From the IMG/VR virus record IMGVR_UViG_3300027608_000092, positions 1-33,221 of that record: 33,221 nucleotides of DNA. One strand, written 5' to 3'. This stretch comes from a virus. Below are positions 1-33,221 of this stretch, in pieces. Position 1 is the stretch's first letter. The number at the start of each line of letters is the position of its first letter. Under the pieces are notes generated by a model. The model was given only the letters and a program-made list of their open reading frames with translations, did not search any database and was not told the origin of the DNA. A program made the position numbers and the translations under genes.

Positions 1-145
1 GAGACGAGGTCAAATGAGTGATGATTATTCTATTGAATCTGACACGGCATCTTTTGATTTCTTTGAAGATAGATTTACAGACCAGGTTGCTGGAACGACT
101 ATGACTTTCGATGTAATAATGGCAAACGAAATGACTATATGTTAA
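1..145 (+). CDS. Tail completion-like protein, 3' fragment (second allele)
   Basis: This is the C-terminal 47 codons of the gene that is complete at 32096-32551, cut by the window start; the reading frame begins at base 2. Bases 1-127 are identical to 32407-32533, and base 128 (G versus C) changes Gln to Glu in the last few residues. The stop codon overlaps the start of the next gene by 7 bases, as in the other copy. It is best read as the same locus from a circular genome rather than as a broken gene. Confidence 0.85.
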   Translation, partial: RRGQMSDDYSIESDTASFDFFEDRFTDQVAGTTMTFDVIMANEMTIC

Positions 146-669
146 ATGTACAGGAAGAATTAGATAAGTTTAAAAGGTATGTAATAGCTAAATCTAAACT
201 TAATCTAAAAGAACAGGATAGAAATGTAACTAGTAAGCTATACAACTCTATTAAAGGTGAAGCAAAAGCAATGCCTAATTCTTTCTATCTTAACTTTGAG
301 ATGGACGAACATGGACAGTATTTAGACCAAGGTGTTAAAGGTAAAAACTCATCTGCAAAAGCTCCTAATTCTCCATTTAAATTTGGGAGTGGTAAAGGTA
401 AAAAAGGGGGGTTGACATTAGGAATACAACGATGGGTTAAAGCTAGGAGATTTCAATTTAGAGATAAGAAGAGTGGTAAGTTCATGTCTTACGATTCTAC
501 TGCATTCCTAATCACCAGGTCGATATATTCTAAGGGGACTAAACCATCATTATTCTTTACTAAACCATTCAATAAATACTTTGAGAAATTGCCTGAAGAA
601 TTAATCGTTAAATACGGATTGGATGCTGAAGAGTTATTTAAGTATACAATCAAACAACCTGAAAAATAA
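139..669 (+). CDS. HK97 gp10-like neck/tail completion protein, allele A
   Basis: A 176-residue basic protein resembling the HK97-gp10 family, which acts at the head-tail junction or in tail completion. Support comes from its size, the GEAKAMPNSFYL segment near residue 40 and its position between a tail-completion-like gene and large tail proteins. It shares its first 12 residues and last 26 residues with the 183-residue protein at 32545-33096, while the centre is much diverged apart from islands such as KPSLFFTKPF. The start overlaps the upstream stop by 7 bases, and the stop shares one base with the next ATG. The family assignment is by pattern and context only. Confidence 0.6.
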   Translation: MLNVQEELDKFKRYVIAKSKLNLKEQDRNVTSKLYNSIKGEAKAMPNSFYLNFEMDEHGQYLDQGVKGKNSSAKAPNSPFKFGSGKGKKGGLTLGIQRWVKARRFQFRDKKSGKFMSYDSTAFLITRSIYSKGTKPSLFFTKPFNKYFEKLPEELIVKYGLDAEELFKYTIKQPEK

Positions 670-1988
670 TGGCTAATATATTTGCAAGAAGTCCTTACAT
701 TATAAACATCAACGTATCGGGACAAATAGGAAGTAAAATACAGATATTTCTTTGGAACGGCACGGGTTCTGCTCCAGCTACACCTCAATATACACTGAGC
801 AAGTTAATCCCCTCAAGTACGAATACAGCTACTAATTATGATATAGCTCCTTATATTAGAGAGTATTTATCTCACTCTGCACCACAAGAGGCAGAAGTAG
901 GGTTATTTTTAAGTTTAAATCAAACTACCTGGTGCAATGTAAAAGTTGTGAAATACAAATTAGTAGGTACTACATATAGTTTAATAAGCGCTTTTACAGT
1001 AGTACATACTCTTGAAGCTTATGCATTCGATGGATATTCATTCTACGAGTCAGGAAGTAATTATGACTATGGTAGATTCTTACTAGAGCAAAAAGAACAC
1101 TTTTATGATGAAGATGCTACATATGTTGGCGATGTTGCTGCTTACTTAAATACTAACGAATTAGTTAGATATATAGATACAAATACAACGACAACTATTA
1201 CAGGCGTTACGTTAAATGTAAATTTATCTTCTGAGGTAACGACGTTAACAAAAACAGGTAGGTATATATTATTGCCAGGTGAACTTTTAAGGTTTACATA
1301 CGTTAATGCATTAGCAGAGTCAACCACATGGGTAGGTACTGTTTTGACTTGTACTTACAATTCAGGTACGGACACAACAACAATTACTCCTGACTTTTTA
1401 GGACTTCCTGTTGAGACTGATGGGCTTGCACTCACTAATAGAGTTGTTACAACATTAGATTCATCTTACTATCAAGTACCATCTAGTAAATGGCATGCTG
1501 TATCAAGAATTTCAGGTACTAAAAACACATTACAGATATTATCTAGTACTTATACTAAGTTAGCTACGTGGACATTTACACCTGTTTGTGAGCCCAAGTA
1601 CACGCCTGTAGTGATTGACTTTATTAATAAATATGGAGCGTGGCAAAAAGAGTACTTTTTTAAATCATCAAAGAACACATTAGCAATTGAATCGAGTGAC
1701 TATAACGTGATGCAAAGCTCGGTGTCTAATTACGATATATTACAAGGACAGAAAAAATCATTCAATACCAATGGTAAAGAAACTATAAGCGTAAATAGTG
1801 GCTATGTTACAGAAGATTTTAGCAGCAATATAAAACAGATCCTATTGAGTGAACGTATATTGGTTGATAATAAACCAGCAATATGCAGAACAAAGTCGTT
1901 AGAGTTGATAAAAAACATAAATAACCACATGATTAACTATAGTTTAGAGTTTGAGTTTGCGTATAACACAATTAACAATGTAATATAA
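669..1988 (+). CDS. Tail protein, probably distal tail or tail tip
   Basis: A 439-residue protein rich in Thr, Ser and Tyr with alternating beta-type segments and no transmembrane segment. I recognise it as a type common in Bacteroidota siphophages, where it lies between neck genes and the tape measure gene, but it has no catalytic motif. The start ATG overlaps the preceding stop (taATG), and its stop overlaps the ATG of the next large tail gene, so the two are probably co-translated and function together at the tail tip. The first 42 codons occur again at the window end with few substitutions. A distal-tail or baseplate role is inferred from gene order. Confidence 0.5.
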   Translation: MANIFARSPYIININVSGQIGSKIQIFLWNGTGSAPATPQYTLSKLIPSSTNTATNYDIAPYIREYLSHSAPQEAEVGLFLSLNQTTWCNVKVVKYKLVGTTYSLISAFTVVHTLEAYAFDGYSFYESGSNYDYGRFLLEQKEHFYDEDATYVGDVAAYLNTNELVRYIDTNTTTTITGVTLNVNLSSEVTTLTKTGRYILLPGELLRFTYVNALAESTTWVGTVLTCTYNSGTDTTTITPDFLGLPVETDGLALTNRVVTTLDSSYYQVPSSKWHAVSRISGTKNTLQILSSTYTKLATWTFTPVCEPKYTPVVIDFINKYGAWQKEYFFKSSKNTLAIESSDYNVMQSSVSNYDILQGQKKSFNTNGKETISVNSGYVTEDFSSNIKQILLSERILVDNKPAICRTKSLELIKNINNHMINYSLEFEFAYNTINNVI

Positions 1989-4345
1989 TGAAGAGGATTG
2001 TAGATGTATATGTAGAAAGTATTAGCGGAAGTGGTGACTATTCTAAATTAGAGTTGTTTAATGATGAAAAAATTGATATAAGTTTAAGCGTTCAAAATGT
2101 ACAAGATATTTCTAAAGTGTATACTGATTTTACACAGTCATTCACTATACCAGCAAGTAATATTAATAATGCAATACTCGAGCATTTTTATCAATCGGAC
2201 GTAGACGCTGTTAATAATCCAAGTAAAAGAAGAGCTGCTTATATTGAGATTGGAATGACACCATTTAGAAGTGGTAATATTCAATTAGAAAAATCTAATA
2301 TTAAGAATGGGAAAGTAGATAGTTATACAGTTACGTTTTATGGTGACTTATTAAGCATTAAAGATAAGTTTGGAAATGATAAATTAACTGATTTAAACTT
2401 ATTCACTTATACAACAGATTATACAGGCGATAATGTTGAGAGCTTAATTACATCAACTGACTACACTAAGAATGTGAGATTTCCTTTAATTACGTCTAAC
2501 AGAGTTTGGTCATATAATGACGGGTTGAGCACAGACATTAAAACATCTGCTGGATCTGTAAATTTTAATGAGTTATTTCCAGCTTTGAAAGTAGCTAGGA
2601 TAATAGAATCTATTGAATCAAAATATGGTTTAACTTTTGATGGCAGTTTTTTTGATGTTGCTAACAAACCATACGATAGGTTATTTTTATGGTTAAAAAA
2701 CTCTGAAGCTTTTATTAAATTAACTAATGCTAGGGATGTAAATTTTACATCTTTAAAAATAAACGGAAGCCCGTCTAATTTATCAAAAACCAATGGAGTT
2801 ACAGGTGGTACTCTTAATGAGATAAATGTATATTATTATCCAAGTCCAAACGAACACTCTATTGAGATTTATTTTACAACAACTATTCCTTGTACTGTTT
2901 ATGTAGATTGTTACGAAAGCAAAAATTACGTAAAGACAGTTGAGTTTCCAAGTGGGAGTGGATGGCAAACATTATATAGAAGCCCAGCAGAACTAGCAAG
3001 TAATCAATATTGGTCTTATAAAGTAAAGACATCTACACCTACAACTATTAATTCAGAAGTAATATCCGCTAAACTTGTGGGGGGGACTTCAGGTGGTGTA
3101 GCTACAAAAGACATTGAATGTTCGATTTCAGATACAACTAGCAGTTTGAATATAGAAGATAGTGTACCTGATATTTCGGTAGCGGACTTTTTTAGTGGAA
3201 TACTTAAGATGTTTAATTTAACCTGTTATGCTACAGGAATAAATACTTTTTTAGTAGAAACTTTAGACACATGGTATTCTAAAGGATATATTTACGACAT
3301 TACAAATTTCACAGAAACAGATTCTATTGACGTTAACAGAGTTCCGTTATATAAAAATCTATCATTTGAACATGAGAAAAGCGAGTCACTTGTAAATAAA
3401 GAATTTTTAGCAGACAATAAAGGTTTTAGAAACTACGGAGATACTAAACAAAATTTCCCTGAATATGAGAATGGAGATTTCACGGTAAAAGTTCCATTCG
3501 AAGAGTTACTTCCTTTAAATTTAGACGGCAGTAAATTTTGTGCTTCTTATTGCTTAACACCTAAACCTGATTATAAGTCTTACATTCCTAAACCTGTCTT
3601 ACTTTATATGGATGATGTTCAGTCTTGTAATTTTTACTTTAATAATGGGTCGACAAAAGTAAATAAAACTACATACGCGCCATTTTATAATGAGGTTACG
3701 TTTAATGGCACTAGATATTCATTGAGTTTTGGTGAAGAAAAAAGTGTTGTAGATAATACACCTTTGTACAATGGTTTATACAAAACCTATTATGCTGGTT
3801 ATTTAAGTAATTTATTTAATATAAAATGTAGATTAATAAACGTTAAAGCACACTTCCCTTTATCATTAATCACTAAATTAAAGCTAAATGACAGATTAAT
3901 TGTTAGGGATAAAAGATACATTATTAATGAGATTAAATCTGACATTACTAGTGGTGAAGTAAGCTTATCGTTATTGAATGATTTTAGACCTATGGTGAAT
4001 AGTGTTGCAGTTCCTGTTGTTGGCGGTACTGGTGGTAATATTAAAACTCCTATTATTGTACCTAAATGGGCAGACCAAACAGATGTGTCATCGACTTACA
4101 CAGGTGTTACATTTGTCACTGATACATTTACAGAAGATGGATGGGTAGATATTACCATACCAACTAATCCCACACCATTAACACCAACAGCGTTAGAGTC
4201 AGGTACAGATTCATTGATAACGGATTCAGGCTTTGGAATAATAAATGAAGATTACGCTGCACAAGAGATTCCTATTACATATAGCTTTTTAGAGACATCA
4301 ACAGGCACAACTATTTCTAACACTGTAATAATATACCAAGAATGA
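1988..4345 (+). CDS. Large tail-tip/baseplate-like structural protein
   Basis: A 785-residue protein, one of the two largest in the genome. The N-terminus (about residues 1-130) contains the DFTQSFTIPAS segment found near the start of large tail proteins of many Bacteroidota phages. The rest is predicted mixed beta structure without membrane segments, and the last 100 residues are Thr/Pro-rich, as in an exposed adhesion-type extension. It sits between the preceding tail protein and the tape measure gene, which suggests a tail hub or tip role. No enzymatic motif was seen. The stop codon overlaps the start of a 58-residue gene (ATGA). Confidence 0.5.
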   Translation: MKRIVDVYVESISGSGDYSKLELFNDEKIDISLSVQNVQDISKVYTDFTQSFTIPASNINNAILEHFYQSDVDAVNNPSKRRAAYIEIGMTPFRSGNIQLEKSNIKNGKVDSYTVTFYGDLLSIKDKFGNDKLTDLNLFTYTTDYTGDNVESLITSTDYTKNVRFPLITSNRVWSYNDGLSTDIKTSAGSVNFNELFPALKVARIIESIESKYGLTFDGSFFDVANKPYDRLFLWLKNSEAFIKLTNARDVNFTSLKINGSPSNLSKTNGVTGGTLNEINVYYYPSPNEHSIEIYFTTTIPCTVYVDCYESKNYVKTVEFPSGSGWQTLYRSPAELASNQYWSYKVKTSTPTTINSEVISAKLVGGTSGGVATKDIECSISDTTSSLNIEDSVPDISVADFFSGILKMFNLTCYATGINTFLVETLDTWYSKGYIYDITNFTETDSIDVNRVPLYKNLSFEHEKSESLVNKEFLADNKGFRNYGDTKQNFPEYENGDFTVKVPFEELLPLNLDGSKFCASYCLTPKPDYKSYIPKPVLLYMDDVQSCNFYFNNGSTKVNKTTYAPFYNEVTFNGTRYSLSFGEEKSVVDNTPLYNGLYKTYYAGYLSNLFNIKCRLINVKAHFPLSLITKLKLNDRLIVRDKRYIINEIKSDITSGEVSLSLLNDFRPMVNSVAVPVVGGTGGNIKTPIIVPKWADQTDVSSTYTGVTFVTDTFTEDGWVDITIPTNPTPLTPTALESGTDSLITDSGFGIINEDYAAQEIPITYSFLETSTGTTISNTVIIYQE

Positions 4346-4518
4346 TAGAACAAATTATAGCATTACTCAGAGTAGATAATTTCTATGGAGTAAGTGAAAA
4401 CATAGACATTGCAAAAGGGAAATATCTATTATCAGATAGTTTTGTTGCAAACTACAAACAAGGCAAAAGAGAGTTATTATTGAAAGCAAAGTACAATGGC
4501 AGAAAAGAAAGTAATTGA
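4342..4518 (+). CDS. Small protein of the tail operon, unknown function
   Basis: A 58-residue reading frame starting MIEQIIALLRVDNFYG and ending KYNGRKESN. It begins on an ATGA overlap with the preceding tail gene and its last 23 bases overlap the start of the tape measure gene. The tight overlaps and the sensible amino-acid composition argue that it is translated. I do not recognise a family. A role in tail tip assembly is possible from position only. Confidence 0.55.
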   Translation: MIEQIIALLRVDNFYGVSENIDIAKGKYLLSDSFVANYKQGKRELLLKAKYNGRKESN

Positions 4519-6094
4519 GTTAGAAGTAAAGACCAATGCGCAATCCCTTAAAGCACAGTTAAGAGAAGCGCAGAATGAAGTTAATGCGCTTTCTGAAAAG
4601 TTTGGTGCTACTTCTGACCAAGCTATTAATGCTGCGAGAAATGCTGCGAGATTAAAAGATGCGATAGGAGATGCTAAGGCGCTTACTGACGCGTTCAATC
4701 CTGATGCTAAATTCAACGCACTAAGTAATTCCATAGGTGGTGTGCTTAATGGATTCCAAGCATTCGAGGGTGCGCTAGGATTGGTTGGTGTTGAAGGTGA
4801 AGCGGTGCAAGCTACCTTACTGAAAGTCCAATCTGCAATGGCATTATCTCAAGGCTTGCAAGGACTTGGGGAAGCTAGAGATTCGTTTAAACAATTAGGA
4901 GCTGTAATAGGTCAAACTGCCATAGGTCAAAAATTACTTACTGCAGCTCAAGTAGTAGGAGCTGTAGCAATGCGTGTTCTAAATGCTGTAATGGCTGCTA
5001 ATCCAATATTGCTTGTTGTTGGTGCTGTTGGTGCTTTAGTTGGTGCTTTAGAGTTATTAAAAAGAGGACAAGACGACGCTGCTAATAAACAAAGGGAATT
5101 AAATAGACAATTAGAATATACTAAAAGATTAGAAAAACAAAGTATAGATACTACTTCTGAACATGTTAACGAATTAAAGAAACAGCACGAGAATAAACTT
5201 AGATTAAAACAAGCCGAGGGTGAAGCAGACAATGTCCTTGCTAAAATGGAGATTGACAATAAAAAACAAATCTTAAGATATTACAGCTTAGTTTATCAAA
5301 TGGGTGGTAAATTAAATAAAGACCAATTAGCAGATGCAAAACAATTAAGAGAAGAAATTAAGATTTTGCAAGCTCAACAAATAACTGATTTACGTGAAGC
5401 AAACGTATCAAAAAAAGAAGTAGTAAAAAAAGATAAAGAAGAAGAACTAGAATTACGTAAAGATAATCTATCTAGTTATTTTGAGATAGGTAAGCAGACG
5501 CTAGCTATTGAGAATGAATTATACGAAAAAAGAACAGAATTACAAAACAAAGCACACGATGAGGAGCAAGCTAGAAAAGAGAAAGAGAAAGCAGATGCAA
5601 TAATATTAGCAGATACAAAATATAATACAGCTAGACAATCTTTGACTGCAATAGGGGATTTAGCTACTTCGTTTGCTGGTAAATCTGAGAAAGCTCAAAA
5701 GAGAGCATTTGATATTCAGAAAGCAGCAAATATTGCTGGAGGTTTAATGGACACTTACAAGGCGTCATTAGGTGCATTCAAAGATACACCAGGTGGCCCT
5801 ATATTAAAAGGTATTGCCGCAGGTTTAACTGCTACTGCTGGTTTAGCTATGGTTAATAATATTCGTAAGCAAGAATTCAATGGTGGAGCTCCAGGTAATA
5901 TGCCATCCACTCCTTCAGGAGATAGTGGTAATCAAAACCAAGTTATCACTCCTAACTTTAATATTATTGGCTCGCAAAATCAAACGCAATTGGCTCAATT
6001 GAATCAAGCACCAATTAAAGCTTATGTTGTAGGTTCGGACGTTACGACACAACAAATGTTAGACAAGAAAAAAATACAAAATGCCACTTTATAA
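4496..6094 (+). CDS. Tail tape measure protein
   Basis: A 532-residue protein with the usual tape measure layout: an Ala/Gln/Glu-rich coiled-coil N-terminus (residues 1-70), a hydrophobic Gly/Ala/Val block (about 145-188), a charged coiled coil (about 195-370), and a C-terminal Ala/Gly-rich segment containing KGIAAGLTATAGLAMVNNI. Tape length sets tail length at roughly 0.15 nm per residue, so about 80 nm would be expected; that makes it a short tape for a siphovirus. The start is the ATG at 4496, inside the end of the upstream small gene. It is followed after 11 bases by the XkdF-like protease gene, an unusual neighbour. Confidence 0.75.
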   Translation: MAEKKVIELEVKTNAQSLKAQLREAQNEVNALSEKFGATSDQAINAARNAARLKDAIGDAKALTDAFNPDAKFNALSNSIGGVLNGFQAFEGALGLVGVEGEAVQATLLKVQSAMALSQGLQGLGEARDSFKQLGAVIGQTAIGQKLLTAAQVVGAVAMRVLNAVMAANPILLVVGAVGALVGALELLKRGQDDAANKQRELNRQLEYTKRLEKQSIDTTSEHVNELKKQHENKLRLKQAEGEADNVLAKMEIDNKKQILRYYSLVYQMGGKLNKDQLADAKQLREEIKILQAQQITDLREANVSKKEVVKKDKEEELELRKDNLSSYFEIGKQTLAIENELYEKRTELQNKAHDEEQARKEKEKADAIILADTKYNTARQSLTAIGDLATSFAGKSEKAQKRAFDIQKAANIAGGLMDTYKASLGAFKDTPGGPILKGIAAGLTATAGLAMVNNIRKQEFNGGAPGNMPSTPSGDSGNQNQVITPNFNIIGSQNQTQLAQLNQAPIKAYVVGSDVTTQQMLDKKKIQNATL

Positions 6095-6105
6095 GTTATA
6101 ATAAT

Positions 6106-6678
6106 ATGGAAAAGTTACAGAATATAGAGCTTACAATTAAGGACGAAAAAGAGCAAGGAGTCTTTGCTATTTCATTCGTGGACAGACCTGCCATTGAGGA
6201 AGATTTTATTTTGCTTTCTGAAATGGAAGTTGAAATGAAAGTAATCGACGAAAATAAACGTGAGGTTATTGGTCTTGCTTTGGTTCCTGAGAAAAAAATT
6301 CTTAGACGTATAAAAGATAAAGAATTTACAGTTTCATTTAGTGCTGAAACAATTGCTAAAACGCAAGAACTTTACATGAAGAAATTGTACGGAAATAACG
6401 TAACAGTTGACCATGCAGAAAACGTAGATGGTGTTGCATTAATTGAATCATGGATTGTTGAGGACAGTAAGAATGATAAGTCTAATATCTACAAACTTAA
6501 TGCACCTGTTGGAAGTTGGGTAGTAAAAATGAAAGTTTACAATGAAGAAGTTTACCAAGGGATAAAAGATGGTAAGTTCAACGGATTCAGTATTGAGGGT
6601 AAGTACGATGGGTTAGAGCAATTAAAAATGCAAGACGACGTGCTTAATGAGATTAAAGATTTACTAGAAAAACTATGA
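6106..6678 (+). CDS. XkdF-like prohead protease
   Basis: A 190-residue protein resembling the XkdF family of putative phage serine proteases, which mature the prohead. The N-terminus (FAISFVDRPAIEEDF, about residues 20-35) carries the VDxPAI pattern. The C-terminal half has VDHAENVDGVALIESWIVED followed by GSWVVKMKVYNEEVY and NGFSIEG, as in XkdF-type proteins where a 'G.W......de.vw..ik.G...GFSIEG' stretch is common. The family assignment is good; proteolytic activity is inferred from the family. It lies between the tape measure and fibre genes instead of next to portal or capsid, and its end overlaps the next gene by ATGA. Confidence 0.7.
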   Translation: MEKLQNIELTIKDEKEQGVFAISFVDRPAIEEDFILLSEMEVEMKVIDENKREVIGLALVPEKKILRRIKDKEFTVSFSAETIAKTQELYMKKLYGNNVTVDHAENVDGVALIESWIVEDSKNDKSNIYKLNAPVGSWVVKMKVYNEEVYQGIKDGKFNGFSIEGKYDGLEQLKMQDDVLNEIKDLLEKL

Positions 6679-6920
6679 GTGAAATACCATATTTTGTAAG
6701 GTATAAAGATGTAACTACATTAGATAGTACGGATAGTCTATATTTAGACGATGCTACTAGTGATGTGCCAAAGAAGATATCTTTAACTGATTTTGATTAT
6801 GCAAGAACAAAGAATCGCATTTTAAATGGTGGCACAAATAATATTGACGAAGATGTATCACAAATAATAGGTGGATTAAATGGAGTTTCTAAAAATTCAA
6901 ATACAATAAATAATGGCTAA
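6675..6920 (+). CDS. Small fibre-associated protein
   Basis: An 81-residue protein. The segment VTTLDSTDSLYLDDATSDVPKKISLTDF resembles the short N-terminal modules of phage tail fibres in which a state or parameter list is followed by a (K)KI(S/T)-type motif; the protein at 13724 has a comparable module. It ends in an Asn-rich tail and overlaps the fibre-like gene at 6913. It may be the attachment module of a split fibre. Function is inferred from sequence style and neighbours. Confidence 0.5.
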   Translation: MSEIPYFVRYKDVTTLDSTDSLYLDDATSDVPKKISLTDFDYARTKNRILNGGTNNIDEDVSQIIGGLNGVSKNSNTINNG

Positions 6921-7941
6921 CGAAACAAGAAGAATATTAATAAAAAAAGGCACAAGTATTGCAACTATTCCTGCAAGCTCAGACCACACAGATGGTACTT
7001 GGATAAGCACTGATTTATATATTGGGGAGTTCTATATGAATACAACGAACGGCAAAATATATACAAGAACAACAAGTGGAATTTCAGAAGTTATTTATAA
7101 CGTTGCAGATTTTGAACTATTAGCAAATAAAGCTACAAATTTTACAACTTTAAATAATACGAAATATCCCACGACACTTGCTGTAGAAAATCAAATAGAT
7201 GCAAAACTTGTATCTACTGGCTATTGGAATGTAGCAAGTTCAGAAATACAAAGAGGGTATAGAGCGCAACATAATTCAACAACGGTTTTTGCTGAGAATA
7301 TTGCAGCGGGTACTTTGCAAGGTACGGCTACAGCTGTATCTGTATCAACTACTTCTATACAAACTAAAAAGACACGATTAAAGATTGGTGTTTCTATAGC
7401 AGCGGCTAACGGAGTGGCTGGTTATAGGTCTACGAGTGCTTTTAATCTTGTTGATATGGGATGGAGGTTTGGTGTTTCTTTTGGGATTTCAGATACGGCT
7501 TTAAATACAGGAGCAAGACAATTTTACGGAATGACTTCGGTAACAACTTTGTTGGGAATATCGTCTACTGTTCACGTTGAAAGTTTGACAAATATAATTG
7601 GTATAGGTTCGGATGCTTTAGATACTAATTTACAGATATTCCATAACGATGCAACCGGGACCGCTACAAAAATAGACTTAGGAGCTAATTTTTTAGCAAA
7701 TAGAACAGGAAGTGCAGCAACTGATTTTTTTGTTTTTGAGCTTTACAATCCCTTTAATTCAATGACTGTATATTACAGAGTTACTTCCTTAGAAAACAAC
7801 GTAACAGTTGAGGGGTCAATCACTACTAATTTGCCAAGTGATACTACTCCAATAACCATGCAAGCGGTTAGAACTTCGGGAGCGACATCAAACGCGTGTA
7901 GTTTTGATATTAGTCAATTAACTATAAATTGTGTGTCATGA
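6913..7941 (+). CDS. Putative tail fibre or receptor-binding protein
   Basis: A 342-residue protein. The N-terminus (residues 1-60) contains the pattern 'DGTWISTDLYIGEFYMNTTNGKIYTRT', typical of short beta repeats in phage fibres that name a lattice or time step. The remainder is Thr/Ser/Asn/Gly-rich with repeated beta-type segments and few charged clusters, as expected for an extended trimeric or lectin-like structural protein. No enzymatic motif was seen. The preceding gene overlaps by 8 bases and the following small gene starts on its stop codon. Receptor binding is inferred, not shown. Confidence 0.5.
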   Translation: MANETRRILIKKGTSIATIPASSDHTDGTWISTDLYIGEFYMNTTNGKIYTRTTSGISEVIYNVADFELLANKATNFTTLNNTKYPTTLAVENQIDAKLVSTGYWNVASSEIQRGYRAQHNSTTVFAENIAAGTLQGTATAVSVSTTSIQTKKTRLKIGVSIAAANGVAGYRSTSAFNLVDMGWRFGVSFGISDTALNTGARQFYGMTSVTTLLGISSTVHVESLTNIIGIGSDALDTNLQIFHNDATGTATKIDLGANFLANRTGSAATDFFVFELYNPFNSMTVYYRVTSLENNVTVEGSITTNLPSDTTPITMQAVRTSGATSNACSFDISQLTINCVS

Positions 7942-8087
7942 TAACAGTAATACAAGAAATTAGAGGTTCTTATACCTATGTAGAAAGTAGATATTTAAAT
8001 GTAATTATAGTAGGCAATGAAGTTTTAAATGCAAATGTATCTGCTGAAATAATAAATCAAGAAACAATAATAAACAATTATATATAA
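7938..8087 (+). CDS. Small protein downstream of the fibre gene
   Basis: A 49-residue frame starting MITVIQEIRGSYTYVES and ending NNYI, opened by an ATGA overlap with the fibre-like gene. It fills the space before the Cys-rich protein at 8094 with no leftover noncoding DNA, which supports translation. No family was recognised. It may assist the fibre or be a small structural component. Confidence 0.5.
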   Translation: MITVIQEIRGSYTYVESRYLNVIIVGNEVLNANVSAEIINQETIINNYI

Positions 8088-8093
8088 ATAAAT

Positions 8094-8291
8094 ATGGAAA
8101 AAAAAGCAAGAGTTTCAAAAGCATCACCAAAAGGTGGTAAGAGAGGATGCCTATGTAAAGATGGGAAATACTCTAGTCAATGTTGTGAAGGCACATTACC
8201 AGCACAAGGATTTGGAAGTGAGATACAACAAAGTATATCTGACGTTACTCACACTATTAATCAACAAGTTATTACTACTTCAAGAGGGTAA
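8094..8291 (+). CDS. Small Cys-rich structural-type protein
   Basis: A 65-residue protein with a compact cysteine cluster, GCLCKDGKYSSQCCEG (residues 19-34), preceded by a basic N-terminus. Similar 'CxC.DG.YS..CC' clusters occur in small virion-region proteins of Bacteroidota phages. The four cysteines could bind a metal or form cross-links. It sits at the border between the tail-fibre and capsid genes. The start follows an A/T-rich leader (ataaataaatATG), the usual pattern for this genome. The exact role is unknown. Confidence 0.55.
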   Translation: MEKKARVSKASPKGGKRGCLCKDGKYSSQCCEGTLPAQGFGSEIQQSISDVTHTINQQVITTSRG

Positions 8292-8327
8292 TTTAAAACA
8301 AAGTAATTAATAATTAGTTAACTAAGT

Positions 8328-8723
8328 ATGGAAACAAGAACTATTGTAAAAAAAGTCACTAAATCACTTGATGTAAAGTTTGGTGCTGTTGATGATATTA
8401 ATAAAATCAAAGACGATATTCTTTCTGCTTGGAAGTCTCATGTTAGTAAAAGAGATTCATGGGGAGCTGAATCTTCAAAAATTCTTCAAGCAATTGGAAA
8501 GCATGAAGCTAATGGTGTTCAATTAAAAAAAGAAGTTGATTCTTTTGATAAACAACTATTAGATTTAAGTTCAAAATTAACAAAATTAAGAAATCAAGCA
8601 GACCAATTAGGTTTAGATTTACCACAAGAACTAGGATTATTAGGTGGTGTTTCAGTGAATTCTTGGAATAATAAATTTGTTGATACACGCGAAATAGTCG
8701 ATAAATTTCAAACAAGTAAATAA
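8328..8723 (+). CDS. Coiled-coil protein upstream of the scaffold/capsid genes
   Basis: A 131-residue protein with a long predicted helix (residues 60-100, heptad-like Leu spacing around KQLLDLSSKLTKLRNQADQL) and a C-terminal 'SWNNKFVDTREIVDKFQTSK' stretch. It stands alone between the Cys-rich protein and the acidic scaffold-like gene, and is separated from the latter by only 8 bases. A head-assembly accessory role is possible by position. No family was recognised. Confidence 0.55.
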   Translation: METRTIVKKVTKSLDVKFGAVDDINKIKDDILSAWKSHVSKRDSWGAESSKILQAIGKHEANGVQLKKEVDSFDKQLLDLSSKLTKLRNQADQLGLDLPQELGLLGGVSVNSWNNKFVDTREIVDKFQTSK

Positions 8724-8731
8724 ATAAATAA

Positions 8732-9325
8732 ATGGATAAACAAGTTCCTTTACAAATGGTAAAAGATTTCTTGATTAAACTAACGGGAGTAAAGACTGAA
8801 AGTTTAGATACGAAATTAGAAGACCAAGTATTAGCAGATGGTCAAACGACTATTCAAGCTGATCTGTTTGAGGCTGGTGAAAACGTATTTATCGTTGTAA
8901 CTGATGCCGAACCTGTGCCACTTCCTGTTGGTGAATACGAACTGGAAGATGGTAAAATCTTAGTAGTTAAAGAAGAGGGAGTTATTGACTCTATCGTTGA
9001 AGCTACTGAAGAGAACACTGAAGAAGCAGAAACAGAAGTACCTGTTGAAGCTGAAAAAACACCTGAACAAGCGAAGGTTAAAAAAATCGTTCGTTCACAA
9101 GTTGAAGAGCAACATTTCTCCGCATTGGAAGAAAAGATTGCAGAGTTAGAAGCTAAGATTGTAGAGCTTTCTAAGGTTACTGAAGAAGTGGTTGTTGAGC
9201 TAGCAGAAGAGCCAAAACCTATACAATTCAATCCTGAGAATTCTCAAACAATTGATCTTATAGAATTAACACCAGGAAAAGCGAGGGGTATTCGCGATTC
9301 CATTTTAGAAACAATTTATAAATAA
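8732..9325 (+). CDS. Putative capsid scaffolding protein
   Basis: A 197-residue, strongly acidic protein with a Glu/Val/Ala-rich region (residues 85-120) and a coiled coil (about 128-160, rich in EEKIAELEAKIVELSK). It lies 8 bases upstream of the major capsid gene, the usual place for a scaffold protein, and has the typical low-complexity acidic helix composition of that class. No protease motif is present; the likely protease is the XkdF-like protein at 6106. Assignment rests on composition and position. Confidence 0.6.
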   Translation: MDKQVPLQMVKDFLIKLTGVKTESLDTKLEDQVLADGQTTIQADLFEAGENVFIVVTDAEPVPLPVGEYELEDGKILVVKEEGVIDSIVEATEENTEEAETEVPVEAEKTPEQAKVKKIVRSQVEEQHFSALEEKIAELEAKIVELSKVTEEVVVELAEEPKPIQFNPENSQTIDLIELTPGKARGIRDSILETIYK

Positions 9326-9333
9326 AATAAACT

Positions 9334-10287
9334 ATGCCAACTACAACTTCATTAACTACAACATACGCTGGTAAATCTTCAGCTATGTGGGTAAAGGCTG
9401 CTATCTTAAGCGGTAACACATTAGCAAATGGCGGTATGACTATCATGCCTAACATTACTTACAAATCTGTACTACACAAACTTTCTACAGACGGACTTTT
9501 AGTAGATGCAACTTGTGATTTCACAGCTACTTCTACGGTAACTATCACAGAGCGTACTTTGACTTTAGAGCCTTTTCAAGTTAACTTACAATTATGTAAA
9601 AAAGACTTCTTAGCTTCTTGGCAAGCTGAAGAGATGGGATTCTCTGCTAACAAAGTTTTAGCTAAATCTTTTGCTGATTACTTATTAGCTTACGTTGTTG
9701 AGAAAGTTGCTAACTCTATTGAGACTTCTATTTGGAATGGTGTTAATGCTACTTCAGGACAAGTTGCTGGTATCATGACTTTGTTAACTGCTGACGCTGC
9801 ATTACCAACTGCAAATGAGGTTGCTGGTACAACTTTATCAGCTAGCAATATCATCGAAGAGATGGGTAAATTGGTGACTGCTATTCCAGCTGCTGTATAT
9901 GGTGCAGATGACTTGAAACTTTATGTTTCACAAGCCGCTGCTAAATTTTACATTCGCGCATTAGGTGGTTTCTCAGTTGCTGCGACATCTAACAATGGTA
10001 CAGATAACAAAGGTACACAATGGTATACAAATGGAACATTAACATTTGATGGTATTCCTGTATTCGTAGCGAACGGATTAACCGCAAACCAAATGTTAGC
10101 TGCTCAAACTTCTAACTTGTTTTTCGGTTGCGGTTTGTTAAATGATTCTAACGAAGTACGTGTATTAGATATGGCTGAATTAGATGGTTCTGACAATGTT
10201 AGAATGATTTTAAGAGCTTCTTACGCTGTTAATTACCATTCAGTTTCAGACATCGTAACATACGGAATCACAAACGCAGCTAACTAA
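9334..10287 (+). CDS. Major capsid protein
   Basis: A 317-residue protein of the kind seen as major capsid protein in Bacteroidota phages. It has an N-terminal Thr/Ser-rich arm, then PNITYKSVLHKLSTDGLLVDATCDF, a helix-rich centre (QAEEMGFSANKVLAKSFADYLLAYVVEKVANSIETSIWNG) resembling the HK97 backbone helix, and a C-terminal part with the 'FDGIPVFVANGL' turn common in HK97-fold capsids. It follows the scaffold-like gene and is followed by a strong intrinsic terminator, which fits a highly expressed gene. The fold is inferred from pattern and position. Confidence 0.75.
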   Translation: MPTTTSLTTTYAGKSSAMWVKAAILSGNTLANGGMTIMPNITYKSVLHKLSTDGLLVDATCDFTATSTVTITERTLTLEPFQVNLQLCKKDFLASWQAEEMGFSANKVLAKSFADYLLAYVVEKVANSIETSIWNGVNATSGQVAGIMTLLTADAALPTANEVAGTTLSASNIIEEMGKLVTAIPAAVYGADDLKLYVSQAAAKFYIRALGGFSVAATSNNGTDNKGTQWYTNGTLTFDGIPVFVANGLTANQMLAAQTSNLFFGCGLLNDSNEVRVLDMAELDGSDNVRMILRASYAVNYHSVSDIVTYGITNAAN

Positions 10288-10311
10288 AAACTAGCTAATT
10301 TTTAATACTAG

Positions 10312-10339
10312 GGGAGGGGATATACTCCTCCCTTTTTTT
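10312..10339 (+). terminator. Intrinsic terminator after the capsid gene
   Basis: An 8-bp GC-rich stem (10312-10319 with 10325-10332, one G-U pair), a 5-base loop and seven Ts. It separates the capsid gene from the probable tail tube gene and would yield a discrete capsid transcript. Confidence 0.85.
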
Positions 10340-10361
10340 ATAAACTTTAAAACTATAAATC

Positions 10362-10910
10362 ATGGCATGTGATATTGCAAAAGGTAGGGTTGAAGAGTGT
10401 AAAGACCAAGTTGGAGGTCTTAAAGCTGTTTACTTTATCAATTACCAAATAGCAAGAGCGGACATAACGTATGACGCTACAAATACAGATATGATTACAG
10501 CAATTACGAATGTAGACGTGTTGTATAAATATGAATTAAAAGGAGTAGACAATACATTTGACCAAGATGTTGTATCTGATAGAAATGCTGGCACAACTTA
10601 TTTTAGTCAAAAATTAAACATTCGTTTAAAGCATCAAGATATTGCTACGCATAAGCAAATCAAATTACTTTCCTATGGTAGACCTCACATAATAATTCAG
10701 ACAAACAACGATCAGTTCTTTATTATGGGTTTAGAGCAAGGAGCTGATGTTGTAGGTGGAATGATTTCTACAGGTGGTGAAATGAAATCTGCTTCAGGAT
10801 ATTCTTTGAATTTCGTAGCAGATGAGAAAGTACCAGCTAACTTCTTAAATGCGTCTACATCAACTGCTATGTTAGCGTTATTTACAAGTGCGACTTTAGT
10901 TACTTCTTAG
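10362..10910 (+). CDS. Probable major tail tube protein
   Basis: A 182-residue protein beginning MACDIAKGRVEECKDQVGG, with the stretches YKYELKG, THKQIKLLSYGRPHIII and GLEQGADVVGG. I associate this pattern with an abundant structural protein of Bacteroidota phages, probably the tail tube. It is flanked by two strong terminators (10312-10339 and 10933-10967), so it can be made as a monocistronic transcript, as expected for a protein needed in many copies. An alternative is a head decoration protein. There is no tail sheath gene beside it, which fits a siphovirus. Confidence 0.5.
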   Translation: MACDIAKGRVEECKDQVGGLKAVYFINYQIARADITYDATNTDMITAITNVDVLYKYELKGVDNTFDQDVVSDRNAGTTYFSQKLNIRLKHQDIATHKQIKLLSYGRPHIIIQTNNDQFFIMGLEQGADVVGGMISTGGEMKSASGYSLNFVADEKVPANFLNASTSTAMLALFTSATLVTS

Positions 10911-10932
10911 TAATAATTTACTTTAAAATACG

Positions 10933-10967
10933 GGGAATATTGATTAAGTTCAGTATTCCCTTTTTTT
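10933..10967 (+). terminator. Intrinsic terminator after the tube-like gene
   Basis: A stem of about 11 bp (10933-10943 with 10950-10960, one G-U pair) with a short AT-rich loop is followed by seven Ts. It closes the single-gene unit 10362-10910. Confidence 0.85.
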
Positions 10968-11005
10968 ATTTAAAAACAAAATTAACAAATTGCAGTTATA
11001 TTAAT

Positions 11006-11392
11006 ATGATAATATTAGAACCTATAACAACAGCACAAGGTTTCGTGATAACACAAAGGTTAACGAATTTAAGCGCATTGCCTAGAGCTAATAAAATACA
11101 GATTACAGATGAAGAAACAAATGTATCTAGAGTAATTGATTTAACAAGCACAACTGCTGGGGATTATTATGATACTGTAACTATTACTATCAACCCAGCA
11201 TTAAAAGAAGGGCATACATATAAGGCTATTCTTTATTACAATACTATCGATAAATACACTTGGAAAGGTAAAATATTCTGCACTGCTCAAATTACTACTT
11301 CATTAGGGTTTGCAGATGTTAGAGATTACAGTGTGAACGATGGAAGATATACAGAAAATACAACAATAAACCAATTTATATTAAATGACTAG
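11006..11392 (+). CDS. Structural-region protein of unknown function
   Basis: A 128-residue protein starting MIILEPITTAQGF. The frame stays open upstream to a TTG at 10940, but that start lies inside the terminator stem, so the ATG at 11006 is preferred. The sequence is Thr-rich and beta-type (DYYDTVTITINPALKEGHTYKAILYYN), consistent with a small beta-sandwich virion protein. Its stop overlaps the start of the portal gene by 8 bases. No family was recognised. Confidence 0.6.
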   Translation: MIILEPITTAQGFVITQRLTNLSALPRANKIQITDEETNVSRVIDLTSTTAGDYYDTVTITINPALKEGHTYKAILYYNTIDKYTWKGKIFCTAQITTSLGFADVRDYSVNDGRYTENTTINQFILND

Positions 11393-13148
11393 TAACCACG
11401 TTATAGAATTATCTGCATATACTTCACCAATAGTTACGGAAGACAAGCGTAATGAATGGGTAAATTATGGAGAAGACAATAATTACTTCCAATTCTTAAT
11501 CGATAGATATTCAAATAGTGCTACACATAGTGCTGTTGTGAATAATATTAGTAGATTAATATACGGGAAGGGATTAAGTGCGTTAGATGCGCCTAAAAAA
11601 CCAAACGATTACGCACAGATGTTGACTCTATTTACAGCAAATGACTTGCGTAGAGTTATCCAGGACTTGTATTTGTTAGGTCAAGGAGCGTTTCAAGTAC
11701 ATTATGATAAAGGACATAAGAACGTAATTAAAGTTTACCACATTCCTGTACAGTTATTAAGACCTGAGAAGTGTGATGAGGACGGAAATATTGTAGGGTA
11801 TTACTATTCTGACAACTGGGAAGATCCTAAAAAGTTTGTACCTAAAAGATTTGATGCATTCGGTGAGGGTAAAAGTGAGATTGAGATATTAATGATTCAA
11901 CCATATTCTGTAGGTGCTAAGTATTTTAGTAGAGTTGACTATCAAGGGGCACTAGAATATACTGTATTAGAAGAAAAAATTAGCGAGTATCTTATTAATG
12001 AAGTTACCAATGGATTCAGTCCAACGACGATTGTAAACTTTAACAATGGCACACCGACTGATGAGCAGAAAGATGAGATAGCAAGAAATACTATAAGTAA
12101 ATTAACAGGATCAACGGGTAAAAAAGTAGTTGTGTCATTCAATGAAGATGAAGCTAAGAAAACTACAATCGATAGCGTACCTTTAAACGATGCGCCTGAA
12201 CATTATCAATATTTGTCAGACGAGTGCAGAAGTAAGATTTTAACAGGTCACTGTGTAACATCACCGCTTATATTTGGTATTGCTACAACTACAGGATTTA
12301 GTGCAAATGCAGATGAGCTAAAGAATAGTGTGATACTATTTGACAACATGGTAATAAGACCAAAACAAGAAATATTATTAGAAGCGTTAGATAGTATCTT
12401 AGCATTTAATGGTGTATCATTAAAATTATTCTTTAAGACTTTACAACCTTTAGAATTTGTAGACTTATCAAACGCACAATCTACTGAACAAGTTAAAGAA
12501 GAAACAGGAGTTGAAATGAGTGCTGAAAAGTCAGAACTTGAAATGCATTTAGATACAATTGGTGAAGATATTTCAGAGGATTGGATTTTAGTAGACGAAA
12601 GAGATGTTGACTATGATTTAGAGGATGAATTGGACATGCAATTACAACCTAAAAAAACAATGCTTAATAAAGTGTTAGATTTTGTCTCTGCTGGTGTAGC
12701 ACGTTCAAATGCAAAGAGTAATCAGGACAAAGTTATTGATGGAATTCAGTGGAAAGTACGTTACCAATATACAGGAAATGCTAATCCACAAAGAGACTTT
12801 TGTACTGTAATGATGAGTACTAAAAAAGTTTATCGTAAAGAAGATTTAGAAAATATGAATTCTAAACTAGTCAATCCTGGTTTTGAACATAATGACGAAA
12901 AATATAATTTGTTTTTATTTAAAGGTGGGCCGAGATGCAAGCATTCTTTTAAAAGATTAACATTTGCAAGTTTAGAAGGTCAGAACGTGGATGTAAATAG
13001 TCCAAAAGCAAGAAAGATAGGTACTAGACAAGCAGAGATTATGGGATACAAGATAACTAATCCTTATCAAGTATCTGTACAACCAAACAATTTACCACTT
13101 AAAGGATTTCATCCTAACAATCCAAATTTACCATCAGACGTTAAATAA
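11385..13148 (+). CDS. Portal protein with C-terminal head-morphogenesis-like domain
   Basis: A 587-residue protein. Residues 1-370 look like a phage portal: the opening EDKRNEWVNYGEDNNYFQFL, a helix-rich DLRRVIQDLYLLGQGAFQV stretch, and the SPLIFGIATTTGFSANADELKNS segment typical of Bacteroidota portals. After an acidic linker (about 375-425), residues 450-540 contain the pattern NPQRDFC...YRKEDL...NPGF...GGPRCKHSF, which resembles a MuF-like minor head domain. This would be a portal-MuF fusion. The portal forms the DNA entry ring at the capsid vertex. It lies downstream of the capsid gene, the reverse of the usual order. Confidence 0.75.
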   Translation: MTSNHVIELSAYTSPIVTEDKRNEWVNYGEDNNYFQFLIDRYSNSATHSAVVNNISRLIYGKGLSALDAPKKPNDYAQMLTLFTANDLRRVIQDLYLLGQGAFQVHYDKGHKNVIKVYHIPVQLLRPEKCDEDGNIVGYYYSDNWEDPKKFVPKRFDAFGEGKSEIEILMIQPYSVGAKYFSRVDYQGALEYTVLEEKISEYLINEVTNGFSPTTIVNFNNGTPTDEQKDEIARNTISKLTGSTGKKVVVSFNEDEAKKTTIDSVPLNDAPEHYQYLSDECRSKILTGHCVTSPLIFGIATTTGFSANADELKNSVILFDNMVIRPKQEILLEALDSILAFNGVSLKLFFKTLQPLEFVDLSNAQSTEQVKEETGVEMSAEKSELEMHLDTIGEDISEDWILVDERDVDYDLEDELDMQLQPKKTMLNKVLDFVSAGVARSNAKSNQDKVIDGIQWKVRYQYTGNANPQRDFCTVMMSTKKVYRKEDLENMNSKLVNPGFEHNDEKYNLFLFKGGPRCKHSFKRLTFASLEGQNVDVNSPKARKIGTRQAEIMGYKITNPYQVSVQPNNLPLKGFHPNNPNLPSDVK

Positions 13149-13150
13149 TT

Positions 13151-13651
13151 ATGGCAGAAGCATTATTAATAGGGAAAGCAGATTTGCAAGCGTACACAGC
13201 ATTAAATGGTAATGTTGATACGGATAAGGTAATACCATTTATTAAGATAGCTCAAGATATTTGGTTATTGCAATACGTAGGTACTGACTTAATGACTAAG
13301 ATTAAGTCAGATATTACAGCAAGTACATTAACAGGCAACTATGCAACGCTTGTAAATACGTATTTAAAGCCGATGTTGATCCATTTTACGATGGTTGAGT
13401 ATTTACCATTCGCAGCTTATTCAATTTCTAATAAAGGACTATATAAACATAGTTCTGAGAATGCTGAAATTGTAAGCAAGGAAGAGGTTGATTATTTGAT
13501 TGAAAAAGAAAAACGTATTGCTGAGAATTACGCGCAAAGATTTTTAGATTACATGGTTGTAAATCAATCATTGTTTAACGAATATTTAACAAATGGAAGT
13601 GGCGACGTATTCCCACAGAATGGTAATTACTTATCAAATTGGTATATATGA
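13151..13651 (+). CDS. Head-tail connector-like protein (DUF6712 type)
   Basis: A 166-residue, mainly helical protein. Features include KVIPFIKIAQDIWLLQYVGTDLMTKI near residues 25-50, then YLKPMLIHFTMVEYLPFAAYSISNKGLYKHSSENAE, which I associate with a neck/adaptor family of Bacteroidota phages placed right after the portal. It starts 3 bases after the portal stop. A head-tail adaptor role is inferred from position and helical content. Its stop overlaps the start of a small basic reading frame. Confidence 0.6.
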   Translation: MAEALLIGKADLQAYTALNGNVDTDKVIPFIKIAQDIWLLQYVGTDLMTKIKSDITASTLTGNYATLVNTYLKPMLIHFTMVEYLPFAAYSISNKGLYKHSSENAEIVSKEEVDYLIEKEKRIAENYAQRFLDYMVVNQSLFNEYLTNGSGDVFPQNGNYLSNWYI

Positions 13652-13782
13652 AGAAAGAGGTATACAAACCTAAACAAAACAATATTATTAAATTAGAGTT
13701 ATATCTAAAGAAGATAGAAAAAGATGGCAGACAAAAAGATAAGCGAGTTAACACCGAAAGCAACACAGTTACAAGACGATGA
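13648..13782 (+). CDS. Small basic reading frame
   Basis: A 44-residue frame starting MKKEVYKPKQNNIIKLELYL and ending VTRR, opened by an ATGA overlap with the connector gene. The last 59 bases overlap the next gene in another frame. The overlap start and Lys-rich composition make translation plausible, but the second half may be unconstrained. No family was recognised. Confidence 0.4.
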   Translation: MKKEVYKPKQNNIIKLELYLKKIEKDGRQKDKRVNTESNTVTRR

Positions 13783-14179
13783 TCTGTTAATGATTTCCGA
13801 TTACAACGGAGCTACGTACGACACTAAATCTGTTACAGGTGCTAATATAAGACCTATTACAACTGTAATGTTTAATATTAGTCAAACCAGTACATCTGCT
13901 CCTGTAAAGAATTTTAGCTATGAAACAGAAGTCTCTCAAACATTTACACTTGCTAGATTAGCGACTGGTGCTTATACATTAACTGCATCTAGTGCTTTAT
14001 TTACATCTAGTAAAACATATGTAAGTATAACATTAGGAAGTGGGCCAAATGGAACTTGTGTAAGAGCTGAGCCAACTACATCTACAGTTATAGACTTTGG
14101 AACAAGTAATGGTGCTACAGGTAACTTCGTAGATAGCGCATTAACAAATGCAACATTAGAAATCAAAATAATAAAATAG
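13724..14179 (+). CDS. Tail fibre-like or decoration protein
   Basis: A 151-residue protein. Residues 1-45 contain KISELTPKATQLQDDDLLMISDYNGATYDTKSVTGANI, the 'ISEL..a..l...DlL.is..g..T.kvtg.ni' module found at the N-terminus of many phage fibre proteins. The rest is Thr/Ser-rich beta sequence. It starts a set of three probable virion surface genes (13724, 14182, 14453). Its partner could be the similar module at 6675. The role in the virion is inferred from the module. Confidence 0.55.
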   Translation: MADKKISELTPKATQLQDDDLLMISDYNGATYDTKSVTGANIRPITTVMFNISQTSTSAPVKNFSYETEVSQTFTLARLATGAYTLTASSALFTSSKTYVSITLGSGPNGTCVRAEPTTSTVIDFGTSNGATGNFVDSALTNATLEIKIIK

Positions 14180-14181
14180 AT

Positions 14182-14451
14182 ATGAGTTTACCAAATTTAG
14201 ATAGATTAGTTGCTACAAAAGGAACTAAGTTAGTGAATGACACAACGGAAGTAACTACGCCAATTGCTGGTATTTTTGTGTTAGAAGATACAGTGTTTAC
14301 TTCCATTAAAGTTAGTGGATCGGATGCTAAGGCAACGTATATTACAACTCCGGCAACGGCAATAAAAGGTGGTGCGTTGATTACAGGACAAGGTGTGTTA
14401 TTCAGCGGTGTAAAATTAACAAGCGGTTCAGTTAACTTAATATTAGGTTAG
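14182..14451 (+). CDS. Small beta-rich structural protein
   Basis: An 89-residue protein of Val, Thr, Ile and Gly-rich beta segments (for example GIFVLEDTVFTSIKVSGS), without charged clusters or membrane segments. It starts 2 bases after the previous stop and ends 1 base before the next ATG. Small proteins of this composition next to fibre genes are often decoration or fibre-tip proteins. No family was recognised with confidence. Confidence 0.5.
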   Translation: MSLPNLDRLVATKGTKLVNDTTEVTTPIAGIFVLEDTVFTSIKVSGSDAKATYITTPATAIKGGALITGQGVLFSGVKLTSGSVNLILG

Positions 14452-14452
14452 G

Positions 14453-15271
14453 ATGTTTTACGGTTACGGAATACTAAACAATCACGTACCTACTTTACGC
14501 GCAACCGTTATGGGTGGTGGTTCAGTTGATGCAGACGCACTTTCATTTATTTCTGCTGCTAGTATTACCAATACCACTCAAAAAAGTGCTATAAATAAAT
14601 TGGTTACTGACTTAAAAACAGCTAGCATTTGGAGTAAAATGAAAGCTATATATCCATTTGTAGGTGGTACAGCTTCACAGCATAGGTTTAATCTTAAAGA
14701 CCCAAGAACAGTAACTGCGGCATTTTACTTGGATTTCTTAGGGGGTGGTACACACAGTTCATCTGGTTATTTACCAAATGGAAATTCATATGCTGATACT
14801 AAGTTAGGTGCTAACTTACTACAAACCAATAACCACTTATCGTATTATTCAAAAACCTCAACAGTAAATACGGAATGTGAACTGGGTGTATATAATGATT
14901 TACCTTCAGCTATAATATCTCAATTAAGGCCTGCTGGTAACTACATAAGTGGACAAAATGGTGGGGTTGTTAGTTTTACAACAACAAGTTCTGCATTAGG
15001 ATTTTGGATAGGAACAAAAACAAGTGACACTAATAGAAAAGGTTATTTAAACGGCACATTACAAGCCACTTCTACTTCTTCTGATAATCAAGTATTACCC
15101 TCATTAAATGTTTTCTTAGGAGCAAGAAACAAAGGAGGAACAGCAGCCGAACTTTATTCTACAAAACAATGTGCATTTGCATCTATTGGTGATGGTTTAA
15201 CAGATGCTGAAGCAGATAACTTCTACACAGCAATACAAACATACCAAACTACATTAGGTAGACAAGTATAA
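14453..15271 (+). CDS. Virion surface protein, probable lectin-like fold
   Basis: A 272-residue protein of a type I recognise from Bacteroidota phages. An N-terminal helical part (ITNTTQKSAINKLVTDLKTASIWSKMKAIYPFVGGTA) is followed by HRFNLKDPRT and then beta-rich sequence with LGANLLQTNNHLSYYSKT, GFWIGTKTS, KGYLNGTLQATSTSSDN and a closing AFASIGDGLTDAEADNFYTAIQTYQ. The second half resembles a concanavalin A/laminin-G-like sandwich, which would suit binding of host surface glycans. Glycan binding is an inference from this resemblance. Confidence 0.55.
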   Translation: MFYGYGILNNHVPTLRATVMGGGSVDADALSFISAASITNTTQKSAINKLVTDLKTASIWSKMKAIYPFVGGTASQHRFNLKDPRTVTAAFYLDFLGGGTHSSSGYLPNGNSYADTKLGANLLQTNNHLSYYSKTSTVNTECELGVYNDLPSAIISQLRPAGNYISGQNGGVVSFTTTSSALGFWIGTKTSDTNRKGYLNGTLQATSTSSDNQVLPSLNVFLGARNKGGTAAELYSTKQCAFASIGDGLTDAEADNFYTAIQTYQTTLGRQV

Positions 15272-15280
15272 TAACTAAAA

Positions 15281-15499
15281 ATGGAAAACGTATATAAATT
15301 AACAATCGAACAAAAAGACCAATTAGTTGGTCAAACTTGGGATGGAGTACAGTACTTTAACCCCACTCAAGATGCAGACGAAAACTGGTTTATTTCAGTT
15401 GAAGAAGTAAATGGGTGCACACACCAAGGTGCAACTGAATGGGTTCATGGATTACCACTTATTCCTTATAATCCATTAATTTCTGAATCTCCATTATAA
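15281..15499 (+). CDS. Small protein following the surface protein
   Basis: A 72-residue acidic, Trp-containing protein (LVGQTWDGVQYFNPTQDADENWFISVEEV). Similar short proteins commonly follow fibre genes in Bacteroidota phages and may be fibre chaperones or tips. The stop codon shares one base with the next ATG. Function is unproven. Confidence 0.5.
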   Translation: MENVYKLTIEQKDQLVGQTWDGVQYFNPTQDADENWFISVEEVNGCTHQGATEWVHGLPLIPYNPLISESPL

Positions 15500-16179
15500 T
15501 GCAAGAAATAAGTAGTATATTAAATTCCAAGTTATCACCTATTATGATATTCATATTAGTGGTATTAGTAGTTGTATTATATTACTTTCATAAACCTATA
15601 TCAACATGGTTTACTTCATTAATTAAGCGTAAAGAGAAAATACAAGATATTAAGTCTTTAAGAGCACATGATATATTTAATACTTTGCAACGTGTAAAGC
15701 AAGAAGTATCACACATGAAATTCTATACACATGGAGTGTTTGATGCTAATAAGTCTAGAATGTGTAGCGATTTTGCTAAATTTAAATGCAATGTTTGTAC
15801 TGATAAATTTCTTGAATTCTTAGATAATGATTTTAGTAAAATAAATTCAGACGAATTGAAGCAATTAATGCTTAAGGAGATGTGGGGAATGCACGCAGAA
15901 TACATAAAACAAATTCGAGCGTTTTGGATTCAAAAAGGAATTACAAACCAAGATGTGGATTATGTGATTGAGCTATTTGAAAAATTTAGATACGATGTTG
16001 TTGTGTCTTTTCAAAATAGAATAGATGCAATATTTGCAAGTTCTTATCATAAAAACAACTTTGAAAAAATACTAGCTTGTTACGAAATGTATGCTATGGG
16101 AATAGATTTGCTTGCTAAAGATATGTTGACTACATTTGAAGCATTAAACGGAAGATTTACTAATATAAACTACATATGA
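15499..16179 (+). CDS. Single-pass membrane protein in the lysis region
   Basis: A 226-residue protein with one clear N-terminal transmembrane helix (about residues 13-30, PIMIFILVVLVVVLYYF), a short basic stretch (IKRKEKIQDIK) and a long helical soluble domain. Two Cys residues sit close together in 'KFKCNVCTD'. The 4-base overlap with the holin-like gene and the endolysin downstream suggest a lysis-associated role such as a spanin-like or holin-partner function, but no family was identified. Confidence 0.55.
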   Translation: MQEISSILNSKLSPIMIFILVVLVVVLYYFHKPISTWFTSLIKRKEKIQDIKSLRAHDIFNTLQRVKQEVSHMKFYTHGVFDANKSRMCSDFAKFKCNVCTDKFLEFLDNDFSKINSDELKQLMLKEMWGMHAEYIKQIRAFWIQKGITNQDVDYVIELFEKFRYDVVVSFQNRIDAIFASSYHKNNFEKILACYEMYAMGIDLLAKDMLTTFEALNGRFTNINYI

Positions 16180-16379
16180 AATTAATAGACAGAATAAAAG
16201 CACCACGTCCAAATTTTTGGGTAAAAGTTGGCAAAGTAGGTGTAGCACTTACAATTGTAGGTGGTGTATTAGTTACTCCACTTCCAATGGTAGGAGGTGT
16301 ATTGCTTACAATCGGAGCAACAGTTAAGTCAATCTCTCATTTAGCTACAGAAGATAATGGATCAATTAACAATAGATAG
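16176..16379 (+). CDS. Holin-like small membrane protein
   Basis: A 67-residue protein with a basic N-terminus (KLIDRIKAPRPNFWVKVGK) and two hydrophobic segments (about 22-36 and 39-52) broken by a Pro-containing turn, VTPLPMVGG. Small size, two membrane segments and position immediately before an endolysin fit a class II-type holin. Its last 23 bases overlap the endolysin start. Pore formation is inferred from topology and context. Confidence 0.6.
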   Translation: MKLIDRIKAPRPNFWVKVGKVGVALTIVGGVLVTPLPMVGGVLLTIGATVKSISHLATEDNGSINNR

Positions 16380-16827
16380 GATAGCAACTGCACATCCTAA
16401 AATCAGAGAAGAGTTAAAGAATTATTATATCGAATGTAATAATAAGTTACCTAAGGGTGTTAGATTGCGTTTTGCGTACGTTTATCGAAGTGTAGAAGAA
16501 CAAAACAAGCTATACAGTCAAAGACCTAAAGTTACGAACGCTAAAGGTGGTCAATCGATACATAATTATGGATTAGCTTTTGATATAGCTATACTACTAG
16601 ATAAGGATAATAACGGAACTTTTGAGAGTATCGATTGGAATATTAGCTCTCCTTACTTTAAATTAGTAGTAGAATACTTTAAATCTAAAGGGTATGAACA
16701 TGGAGGTGATTGGAAAAACTTTAAAGACTACCCTCACTTCCAGAAAGCATTTGGTCACACGTGGCAAAGTTTAAAAGTAAAAGATAGTTTCAAAGATATA
16801 AACGGACTAACTTATCCAAAAATATAA
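16357..16827 (+). CDS. M15-family D-Ala-D-Ala peptidase endolysin
   Basis: A 156-residue zinc peptidase of the M15/VanY type that cleaves peptidoglycan stem peptides. Visible motifs are YRSVEEQNKLYSQ (43-55), GQSIHNYGLAFDIA (65-78) with metal ligands H69 and D76, and HGGDW...DYPHFQ (115-129) with the third ligand H127. The length matches single-domain phage endolysins of this family. There is no signal peptide, so access to the wall would need the neighbouring holin-like protein. It closes the late operon and is followed by a terminator. Confidence 0.85.
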   Translation: MDQLTIDRIATAHPKIREELKNYYIECNNKLPKGVRLRFAYVYRSVEEQNKLYSQRPKVTNAKGGQSIHNYGLAFDIAILLDKDNNGTFESIDWNISSPYFKLVVEYFKSKGYEHGGDWKNFKDYPHFQKAFGHTWQSLKVKDSFKDINGLTYPKI

Positions 16828-16855
16828 CCACACATACTATAGAATAGTACGTTCG

Positions 16856-16889
16856 ACGCAATCTCAAAAGGGTTGCGTTTATTTTTTTT
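16856..16889 (+). terminator. Intrinsic terminator of the late operon
   Basis: An 8-bp stem (16856-16863 with 16871-16878, one wobble pair) with a 7-base loop leads into a T-rich tract. A smaller 6-bp hairpin (16835-16849) precedes it. It separates late genes from the promoter at 16.9 kb. Confidence 0.85.
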
Positions 16890-16896
16890 AAAGTTT

Positions 16897-16965
16897 TTTG
16901 TTATGATATTATAATAAAAGTATTATATTTGTAAGGTATTAACAATTTAAAAACTAGAAATTATG
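16897..16965 (+). promoter_or_regulatory. Promoter P1 with conserved leader
   Basis: A TATATTTG box (16924-16931) matches the Bacteroidota -7 consensus TAnnTTTG. A TTTG at 16897-16900 lies 23 bases upstream as a possible -33 element. The block 16902-16933 recurs with one change at 25468-25499, and the leader AAAAACTAGAAATTATG (16949-16965) recurs exactly at 25514-25530. It lies directly after the late terminator and should start the early gene set. Confidence 0.75.
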
Positions 16966-17103
16966 ATAGAATTAGTATTAGGTGGTGCAATTTACTGGGT
17001 AATTAGCCACATTGAAGAAGAACGTAAAATTAAAAAAAGATTAAAAGACGCTAAAAAGAAAGTATTTCCACAGGATCGTATCCAATATTATACAAGTTTA
17101 TAG
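16963..17103 (+). CDS. Small early protein
   Basis: A 46-residue frame starting MIELVLGGAIYWVISH with a short hydrophobic N-terminus followed by a Lys/Arg-rich stretch (EEERKIKKRLKDAKKK). It begins at the ATG of the conserved P1 leader, the best evidence that it is translated. It may be a membrane-associated early peptide. No family was recognised. Confidence 0.6.
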   Translation: MIELVLGGAIYWVISHIEEERKIKKRLKDAKKKVFPQDRIQYYTSL

Positions 17104-17105
17104 TT

Positions 17106-17171
17106 ATGTTTGTAGCAAAAATGATATTAGCGATTATAGTAATAACCATTACAATACTATTTATGTTATGA
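17106..17171 (+). CDS. 21-residue hydrophobic peptide
   Basis: The frame encodes a single membrane-spanning peptide, MFVAKMILAIIVITITILFML. It starts 2 bases after the preceding stop and its stop overlaps the next ATG (ATGA). The tight packing suggests translation, but the size makes this uncertain. Confidence 0.4.
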   Translation: MFVAKMILAIIVITITILFML

Positions 17172-17461
17172 CAAGTGAATTAGCAAGGAAGTTAAGCACA
17201 GAGACTCTTACAAATAGACTGCATAAACAGCCGTTTAACGTAACTATTTTAAAAGAGTTGAACAAACGTGCGACAAAGGTACATAAATGCCAAATAGAAG
17301 GCTTAAAACGCATCGAATTAGAGAAACTTAGAATGCAAACAAAAGTAGGTTTAGGATATAAAAACGAAGCGTACTTTACAGAAGATGAAATGTTAAACGG
17401 ATTCAGTTGTACGTACAATGATTTAAGTCCAAGCGAAAAAGTAATATATGATAAATTATGA
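17168..17461 (+). CDS. Early protein of unknown function
   Basis: A 97-residue basic protein starting MTSELARKLSTETL. The N-terminal half is helical and Lys/Arg-rich (KELNKRATKVHKCQIEGLKRIELEKLRMQ); the C-terminal half contains 'YFTEDEMLNGFSCTYNDLSPSEKVIYDKL', a common ending of small phage proteins. It is linked by 4-base overlaps to both neighbours, so it belongs to the P1 operon. No domain was identified. Confidence 0.6.
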   Translation: MTSELARKLSTETLTNRLHKQPFNVTILKELNKRATKVHKCQIEGLKRIELEKLRMQTKVGLGYKNEAYFTEDEMLNGFSCTYNDLSPSEKVIYDKL

Positions 17462-17682
17462 AGAAATGTTTTACTTGCAGAAATAACTACCCTATGTTTA
17501 TGTATCATTTAGATGACTCTAAATACAAGATAAAAGCAAATAAGGGTAAGACTATAGAATGTAGGTTTTGTTCGCTTAAACGCAATTTAACCGACAAAGG
17601 GTTTACGCATAGGATAGATGGAAAGTTTACCTTTACGCATGCAACCAAAACAAAAATAATACTTAATTTTTTTAAACGATGA
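17458..17682 (+). CDS. Small zinc-finger-like early protein
   Basis: A 74-residue, Lys-rich protein with two CxxC pairs: C4-F-T-C7 near the N-terminus and C36-R-F-C39. This spacing fits a small zinc ribbon, perhaps for nucleic-acid binding. It overlaps the next small zinc-ribbon gene by 4 bases (ATGA). The function is unknown. Confidence 0.6.
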   Translation: MKKCFTCRNNYPMFMYHLDDSKYKIKANKGKTIECRFCSLKRNLTDKGFTHRIDGKFTFTHATKTKIILNFFKR

Positions 17683-17855
17683 CGTGTCCTAATTGCAAAA
17701 AAGAAACAAGTTGTGGTTGTAAATCATGTGCGGATAGACCAAGCAAATACGAATGTAATATAATGGAAGGAGATACAATTGAATGTCCTTACTGTAATTT
17801 TAAAAGTAGTTTTGATGTATGGTTAGATTATGAATATAACAACTTTACTACATAA
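17679..17855 (+). CDS. 58-residue zinc-ribbon protein
   Basis: The frame starts MTCPNCKKETSCGCKSC and later has CPYC (residues 36-39), giving a Cys-rich N-terminal knot and an ECPYCNF zinc-ribbon knuckle. It opens with an ATGA overlap on the previous zinc-finger-like gene. Its stop codon lies in the loop of a 9-bp hairpin (17843-17869). The cysteine pattern strongly supports a translated protein. Confidence 0.65.
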   Translation: MTCPNCKKETSCGCKSCADRPSKYECNIMEGDTIECPYCNFKSSFDVWLDYEYNNFTT

Positions 17856-17911
17856 TAGTTGTAGTAAAGCCTATTGCTTGGACTCCTATCGTAAATGGTA
17901 GGAGTTTTTTT
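17843..17911 (+). terminator. Tandem hairpins with intrinsic terminator
   Basis: The first hairpin pairs 17843-17851 with 17861-17869 (9 perfect base pairs) and holds the stop codon of the zinc-ribbon gene in its loop. The second pairs 17882-17888 with 17899-17905 and runs into seven Ts. The second is a normal terminator; the first may stabilise the mRNA end. Confidence 0.8.
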
Positions 17912-17928
17912 GTGCAAAACAATTACCT

Positions 17929-17964
17929 AAATACGTAGTTACTTAATTGTACCAATACGTATTT
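17929..17964 (+). promoter_or_regulatory. Inverted repeat upstream of the metallophosphoesterase gene
   Basis: AAATACGTA (17929-17937) and TACGTATTT (17956-17964) form a 9-bp perfect inverted repeat with an 18-base spacer, ending 3 bases before the ATG at 17968. Each arm contains palindromic TACGTA. Two half sites about 2.5 turns apart, in a gap after a terminator, suit an operator for a dimeric regulator. Confidence 0.5.
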
Positions 17965-17967
17965 TAA

Positions 17968-19086
17968 ATGGTTGAATTCAAAACCGAGATAATAGAGCTC
18001 TACAAACAAGGAGTTACTATTACTGAAATTGCAAAGAAAATCTGCAAAGAAAACAACCTAGAATATTCTGACACCAAAAGAAGGCAAACTTCTAAAATAC
18101 TAGATAGAGCCAAAAACAAAGGTGTATTCGATGAGTGTGAATCCGTAGGAATAGATCCTGAGAAAATAAAGAATTATTGGTATAAAGGAAAGCACTATTC
18201 TATCAATGTTAAAGGTGAAAGTGACACTTTTAAATATGAAGACTTTAAAGAAGACTTTATAGCATCTGTTAATGACATCAAGCCTAACTATATTCAGATA
18301 ATTAGAACGGATTCAGAGGAAGAGTCACACTGCTTACTGATAGATCCTGCCGATATTCACGTAAACAAACTATGTTCTGTATTTGAAACAGGTGAGGAAT
18401 ACAATTCGCAGATGGCAGTACAACGTGTTAAGGATGGCGTAGCGTCTATTTTAAGCAAGTCTAAGGGCTTTAATATAGATAAGATAATACTTATTGTAGG
18501 TAACGATGTTTTAAACACTGACAACACGCGAAATTCAACTACAAAATTTACCCCACAAGATACGCATCTTAAATGGTTCGACGCCTTCTTAATGGCAAAG
18601 CAACTATACATCGATATTATTAGTACACTCGTAGCTATTGCAGACCTGGAAGTAGTCTATAATGTATCTAATCACGACGAGATGTCAGGGTTCTTCTTAA
18701 TGGATTCAATTTACTCCTGGTACAACGAACACCCAAACATTAAATTTGATAGGTCACCATCACATCGTAAATACACAACGTACGGAAAGAACTTAATAGG
18801 CACAACTCACGGAGACGGAGCTAAACAAAATGATCTTCCATTATTGATGTGTCACGAAGCCAGCCAACATTGGCACGATTGCAAGCATAGATATTGGTTT
18901 ACTCACCACGTACACCACAAAACAAGCAAGGATATAATGAGTGTACAAATTGAATCACTACGTTCACCATCACCCGCAGATAGTTGGCACCACAAAAGCG
19001 GATATCAACACTCGCCACTAGCAATAGAAGGCTTTATATTCCATAAAACACATGGGCAAGTTTGCAGAATTACTACAATTTTTTAA
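17968..19086 (+). CDS. Calcineurin-like metallophosphoesterase with N-terminal HTH
   Basis: A 372-residue protein. Residues 5-50 form a helix-turn-helix-like region (ELYKQGVTITEIAKKICKE). The C-terminal domain carries the metallophosphoesterase motifs in order: D129-I-H131, GND at 178-180, NHDE at 235-238, THGDG at 280-284 and HHVHH at 313-317. These bind two metals and act on phosphodiesters or phosphomonoesters. The HTH fusion and its place before the replication gene suggest action on nucleic acid, although the substrate is unknown. It is preceded by a terminator and an inverted repeat. Confidence 0.75.
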   Translation: MVEFKTEIIELYKQGVTITEIAKKICKENNLEYSDTKRRQTSKILDRAKNKGVFDECESVGIDPEKIKNYWYKGKHYSINVKGESDTFKYEDFKEDFIASVNDIKPNYIQIIRTDSEEESHCLLIDPADIHVNKLCSVFETGEEYNSQMAVQRVKDGVASILSKSKGFNIDKIILIVGNDVLNTDNTRNSTTKFTPQDTHLKWFDAFLMAKQLYIDIISTLVAIADLEVVYNVSNHDEMSGFFLMDSIYSWYNEHPNIKFDRSPSHRKYTTYGKNLIGTTHGDGAKQNDLPLLMCHEASQHWHDCKHRYWFTHHVHHKTSKDIMSVQIESLRSPSPADSWHHKSGYQHSPLAIEGFIFHKTHGQVCRITTIF

Positions 19087-19114
19087 GCCTATACCCTTAA
19101 ATAAAAATTTAATT

Positions 19115-19333
19115 ATGGCAAAAGTAACACTAGAATTTGACTCAATAGAAGATAGCGAAGATTTAAAATGTGCATTGTTCGGATGGAAGTACGCATTTGT
19201 AATTGACGAACTAGATCAATACTATAGAAGCATCTATAAATACTCTGAAATAGGTAGCGAAATTGAAATGGCAGAACAAGTACGCAATAAAATTCGTGAA
19301 ATAATGCATGATAATGGATTGATGATGGAATGA
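19115..19333 (+). CDS. Small acidic protein next to the phosphoesterase
   Basis: A 72-residue acidic protein starting MAKVTLEFDSIEDSEDLKCALFGWKYAFVI. The frame is open back to an earlier ATG at 19052 inside the phosphoesterase gene, but the ATG at 19115 follows an A/T-rich leader and matches the typical start of this kind of protein. The pattern 'DS.ED...AL.G..Y......D.....R...KY' occurs in small proteins of Bacteroidota phages of unknown role. Confidence 0.6.
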   Translation: MAKVTLEFDSIEDSEDLKCALFGWKYAFVIDELDQYYRSIYKYSEIGSEIEMAEQVRNKIREIMHDNGLMME

Positions 19334-19660
19334 TACCTAATCTTAAATAAAGTGTACTGGGCTGTAACGTAGTGATAGCAAGGGATACAAGGTAAGCTGG
19401 TACTAATGTACAGATTTTTTACCCACTTCTATATATATTTTATTTTCTGCTTTATTACTTTAAAACTTTTTTTTTATTTTTTTGCCGAAAAAACCGATAA
19501 TTTGTACCTATTTACTCTGTAACGTAGACTATACTTGGCTTTGAGGCAGGTACACATTTTTAAAAAATAGGTACTTATTCTATTAAAAGTGTACTTATCT
19601 ATTTAGAATTAATATAAATAACAATATTTTTTTAAAATAAGTGAAACAAGTAAAGAATAT
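19334..19660 (+). other. Repeat-rich noncoding region, candidate replication origin
   Basis: No convincing gene was found here. It holds a direct repeat of CTGTAACGTAG (19362-19372 and 19517-19527), AAGTGTACT twice (19350-19358 and 19587-19595), the inverted repeat GTACCTATTT/AAATAGGTAC (19504-19513 and 19565-19574), and seven GTAC tetramers, where about one is expected by chance at this base composition. Long T-tracts occur at 19468-19483. Position just before the primase-helicase gene suits an origin or a control region. Confidence 0.5.
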
Positions 19661-19666
19661 TTGAGT

Positions 19667-19674
19667 TATATTTG
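19667..19674 (+). promoter_or_regulatory. Promoter box for RNA element A
   Basis: TATATTTG exactly matches the Bacteroidota -7 consensus TAnnTTTG and would place transcription start near 19679-19682, just before stem 1 of the structured RNA that follows. A clear -33 TTTG was not found. Confidence 0.6.
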
Positions 19675-19679
19675 TACGG

Positions 19680-19759
19680 TAGAGTGGAAGCTACAGATAA
19701 GAACTTTTTTAAACTCCTCGAGTTGACGTGTCTTCCACCACTGATACTCGGGGTTTTTT
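19680..19759 (+). ncRNA. Structured RNA element A (pseudoknot with terminator)
   Basis: About 80 nt. Stem 1 pairs GTGGAAG (19684-19690) with CTTCCAC (19732-19738). Stem 2 pairs CCTCGAGT (19716-19723) with ACTCGGGG (19746-19753, one G-U pair). The order 1-2-1'-2' is a pseudoknot or a two-state switch. Six Ts follow stem 2. Spacings between elements are 25, 8 and 7 nt, nearly those of element B at 24.6 kb (23, 10 and 8). The linker has the shared segment AAGAAxTTT. It may be a stand-alone small RNA or an attenuator in the leader of the primase-helicase gene. Confidence 0.6.
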
Positions 19760-19778
19760 ATTTTATCAACTTTTTATA

Positions 19779-19838
19779 ATGAGCAAGAATGGTAGAAGAG
19801 TAGAAGCATCTGGAAGAACATTACAAGGATCAATTTAA
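19779..19838 (+). CDS. Possible 19-residue leader peptide
   Basis: An ATG frame encodes MSKNGRRVEASGRTLQGSI between RNA element A and the primase-helicase gene. It is Arg/Gly-rich and ends 24 bases before the next ATG. Support is limited to its start context and lack of overlap, so it may not be translated. Confidence 0.25.
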   Translation: MSKNGRRVEASGRTLQGSI

Positions 19839-19862
19839 TAATAGAGTAGATAATTTAAAAAT

Positions 19863-22250
19863 ATGTTAGTATCAATATTTAAGACTGTAATGGATAGTTC
19901 TAATCCATTCAACAAAGATGTTTACTATGCTTTAGATAGAATAAAGATAGGTAAGAGTAAAGCATTAAATGAACAAATTAGAGCAACTGAATCAAAGGAT
20001 GAACAAAACAAATTAAAGAAGGGACTGCCTGGTGTTTGTTTTAATGGAACCTTTAAGCAAAGGTCAATAAGAGGTGTAGATAAAAGGTCAGGATTAATAA
20101 TACTAGACTTTGATGGATTACCTACTTTTGAAGATACTATTAAATTCAAAGAAGAAATATGCAAAGATGAATTTGTATTTTCTAGTTGGATCTCTCCAAG
20201 TGGTAAGGGTATAAAGGTACTAGTTAAAATAGCCACTACAGGAGAGCATAAGAACTACTTCTTAGCTTTAGAAAAACACTTTAATTCTCAGTATTGGGAC
20301 AAGTCTTCTTCTAATATTGATAGATTTTGCTTTGAATCATACGATGAAAACTTATTTTTAAACAAAAAATCTAAAGTATGGACTGAATGTGAGTCATTAT
20401 CTATTTCAGATATAGGTGTACAAGAGCCATTACTAGCTATTAAATCAGACAATAGAATTATATCTAATTTGTTGAAATGGTGGAATGATAATCATGGAAT
20501 GGTAGCTGGTCAAAAGAATAATAATCTTTTTAAACTAGCTGCTGCTTTAAATACATTTGGTATTAATATAAGAGAAGCTGAAAATGTATTAATGCAATTT
20601 GATGAAGGAGGAAAAGAGAAAGAAATTTTAATGCTTTTAAATTCTGCTTATAAAAATGTACATGAATTTGGAACTAGATTCTTTGAAGATACTCAGACTA
20701 AACATAAAATTGAAAAACAAATTAGAAGTGGTAAAAAAGTAAAGGAAATATTTAATTCATTCCCTGAGTATAATGAGTCAGATTTAGAAAGTTGCGTATC
20801 AGGATTAAAAGAACGTGTAGAAATGGAAGACTTTTGGTCACATGATCAAGAAGGAAAATGTAAACTTTCTCCACATAAATATAAATTTTGGTTACAAGAG
20901 AATAATTTCTTTAAGTATTTTCCAACAAATAGCAATACATATACATTTATCCGTAAAGACCAAAACTTAATCGAAGAAACAAACGAGAAGAGAATAAAAG
21001 ATTTTGTACTAGATACATTATTGCAACGTGATGACATTGGATTCATGCCTTATGACATGATGGCATCCACTACTAAATACTTTACAAGTGAGTTTTTATC
21101 TTGTTTAGAAAGTGCTGAAATAGAAATAAAAGAAGATACTATAGATAAAGCATATTTGTACTATAATAATTGTGCTTTAGAAGTATCTAAAAACGAAGTA
21201 AAGAAGATAGATTATATTGACATTAAAGGGTTTGTATGGAAGAAACAATTAATTGATAGAGACTTTGAAAGTTTTGACCATCACGATGCTGTATTTAGAA
21301 AGTTTTTATGGCTAATTGCTGGTAAAGATATAAGTAAATACAACTCATTTAAGTCAGTAATTGGATATTTAATGCACTCTTTTAAAACTAGTGCTAATAA
21401 CAAAGCAATTATTTTTAACGATGAGACTATTTCAGAGAATCCAAATGGCGGAAGTGGTAAGGGATTGTTTTGGAATGCACTTGCAAAGATGAAAAAAGTT
21501 GCATCTATAGATGGTAAGACTTTTGAATTTAATAAATCATTTCCTTATCAAACTGTTTCAACAGATACACAAGTTTTGATATTTGACGATGTTAAAAAGA
21601 ACTTTAATTTTGAGTCTTTATTCTCTTTAATTACTGAAGGTATTACATTAGAATACAAAGGACAGGATGCAATAAAATTACCTGTAAATAAGTCCCCAAA
21701 GATATTAATTACAACTAACTATACGATTGGTGGTATTGGTGGATCTTTTGAACGTAGAAAGTTCGAAGTTGAAATGAGTGACTATTTTAGTTTTAAACAT
21801 ACACCACTAGATGAGTTTGGACATATGCTATTTGACGAGTGGGATAATAAAGAATGGTTGAGATTTGATAATTATATGATTAATTGTTGCCAATATTATT
21901 TAGAAAATGGATTAGTTAAGCATAATTTTAATAACTTAGACATCCGTAAATTTATTAAAGAAACTTCATACGAATTTTATGAATGGTGTAACGATGGCAA
22001 TTTACCATTTAATGTTCGACTTTATAAAGATGATTTGCATGATTTATTTATAAAAGATTATACTGATTTCCATAAGCTATCTAAAAAAAGATTTACATCA
22101 TGGTTATCTACTTATGCAGTATTTTATAAGCATAAGACATTTGAAGGAAAAACTAATAATAGAAGGTGGGTAGAATTTGAAAATAAAACTGAATCACCAA
22201 TTATTCCATCTGATGATATATGGGATTCACCAGAATTAAAAGGACTATGA
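19863..22250 (+). CDS. VirE_N/BT4734-like primase-helicase
   Basis: A 795-residue replication protein. The N-terminus (about 1-140) resembles the VirE_N/BT4734-like domain, an archaeo-eukaryotic-primase relative, with the acidic pair D82-F-D84 in LIILDFDGL and the SPSGKGIK loop (111-118). The C-terminal part is a superfamily 3-type helicase: P-loop NPNGGSGKG (about 526-534), Walker B-like QVLIFDD ending at D575-D576, and PKILITTNYTIGG as a sensor segment. It is expected to prime and unwind phage DNA. The start ATG at 19863 follows an A/T-rich leader. No DNA polymerase gene was seen, so host polymerase is probably recruited. Confidence 0.8.
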   Translation: MLVSIFKTVMDSSNPFNKDVYYALDRIKIGKSKALNEQIRATESKDEQNKLKKGLPGVCFNGTFKQRSIRGVDKRSGLIILDFDGLPTFEDTIKFKEEICKDEFVFSSWISPSGKGIKVLVKIATTGEHKNYFLALEKHFNSQYWDKSSSNIDRFCFESYDENLFLNKKSKVWTECESLSISDIGVQEPLLAIKSDNRIISNLLKWWNDNHGMVAGQKNNNLFKLAAALNTFGINIREAENVLMQFDEGGKEKEILMLLNSAYKNVHEFGTRFFEDTQTKHKIEKQIRSGKKVKEIFNSFPEYNESDLESCVSGLKERVEMEDFWSHDQEGKCKLSPHKYKFWLQENNFFKYFPTNSNTYTFIRKDQNLIEETNEKRIKDFVLDTLLQRDDIGFMPYDMMASTTKYFTSEFLSCLESAEIEIKEDTIDKAYLYYNNCALEVSKNEVKKIDYIDIKGFVWKKQLIDRDFESFDHHDAVFRKFLWLIAGKDISKYNSFKSVIGYLMHSFKTSANNKAIIFNDETISENPNGGSGKGLFWNALAKMKKVASIDGKTFEFNKSFPYQTVSTDTQVLIFDDVKKNFNFESLFSLITEGITLEYKGQDAIKLPVNKSPKILITTNYTIGGIGGSFERRKFEVEMSDYFSFKHTPLDEFGHMLFDEWDNKEWLRFDNYMINCCQYYLENGLVKHNFNNLDIRKFIKETSYEFYEWCNDGNLPFNVRLYKDDLHDLFIKDYTDFHKLSKKRFTSWLSTYAVFYKHKTFEGKTNNRRWVEFENKTESPIIPSDDIWDSPELKGL

Positions 22251-22432
22251 AAGAATCAATAAATAAATACATAAGATGCATCAATGAGTATGATGTTATC
22301 TTATCAGGTAAAAGTTATGAAATATTTTCTTATTACTACGATGTAAAAGATGCATTTGGATTCATAAAAAAAGAAGGCGAAATGTATCTAATAGATGAAC
22401 ATTTAAACGAAATTAACTTAAAAGACATTTAA
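22247..22432 (+). CDS. Small protein after the primase-helicase
   Basis: A 61-residue protein starting MKESINKYIRCINEYDVIL. An ATG 27 bases upstream is in frame, but 22247 forms an ATGA overlap with the primase-helicase stop, the common arrangement here. It is Tyr- and Asp/Glu-rich without a known motif. The function is unknown; it is probably co-translated with the replication protein. Confidence 0.55.
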   Translation: MKESINKYIRCINEYDVILSGKSYEIFSYYYDVKDAFGFIKKEGEMYLIDEHLNEINLKDI

Positions 22433-22450
22433 ACTATTTAATTAAGAAGT

Positions 22451-23014
22451 ATGAACTTAGGAGTATTTGATTGCAGTACAGGATTAATAAACACTTTATA
22501 TCATGATAAACTACAAGATATAAGTGTTAGAACATCAACAATAAAAGACATGTTATTAGTTGACAAACTACAAAAAGAAAATAGTAATGCTGTTGGATTC
22601 ATTCAAAAGACTATTTGGGAAGATTATGTATGGGGTGGAAAACGAAACTTTATTGTGTTAATTTGTGAAGCAAACAACGATGCTGTTGGCTATGTTTTAA
22701 TAACACCAGCACGTGGAAGCTATAAATATGCTAAGATTCAACAAATAGCAGTAAGAAACGATGCGAGAAGATTACACTACGGAACGGCTTTAATAGATGT
22801 TTGCAGACAATTTTGCGAAAAATTCCATAGGATAGGATTTACCTTAAGATGCAGAACGGATTTAGATAGCAATTTCTTTTGGAAAAGTTTAGGATTTGAA
22901 AAATATGGTATGTGGGAAAAAGGTAAATTAAATCATGTAGGTTTTAAAGCTAGCAATGATATTAATCTTTGGAAAATAGATTTGAATAAAAATATATTAA
23001 TGTTAGATTTATGA
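22451..23014 (+). CDS. GNAT-family N-acetyltransferase
   Basis: A 187-residue protein with the GNAT core: strand 4 and the acetyl-CoA-binding loop at YAKIQQIAVRNDARRLHYGTALID (about 93-116), where RRLHYGTA matches the R/Q-x-x-G-x-G/A pattern in a relaxed form, and motif B at DSNFFWKSLGFEKYG (139-153). Members acetylate small molecules or proteins using acetyl-CoA. The substrate is unknown. Similar enzymes are frequent in phage early regions and may modify host proteins or DNA precursors. It overlaps the next gene by 4 bases. Confidence 0.7.
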   Translation: MNLGVFDCSTGLINTLYHDKLQDISVRTSTIKDMLLVDKLQKENSNAVGFIQKTIWEDYVWGGKRNFIVLICEANNDAVGYVLITPARGSYKYAKIQQIAVRNDARRLHYGTALIDVCRQFCEKFHRIGFTLRCRTDLDSNFFWKSLGFEKYGMWEKGKLNHVGFKASNDINLWKIDLNKNILMLDL

Positions 23015-23361
23015 AACGATATAAAATAGAATTGCCAATATATTATGGATTTATTGAAATAATAAGCTGTAAGAATTATAATAAAATCAATGAAGAATTA
23101 GGAATAAATGTTGATAATAACGTACAAGCCTTTGCATACAAAAAAGAACCACATAATTATGTAGTATGTTTTAGTGATAATAAAGATTTATCTATTATAG
23201 TTCATGAAGTAGTACATTTAGTTAATTTTATCTATGAAGACCATAATATTCAACTATCTAAAACAAACGACGAGCCACAAGCATACTTAACACAATACTT
23301 ATTTAGTGAAATAGTTTCTAAAATTAATAAAGCGGCAGAAGATTTAATATGGAAAAGATAA
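23011..23361 (+). CDS. Small HExxH zinc metallopeptidase-like protein
   Basis: A 116-residue protein with the zinc-binding motif H65-E66-V-V-H69 in SIIVHEVVHLVNFIYED and a conserved-looking NDEPQAYLTQYL segment (86-97) whose E88 is a candidate third ligand. This pattern marks small phage proteins related to metallopeptidases. It could process a phage or host protein, or have lost activity; the target is unknown. It overlaps the helicase gene by 13 bases and the GNAT gene by 4. Confidence 0.65.
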   Translation: MKRYKIELPIYYGFIEIISCKNYNKINEELGINVDNNVQAFAYKKEPHNYVVCFSDNKDLSIIVHEVVHLVNFIYEDHNIQLSKTNDEPQAYLTQYLFSEIVSKINKAAEDLIWKR

Positions 23362-24575
23362 AAGAATTACGTTCGTACCAACTAGACCTATCCAAGAAAG
23401 CTGTACAAATACTCCGAGATAAGAATATAGTGTACTTAGCCATGGAAGTTCGTTTAGGCAAAACTTTGACTGCATTAAATACTTGTGAGTTGTATGGTGC
23501 TAAGTCGGTCTTATTTGTGACTAAAAAGAAAGCAATGTCATCTATAGAGTCGGATTATGCTAGTATGCCGTTTTCTTTTGATTTAGTAGTTATAAATACA
23601 GAATCAATACATAAGGTAGTTGGACAATTTGATGTTATTATAAGTGATGAGAATCATAAATACGGAAGTTTCCCAAAGCCAAGTAAAGGTGCAAAAGAAT
23701 TTAAACAACGATACTCAAATTTGCCACTTATATTCTTAAGTGGCACACCTCACCCTGAGTCGTATTCTCAAATATACCATCAATTTTGGATAAGTAAGCA
23801 CACACCATTTCATCAATACCCATCTTTTTATAAATGGGCATCAACATTCGTAAACGTAACTACAAAGCATTTAGGATATGGAATGATTAAAGACTATAAA
23901 GATGCAAAGAAAGAATTAATAGAAGCCGTAATTAAACCTTATATGATAACGTACACACAAAAAGAAGCTGGATTTAGCTCTACAATCAATGAAAAGATAA
24001 TATACGTTGAAATGAAAGAGTCAACATACGCACTAATTAAGCGTTTAGAAAATGATTTAATCGTACAAGGCAAGCATGAAGTGATACTTGGGGATACATC
24101 GGTTAAGTTAATGTCTAAATTGCATCAACTGTATTCAGGTACTATTAAATTTGAAAGCGGAAACACAGCTGTATTAGATTATTCTAAAGCAATACGTATC
24201 TATACAATGTTTAAGAGTAGACAAATTGCAATATTCTATAAGTTTAAGGCTGAATTAGATGCTTTGGAGTTCATATTTGGAGATACACTAACAACAGACC
24301 TGGACGAGTTCAACACAACAACCAAGTCAATAGCTTATCAAATAGTTTCAGGTCGCGAGGGTGTTAATTTAAGCCGTGCATCTTCATTGGTATATATGAA
24401 TATAGACTTTAGTGCTGTATCTTATTGGCAAAGTCGTGACAGGTTACAAACTATTGACAGACTAGAAAATAACATTTACTGGTTCTTTGCAAAAAATGGT
24501 ATAGAGGATAAAATTTACAAAGCAGTTATGAATAAAAAAAATTATACATTGGATGTATTTAAGAAAGATTATTAG
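23349..24575 (+). CDS. Superfamily 2 DNA helicase
   Basis: A 408-residue SNF2/DEAD-like ATPase. Motifs in order: Q-type RSYQ (8-11), Walker A EVRLGKT (33-39), Walker B variant DENH (100-103), motif III LSGTP (130-134), and motif VI QSRDR (361-365) in the second RecA-like domain. Phage proteins of this type unwind or remodel DNA in replication or recombination. The usual partner, a VRR-NUC nuclease, is found at 25200, separated by RNA element B and an HNH gene. The Walker A lysine and motif VI arginines are intact. Confidence 0.8.
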   Translation: MEKIKELRSYQLDLSKKAVQILRDKNIVYLAMEVRLGKTLTALNTCELYGAKSVLFVTKKKAMSSIESDYASMPFSFDLVVINTESIHKVVGQFDVIISDENHKYGSFPKPSKGAKEFKQRYSNLPLIFLSGTPHPESYSQIYHQFWISKHTPFHQYPSFYKWASTFVNVTTKHLGYGMIKDYKDAKKELIEAVIKPYMITYTQKEAGFSSTINEKIIYVEMKESTYALIKRLENDLIVQGKHEVILGDTSVKLMSKLHQLYSGTIKFESGNTAVLDYSKAIRIYTMFKSRQIAIFYKFKAELDALEFIFGDTLTTDLDEFNTTTKSIAYQIVSGREGVNLSRASSLVYMNIDFSAVSYWQSRDRLQTIDRLENNIYWFFAKNGIEDKIYKAVMNKKNYTLDVFKKDY

Positions 24576-24581
24576 TATCTT

Positions 24582-24589
24582 TATATTCG
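24582..24589 (+). promoter_or_regulatory. Promoter-like box for RNA element B
   Basis: TATATTCG differs at one base from the TAnnTTTG consensus and lies 5 bases before stem 1 of the structured RNA. No -33 element was seen, so promoter activity is uncertain. Confidence 0.4.
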
Positions 24590-24593
24590 TGTA

Positions 24594-24673
24594 GTTGCGG
24601 ACACATTAAGAAATTTAATAATTGCTATTAGTGAGTAGAGACCGCAACCTCGAAAGCTAATAGCTTTTTTTTT
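24594..24673 (+). ncRNA. Structured RNA element B (pseudoknot with terminator)
   Basis: About 80 nt between the helicase and HNH genes. Stem 1 pairs GTTGCGG (24594-24600) with CCGCAAC (24642-24648). Stem 2 pairs GCTATTAG (24624-24631) with CTAATAGC (24657-24664), both perfect. The interleaved 1-2-1'-2' order gives a pseudoknot, and nine Ts follow. Stem lengths are 7 and 8 bp as in element A, spacings are similar, and the linker shares ACA and AAGAAxTTT, although the stems have different sequences. A local 5-bp hairpin (24653-24667) can also act as a terminator. The T-run abuts the HNH start codon. Confidence 0.65.
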
Positions 24674-25198
24674 ATGGAAGAAATATTTAAAGACATAATT
24701 GGATATGAAGGATCGTATCAAATTAGTAATTTAGGAAAGGTAAAAAGCTTAAGTAGATTAGTAGATAATCATTCAGGATTCAAAAAGAAACTTAAAGAGA
24801 AGTTTTTAAAAACACATATAAGTAAAACTGGATATTTTATTGTTGACCTAAAGCTTAATAGTAATAGAGTAACATTCAAAGTACATAGGTTAATAGCTAT
24901 CCATTTTATTCCAAAGATAAATGGCAAAGATTATGTAAATCATATTAACGGAGTAAAAACCGATAATTCAATAATAAATCTTGAATGGTGTACTATATCA
25001 GAAAATAATAAACATGCAATAGAAATTGGATTAAAAAATGATAAAGGATACAACAATTCTAGATCTAAATTAACAAAAGAAAATTTATTAGAAATTAGAA
25101 ATTCAAATCTAAAAATAAAAGATTTAGCAGTAAAATATAATGTTAATTACAGCACAATATTAAGAGTTAAAAAAAATAAAACTTATATAAATCAATAA
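24674..25198 (+). CDS. HNH homing-type endonuclease (NUMOD4-HNH)
   Basis: A 174-residue protein. Residues 3-26 match the NUMOD4 pattern (FKDIIGYEGSYQISNLGKVKSL). The HNH nuclease follows: KVHRLIAIHF (69-78), VNHINGVKTDNSIINLEW (88-105) with H71, H90 and the following Asn residues. Residues 130-172 form a NUMOD1/HTH-like DNA-binding tail (KIKDLAVKYNVNYSTILRVKKNKTY). Such enzymes are freestanding mobile genes that cut related phage DNA and spread. It separates the helicase from its VRR-NUC partner, as expected for an insertion. The catalytic motif looks intact. Confidence 0.85.
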   Translation: MEEIFKDIIGYEGSYQISNLGKVKSLSRLVDNHSGFKKKLKEKFLKTHISKTGYFIVDLKLNSNRVTFKVHRLIAIHFIPKINGKDYVNHINGVKTDNSIINLEWCTISENNKHAIEIGLKNDKGYNNSRSKLTKENLLEIRNSNLKIKDLAVKYNVNYSTILRVKKNKTYINQ

Positions 25199-25199
25199 T

Positions 25200-25472
25200 A
25201 TGTCAGAGTCAAAAATTCAAGCGAGTTGCATAAAATATGCTAAATCGAAAGGCTGGTATGTTCTCAAAGTAATTAAATGTAACGTAAACGGATTCCCTGA
25301 TTCAGCACTTTTTAAGGATGGTAAAACATTTTTTGTTGAATTTAAAACAGCTATCGGAAAGCAATCAAAACTACAGGAATACGTTGAGAGTGAATTGATT
25401 AAGCAAGGATTCAAGTATTATCTTATTCGAGACCTAAAAGAATTTCAAAATATAATTACGGAAATGATATGA
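25200..25472 (+). CDS. VRR-NUC domain nuclease
   Basis: A 90-residue, single-domain VRR-NUC protein of the PD-(D/E)xK superfamily. The core is NGFPDSALFKDGKTFFVEFKT (30-50) with D34, E47 and K49 as catalytic residues, followed by GKQSKLQ (Q55). Stand-alone phage VRR-NUC proteins cleave branched DNA such as Holliday junctions. The gene normally sits next to an SF2 helicase; here the HNH gene intervenes. The start is one base after the HNH stop. Confidence 0.85.
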   Translation: MSESKIQASCIKYAKSKGWYVLKVIKCNVNGFPDSALFKDGKTFFVEFKTAIGKQSKLQEYVESELIKQGFKYYLIRDLKEFQNIITEMI

Positions 25473-25530
25473 TATTATAATAAAAGCATTATATTTGTAG
25501 AAACAAACAAACAAAAAACTAGAAATTATG
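25468..25530 (+). promoter_or_regulatory. Promoter P2, near copy of P1
   Basis: Block 25468-25499 matches 16902-16933 at 31 of 32 positions, including the TATATTTG box (25490-25497). The leader AAAAACTAGAAATTATG (25514-25530) is identical to that of P1, while the 14 bases between differ from the 15 in P1. The start of the block overlaps the last codons of the VRR-NUC gene. Confidence 0.75.
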
Positions 25531-25734
25531 AGTGTATCACCTTATTTAAAAGCAAAGTTTGAAACTAATTTCGCAACAGGAGAAAGCAAATTAGTAGACG
25601 ACAAATCAAAACTAGAAAGCCTAGAAAGATTAATTAATTCATTCGATAAAGTTATCAATGGAATGAATATAGATAGTGATTTTGTTAGAGGACAAAAATT
25701 AGTAATAGAACTTTTAAAAGCACATACATTATGA
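25528..25734 (+). CDS. First gene of the P2 operon, unknown function
   Basis: A 68-residue protein starting MSVSPYLKAKFETNFATGESKLVDDKS. Its ATG is part of the conserved leader shared with P1, which supports the start. The C-terminal half is helical and similar in style to other small phage regulators, but no domain is recognised. The stop overlaps the next ATG (ATGA). Confidence 0.6.
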   Translation: MSVSPYLKAKFETNFATGESKLVDDKSKLESLERLINSFDKVINGMNIDSDFVRGQKLVIELLKAHTL

Positions 25735-25883
25735 CAACTGAAGAGAAAGTAAGAAAGTACGATGAGTTAATGCTAACCATCCAAGAAATGGAAATTATGT
25801 ATACGAAAGCATTGGATAAATATCCAAGCCTTACACAGATTATCCAAGAAAAATTAAACGTTTTAAAACTAGTTAGATTATGA
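25731..25883 (+). CDS. Small protein in the P2 operon
   Basis: A 50-residue, mainly helical protein starting MTTEEKVRKYDELMLTIQEM, linked by 4-base overlaps to both neighbours. Composition and packing support translation. No family was recognised. Confidence 0.55.
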   Translation: MTTEEKVRKYDELMLTIQEMEIMYTKALDKYPSLTQIIQEKLNVLKLVRL

Positions 25884-26086
25884 AAATAGTAGCAGATTTA
25901 AGTGAGAAACACGAAATTAACCTAAAGCAAATTAAAAGGCTAGGTTACATCTTAAATGAAGAAGTAAGCACCAAGCCAGGACAAGTTACCCTAGCAATGG
26001 ACATCCTACAATACTTAATGTGGGAATTTAGTGAACCTGAACTAATAGAAATAATCTTAAAAAACAAAGACAATGAAAGAGCATAA
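25880..26086 (+). CDS. Small protein in the P2 operon
   Basis: A 68-residue protein starting MKIVADLSEKHEINLKQIKRLGYILNEEV. It is acidic at the C-terminus and helical throughout, and overlaps the recombination-associated gene that follows by 14 bases. No domain was identified. Confidence 0.55.
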   Translation: MKIVADLSEKHEINLKQIKRLGYILNEEVSTKPGQVTLAMDILQYLMWEFSEPELIEIILKNKDNERA

Positions 26087-26594
26087 TATAGACGCTATGA
26101 AATATCGTAAACATTCGCACCTTGCTGGTGTAGATGTAGCAATAATTACAGCAGAGAAAGGTAATTGCATACTTACAATAAAAGATGCATACTACTCAAA
26201 AGGTGTTGATGTAAGTGGTAACAAGACCGATGGCTACTTCCTAGAGTTTGAAGAAGGTGTTATGGACATGGTATGTAATAGTTCTAATCGTAAAATGATT
26301 GCTAATAACCTAGTACTAGAAAAAGGATTATCACTTTTGGATTCACGGAACATAGGTAACTGGATTGGTACTAAGGTAGAGTTACAATTTGACGAGACAA
26401 TTAGAATGATGGGTAAAGTAGTTGGTGGTATCAGAGTTAAAGGATTCAAACTACTTCCTAACTTAGAGCCAGAATCACCAAACTTCGATGCAGTTAAGAA
26501 AGCATTACAAGGTGGTAACTATACAATTGAACAAGTAAAAACAAAGTATAACGTAACAGATGCAGTTGCTAAATTATTAGAAAATGGGAAGTAA
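26073..26594 (+). CDS. Putative recombination-associated protein (exonuclease partner)
   Basis: A 173-residue protein with beta-type segments (AIITAEKGNCILTIKDAYYSKGVDVSGNKTDGYFLEFEEG) and a C-terminal helical tail containing 'GGNYTIEQVKTKYNVTDAVAKLL'. In Bacteroidota phages proteins of this type stand directly before a YqaJ-like exonuclease, as here (11-base overlap). A DNA-binding role such as annealing or ssDNA protection is plausible but inferred from context alone. Confidence 0.5.
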   Translation: MKEHNIDAMKYRKHSHLAGVDVAIITAEKGNCILTIKDAYYSKGVDVSGNKTDGYFLEFEEGVMDMVCNSSNRKMIANNLVLEKGLSLLDSRNIGNWIGTKVELQFDETIRMMGKVVGGIRVKGFKLLPNLEPESPNFDAVKKALQGGNYTIEQVKTKYNVTDAVAKLLENGK

Positions 26595-27213
26595 GATATA
26601 CCGCCATCGAGCAAGTCAATCAGGCTTGCTCTTAACAAATGGCAAAGACGATTTAAAGTTAGGTGCGTCAATGATTACTTACCTAAAGAAATGGTATGCA
26701 GAACAAAAGTCGGGAGTACGTGACGAGATAGATTCCAAGTACTTTCGTAAAGGTAATATGATGGAAGATGAAGCTATTGACATTTGTGCTGAACGTTTTG
26801 GATTAGGTATACTAGAAAAGAATATAGTACATTTTAACGATGAACACTTCAATGGTACTCCCGATGTTATTACAGATGAGTTTGTAATCGATACTAAATG
26901 TTCATGGGATTACGTTACTTTTTTAGATGCTATAACAAGTCCAATCAATAAAGACTACGAAGCACAATTACAAGTGTATATGCATTTGACAGGTGTAAAG
27001 AAAGCAAAGTTAGTCTATGTATTGTTAGACACACCCGCTGAAGCTAACTACGGCAACGATATATTCTACAGTCATATGCCAATTAACGAACGCTTTTATA
27101 GTTTTGAGTTGGAATACAATGAGTCAATGATTTTAGCAATGCAAGATAAAGTAAATAATTGTAAAATATTTTTAAATGATTATGATGCAAGAATCAAACA
27201 ACTGCTGGGTTAA
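26584..27213 (+). CDS. YqaJ/lambda-exonuclease-like nuclease
   Basis: A 209-residue PD-(D/E)xK nuclease. Visible elements: the early SQSGLLLTN segment, RKGNMMEDEAID (56-66) with E61, GTPDVITDEFVIDTKCSW (91-108) giving D94, D103 and K105, and a YEAQLQVYMHLTGV helix with the usual Gln. Such 5'-3' exonucleases work with annealing proteins in phage recombination. The preceding gene may be the partner. All catalytic residues appear present. Confidence 0.8.
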   Translation: MGSKIYRHRASQSGLLLTNGKDDLKLGASMITYLKKWYAEQKSGVRDEIDSKYFRKGNMMEDEAIDICAERFGLGILEKNIVHFNDEHFNGTPDVITDEFVIDTKCSWDYVTFLDAITSPINKDYEAQLQVYMHLTGVKKAKLVYVLLDTPAEANYGNDIFYSHMPINERFYSFELEYNESMILAMQDKVNNCKIFLNDYDARIKQLLG

Positions 27214-27352
27214 GCTGCTACGAGATAAGCGAACAAATGAAATTGTCCGTTTGCTATTTGATACAGATAGATTCGCTAGAATAAAGAATAATAAAGGAAT
27301 TGAAATAGTCCTAAGTAAACATAGTCTAACACTTAATTTTGAAGAGATATGA
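27182..27352 (+). CDS. Small protein after the exonuclease
   Basis: A 56-residue frame starting MMQESNNCWVKLLRDKRTNEIVRLLF; the second ATG (27185) is an alternative start. It overlaps the exonuclease gene by 32 bases and the next gene by ATGA. The composition looks like a real protein with basic and beta segments. No family was recognised. Confidence 0.5.
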   Translation: MMQESNNCWVKLLRDKRTNEIVRLLFDTDRFARIKNNKGIEIVLSKHSLTLNFEEI

Positions 27353-27597
27353 ATAAACAGATAAACAATACGTTCCAAGTGCTTCTTCTGATGCAAATTG
27401 CACTTGAAAAGTTAGAAGATATGGACGATGGAAACATCTTTAGAGAGAATAACTATGATACAATAGATAACTTTATTAAGTATCTCGAATCAAATGTAGA
27501 ACCGTTGACAAGTGAAATTAACGTACAGGAGTCAGATCAGTACGTGTACATCACGAAGAACATTCGTAAAGTAATTGATAAAATTAGAATCAAATGA
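27349..27597 (+). CDS. Small acidic protein
   Basis: An 82-residue acidic, helical protein starting MNKQINNTFQVLLLMQIALEKLEDMDD. It is connected by 4-base overlaps to genes on both sides. No domain was recognised. Confidence 0.55.
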   Translation: MNKQINNTFQVLLLMQIALEKLEDMDDGNIFRENNYDTIDNFIKYLESNVEPLTSEINVQESDQYVYITKNIRKVIDKIRIK

Positions 27598-27911
27598 AAA
27601 TAATTATAGCAATGTGTGTTTGGTGCGTTCTAACAAGTTTTAAAGCTACTTACTATAGTGATACATTCCATGGTAAAGTTATGCGTTCAGGAGCAATCTA
27701 TGATATGAATAAATTGACATGTGCTAGTAATACACATGAGCTAGGAACTAAACTAAAAATAACTAACCTGGATAACGGGAAGTCGGTTATAGTTAAAGTA
27801 ACAGACACAGGATCATTCCGTAAAGTAACACTAGACTTATCAAAGAAAGCATTTGAACGGATAGCTGAATTAGATAAAGGAGTAATTAATATTAAAATAA
27901 AGAAGATATGA
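27594..27911 (+). CDS. Exported RlpA-like double-psi beta-barrel protein
   Basis: A 105-residue protein with a signal peptide (residues 1-18, MKIIIAMCVWCVLTSFKA) and an RlpA-like domain over the rest. Characteristic stretches are YYSDTFHGKVMRSGAIYDMNKLTCAS, ELGTKLKITNLDNGKSVIVKVTDTGSF and LDLSKKAFERIA. RlpA proteins bind or cleave peptidoglycan in the envelope. The usual 'V(N/T)DRGP(F/Y)' is changed to VTDTGSF, and the Asp is kept. In a phage it could aid lysis, entry or exclusion; it is far from the lysis genes. Family confidence is good, function inferred. Confidence 0.75.
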   Translation: MKIIIAMCVWCVLTSFKATYYSDTFHGKVMRSGAIYDMNKLTCASNTHELGTKLKITNLDNGKSVIVKVTDTGSFRKVTLDLSKKAFERIAELDKGVINIKIKKI

Positions 27912-28243
27912 CAAAGAAAGAAGAACTTAAGCACGAACTAAAAATGGAACAACTATTAGTAAGTCAATTGTTTGAGCAAATACGAGAATTAAAGCATGAG
28001 AATGCAGTAATGCGAGATGATTTGTACAATCTAAGTAAAGAATACTTCACGCCAAAAGATGCAATCGTAGCAAAGGTTATCGAAGCATACAAAACAAGGT
28101 CTGAAGTAGGTATAGCGAAGTATGGAACTACACTAGAAGGTAATAATACAGATGATTTTCTACAGCATCTACAGGAGGAATTAATGGATGCTAGTTTGTA
28201 CATCGAGAAACTGAAGGATATTGCATCAAAATTAAATAAATAA
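27908..28243 (+). CDS. Coiled-coil protein with MazG-like C-terminal segment
   Basis: A 111-residue protein. Residues 1-45 are a coiled coil (KEELKHELKMEQLLVSQLFEQIRELKHENAVM). Residues 60-105 contain 'RSEVGIAKYGTTLEG...HLQEELMDASLYIEKL', which resembles the EELxDA-type helix pair of MazG-like nucleotide pyrophosphohydrolases and related phage dATP/dGTP hydrolases. The domain is short, so it may be a reduced form. A nucleotide-metabolism role is possible. Confidence 0.5.
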   Translation: MTKKEELKHELKMEQLLVSQLFEQIRELKHENAVMRDDLYNLSKEYFTPKDAIVAKVIEAYKTRSEVGIAKYGTTLEGNNTDDFLQHLQEELMDASLYIEKLKDIASKLNK

Positions 28244-28271
28244 TGCTTATATTAGTCAAAAATTAAAAAGG

Positions 28272-28550
28272 ATGAGTAAATTTAAAGGAGTGATTACACA
28301 CATTGGAGATGTAATCGAATTAGGGAACTACAAAAAGCTGTATGTTCATGTAGTAGAAAATGAAGGAGAATATCCTCAATCATGTAACTTCGAAGTGTTT
28401 GGAGAAGCAAAAGTTGATAACGTCCTTAAGTACAATAGAGTAGGAGATGTGGTCGAAGTAGATTACAACCTTAAAGCTCAAGAGTCTAAACGTGAAGCTG
28501 GTGTATTCTTTAACACTATTCAAAGCTGGAAGATAACCAAGCATGACTAA
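28272..28550 (+). CDS. DUF3127-like OB-fold (SSB-like) protein
   Basis: A 92-residue protein with the pattern of DUF3127: KGVITHIGDVIELGNYKKLYVHVV at the start, 'YPQSCNFEVFGEAKVDNV' in the middle, then VGDVVEVDYNLKAQES and FFNTIQSWKI at the end. This family has an OB fold similar to single-strand binding proteins, and in Bacteroidota phages it likely protects ssDNA in replication. It overlaps the sigma factor gene by 8 bases. Confidence 0.75.
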   Translation: MSKFKGVITHIGDVIELGNYKKLYVHVVENEGEYPQSCNFEVFGEAKVDNVLKYNRVGDVVEVDYNLKAQESKREAGVFFNTIQSWKITKHD

Positions 28551-29067
28551 GCAAATAGAATTAATAGCACAAAAACATAAAGACTGGGTGAATATCGCTC
28601 GGTCTTTTGGTGCTAAAACGGAAGCCGAGGACATAGTACAGGAAATGTATATTCGATTAGATAAATACATCAAACCTGATCAAAAGATTTCTACATCATT
28701 TGTATGGATTACTTTACGAAATATATACTTTGACTTCCTAAAGAAAGAACCAATCACGTTTGAACTAGATAAGGCTATTTCCGAGGATGTTTCTGACACC
28801 GAAAGTATAATTGCATACGGAGAACTAAATAAACGCCTTAGAGATGAACTTAATAATGTTGATTGGTTTGACAAAATGCTATTCGAACTATACGTGACAA
28901 GTGGTAAGTCAATGAGACAACTATCTAAAGAGACAGGAATCAGTCTCTCTTGTATATTCTATACCACCAATAGAACAAAAACACACTTACAGAGTTTACT
29001 TATTGAAGACTATCAAGATTACTTAAACGAAGATTTCGAATGGCTAAAAGAAAAGCAACAGGACTAG
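28543..29067 (+). CDS. Phage sigma factor (ECF-like sigma-70)
   Basis: A 174-residue protein with sigma-70 regions 2 and 4. Region 2 covers about residues 22-70, with AKTEAEDIVQEMYIRLDKYI and FVWITLRNIYFDFLKK; region 4 covers about 105-150, with the helix-turn-helix GKSMRQLSKETGISLSCIFYTTNRTKTHL. It should direct host RNA polymerase to phage promoters. Its position at the end of the P2 operon, immediately before the terminase genes, suggests that it activates late transcription; this is an inference. The end overlaps the next gene by 28 bases. Confidence 0.75.
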   Translation: MTKQIELIAQKHKDWVNIARSFGAKTEAEDIVQEMYIRLDKYIKPDQKISTSFVWITLRNIYFDFLKKEPITFELDKAISEDVSDTESIIAYGELNKRLRDELNNVDWFDKMLFELYVTSGKSMRQLSKETGISLSCIFYTTNRTKTHLQSLLIEDYQDYLNEDFEWLKEKQQD

Positions 29068-29405
29068 GGGATACAATAGAGAATGTACTCCAAGCAACAG
29101 GACTAGATAAGGTAGCAAAGTTTATATTAGGAGAAGATTGTGGATGTGATGAACGTAAAGCAAAACTTAACGAATTATTTTCGTATACTAAAAAACCACT
29201 TTGTCTTATTGAAAATGAATATGAAGTATTGACTACATTACTTCCATTAGTTCAACATAAAATGACACCAATAGAACAAATGGCATTGCTTAAAATATAT
29301 AATAGAGTATTTCAAGCTAAGAATCAAATGACATCTTGTGGATCTTGTTTAAGAGATATGATAAACTCATTAAATAAAGTATATGGCACCTATAACGCTA
29401 ATTGA
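29040..29405 (+). CDS. Conserved Cys-containing protein before the terminase
   Basis: A 121-residue protein. The start AKRKATGLGDTIENVLQATGLDKVAKFILGEDCGCDERKAKLN is a pattern I recognise from Bacteroidota phage proteins found beside the small terminase subunit. CGC and a later CGSC may bind metal. The role is unknown, perhaps linked with packaging. The start ATG at 29040 lies inside the sigma factor gene. Confidence 0.6.
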   Translation: MAKRKATGLGDTIENVLQATGLDKVAKFILGEDCGCDERKAKLNELFSYTKKPLCLIENEYEVLTTLLPLVQHKMTPIEQMALLKIYNRVFQAKNQMTSCGSCLRDMINSLNKVYGTYNAN

Positions 29406-29574
29406 ATGTATTGAAAGTTGTAGCGAAAAAAGACCGATGAGAAGGATCCGTTATTCAAGAGGTTTTGAAAACGAAGCAAAAGAAATCAATTACAACTATA
29501 ACAAAATACAATTAGAAAGAGCTGAAGATATAGGTGGTAAAACTATAATAGTAAATTACTATGATACAAAATGA
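29383..29574 (+). CDS. Small protein before the terminase promoter region
   Basis: A 63-residue protein starting MAPITLIECIESCSEKRPMRRI. It is rich in Asn, Tyr and charged residues and has no recognisable domain. It overlaps the preceding gene by 23 bases and is the last gene before the 83-base gap in front of the terminase genes. Confidence 0.5.
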   Translation: MAPITLIECIESCSEKRPMRRIRYSRGFENEAKEINYNYNKIQLERAEDIGGKTIIVNYYDTK

Positions 29575-29657
29575 TATAATACAAGTTATAAATACAGGTA
29601 GTTTCTTTTTAGTAATTTGCCTTAATTAAAACTTGATTAACCAATATTTTTTTCAAG
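29575..29657 (+). promoter_or_regulatory. Gap before the terminase genes, possible late promoter
   Basis: The only noncoding gap of note between the sigma factor and packaging genes. It is AT-rich and holds no exact TAnnTTTG box, which would fit a promoter read by the phage sigma factor. This is inferred from position alone. Confidence 0.3.
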
Positions 29658-29945
29658 ATGGCAAATGGACATGGAGGGCCAAGACCTAACTCTGGTAATA
29701 AAACAAAGCAAGACTTTGAAAAGACTAATCATATTTTTATAACTGCTATAAAACAATTGAAGTCAGTTGATACAGATGATGATGCTAGAATAGAATTAGC
29801 TAAAGATTTACTTACATTTGAAAGAGGTAAAATATTTATATCTGAGCATATATTCGGTAAACCTAAAGAAAGAGTTGAGTCAGATGTTACAATTAATACA
29901 ACAACACTTAAAGATTTGATTAACTTTGGTAGTACTGAATCCTAA
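29658..29945 (+). CDS. Terminase small subunit
   Basis: A 95-residue protein starting MANGHGGPRPNSGNKTKQDF, with the GGxRPxSG(N/R)K pattern found at the N-terminus of phage small terminases, followed by helical sequence ending in TTTLKDLINFGSTES. It would recognise the packaging site and assemble with the large subunit. Its stop lies 20 bases inside the start of the large terminase gene, as expected for a coupled pair. Confidence 0.7.
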   Translation: MANGHGGPRPNSGNKTKQDFEKTNHIFITAIKQLKSVDTDDDARIELAKDLLTFERGKIFISEHIFGKPKERVESDVTINTTTLKDLINFGSTES

Positions 29946-31131
29946 ATATAAAAACTTTGGAAGTGATAGCAGATATTTTATTGTTACTGGTGGTAGGGGT
30001 AGTGGTAAGTCTTACAGCATTAACTTGCTACTTCTACTACTTACGTATGAAAGTGGGCATACCATTCTATTCACAAGATATACACTTACTTCTGCTCACG
30101 TTTCTATTATTCCTGAATTTATTGATAAGATTGATGTACTAGGTAAGCACTCAGATTTTCATATAACAAAGGATGAGATTATAAACTTAAGAACAGGAAG
30201 TAAGATATTATTTAAAGGAATCAAAACAAGTTCAGGAACTCAAACAGCAAACCTTAAATCTTTGGCTGGAGTTACAACTTGGATATTAGATGAAGCGGAA
30301 GAACTTACAGATGAAGATACATTTGATAAGATAGATTATTCAATAAGATCTAAAGACAAACAGAATAGGGTAATACTTATTTTAAATCCAGCAACTAAGG
30401 AACACTTCATTTATCAAAAGTTCTTTGAAGCAAAAGGAATTGAAGCTGGGAGTAATGTAATCAAAGGTGATACAACATACATTCACACGACATACTTAGA
30501 TAATTATAACAATTTATCTGAATCTTTTTTAAATCAAATACAAACAATAAAAGAACGTAGACCTGATAAGTATAAACACACTATCCTCGGGGGCTGGTTA
30601 GAAAAGGCAGAGGGCGTCATCTACACCAACTGGAAGATAGGAGAGTTTAATAAAGATAATGGAAGTGTGTTCGGTCAGGATTATGGTTTTAGTAACGATC
30701 CATCTACATTAATTGAAACGTCAATTGATAAGACTAACAAAAGAATCTACATTAAAGAGCACGTACATAAGCAAGGTTTAACAACAAGTGAACTATCACA
30801 ACTAAACCAACAATTTGCAGGACGTGATTTAATAGTAGGGGATAATTCAGAACCTAGATTAATAGCAGAACTTAAGGCAAGAGGGTTGAATATAGTAGCA
30901 ACAATTAAAGGTGCAGATTCAGTTAAATATGGGATAAGTTTAATTCAAGATTATGACTTGATTATTGAAGAAAATTCCGTAAATTTGATAAAAGAATTGA
31001 ACAACTATTGCTGGCTAGAAAAGAAGAGTGAAACACCGATAGACAAATACAATCACTGCTTAGATGCAATGAGATATGCAATTAGTTATCAATTAGCGAA
31101 TCCAAACAAAGGGAATTATAGTGTATATTAA
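29926..31131 (+). CDS. Terminase large subunit
   Basis: A 401-residue packaging ATPase-nuclease of the Terminase_3 type. Walker A GGRGSGKS (22-29), Walker B WILDEAEE (119-126), and nuclease acidic residues D252 (GQDYGFSND), D306 (IVGDN) and D380 (NHCLDAMRYA) are all present. The frame has no ATG near its beginning; the stop at 29917 leaves TTG at 29926 as the best start, which keeps NPKYKNFGSDSRYF before the P-loop. It overlaps the small subunit gene by 20 bases. Late packaging from concatemers is expected. Confidence 0.9.
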   Translation: MVVLNPKYKNFGSDSRYFIVTGGRGSGKSYSINLLLLLLTYESGHTILFTRYTLTSAHVSIIPEFIDKIDVLGKHSDFHITKDEIINLRTGSKILFKGIKTSSGTQTANLKSLAGVTTWILDEAEELTDEDTFDKIDYSIRSKDKQNRVILILNPATKEHFIYQKFFEAKGIEAGSNVIKGDTTYIHTTYLDNYNNLSESFLNQIQTIKERRPDKYKHTILGGWLEKAEGVIYTNWKIGEFNKDNGSVFGQDYGFSNDPSTLIETSIDKTNKRIYIKEHVHKQGLTTSELSQLNQQFAGRDLIVGDNSEPRLIAELKARGLNIVATIKGADSVKYGISLIQDYDLIIEENSVNLIKELNNYCWLEKKSETPIDKYNHCLDAMRYAISYQLANPNKGNYSVY

Positions 31132-31142
31132 AACAACAAAAT

Positions 31143-31349
31143 ATGAAAACAGAAGTTAAAGAAGTAGAATTCAAAGTACCAAACAAGAAAGACATCTTGA
31201 AAGAAACAGCAAACAAAATCATTCAAGATTTTCAAAACGAACATGGGGCAGATTGGAAGTTGAATTGTTATGAAGCAATTGACAACGAGATAATGAAGTT
31301 CGAAGGATCTTTGCAGTATTGGAGAGGAATAAGAAAATTAATTAAATGA
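31143..31349 (+). CDS. Small protein after the terminase
   Basis: A 68-residue, Lys/Glu-rich helical protein (KKDILKETANKIIQDFQNEHGADWKLNCYEAI). It starts 11 bases after the terminase stop and overlaps the frameshift gene by 4 bases (ATGA). No family was recognised. Confidence 0.55.
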   Translation: MKTEVKEVEFKVPNKKDILKETANKIIQDFQNEHGADWKLNCYEAIDNEIMKFEGSLQYWRGIRKLIK

Positions 31350-32035
31350 AGTTAGAATTAGTAATACCAACATCTTTAAATGAGATACCTTTGATGCACT
31401 ACCAAAAATACATGGTAGTTGCATCGAATAAGGATAACTCGGAGTTGTTTATATCTCAGAAGATGATTGAGATATTTTGTGGTATAGAGTTAAAGAATGT
31501 AGTTAACATTAAGCTATCAGATGTTATTGACTTGGTAACACATTTCAAGAAAATATTTGATAAGAAACTAGAACTAAAAAAGACATTTGAAATACAAGGT
31601 GTAAAGTTTGGATTCATTAATGAACTTGAAGATATATCCTTTGGAGAGTATGTGGATTTAGAGTCTAACATAATCGATGTACAATCATTCCATAAGGCAA
31701 TGGCTGTTATGTATCGGCCTATAACAAGTCAGAAGGGGGATAAGTATACCATAGATAAATATAGTGGCACAGCGAACTATGCTGAATTGATGAAGTACGC
31801 TCCTTTAGATGTTGTATTACCAGCATCGGTTTTTTTTTGGAATTTAGGAAACGAACTATTGACAGCTACCCTGTCTTATTTGGAGAAACAGATGACGAAG
31901 AAGAGCAAAACGATTTTAGCGAGACAACTCAATTTGGACAACGGTGGGGATGGTATCAGTCAATATATCAACTCGCTAAAGGAGACATTACAAAGTTTGA
32001 CAGAGTTACAGAACAAGGATTATTTGAGTGCTTAA
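31346..32035 (+). CDS. Tail assembly chaperone-like protein, zero-frame product
   Basis: A 229-residue protein starting MKLELVIPTSLNEIPLMHYQKY. Its C-terminal part after residue 164 (WNLGNELLTATLSYLEKQMTKK...GGDGISQYINSLKETLQSLTELQNKD) still looks like a normal helical protein. A run of nine Ts at 31830-31838 lies at residues 162-164, where the -1 frame continues as a second protein-like frame to 32112. This arrangement is typical of tail assembly chaperones, in which a short and a longer C-terminally different form are made. The chaperone identity is inferred from this layout. Confidence 0.65.
   Translation: MKLELVIPTSLNEIPLMHYQKYMVVASNKDNSELFISQKMIEIFCGIELKNVVNIKLSDVIDLVTHFKKIFDKKLELKKTFEIQGVKFGFINELEDISFGEYVDLESNIIDVQSFHKAMAVMYRPITSQKGDKYTIDKYSGTANYAELMKYAPLDVVLPASVFFWNLGNELLTATLSYLEKQMTKKSKTILARQLNLDNGGDGISQYINSLKETLQSLTELQNKDYLSA
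31831..31837 (+). promoter_or_regulatory. Slippery heptamer for -1 frameshifting
   Basis: T TTT TTT reads as Phe-Phe in the zero frame (codons 31832-31834 and 31835-31837) within a 9-T run. It allows a one-base backward slip into the frame that stays open to 32112. Confidence 0.7.
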
Positions 32036-32112
32036 CGATGTTGACATTTGAGAAGCAGAAGTCAGAAATAGAAACTAGACAAATAAAAAGAGCACATGAA
32101 AGGGTACTATGA
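31837..32112 (+). CDS. Frameshift extension of the tail chaperone-like protein
   Basis: A -1 frame of 91 residues ending in GWYQSIYQLAKGDITKFDRVTEQGLFECLTMLTFEKQKSEIETRQIKRAHERVL, with no ATG near its beginning (only TTG inside the T-run). Fusion after a slip at 31831-31837 gives a product of about 255 residues. The segment has natural charge and aromatic patterning and overlaps the zero-frame product for about 200 bases. Its stop overlaps the next gene start by 17 bases. Confidence 0.65.
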   Translation: MEFRKRTIDSYPVLFGETDDEEEQNDFSETTQFGQRWGWYQSIYQLAKGDITKFDRVTEQGLFECLTMLTFEKQKSEIETRQIKRAHERVL

Positions 32113-32551
32113 TTTTACAACAGCATTATACAATCATTTAATAAGTGATCCGTTAATTAATCAAGTTTCAAAAGGTAGCGTAGATAAGATTACAAACGCT
32201 AAAAAAGATATGTATCCATTAGCTCACGTTATGATTGATAACGGGGGCTTTGAAGGCAATACAATAAGATTAAATGTATCTATAGTTATCATAGATATTG
32301 TTGATTATACAAAAGAAGATTTAACCAACTTATATTTTGGGAATAATAATGTAGATGATATCCATAATCAAACATTAATGATCTGCCAACGTGCATTCGA
32401 AAGCATGAGACGAGGTCAAATGAGTGATGATTATTCTATTGAATCTGACACGGCATCTTTTGATTTCTTTGAAGATAGATTTACAGACCAGGTTGCTGGA
32501 ACGACTATGACTTTCGATGTAATAATGGCAAACCAAATGACTATATGTTAA
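32096..32551 (+). CDS. Tail completion/terminator-like protein (DUF3168-like)
   Basis: A 151-residue protein. The start MKGYYDFTTALYNHLISDPLINQVSKGSVDKI and centre 'YPLAHVMIDNGGFEGNTIRLNVSIVIIDIVDY' resemble small tail terminator proteins that cap the tail tube. It is followed by the gp10-like gene, the usual order. The C-terminal 47 codons are repeated at 1-145 with a single amino-acid change (Gln to Glu). Similarity is by pattern; no search was possible. Confidence 0.5.
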   Translation: MKGYYDFTTALYNHLISDPLINQVSKGSVDKITNAKKDMYPLAHVMIDNGGFEGNTIRLNVSIVIIDIVDYTKEDLTNLYFGNNNVDDIHNQTLMICQRAFESMRRGQMSDDYSIESDTASFDFFEDRFTDQVAGTTMTFDVIMANQMTIC

Positions 32552-33096
32552 ATGTACAGGAAGAATTAGACAAGTTTAAGAAGTACGTAATACAGCAATC
32601 TAAATCTAATCTATCTAAGCTAAAAAAAAACGATAGAAAAGGTCTGTATAATACGATTAAAGGTGAAGCAAAGGCAATGCCTAACTCTTTCTACCTTGCA
32701 TTTGATTTAGGTGAGTATGGTGCATATGTAGATAAAGGTGTAAAGGGTGCAGATCCTTCTCAGGTTTCTCCAAACGCAAAGATAAAAGGACAGCAAGCGC
32801 CAAATAGTCCGTACAGTTTTAAAAATAAAAAACCACCATCAGACTTAATTGCAAAGTGGGCACAAAGAAAAGGCTTAAGGTTGCGAAATAAACAAGGTCA
32901 ATACGTTAAAGGTAGCTATAAAGCAATAGGATTTATTACAGCAAAAAACATTTGGGCGCGAGGTATTAAGCCTTCATTGTTCTTTACAAAACCATTTGAG
33001 AAGGCATATAAAAATCTACCTGAAGAATTAATCGTTAAATACGGATTGGATGCTGAAGAGTTATTTAAGTATACAATCAAACAACCTGAAAAATAA
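32545..33096 (+). CDS. HK97 gp10-like neck/tail completion protein, allele B
   Basis: A 183-residue homologue of the protein at 139-669. It shares the first 12 residues and the last 26 residues exactly, with the islands GEAKAMPNSFYL and KPSLFFTKPF, while the rest is strongly changed, including a 7-residue length gain. The flanking DNA is nearly identical. It is either a second allele of one locus captured by the assembly or a true tandem copy. Confidence 0.6.
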   Translation: MLNVQEELDKFKKYVIQQSKSNLSKLKKNDRKGLYNTIKGEAKAMPNSFYLAFDLGEYGAYVDKGVKGADPSQVSPNAKIKGQQAPNSPYSFKNKKPPSDLIAKWAQRKGLRLRNKQGQYVKGSYKAIGFITAKNIWARGIKPSLFFTKPFEKAYKNLPEELIVKYGLDAEELFKYTIKQPEK

Positions 33097-33221
33097 TGGC
33101 TAATATTTTTGCAAGAAGTCCCTACATTATAAACATCAACGTATCGGGACAAATAGGAAGTAAAATACAGATATTTCTTTGGAACGGCACGGGTTCTGCT
33201 CCAGCTACACCTCAATATACA
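33096..33221 (+). CDS. Tail protein, 5' fragment (second allele)
   Basis: The first 42 codons of the gene that is complete at 669-1988, cut by the window end. Two base differences fall near the start; the final 99 bases (33123-33221) are identical to 696-794. It continues the circular overlap. Confidence 0.85.
   Translation, partial: MANIFARSPYIININVSGQIGSKIQIFLWNGTGSAPATPQYT

Follow-up and report, generated by a model that had tools for sequence, protein, structure and literature searches.

A covarying family of kissing-loop leader RNAs ahead of genes in Bacteroidota phages

Introduction

Two short stretches of one phage genome raise the question of whether RNAs whose stems look nothing alike in sequence can nevertheless be the same thing. 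The DNA analyzed here, hereafter the window, comprises the 33,221 bases of an IMG/VR virus record; phage structural genes occupy one side of it and replication genes the other. Element A precedes a primase/helicase gene. Element B is found between the gene of a helicase and that of a NUMOD4/HNH homing endonuclease. A preliminary description of this DNA had reported that both consist of four arms in the interleaved order 1-2-1'-2' followed by a run of T, and on re-reading, its arms, stem lengths, spacings (25/8/7 in A and 23/10/8 in B) and T-runs (6 and 9) were all correct; stem 2 of B has 9 pairs when extended by a T-G pair. To our knowledge, the structured RNA families of Bacteroidota phages are poorly charted. 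We asked whether the likeness between A and B is real, how far it extends beyond this genome, and what such an RNA might do.

Results

The likeness of A and B is not due to chance. Because the arms are short and many weak hairpins arise in A+T-rich sequence, chance inverted repeats were the obvious null explanation. Both window strands were scanned blind with a descriptor that calls for two interleaved stems and then a T-run. The two top structures were B (score 23) and A (score 22); a structure scoring 19 was a variant of A itself, and the best unrelated one scored 16. The same descriptor applied to 1.2 Mb of viral contigs returned 66 matches scoring at least 24, some of them repeated among related contigs, versus none in a dinucleotide shuffle. 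Relatives of the window's primase and helicase, taken from viral contigs, served as comparison loci. When the descriptor was anchored on the promoter box and all four helices were required, the whole structure followed 57 of 603 TATATTTG sites in viral loci, versus 0, 1, 0, 0 and 0 in five dinucleotide shuffles of the same stretches. Without the T-run requirement, 76 sites scored at least 27, versus none in two shuffles. Given these counts and the covariation described below, we regard the probability that chance repeats explain A and B as negligible.

Table 1. Features of elements A and B, their neighboring genes, and the copy in an isolate phage
Feature	Position	Strand	Remarks
A, -7 promoter box TATATTTG	19667..19674	+	Bacteroidota sigmaA box TAnnTTTG; predicted +1 at 19679
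A, hairpin HA	19679..19694	+	GTAG-a-GTGGAAG-CTAC: GTAG (19679-19682), loop a plus K arm GTGGAAG (19684-19690), CTAC (19691-19694); RNAfold MFE
A, linker, A/U-rich	19695..19715	+	contains AAGAACTT (19699-19706), a AAGAAATT-type motif
A, P2 stem (P2/HB hairpin)	19716..19753	+	CCTCGAGT (19716-19723) / ACTCGGGG (19746-19753)
A, hairpin HB, nested inside P2	19728-19730 / 19739-19741	+	GTG / CAC, arranged GTG-t-CTTCCAC-CAC; from fold and covariation
A, loop K'	19732-19738	+	CTTCCAC; kissing partner of 19684-19690
A, U-tract	19754..19759	+	read from sequence
Candidate 19-codon ORF (MSKNGRRVEASGRTLQGSI) right after A	19779..19838	+	gap of 25 nt
Primase/helicase gene (BT4734-like_N)	19863..22250	+	first large gene past A
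B, -7 promoter box TATCTTTA	24576..24583	+	first base directly after helicase stop codon
B, hairpin HA	24589..24604	+	GTGT-a-GTTGCGG-ACAC: GTGT (24589-24592), loop a plus K arm GTTGCGG (24594-24600), ACAC (24601-24604)
B, linker	24605..24623	+	contains AAGAAATT (24608-24615)
B, P2 stem (P2/HB hairpin)	24624..24664	+	GCTATTAGT (24624-24632) / GCTAATAGC (24656-24664); internal loop GAGTA/GAAA
B, hairpin HB	24638-24640 / 24649-24651	+	GAG / CTC, arranged GAG-a-CCGCAAC-CTC; from sequence and covariation
B, loop K'	24642-24648	+	CCGCAAC; kissing partner of 24594-24600
B, U-tract	24665..24673	+	runs up to ATG of HNH gene
Free-standing homing endonuclease gene (NUMOD4 + HNH_3), led by B	24674..25198	+	
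elemoF copy	9325-9212		Flavobacterium phage elemoF, host Flavobacterium sp. BAL314; model R2, E=1.9e-4

The arms of stem 1 do not form a plain H-type stem, as the interleaved order alone might suggest (Table 1). Each sits in the loop of its own small hairpin, arm 1 in that of HA and arm 1' in that of HB, with HB nested in stem 2 (P2) in both elements. Stem 1 is therefore an intramolecular loop-loop kissing interaction. RNAfold of A yields exactly HA and HB, with 8-nt loops, and the pseudoknot-free fold of B departs from this layout. Across the family the kissing loops comprise 6 to 10 pairs. The AAGAAATT motif behind the previously noted linker likeness occurs in many members and is absent from others, while the terminal T-run is typical of members and variable. 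Two further ideas about the architecture were rejected: that every internal loop forms a bulged-G or tandem-GA module (13 and 20 of 66 fit, respectively, and half fit neither), and that HA, K, HB and P2 form one rod bridged by the linker, since linker length drops as rod length grows (rho -0.47).

A covariance-model search, proposed in the preliminary description, found members with covarying pairs in related phages. Model R1 was seeded with four B-type sequences and included HA, HB and P2, with the kissing pairs left out. It found element A independently (E=3e-4) and matched 40 places in the window and its relatives, all on the gene strand. Pairing holds in 92.6% of cells across the 31 distinct sequences of the resulting alignment, versus 57.9% in shuffled alignments; double-sided changes occur in 22 of 23 pairs; and the covariation score is 0.740, versus 0.186 shuffled and at most 0.118 in slid controls. 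The HA helix covaries, with 91% of cells paired. The seven kissing pairs, which R1 never saw, are 86.5% paired and score 0.270 (0.063 shuffled; slid controls at most 0.067), and the kissing interaction is thus independently supported. Since the aligned sequences are related, the shuffles are not to be read as probabilities, while relatedness is retained in the slid controls. A second model, R2, matches A (E=4e-10) and B (E=3e-13), but both are among its training sequences, and the independent test is the finding of A by R1. HA, K, HB and P2 occur in fixed order in A and B, with covariation across the alignment. The view that pairing was kept while sequence changed, the mark of a selected structure, is borne out by real covariation across these 31 sequences.

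The -7 box TAnnTTTG of Flavobacterium psychrophilum occupies positions -12 to -5 (PMC9723704). The box claimed ahead of A is indeed a -7 box, TATATTTG, at the right distance, and applying the published spacing places the predicted start of A on the first base of HA. The box of B is best read as TATCTTTA, which gives a predicted start at 24588, one base upstream of HA. At the other end, P2 is followed, at a median distance of 17 nt from its 3' end (IQR 14-23), by an ATG that opens a frame of 40 or more codons. This gap is at most 30 nt in 52 of 61 cases; a second -7-like box occurs in only 2 of 57 gaps, both unusually long. In B the gap is 9 nt, and P2 of A lies 25 nt from the 19-codon ORF and 109 nt from the primase. 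The family layout, with a -7 box at the 5' end and a start codon 7 to 30 nt past P2, was found. Stretches similar to the 19-codon ORF occur in L004, L034, L039 and L044, where the frame diverges or is interrupted; its interpretation as a decayed HNH gene was rejected, as no HNH likeness was seen.

Other recurring stretches were seen in these genomes. Two more TATATTTG promoters in the window (16905-16960 and 25470-25530) lack a kissing-loop element; they share an extended repeat (gatattataataaaag.attatatttgta), and the leader of each ends in ctagaaattATG. In L119, L130 and L211, a second conserved stretch (AAAAGTTACTGGTAATCT.AAAACCTTTAT) separates the element from the ATG of a MVSLKFHD-type gene, which makes the gaps there about 46 to 52 nt.

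The genes downstream of members include primases, HNH endonucleases, helicases, a DNA methylase and a Rha-like regulator; on our own reading of the sequences, others appear to encode replisome-like proteins and small lipoproteins. The site of element B allows the element and its gene to be followed together. Directly after the helicase stop codon, the element and the HNH gene are both present in all six genomes that carry HNH there (the window, L007, L028, L038, L042 and L043), versus no element in any of 13 relatives without it, a contrast that may reflect few independent insertions because the left border is shared. Where the site is empty, the end of the helicase gene overlaps with the gene that follows. 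Four different kissing sequences are found among the elements at this site. The comparison ties the element to its downstream gene. The HNH cassettes directly after the helicase stop (24573-25200 in the window; L027-L044) go with last helicase codons that differ from those of empty sites. Elsewhere in the window, two similar genes lie at the record ends (139-669 and 32545-33096); both begin MLNVQEELDKFK and have similar endings, a pattern that might stem from tandem duplication, the genome being circularly permuted, or from an end effect of assembly.

The preliminary description had placed this family in one phage. Instead, about 100 copies were found in other viral contigs, plus one in an isolate, Flavobacterium phage elemoF. 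The elemoF copy was found by the model although missed by the descriptor; it has HA, K (GTGGAGG/CCTCCAC), HB, P2 and the U-tract and precedes gene phanotate17. The other five of six isolate phages examined had no model match. Records of about 20 to 40 kb hold 0 to 3 copies. Kissing sequences are extremely diverse, with 62 distinct ones among 66 representatives, and copies within one genome differ, the exception being one doubtful third copy in L411. Two groups vary the layout. One (L077:7447, L090:4155, L091:3826 and L103:9716, with ACCGCCAAG/CTTGGCGGT) has K, P2 and TATATTTG but no clear HA. The other, G+C-richer (L023:9690 and 12415, L380 and L381), keeps the layout, but its HB is longer, an additional 5' hairpin is present and the U-tract is weak or displaced.

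Outside viruses the family is nearly absent. Among 299 Flavobacteriaceae genomes a single one matched, the match lying on a contig that carries a replication-initiator-like gene, and searches of 395 phylum genomes and 396 order genomes gave no matches under stricter filters that lose weak ones. A pattern scan of bacterial genomes gave no convincing member among the matches listed. The earlier statement that A belongs to no known class agrees with our searches: no Rfam family, the Flavo-1 model included, credibly matches A or B at gathering or relaxed thresholds. BLAST of an element against phages returned nothing useful. We found no description of the element in the open-licence literature, which is weak evidence of novelty.

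Discussion

There is good support for placing A and B in a new family of 5' leader RNAs that act in cis in Bacteroidota phages, and the leader probably controls how much is made of the gene that follows. The fold, the covariation, the positions of promoter and start codon, the co-inheritance with the downstream gene and the near-absence from bacteria are all computed. How such control would be exerted is less certain. The reading we prefer, and to which we give about an even chance, is a locked, terminator-like attenuator between promoter and gene, for which we infer termination, its conditionality and the resulting control. Transcription would begin at or beside HA, so that the 5' end of the message would lie inside HA. 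The HA loop would pair with the HB loop, HB standing on P2, followed by the U-tract and, 10 to 25 nt on, the start codon. A fraction of transcripts would stop at the U-tract, giving an RNA of about 80 nt, while read-through would give the mRNA, the ratio being set by a factor that recognizes shape rather than sequence.

The 3' half of the element has the layout of an intrinsic terminator, a stable stem with a U-tract directly after it. P2 is present in the pseudoknot-free MFE structure of 62 of 66 representatives, and in members not selected for a U-tract, about 10 nt of it follow the last G/C pair (T fraction 0.6 to 0.9 over the first 10 nt). Together these observations speak for an intrinsic-terminator-like end between promoter and gene, and stem 2 with its U-tract looks like the G/C-containing stem and U-tract of a terminator-type attenuator. 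Unlike in such attenuators, a second hairpin within the 22- to 24-nt loop makes kissing pairs with the 5' end. Nor was any conserved alternative pairing of P2 found, the 5' arm pairing with the upstream leader better than the shuffled mean in only 27 of 66 cases; the usual attenuator logic is therefore missing, which counts against this reading. So does the expectation that a strong terminator placed right behind the helicase gene would deprive genes farther downstream of transcription, and so does the layout in the G+C-richer L023, which has no clear U-tract, although a slightly displaced one is present in its relatives L380 and L381.

Ranking close behind, and less probable in our judgment though a serious contender, is a leader acting on translation or mRNA stability. 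HA, locked by the kissing loop, would shield the 5' end from decay enzymes, serve as an operator for a phage RNA-binding protein, or both, and the U-tract would be a landing site for the ribosome or a protein instead of a terminator. In the operator version, the bound protein would go on to cover the unstructured U/A-rich sequence that leads to the ATG, in the way T4 gp32 coats its own mRNA. HA begins at the predicted +1, the ATG is never covered by structure (10 to 25 nt of U- then A-rich sequence are left free), and the failure to find an antiterminator fits this reading as well; 5'-terminal pairing stabilizes mRNA according to works cited in PMC3997798. The 5'-terminal pseudoknot of the T4 and RB69 gene 32 mRNA leader is the translational operator for gp32 (PMC535899), and like it, the present leaders have a 5'-terminal pseudoknot, then an unstructured A/U-rich stretch to the start codon, and a shape that is kept while sequence varies; this layout was found here. 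Unlike the ~28-nt pseudoknot of that single leader, they consist of kissing hairpins with a U-tract and precede many unrelated genes, a diversity that makes simple autoregulation by each product unlikely. A U-tract directly past the last G/C pair of a stable stem is, moreover, the textbook layout of a terminator.

The preliminary description had favored two other functions. A trans-acting phage small RNA that stands alone, about 80 nt long and served by a promoter and terminator of its own, would account for the promoter, compact fold and U-tract, all of which are there, but the element is bound to the next gene: the distance to the start codon is short and fixed, element and gene are gained and lost together, and that gene has almost no separate promoter. 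Nor does the diversity of K leave a conserved loop that could address a common target, and we consider this function improbable. Less probable still is a classical switch in which stems 1 and 2 exclude each other and set termination; the interleaved arms and the leader position would suit it, but all helices covary in the same set of molecules, are geometrically compatible as a kissing complex, and P2 has no antiterminator partner in the leader beyond the shuffled expectation.

One tentative and somewhat unlikely further reading is that a single factor of phage or host origin, or the polymerase as it transcribes, recognizes the kissing fold and sets the expression of all leader-bearing genes in a phage by shape only. 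Loops and stems would then be free to diverge and to differ between copies in a genome, avoiding cross-pairing, and homing endonuclease cassettes would bring their own leader copy along.

Structured phage mRNA leaders are already known as a kind; what is new is a leader RNA family with an unusual architecture. RNA structure controls the T4 homing endonucleases I-TevI, mobE and segB and seg43(25) of Aeromonas phage 25, the last having a hairpin that does not cover the RBS (PMC2988022). Here too there are homing endonuclease genes, several of them free-standing, that have a promoter of their own and a structured RNA immediately upstream of the start codon, but those leaders are plain, mostly RBS-sequestering hairpins, whereas the present ones are pseudoknotted and also serve the primase and other genes. 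The host group likewise has structured RNAs, Flavo-1 and other structured 5' regions of Flavobacteriaceae, some of which lie in 5' UTRs (PMC9723704, PMC2864571); unlike these, our elements have no Rfam match, and their family is almost absent from bacterial genomes. This family, which covaries strongly, lacks an Rfam entry and is nearly confined to viruses, has a member in a cultured phage whose host is known, and homing endonuclease genes are seen to carry a complete promoter-leader unit. As an attenuator, the leader would be of unusual design, its terminator hairpin held to the 5' end through the kissing loop; as an operator, it would show these phages regulating several genes by RNA shape alone.
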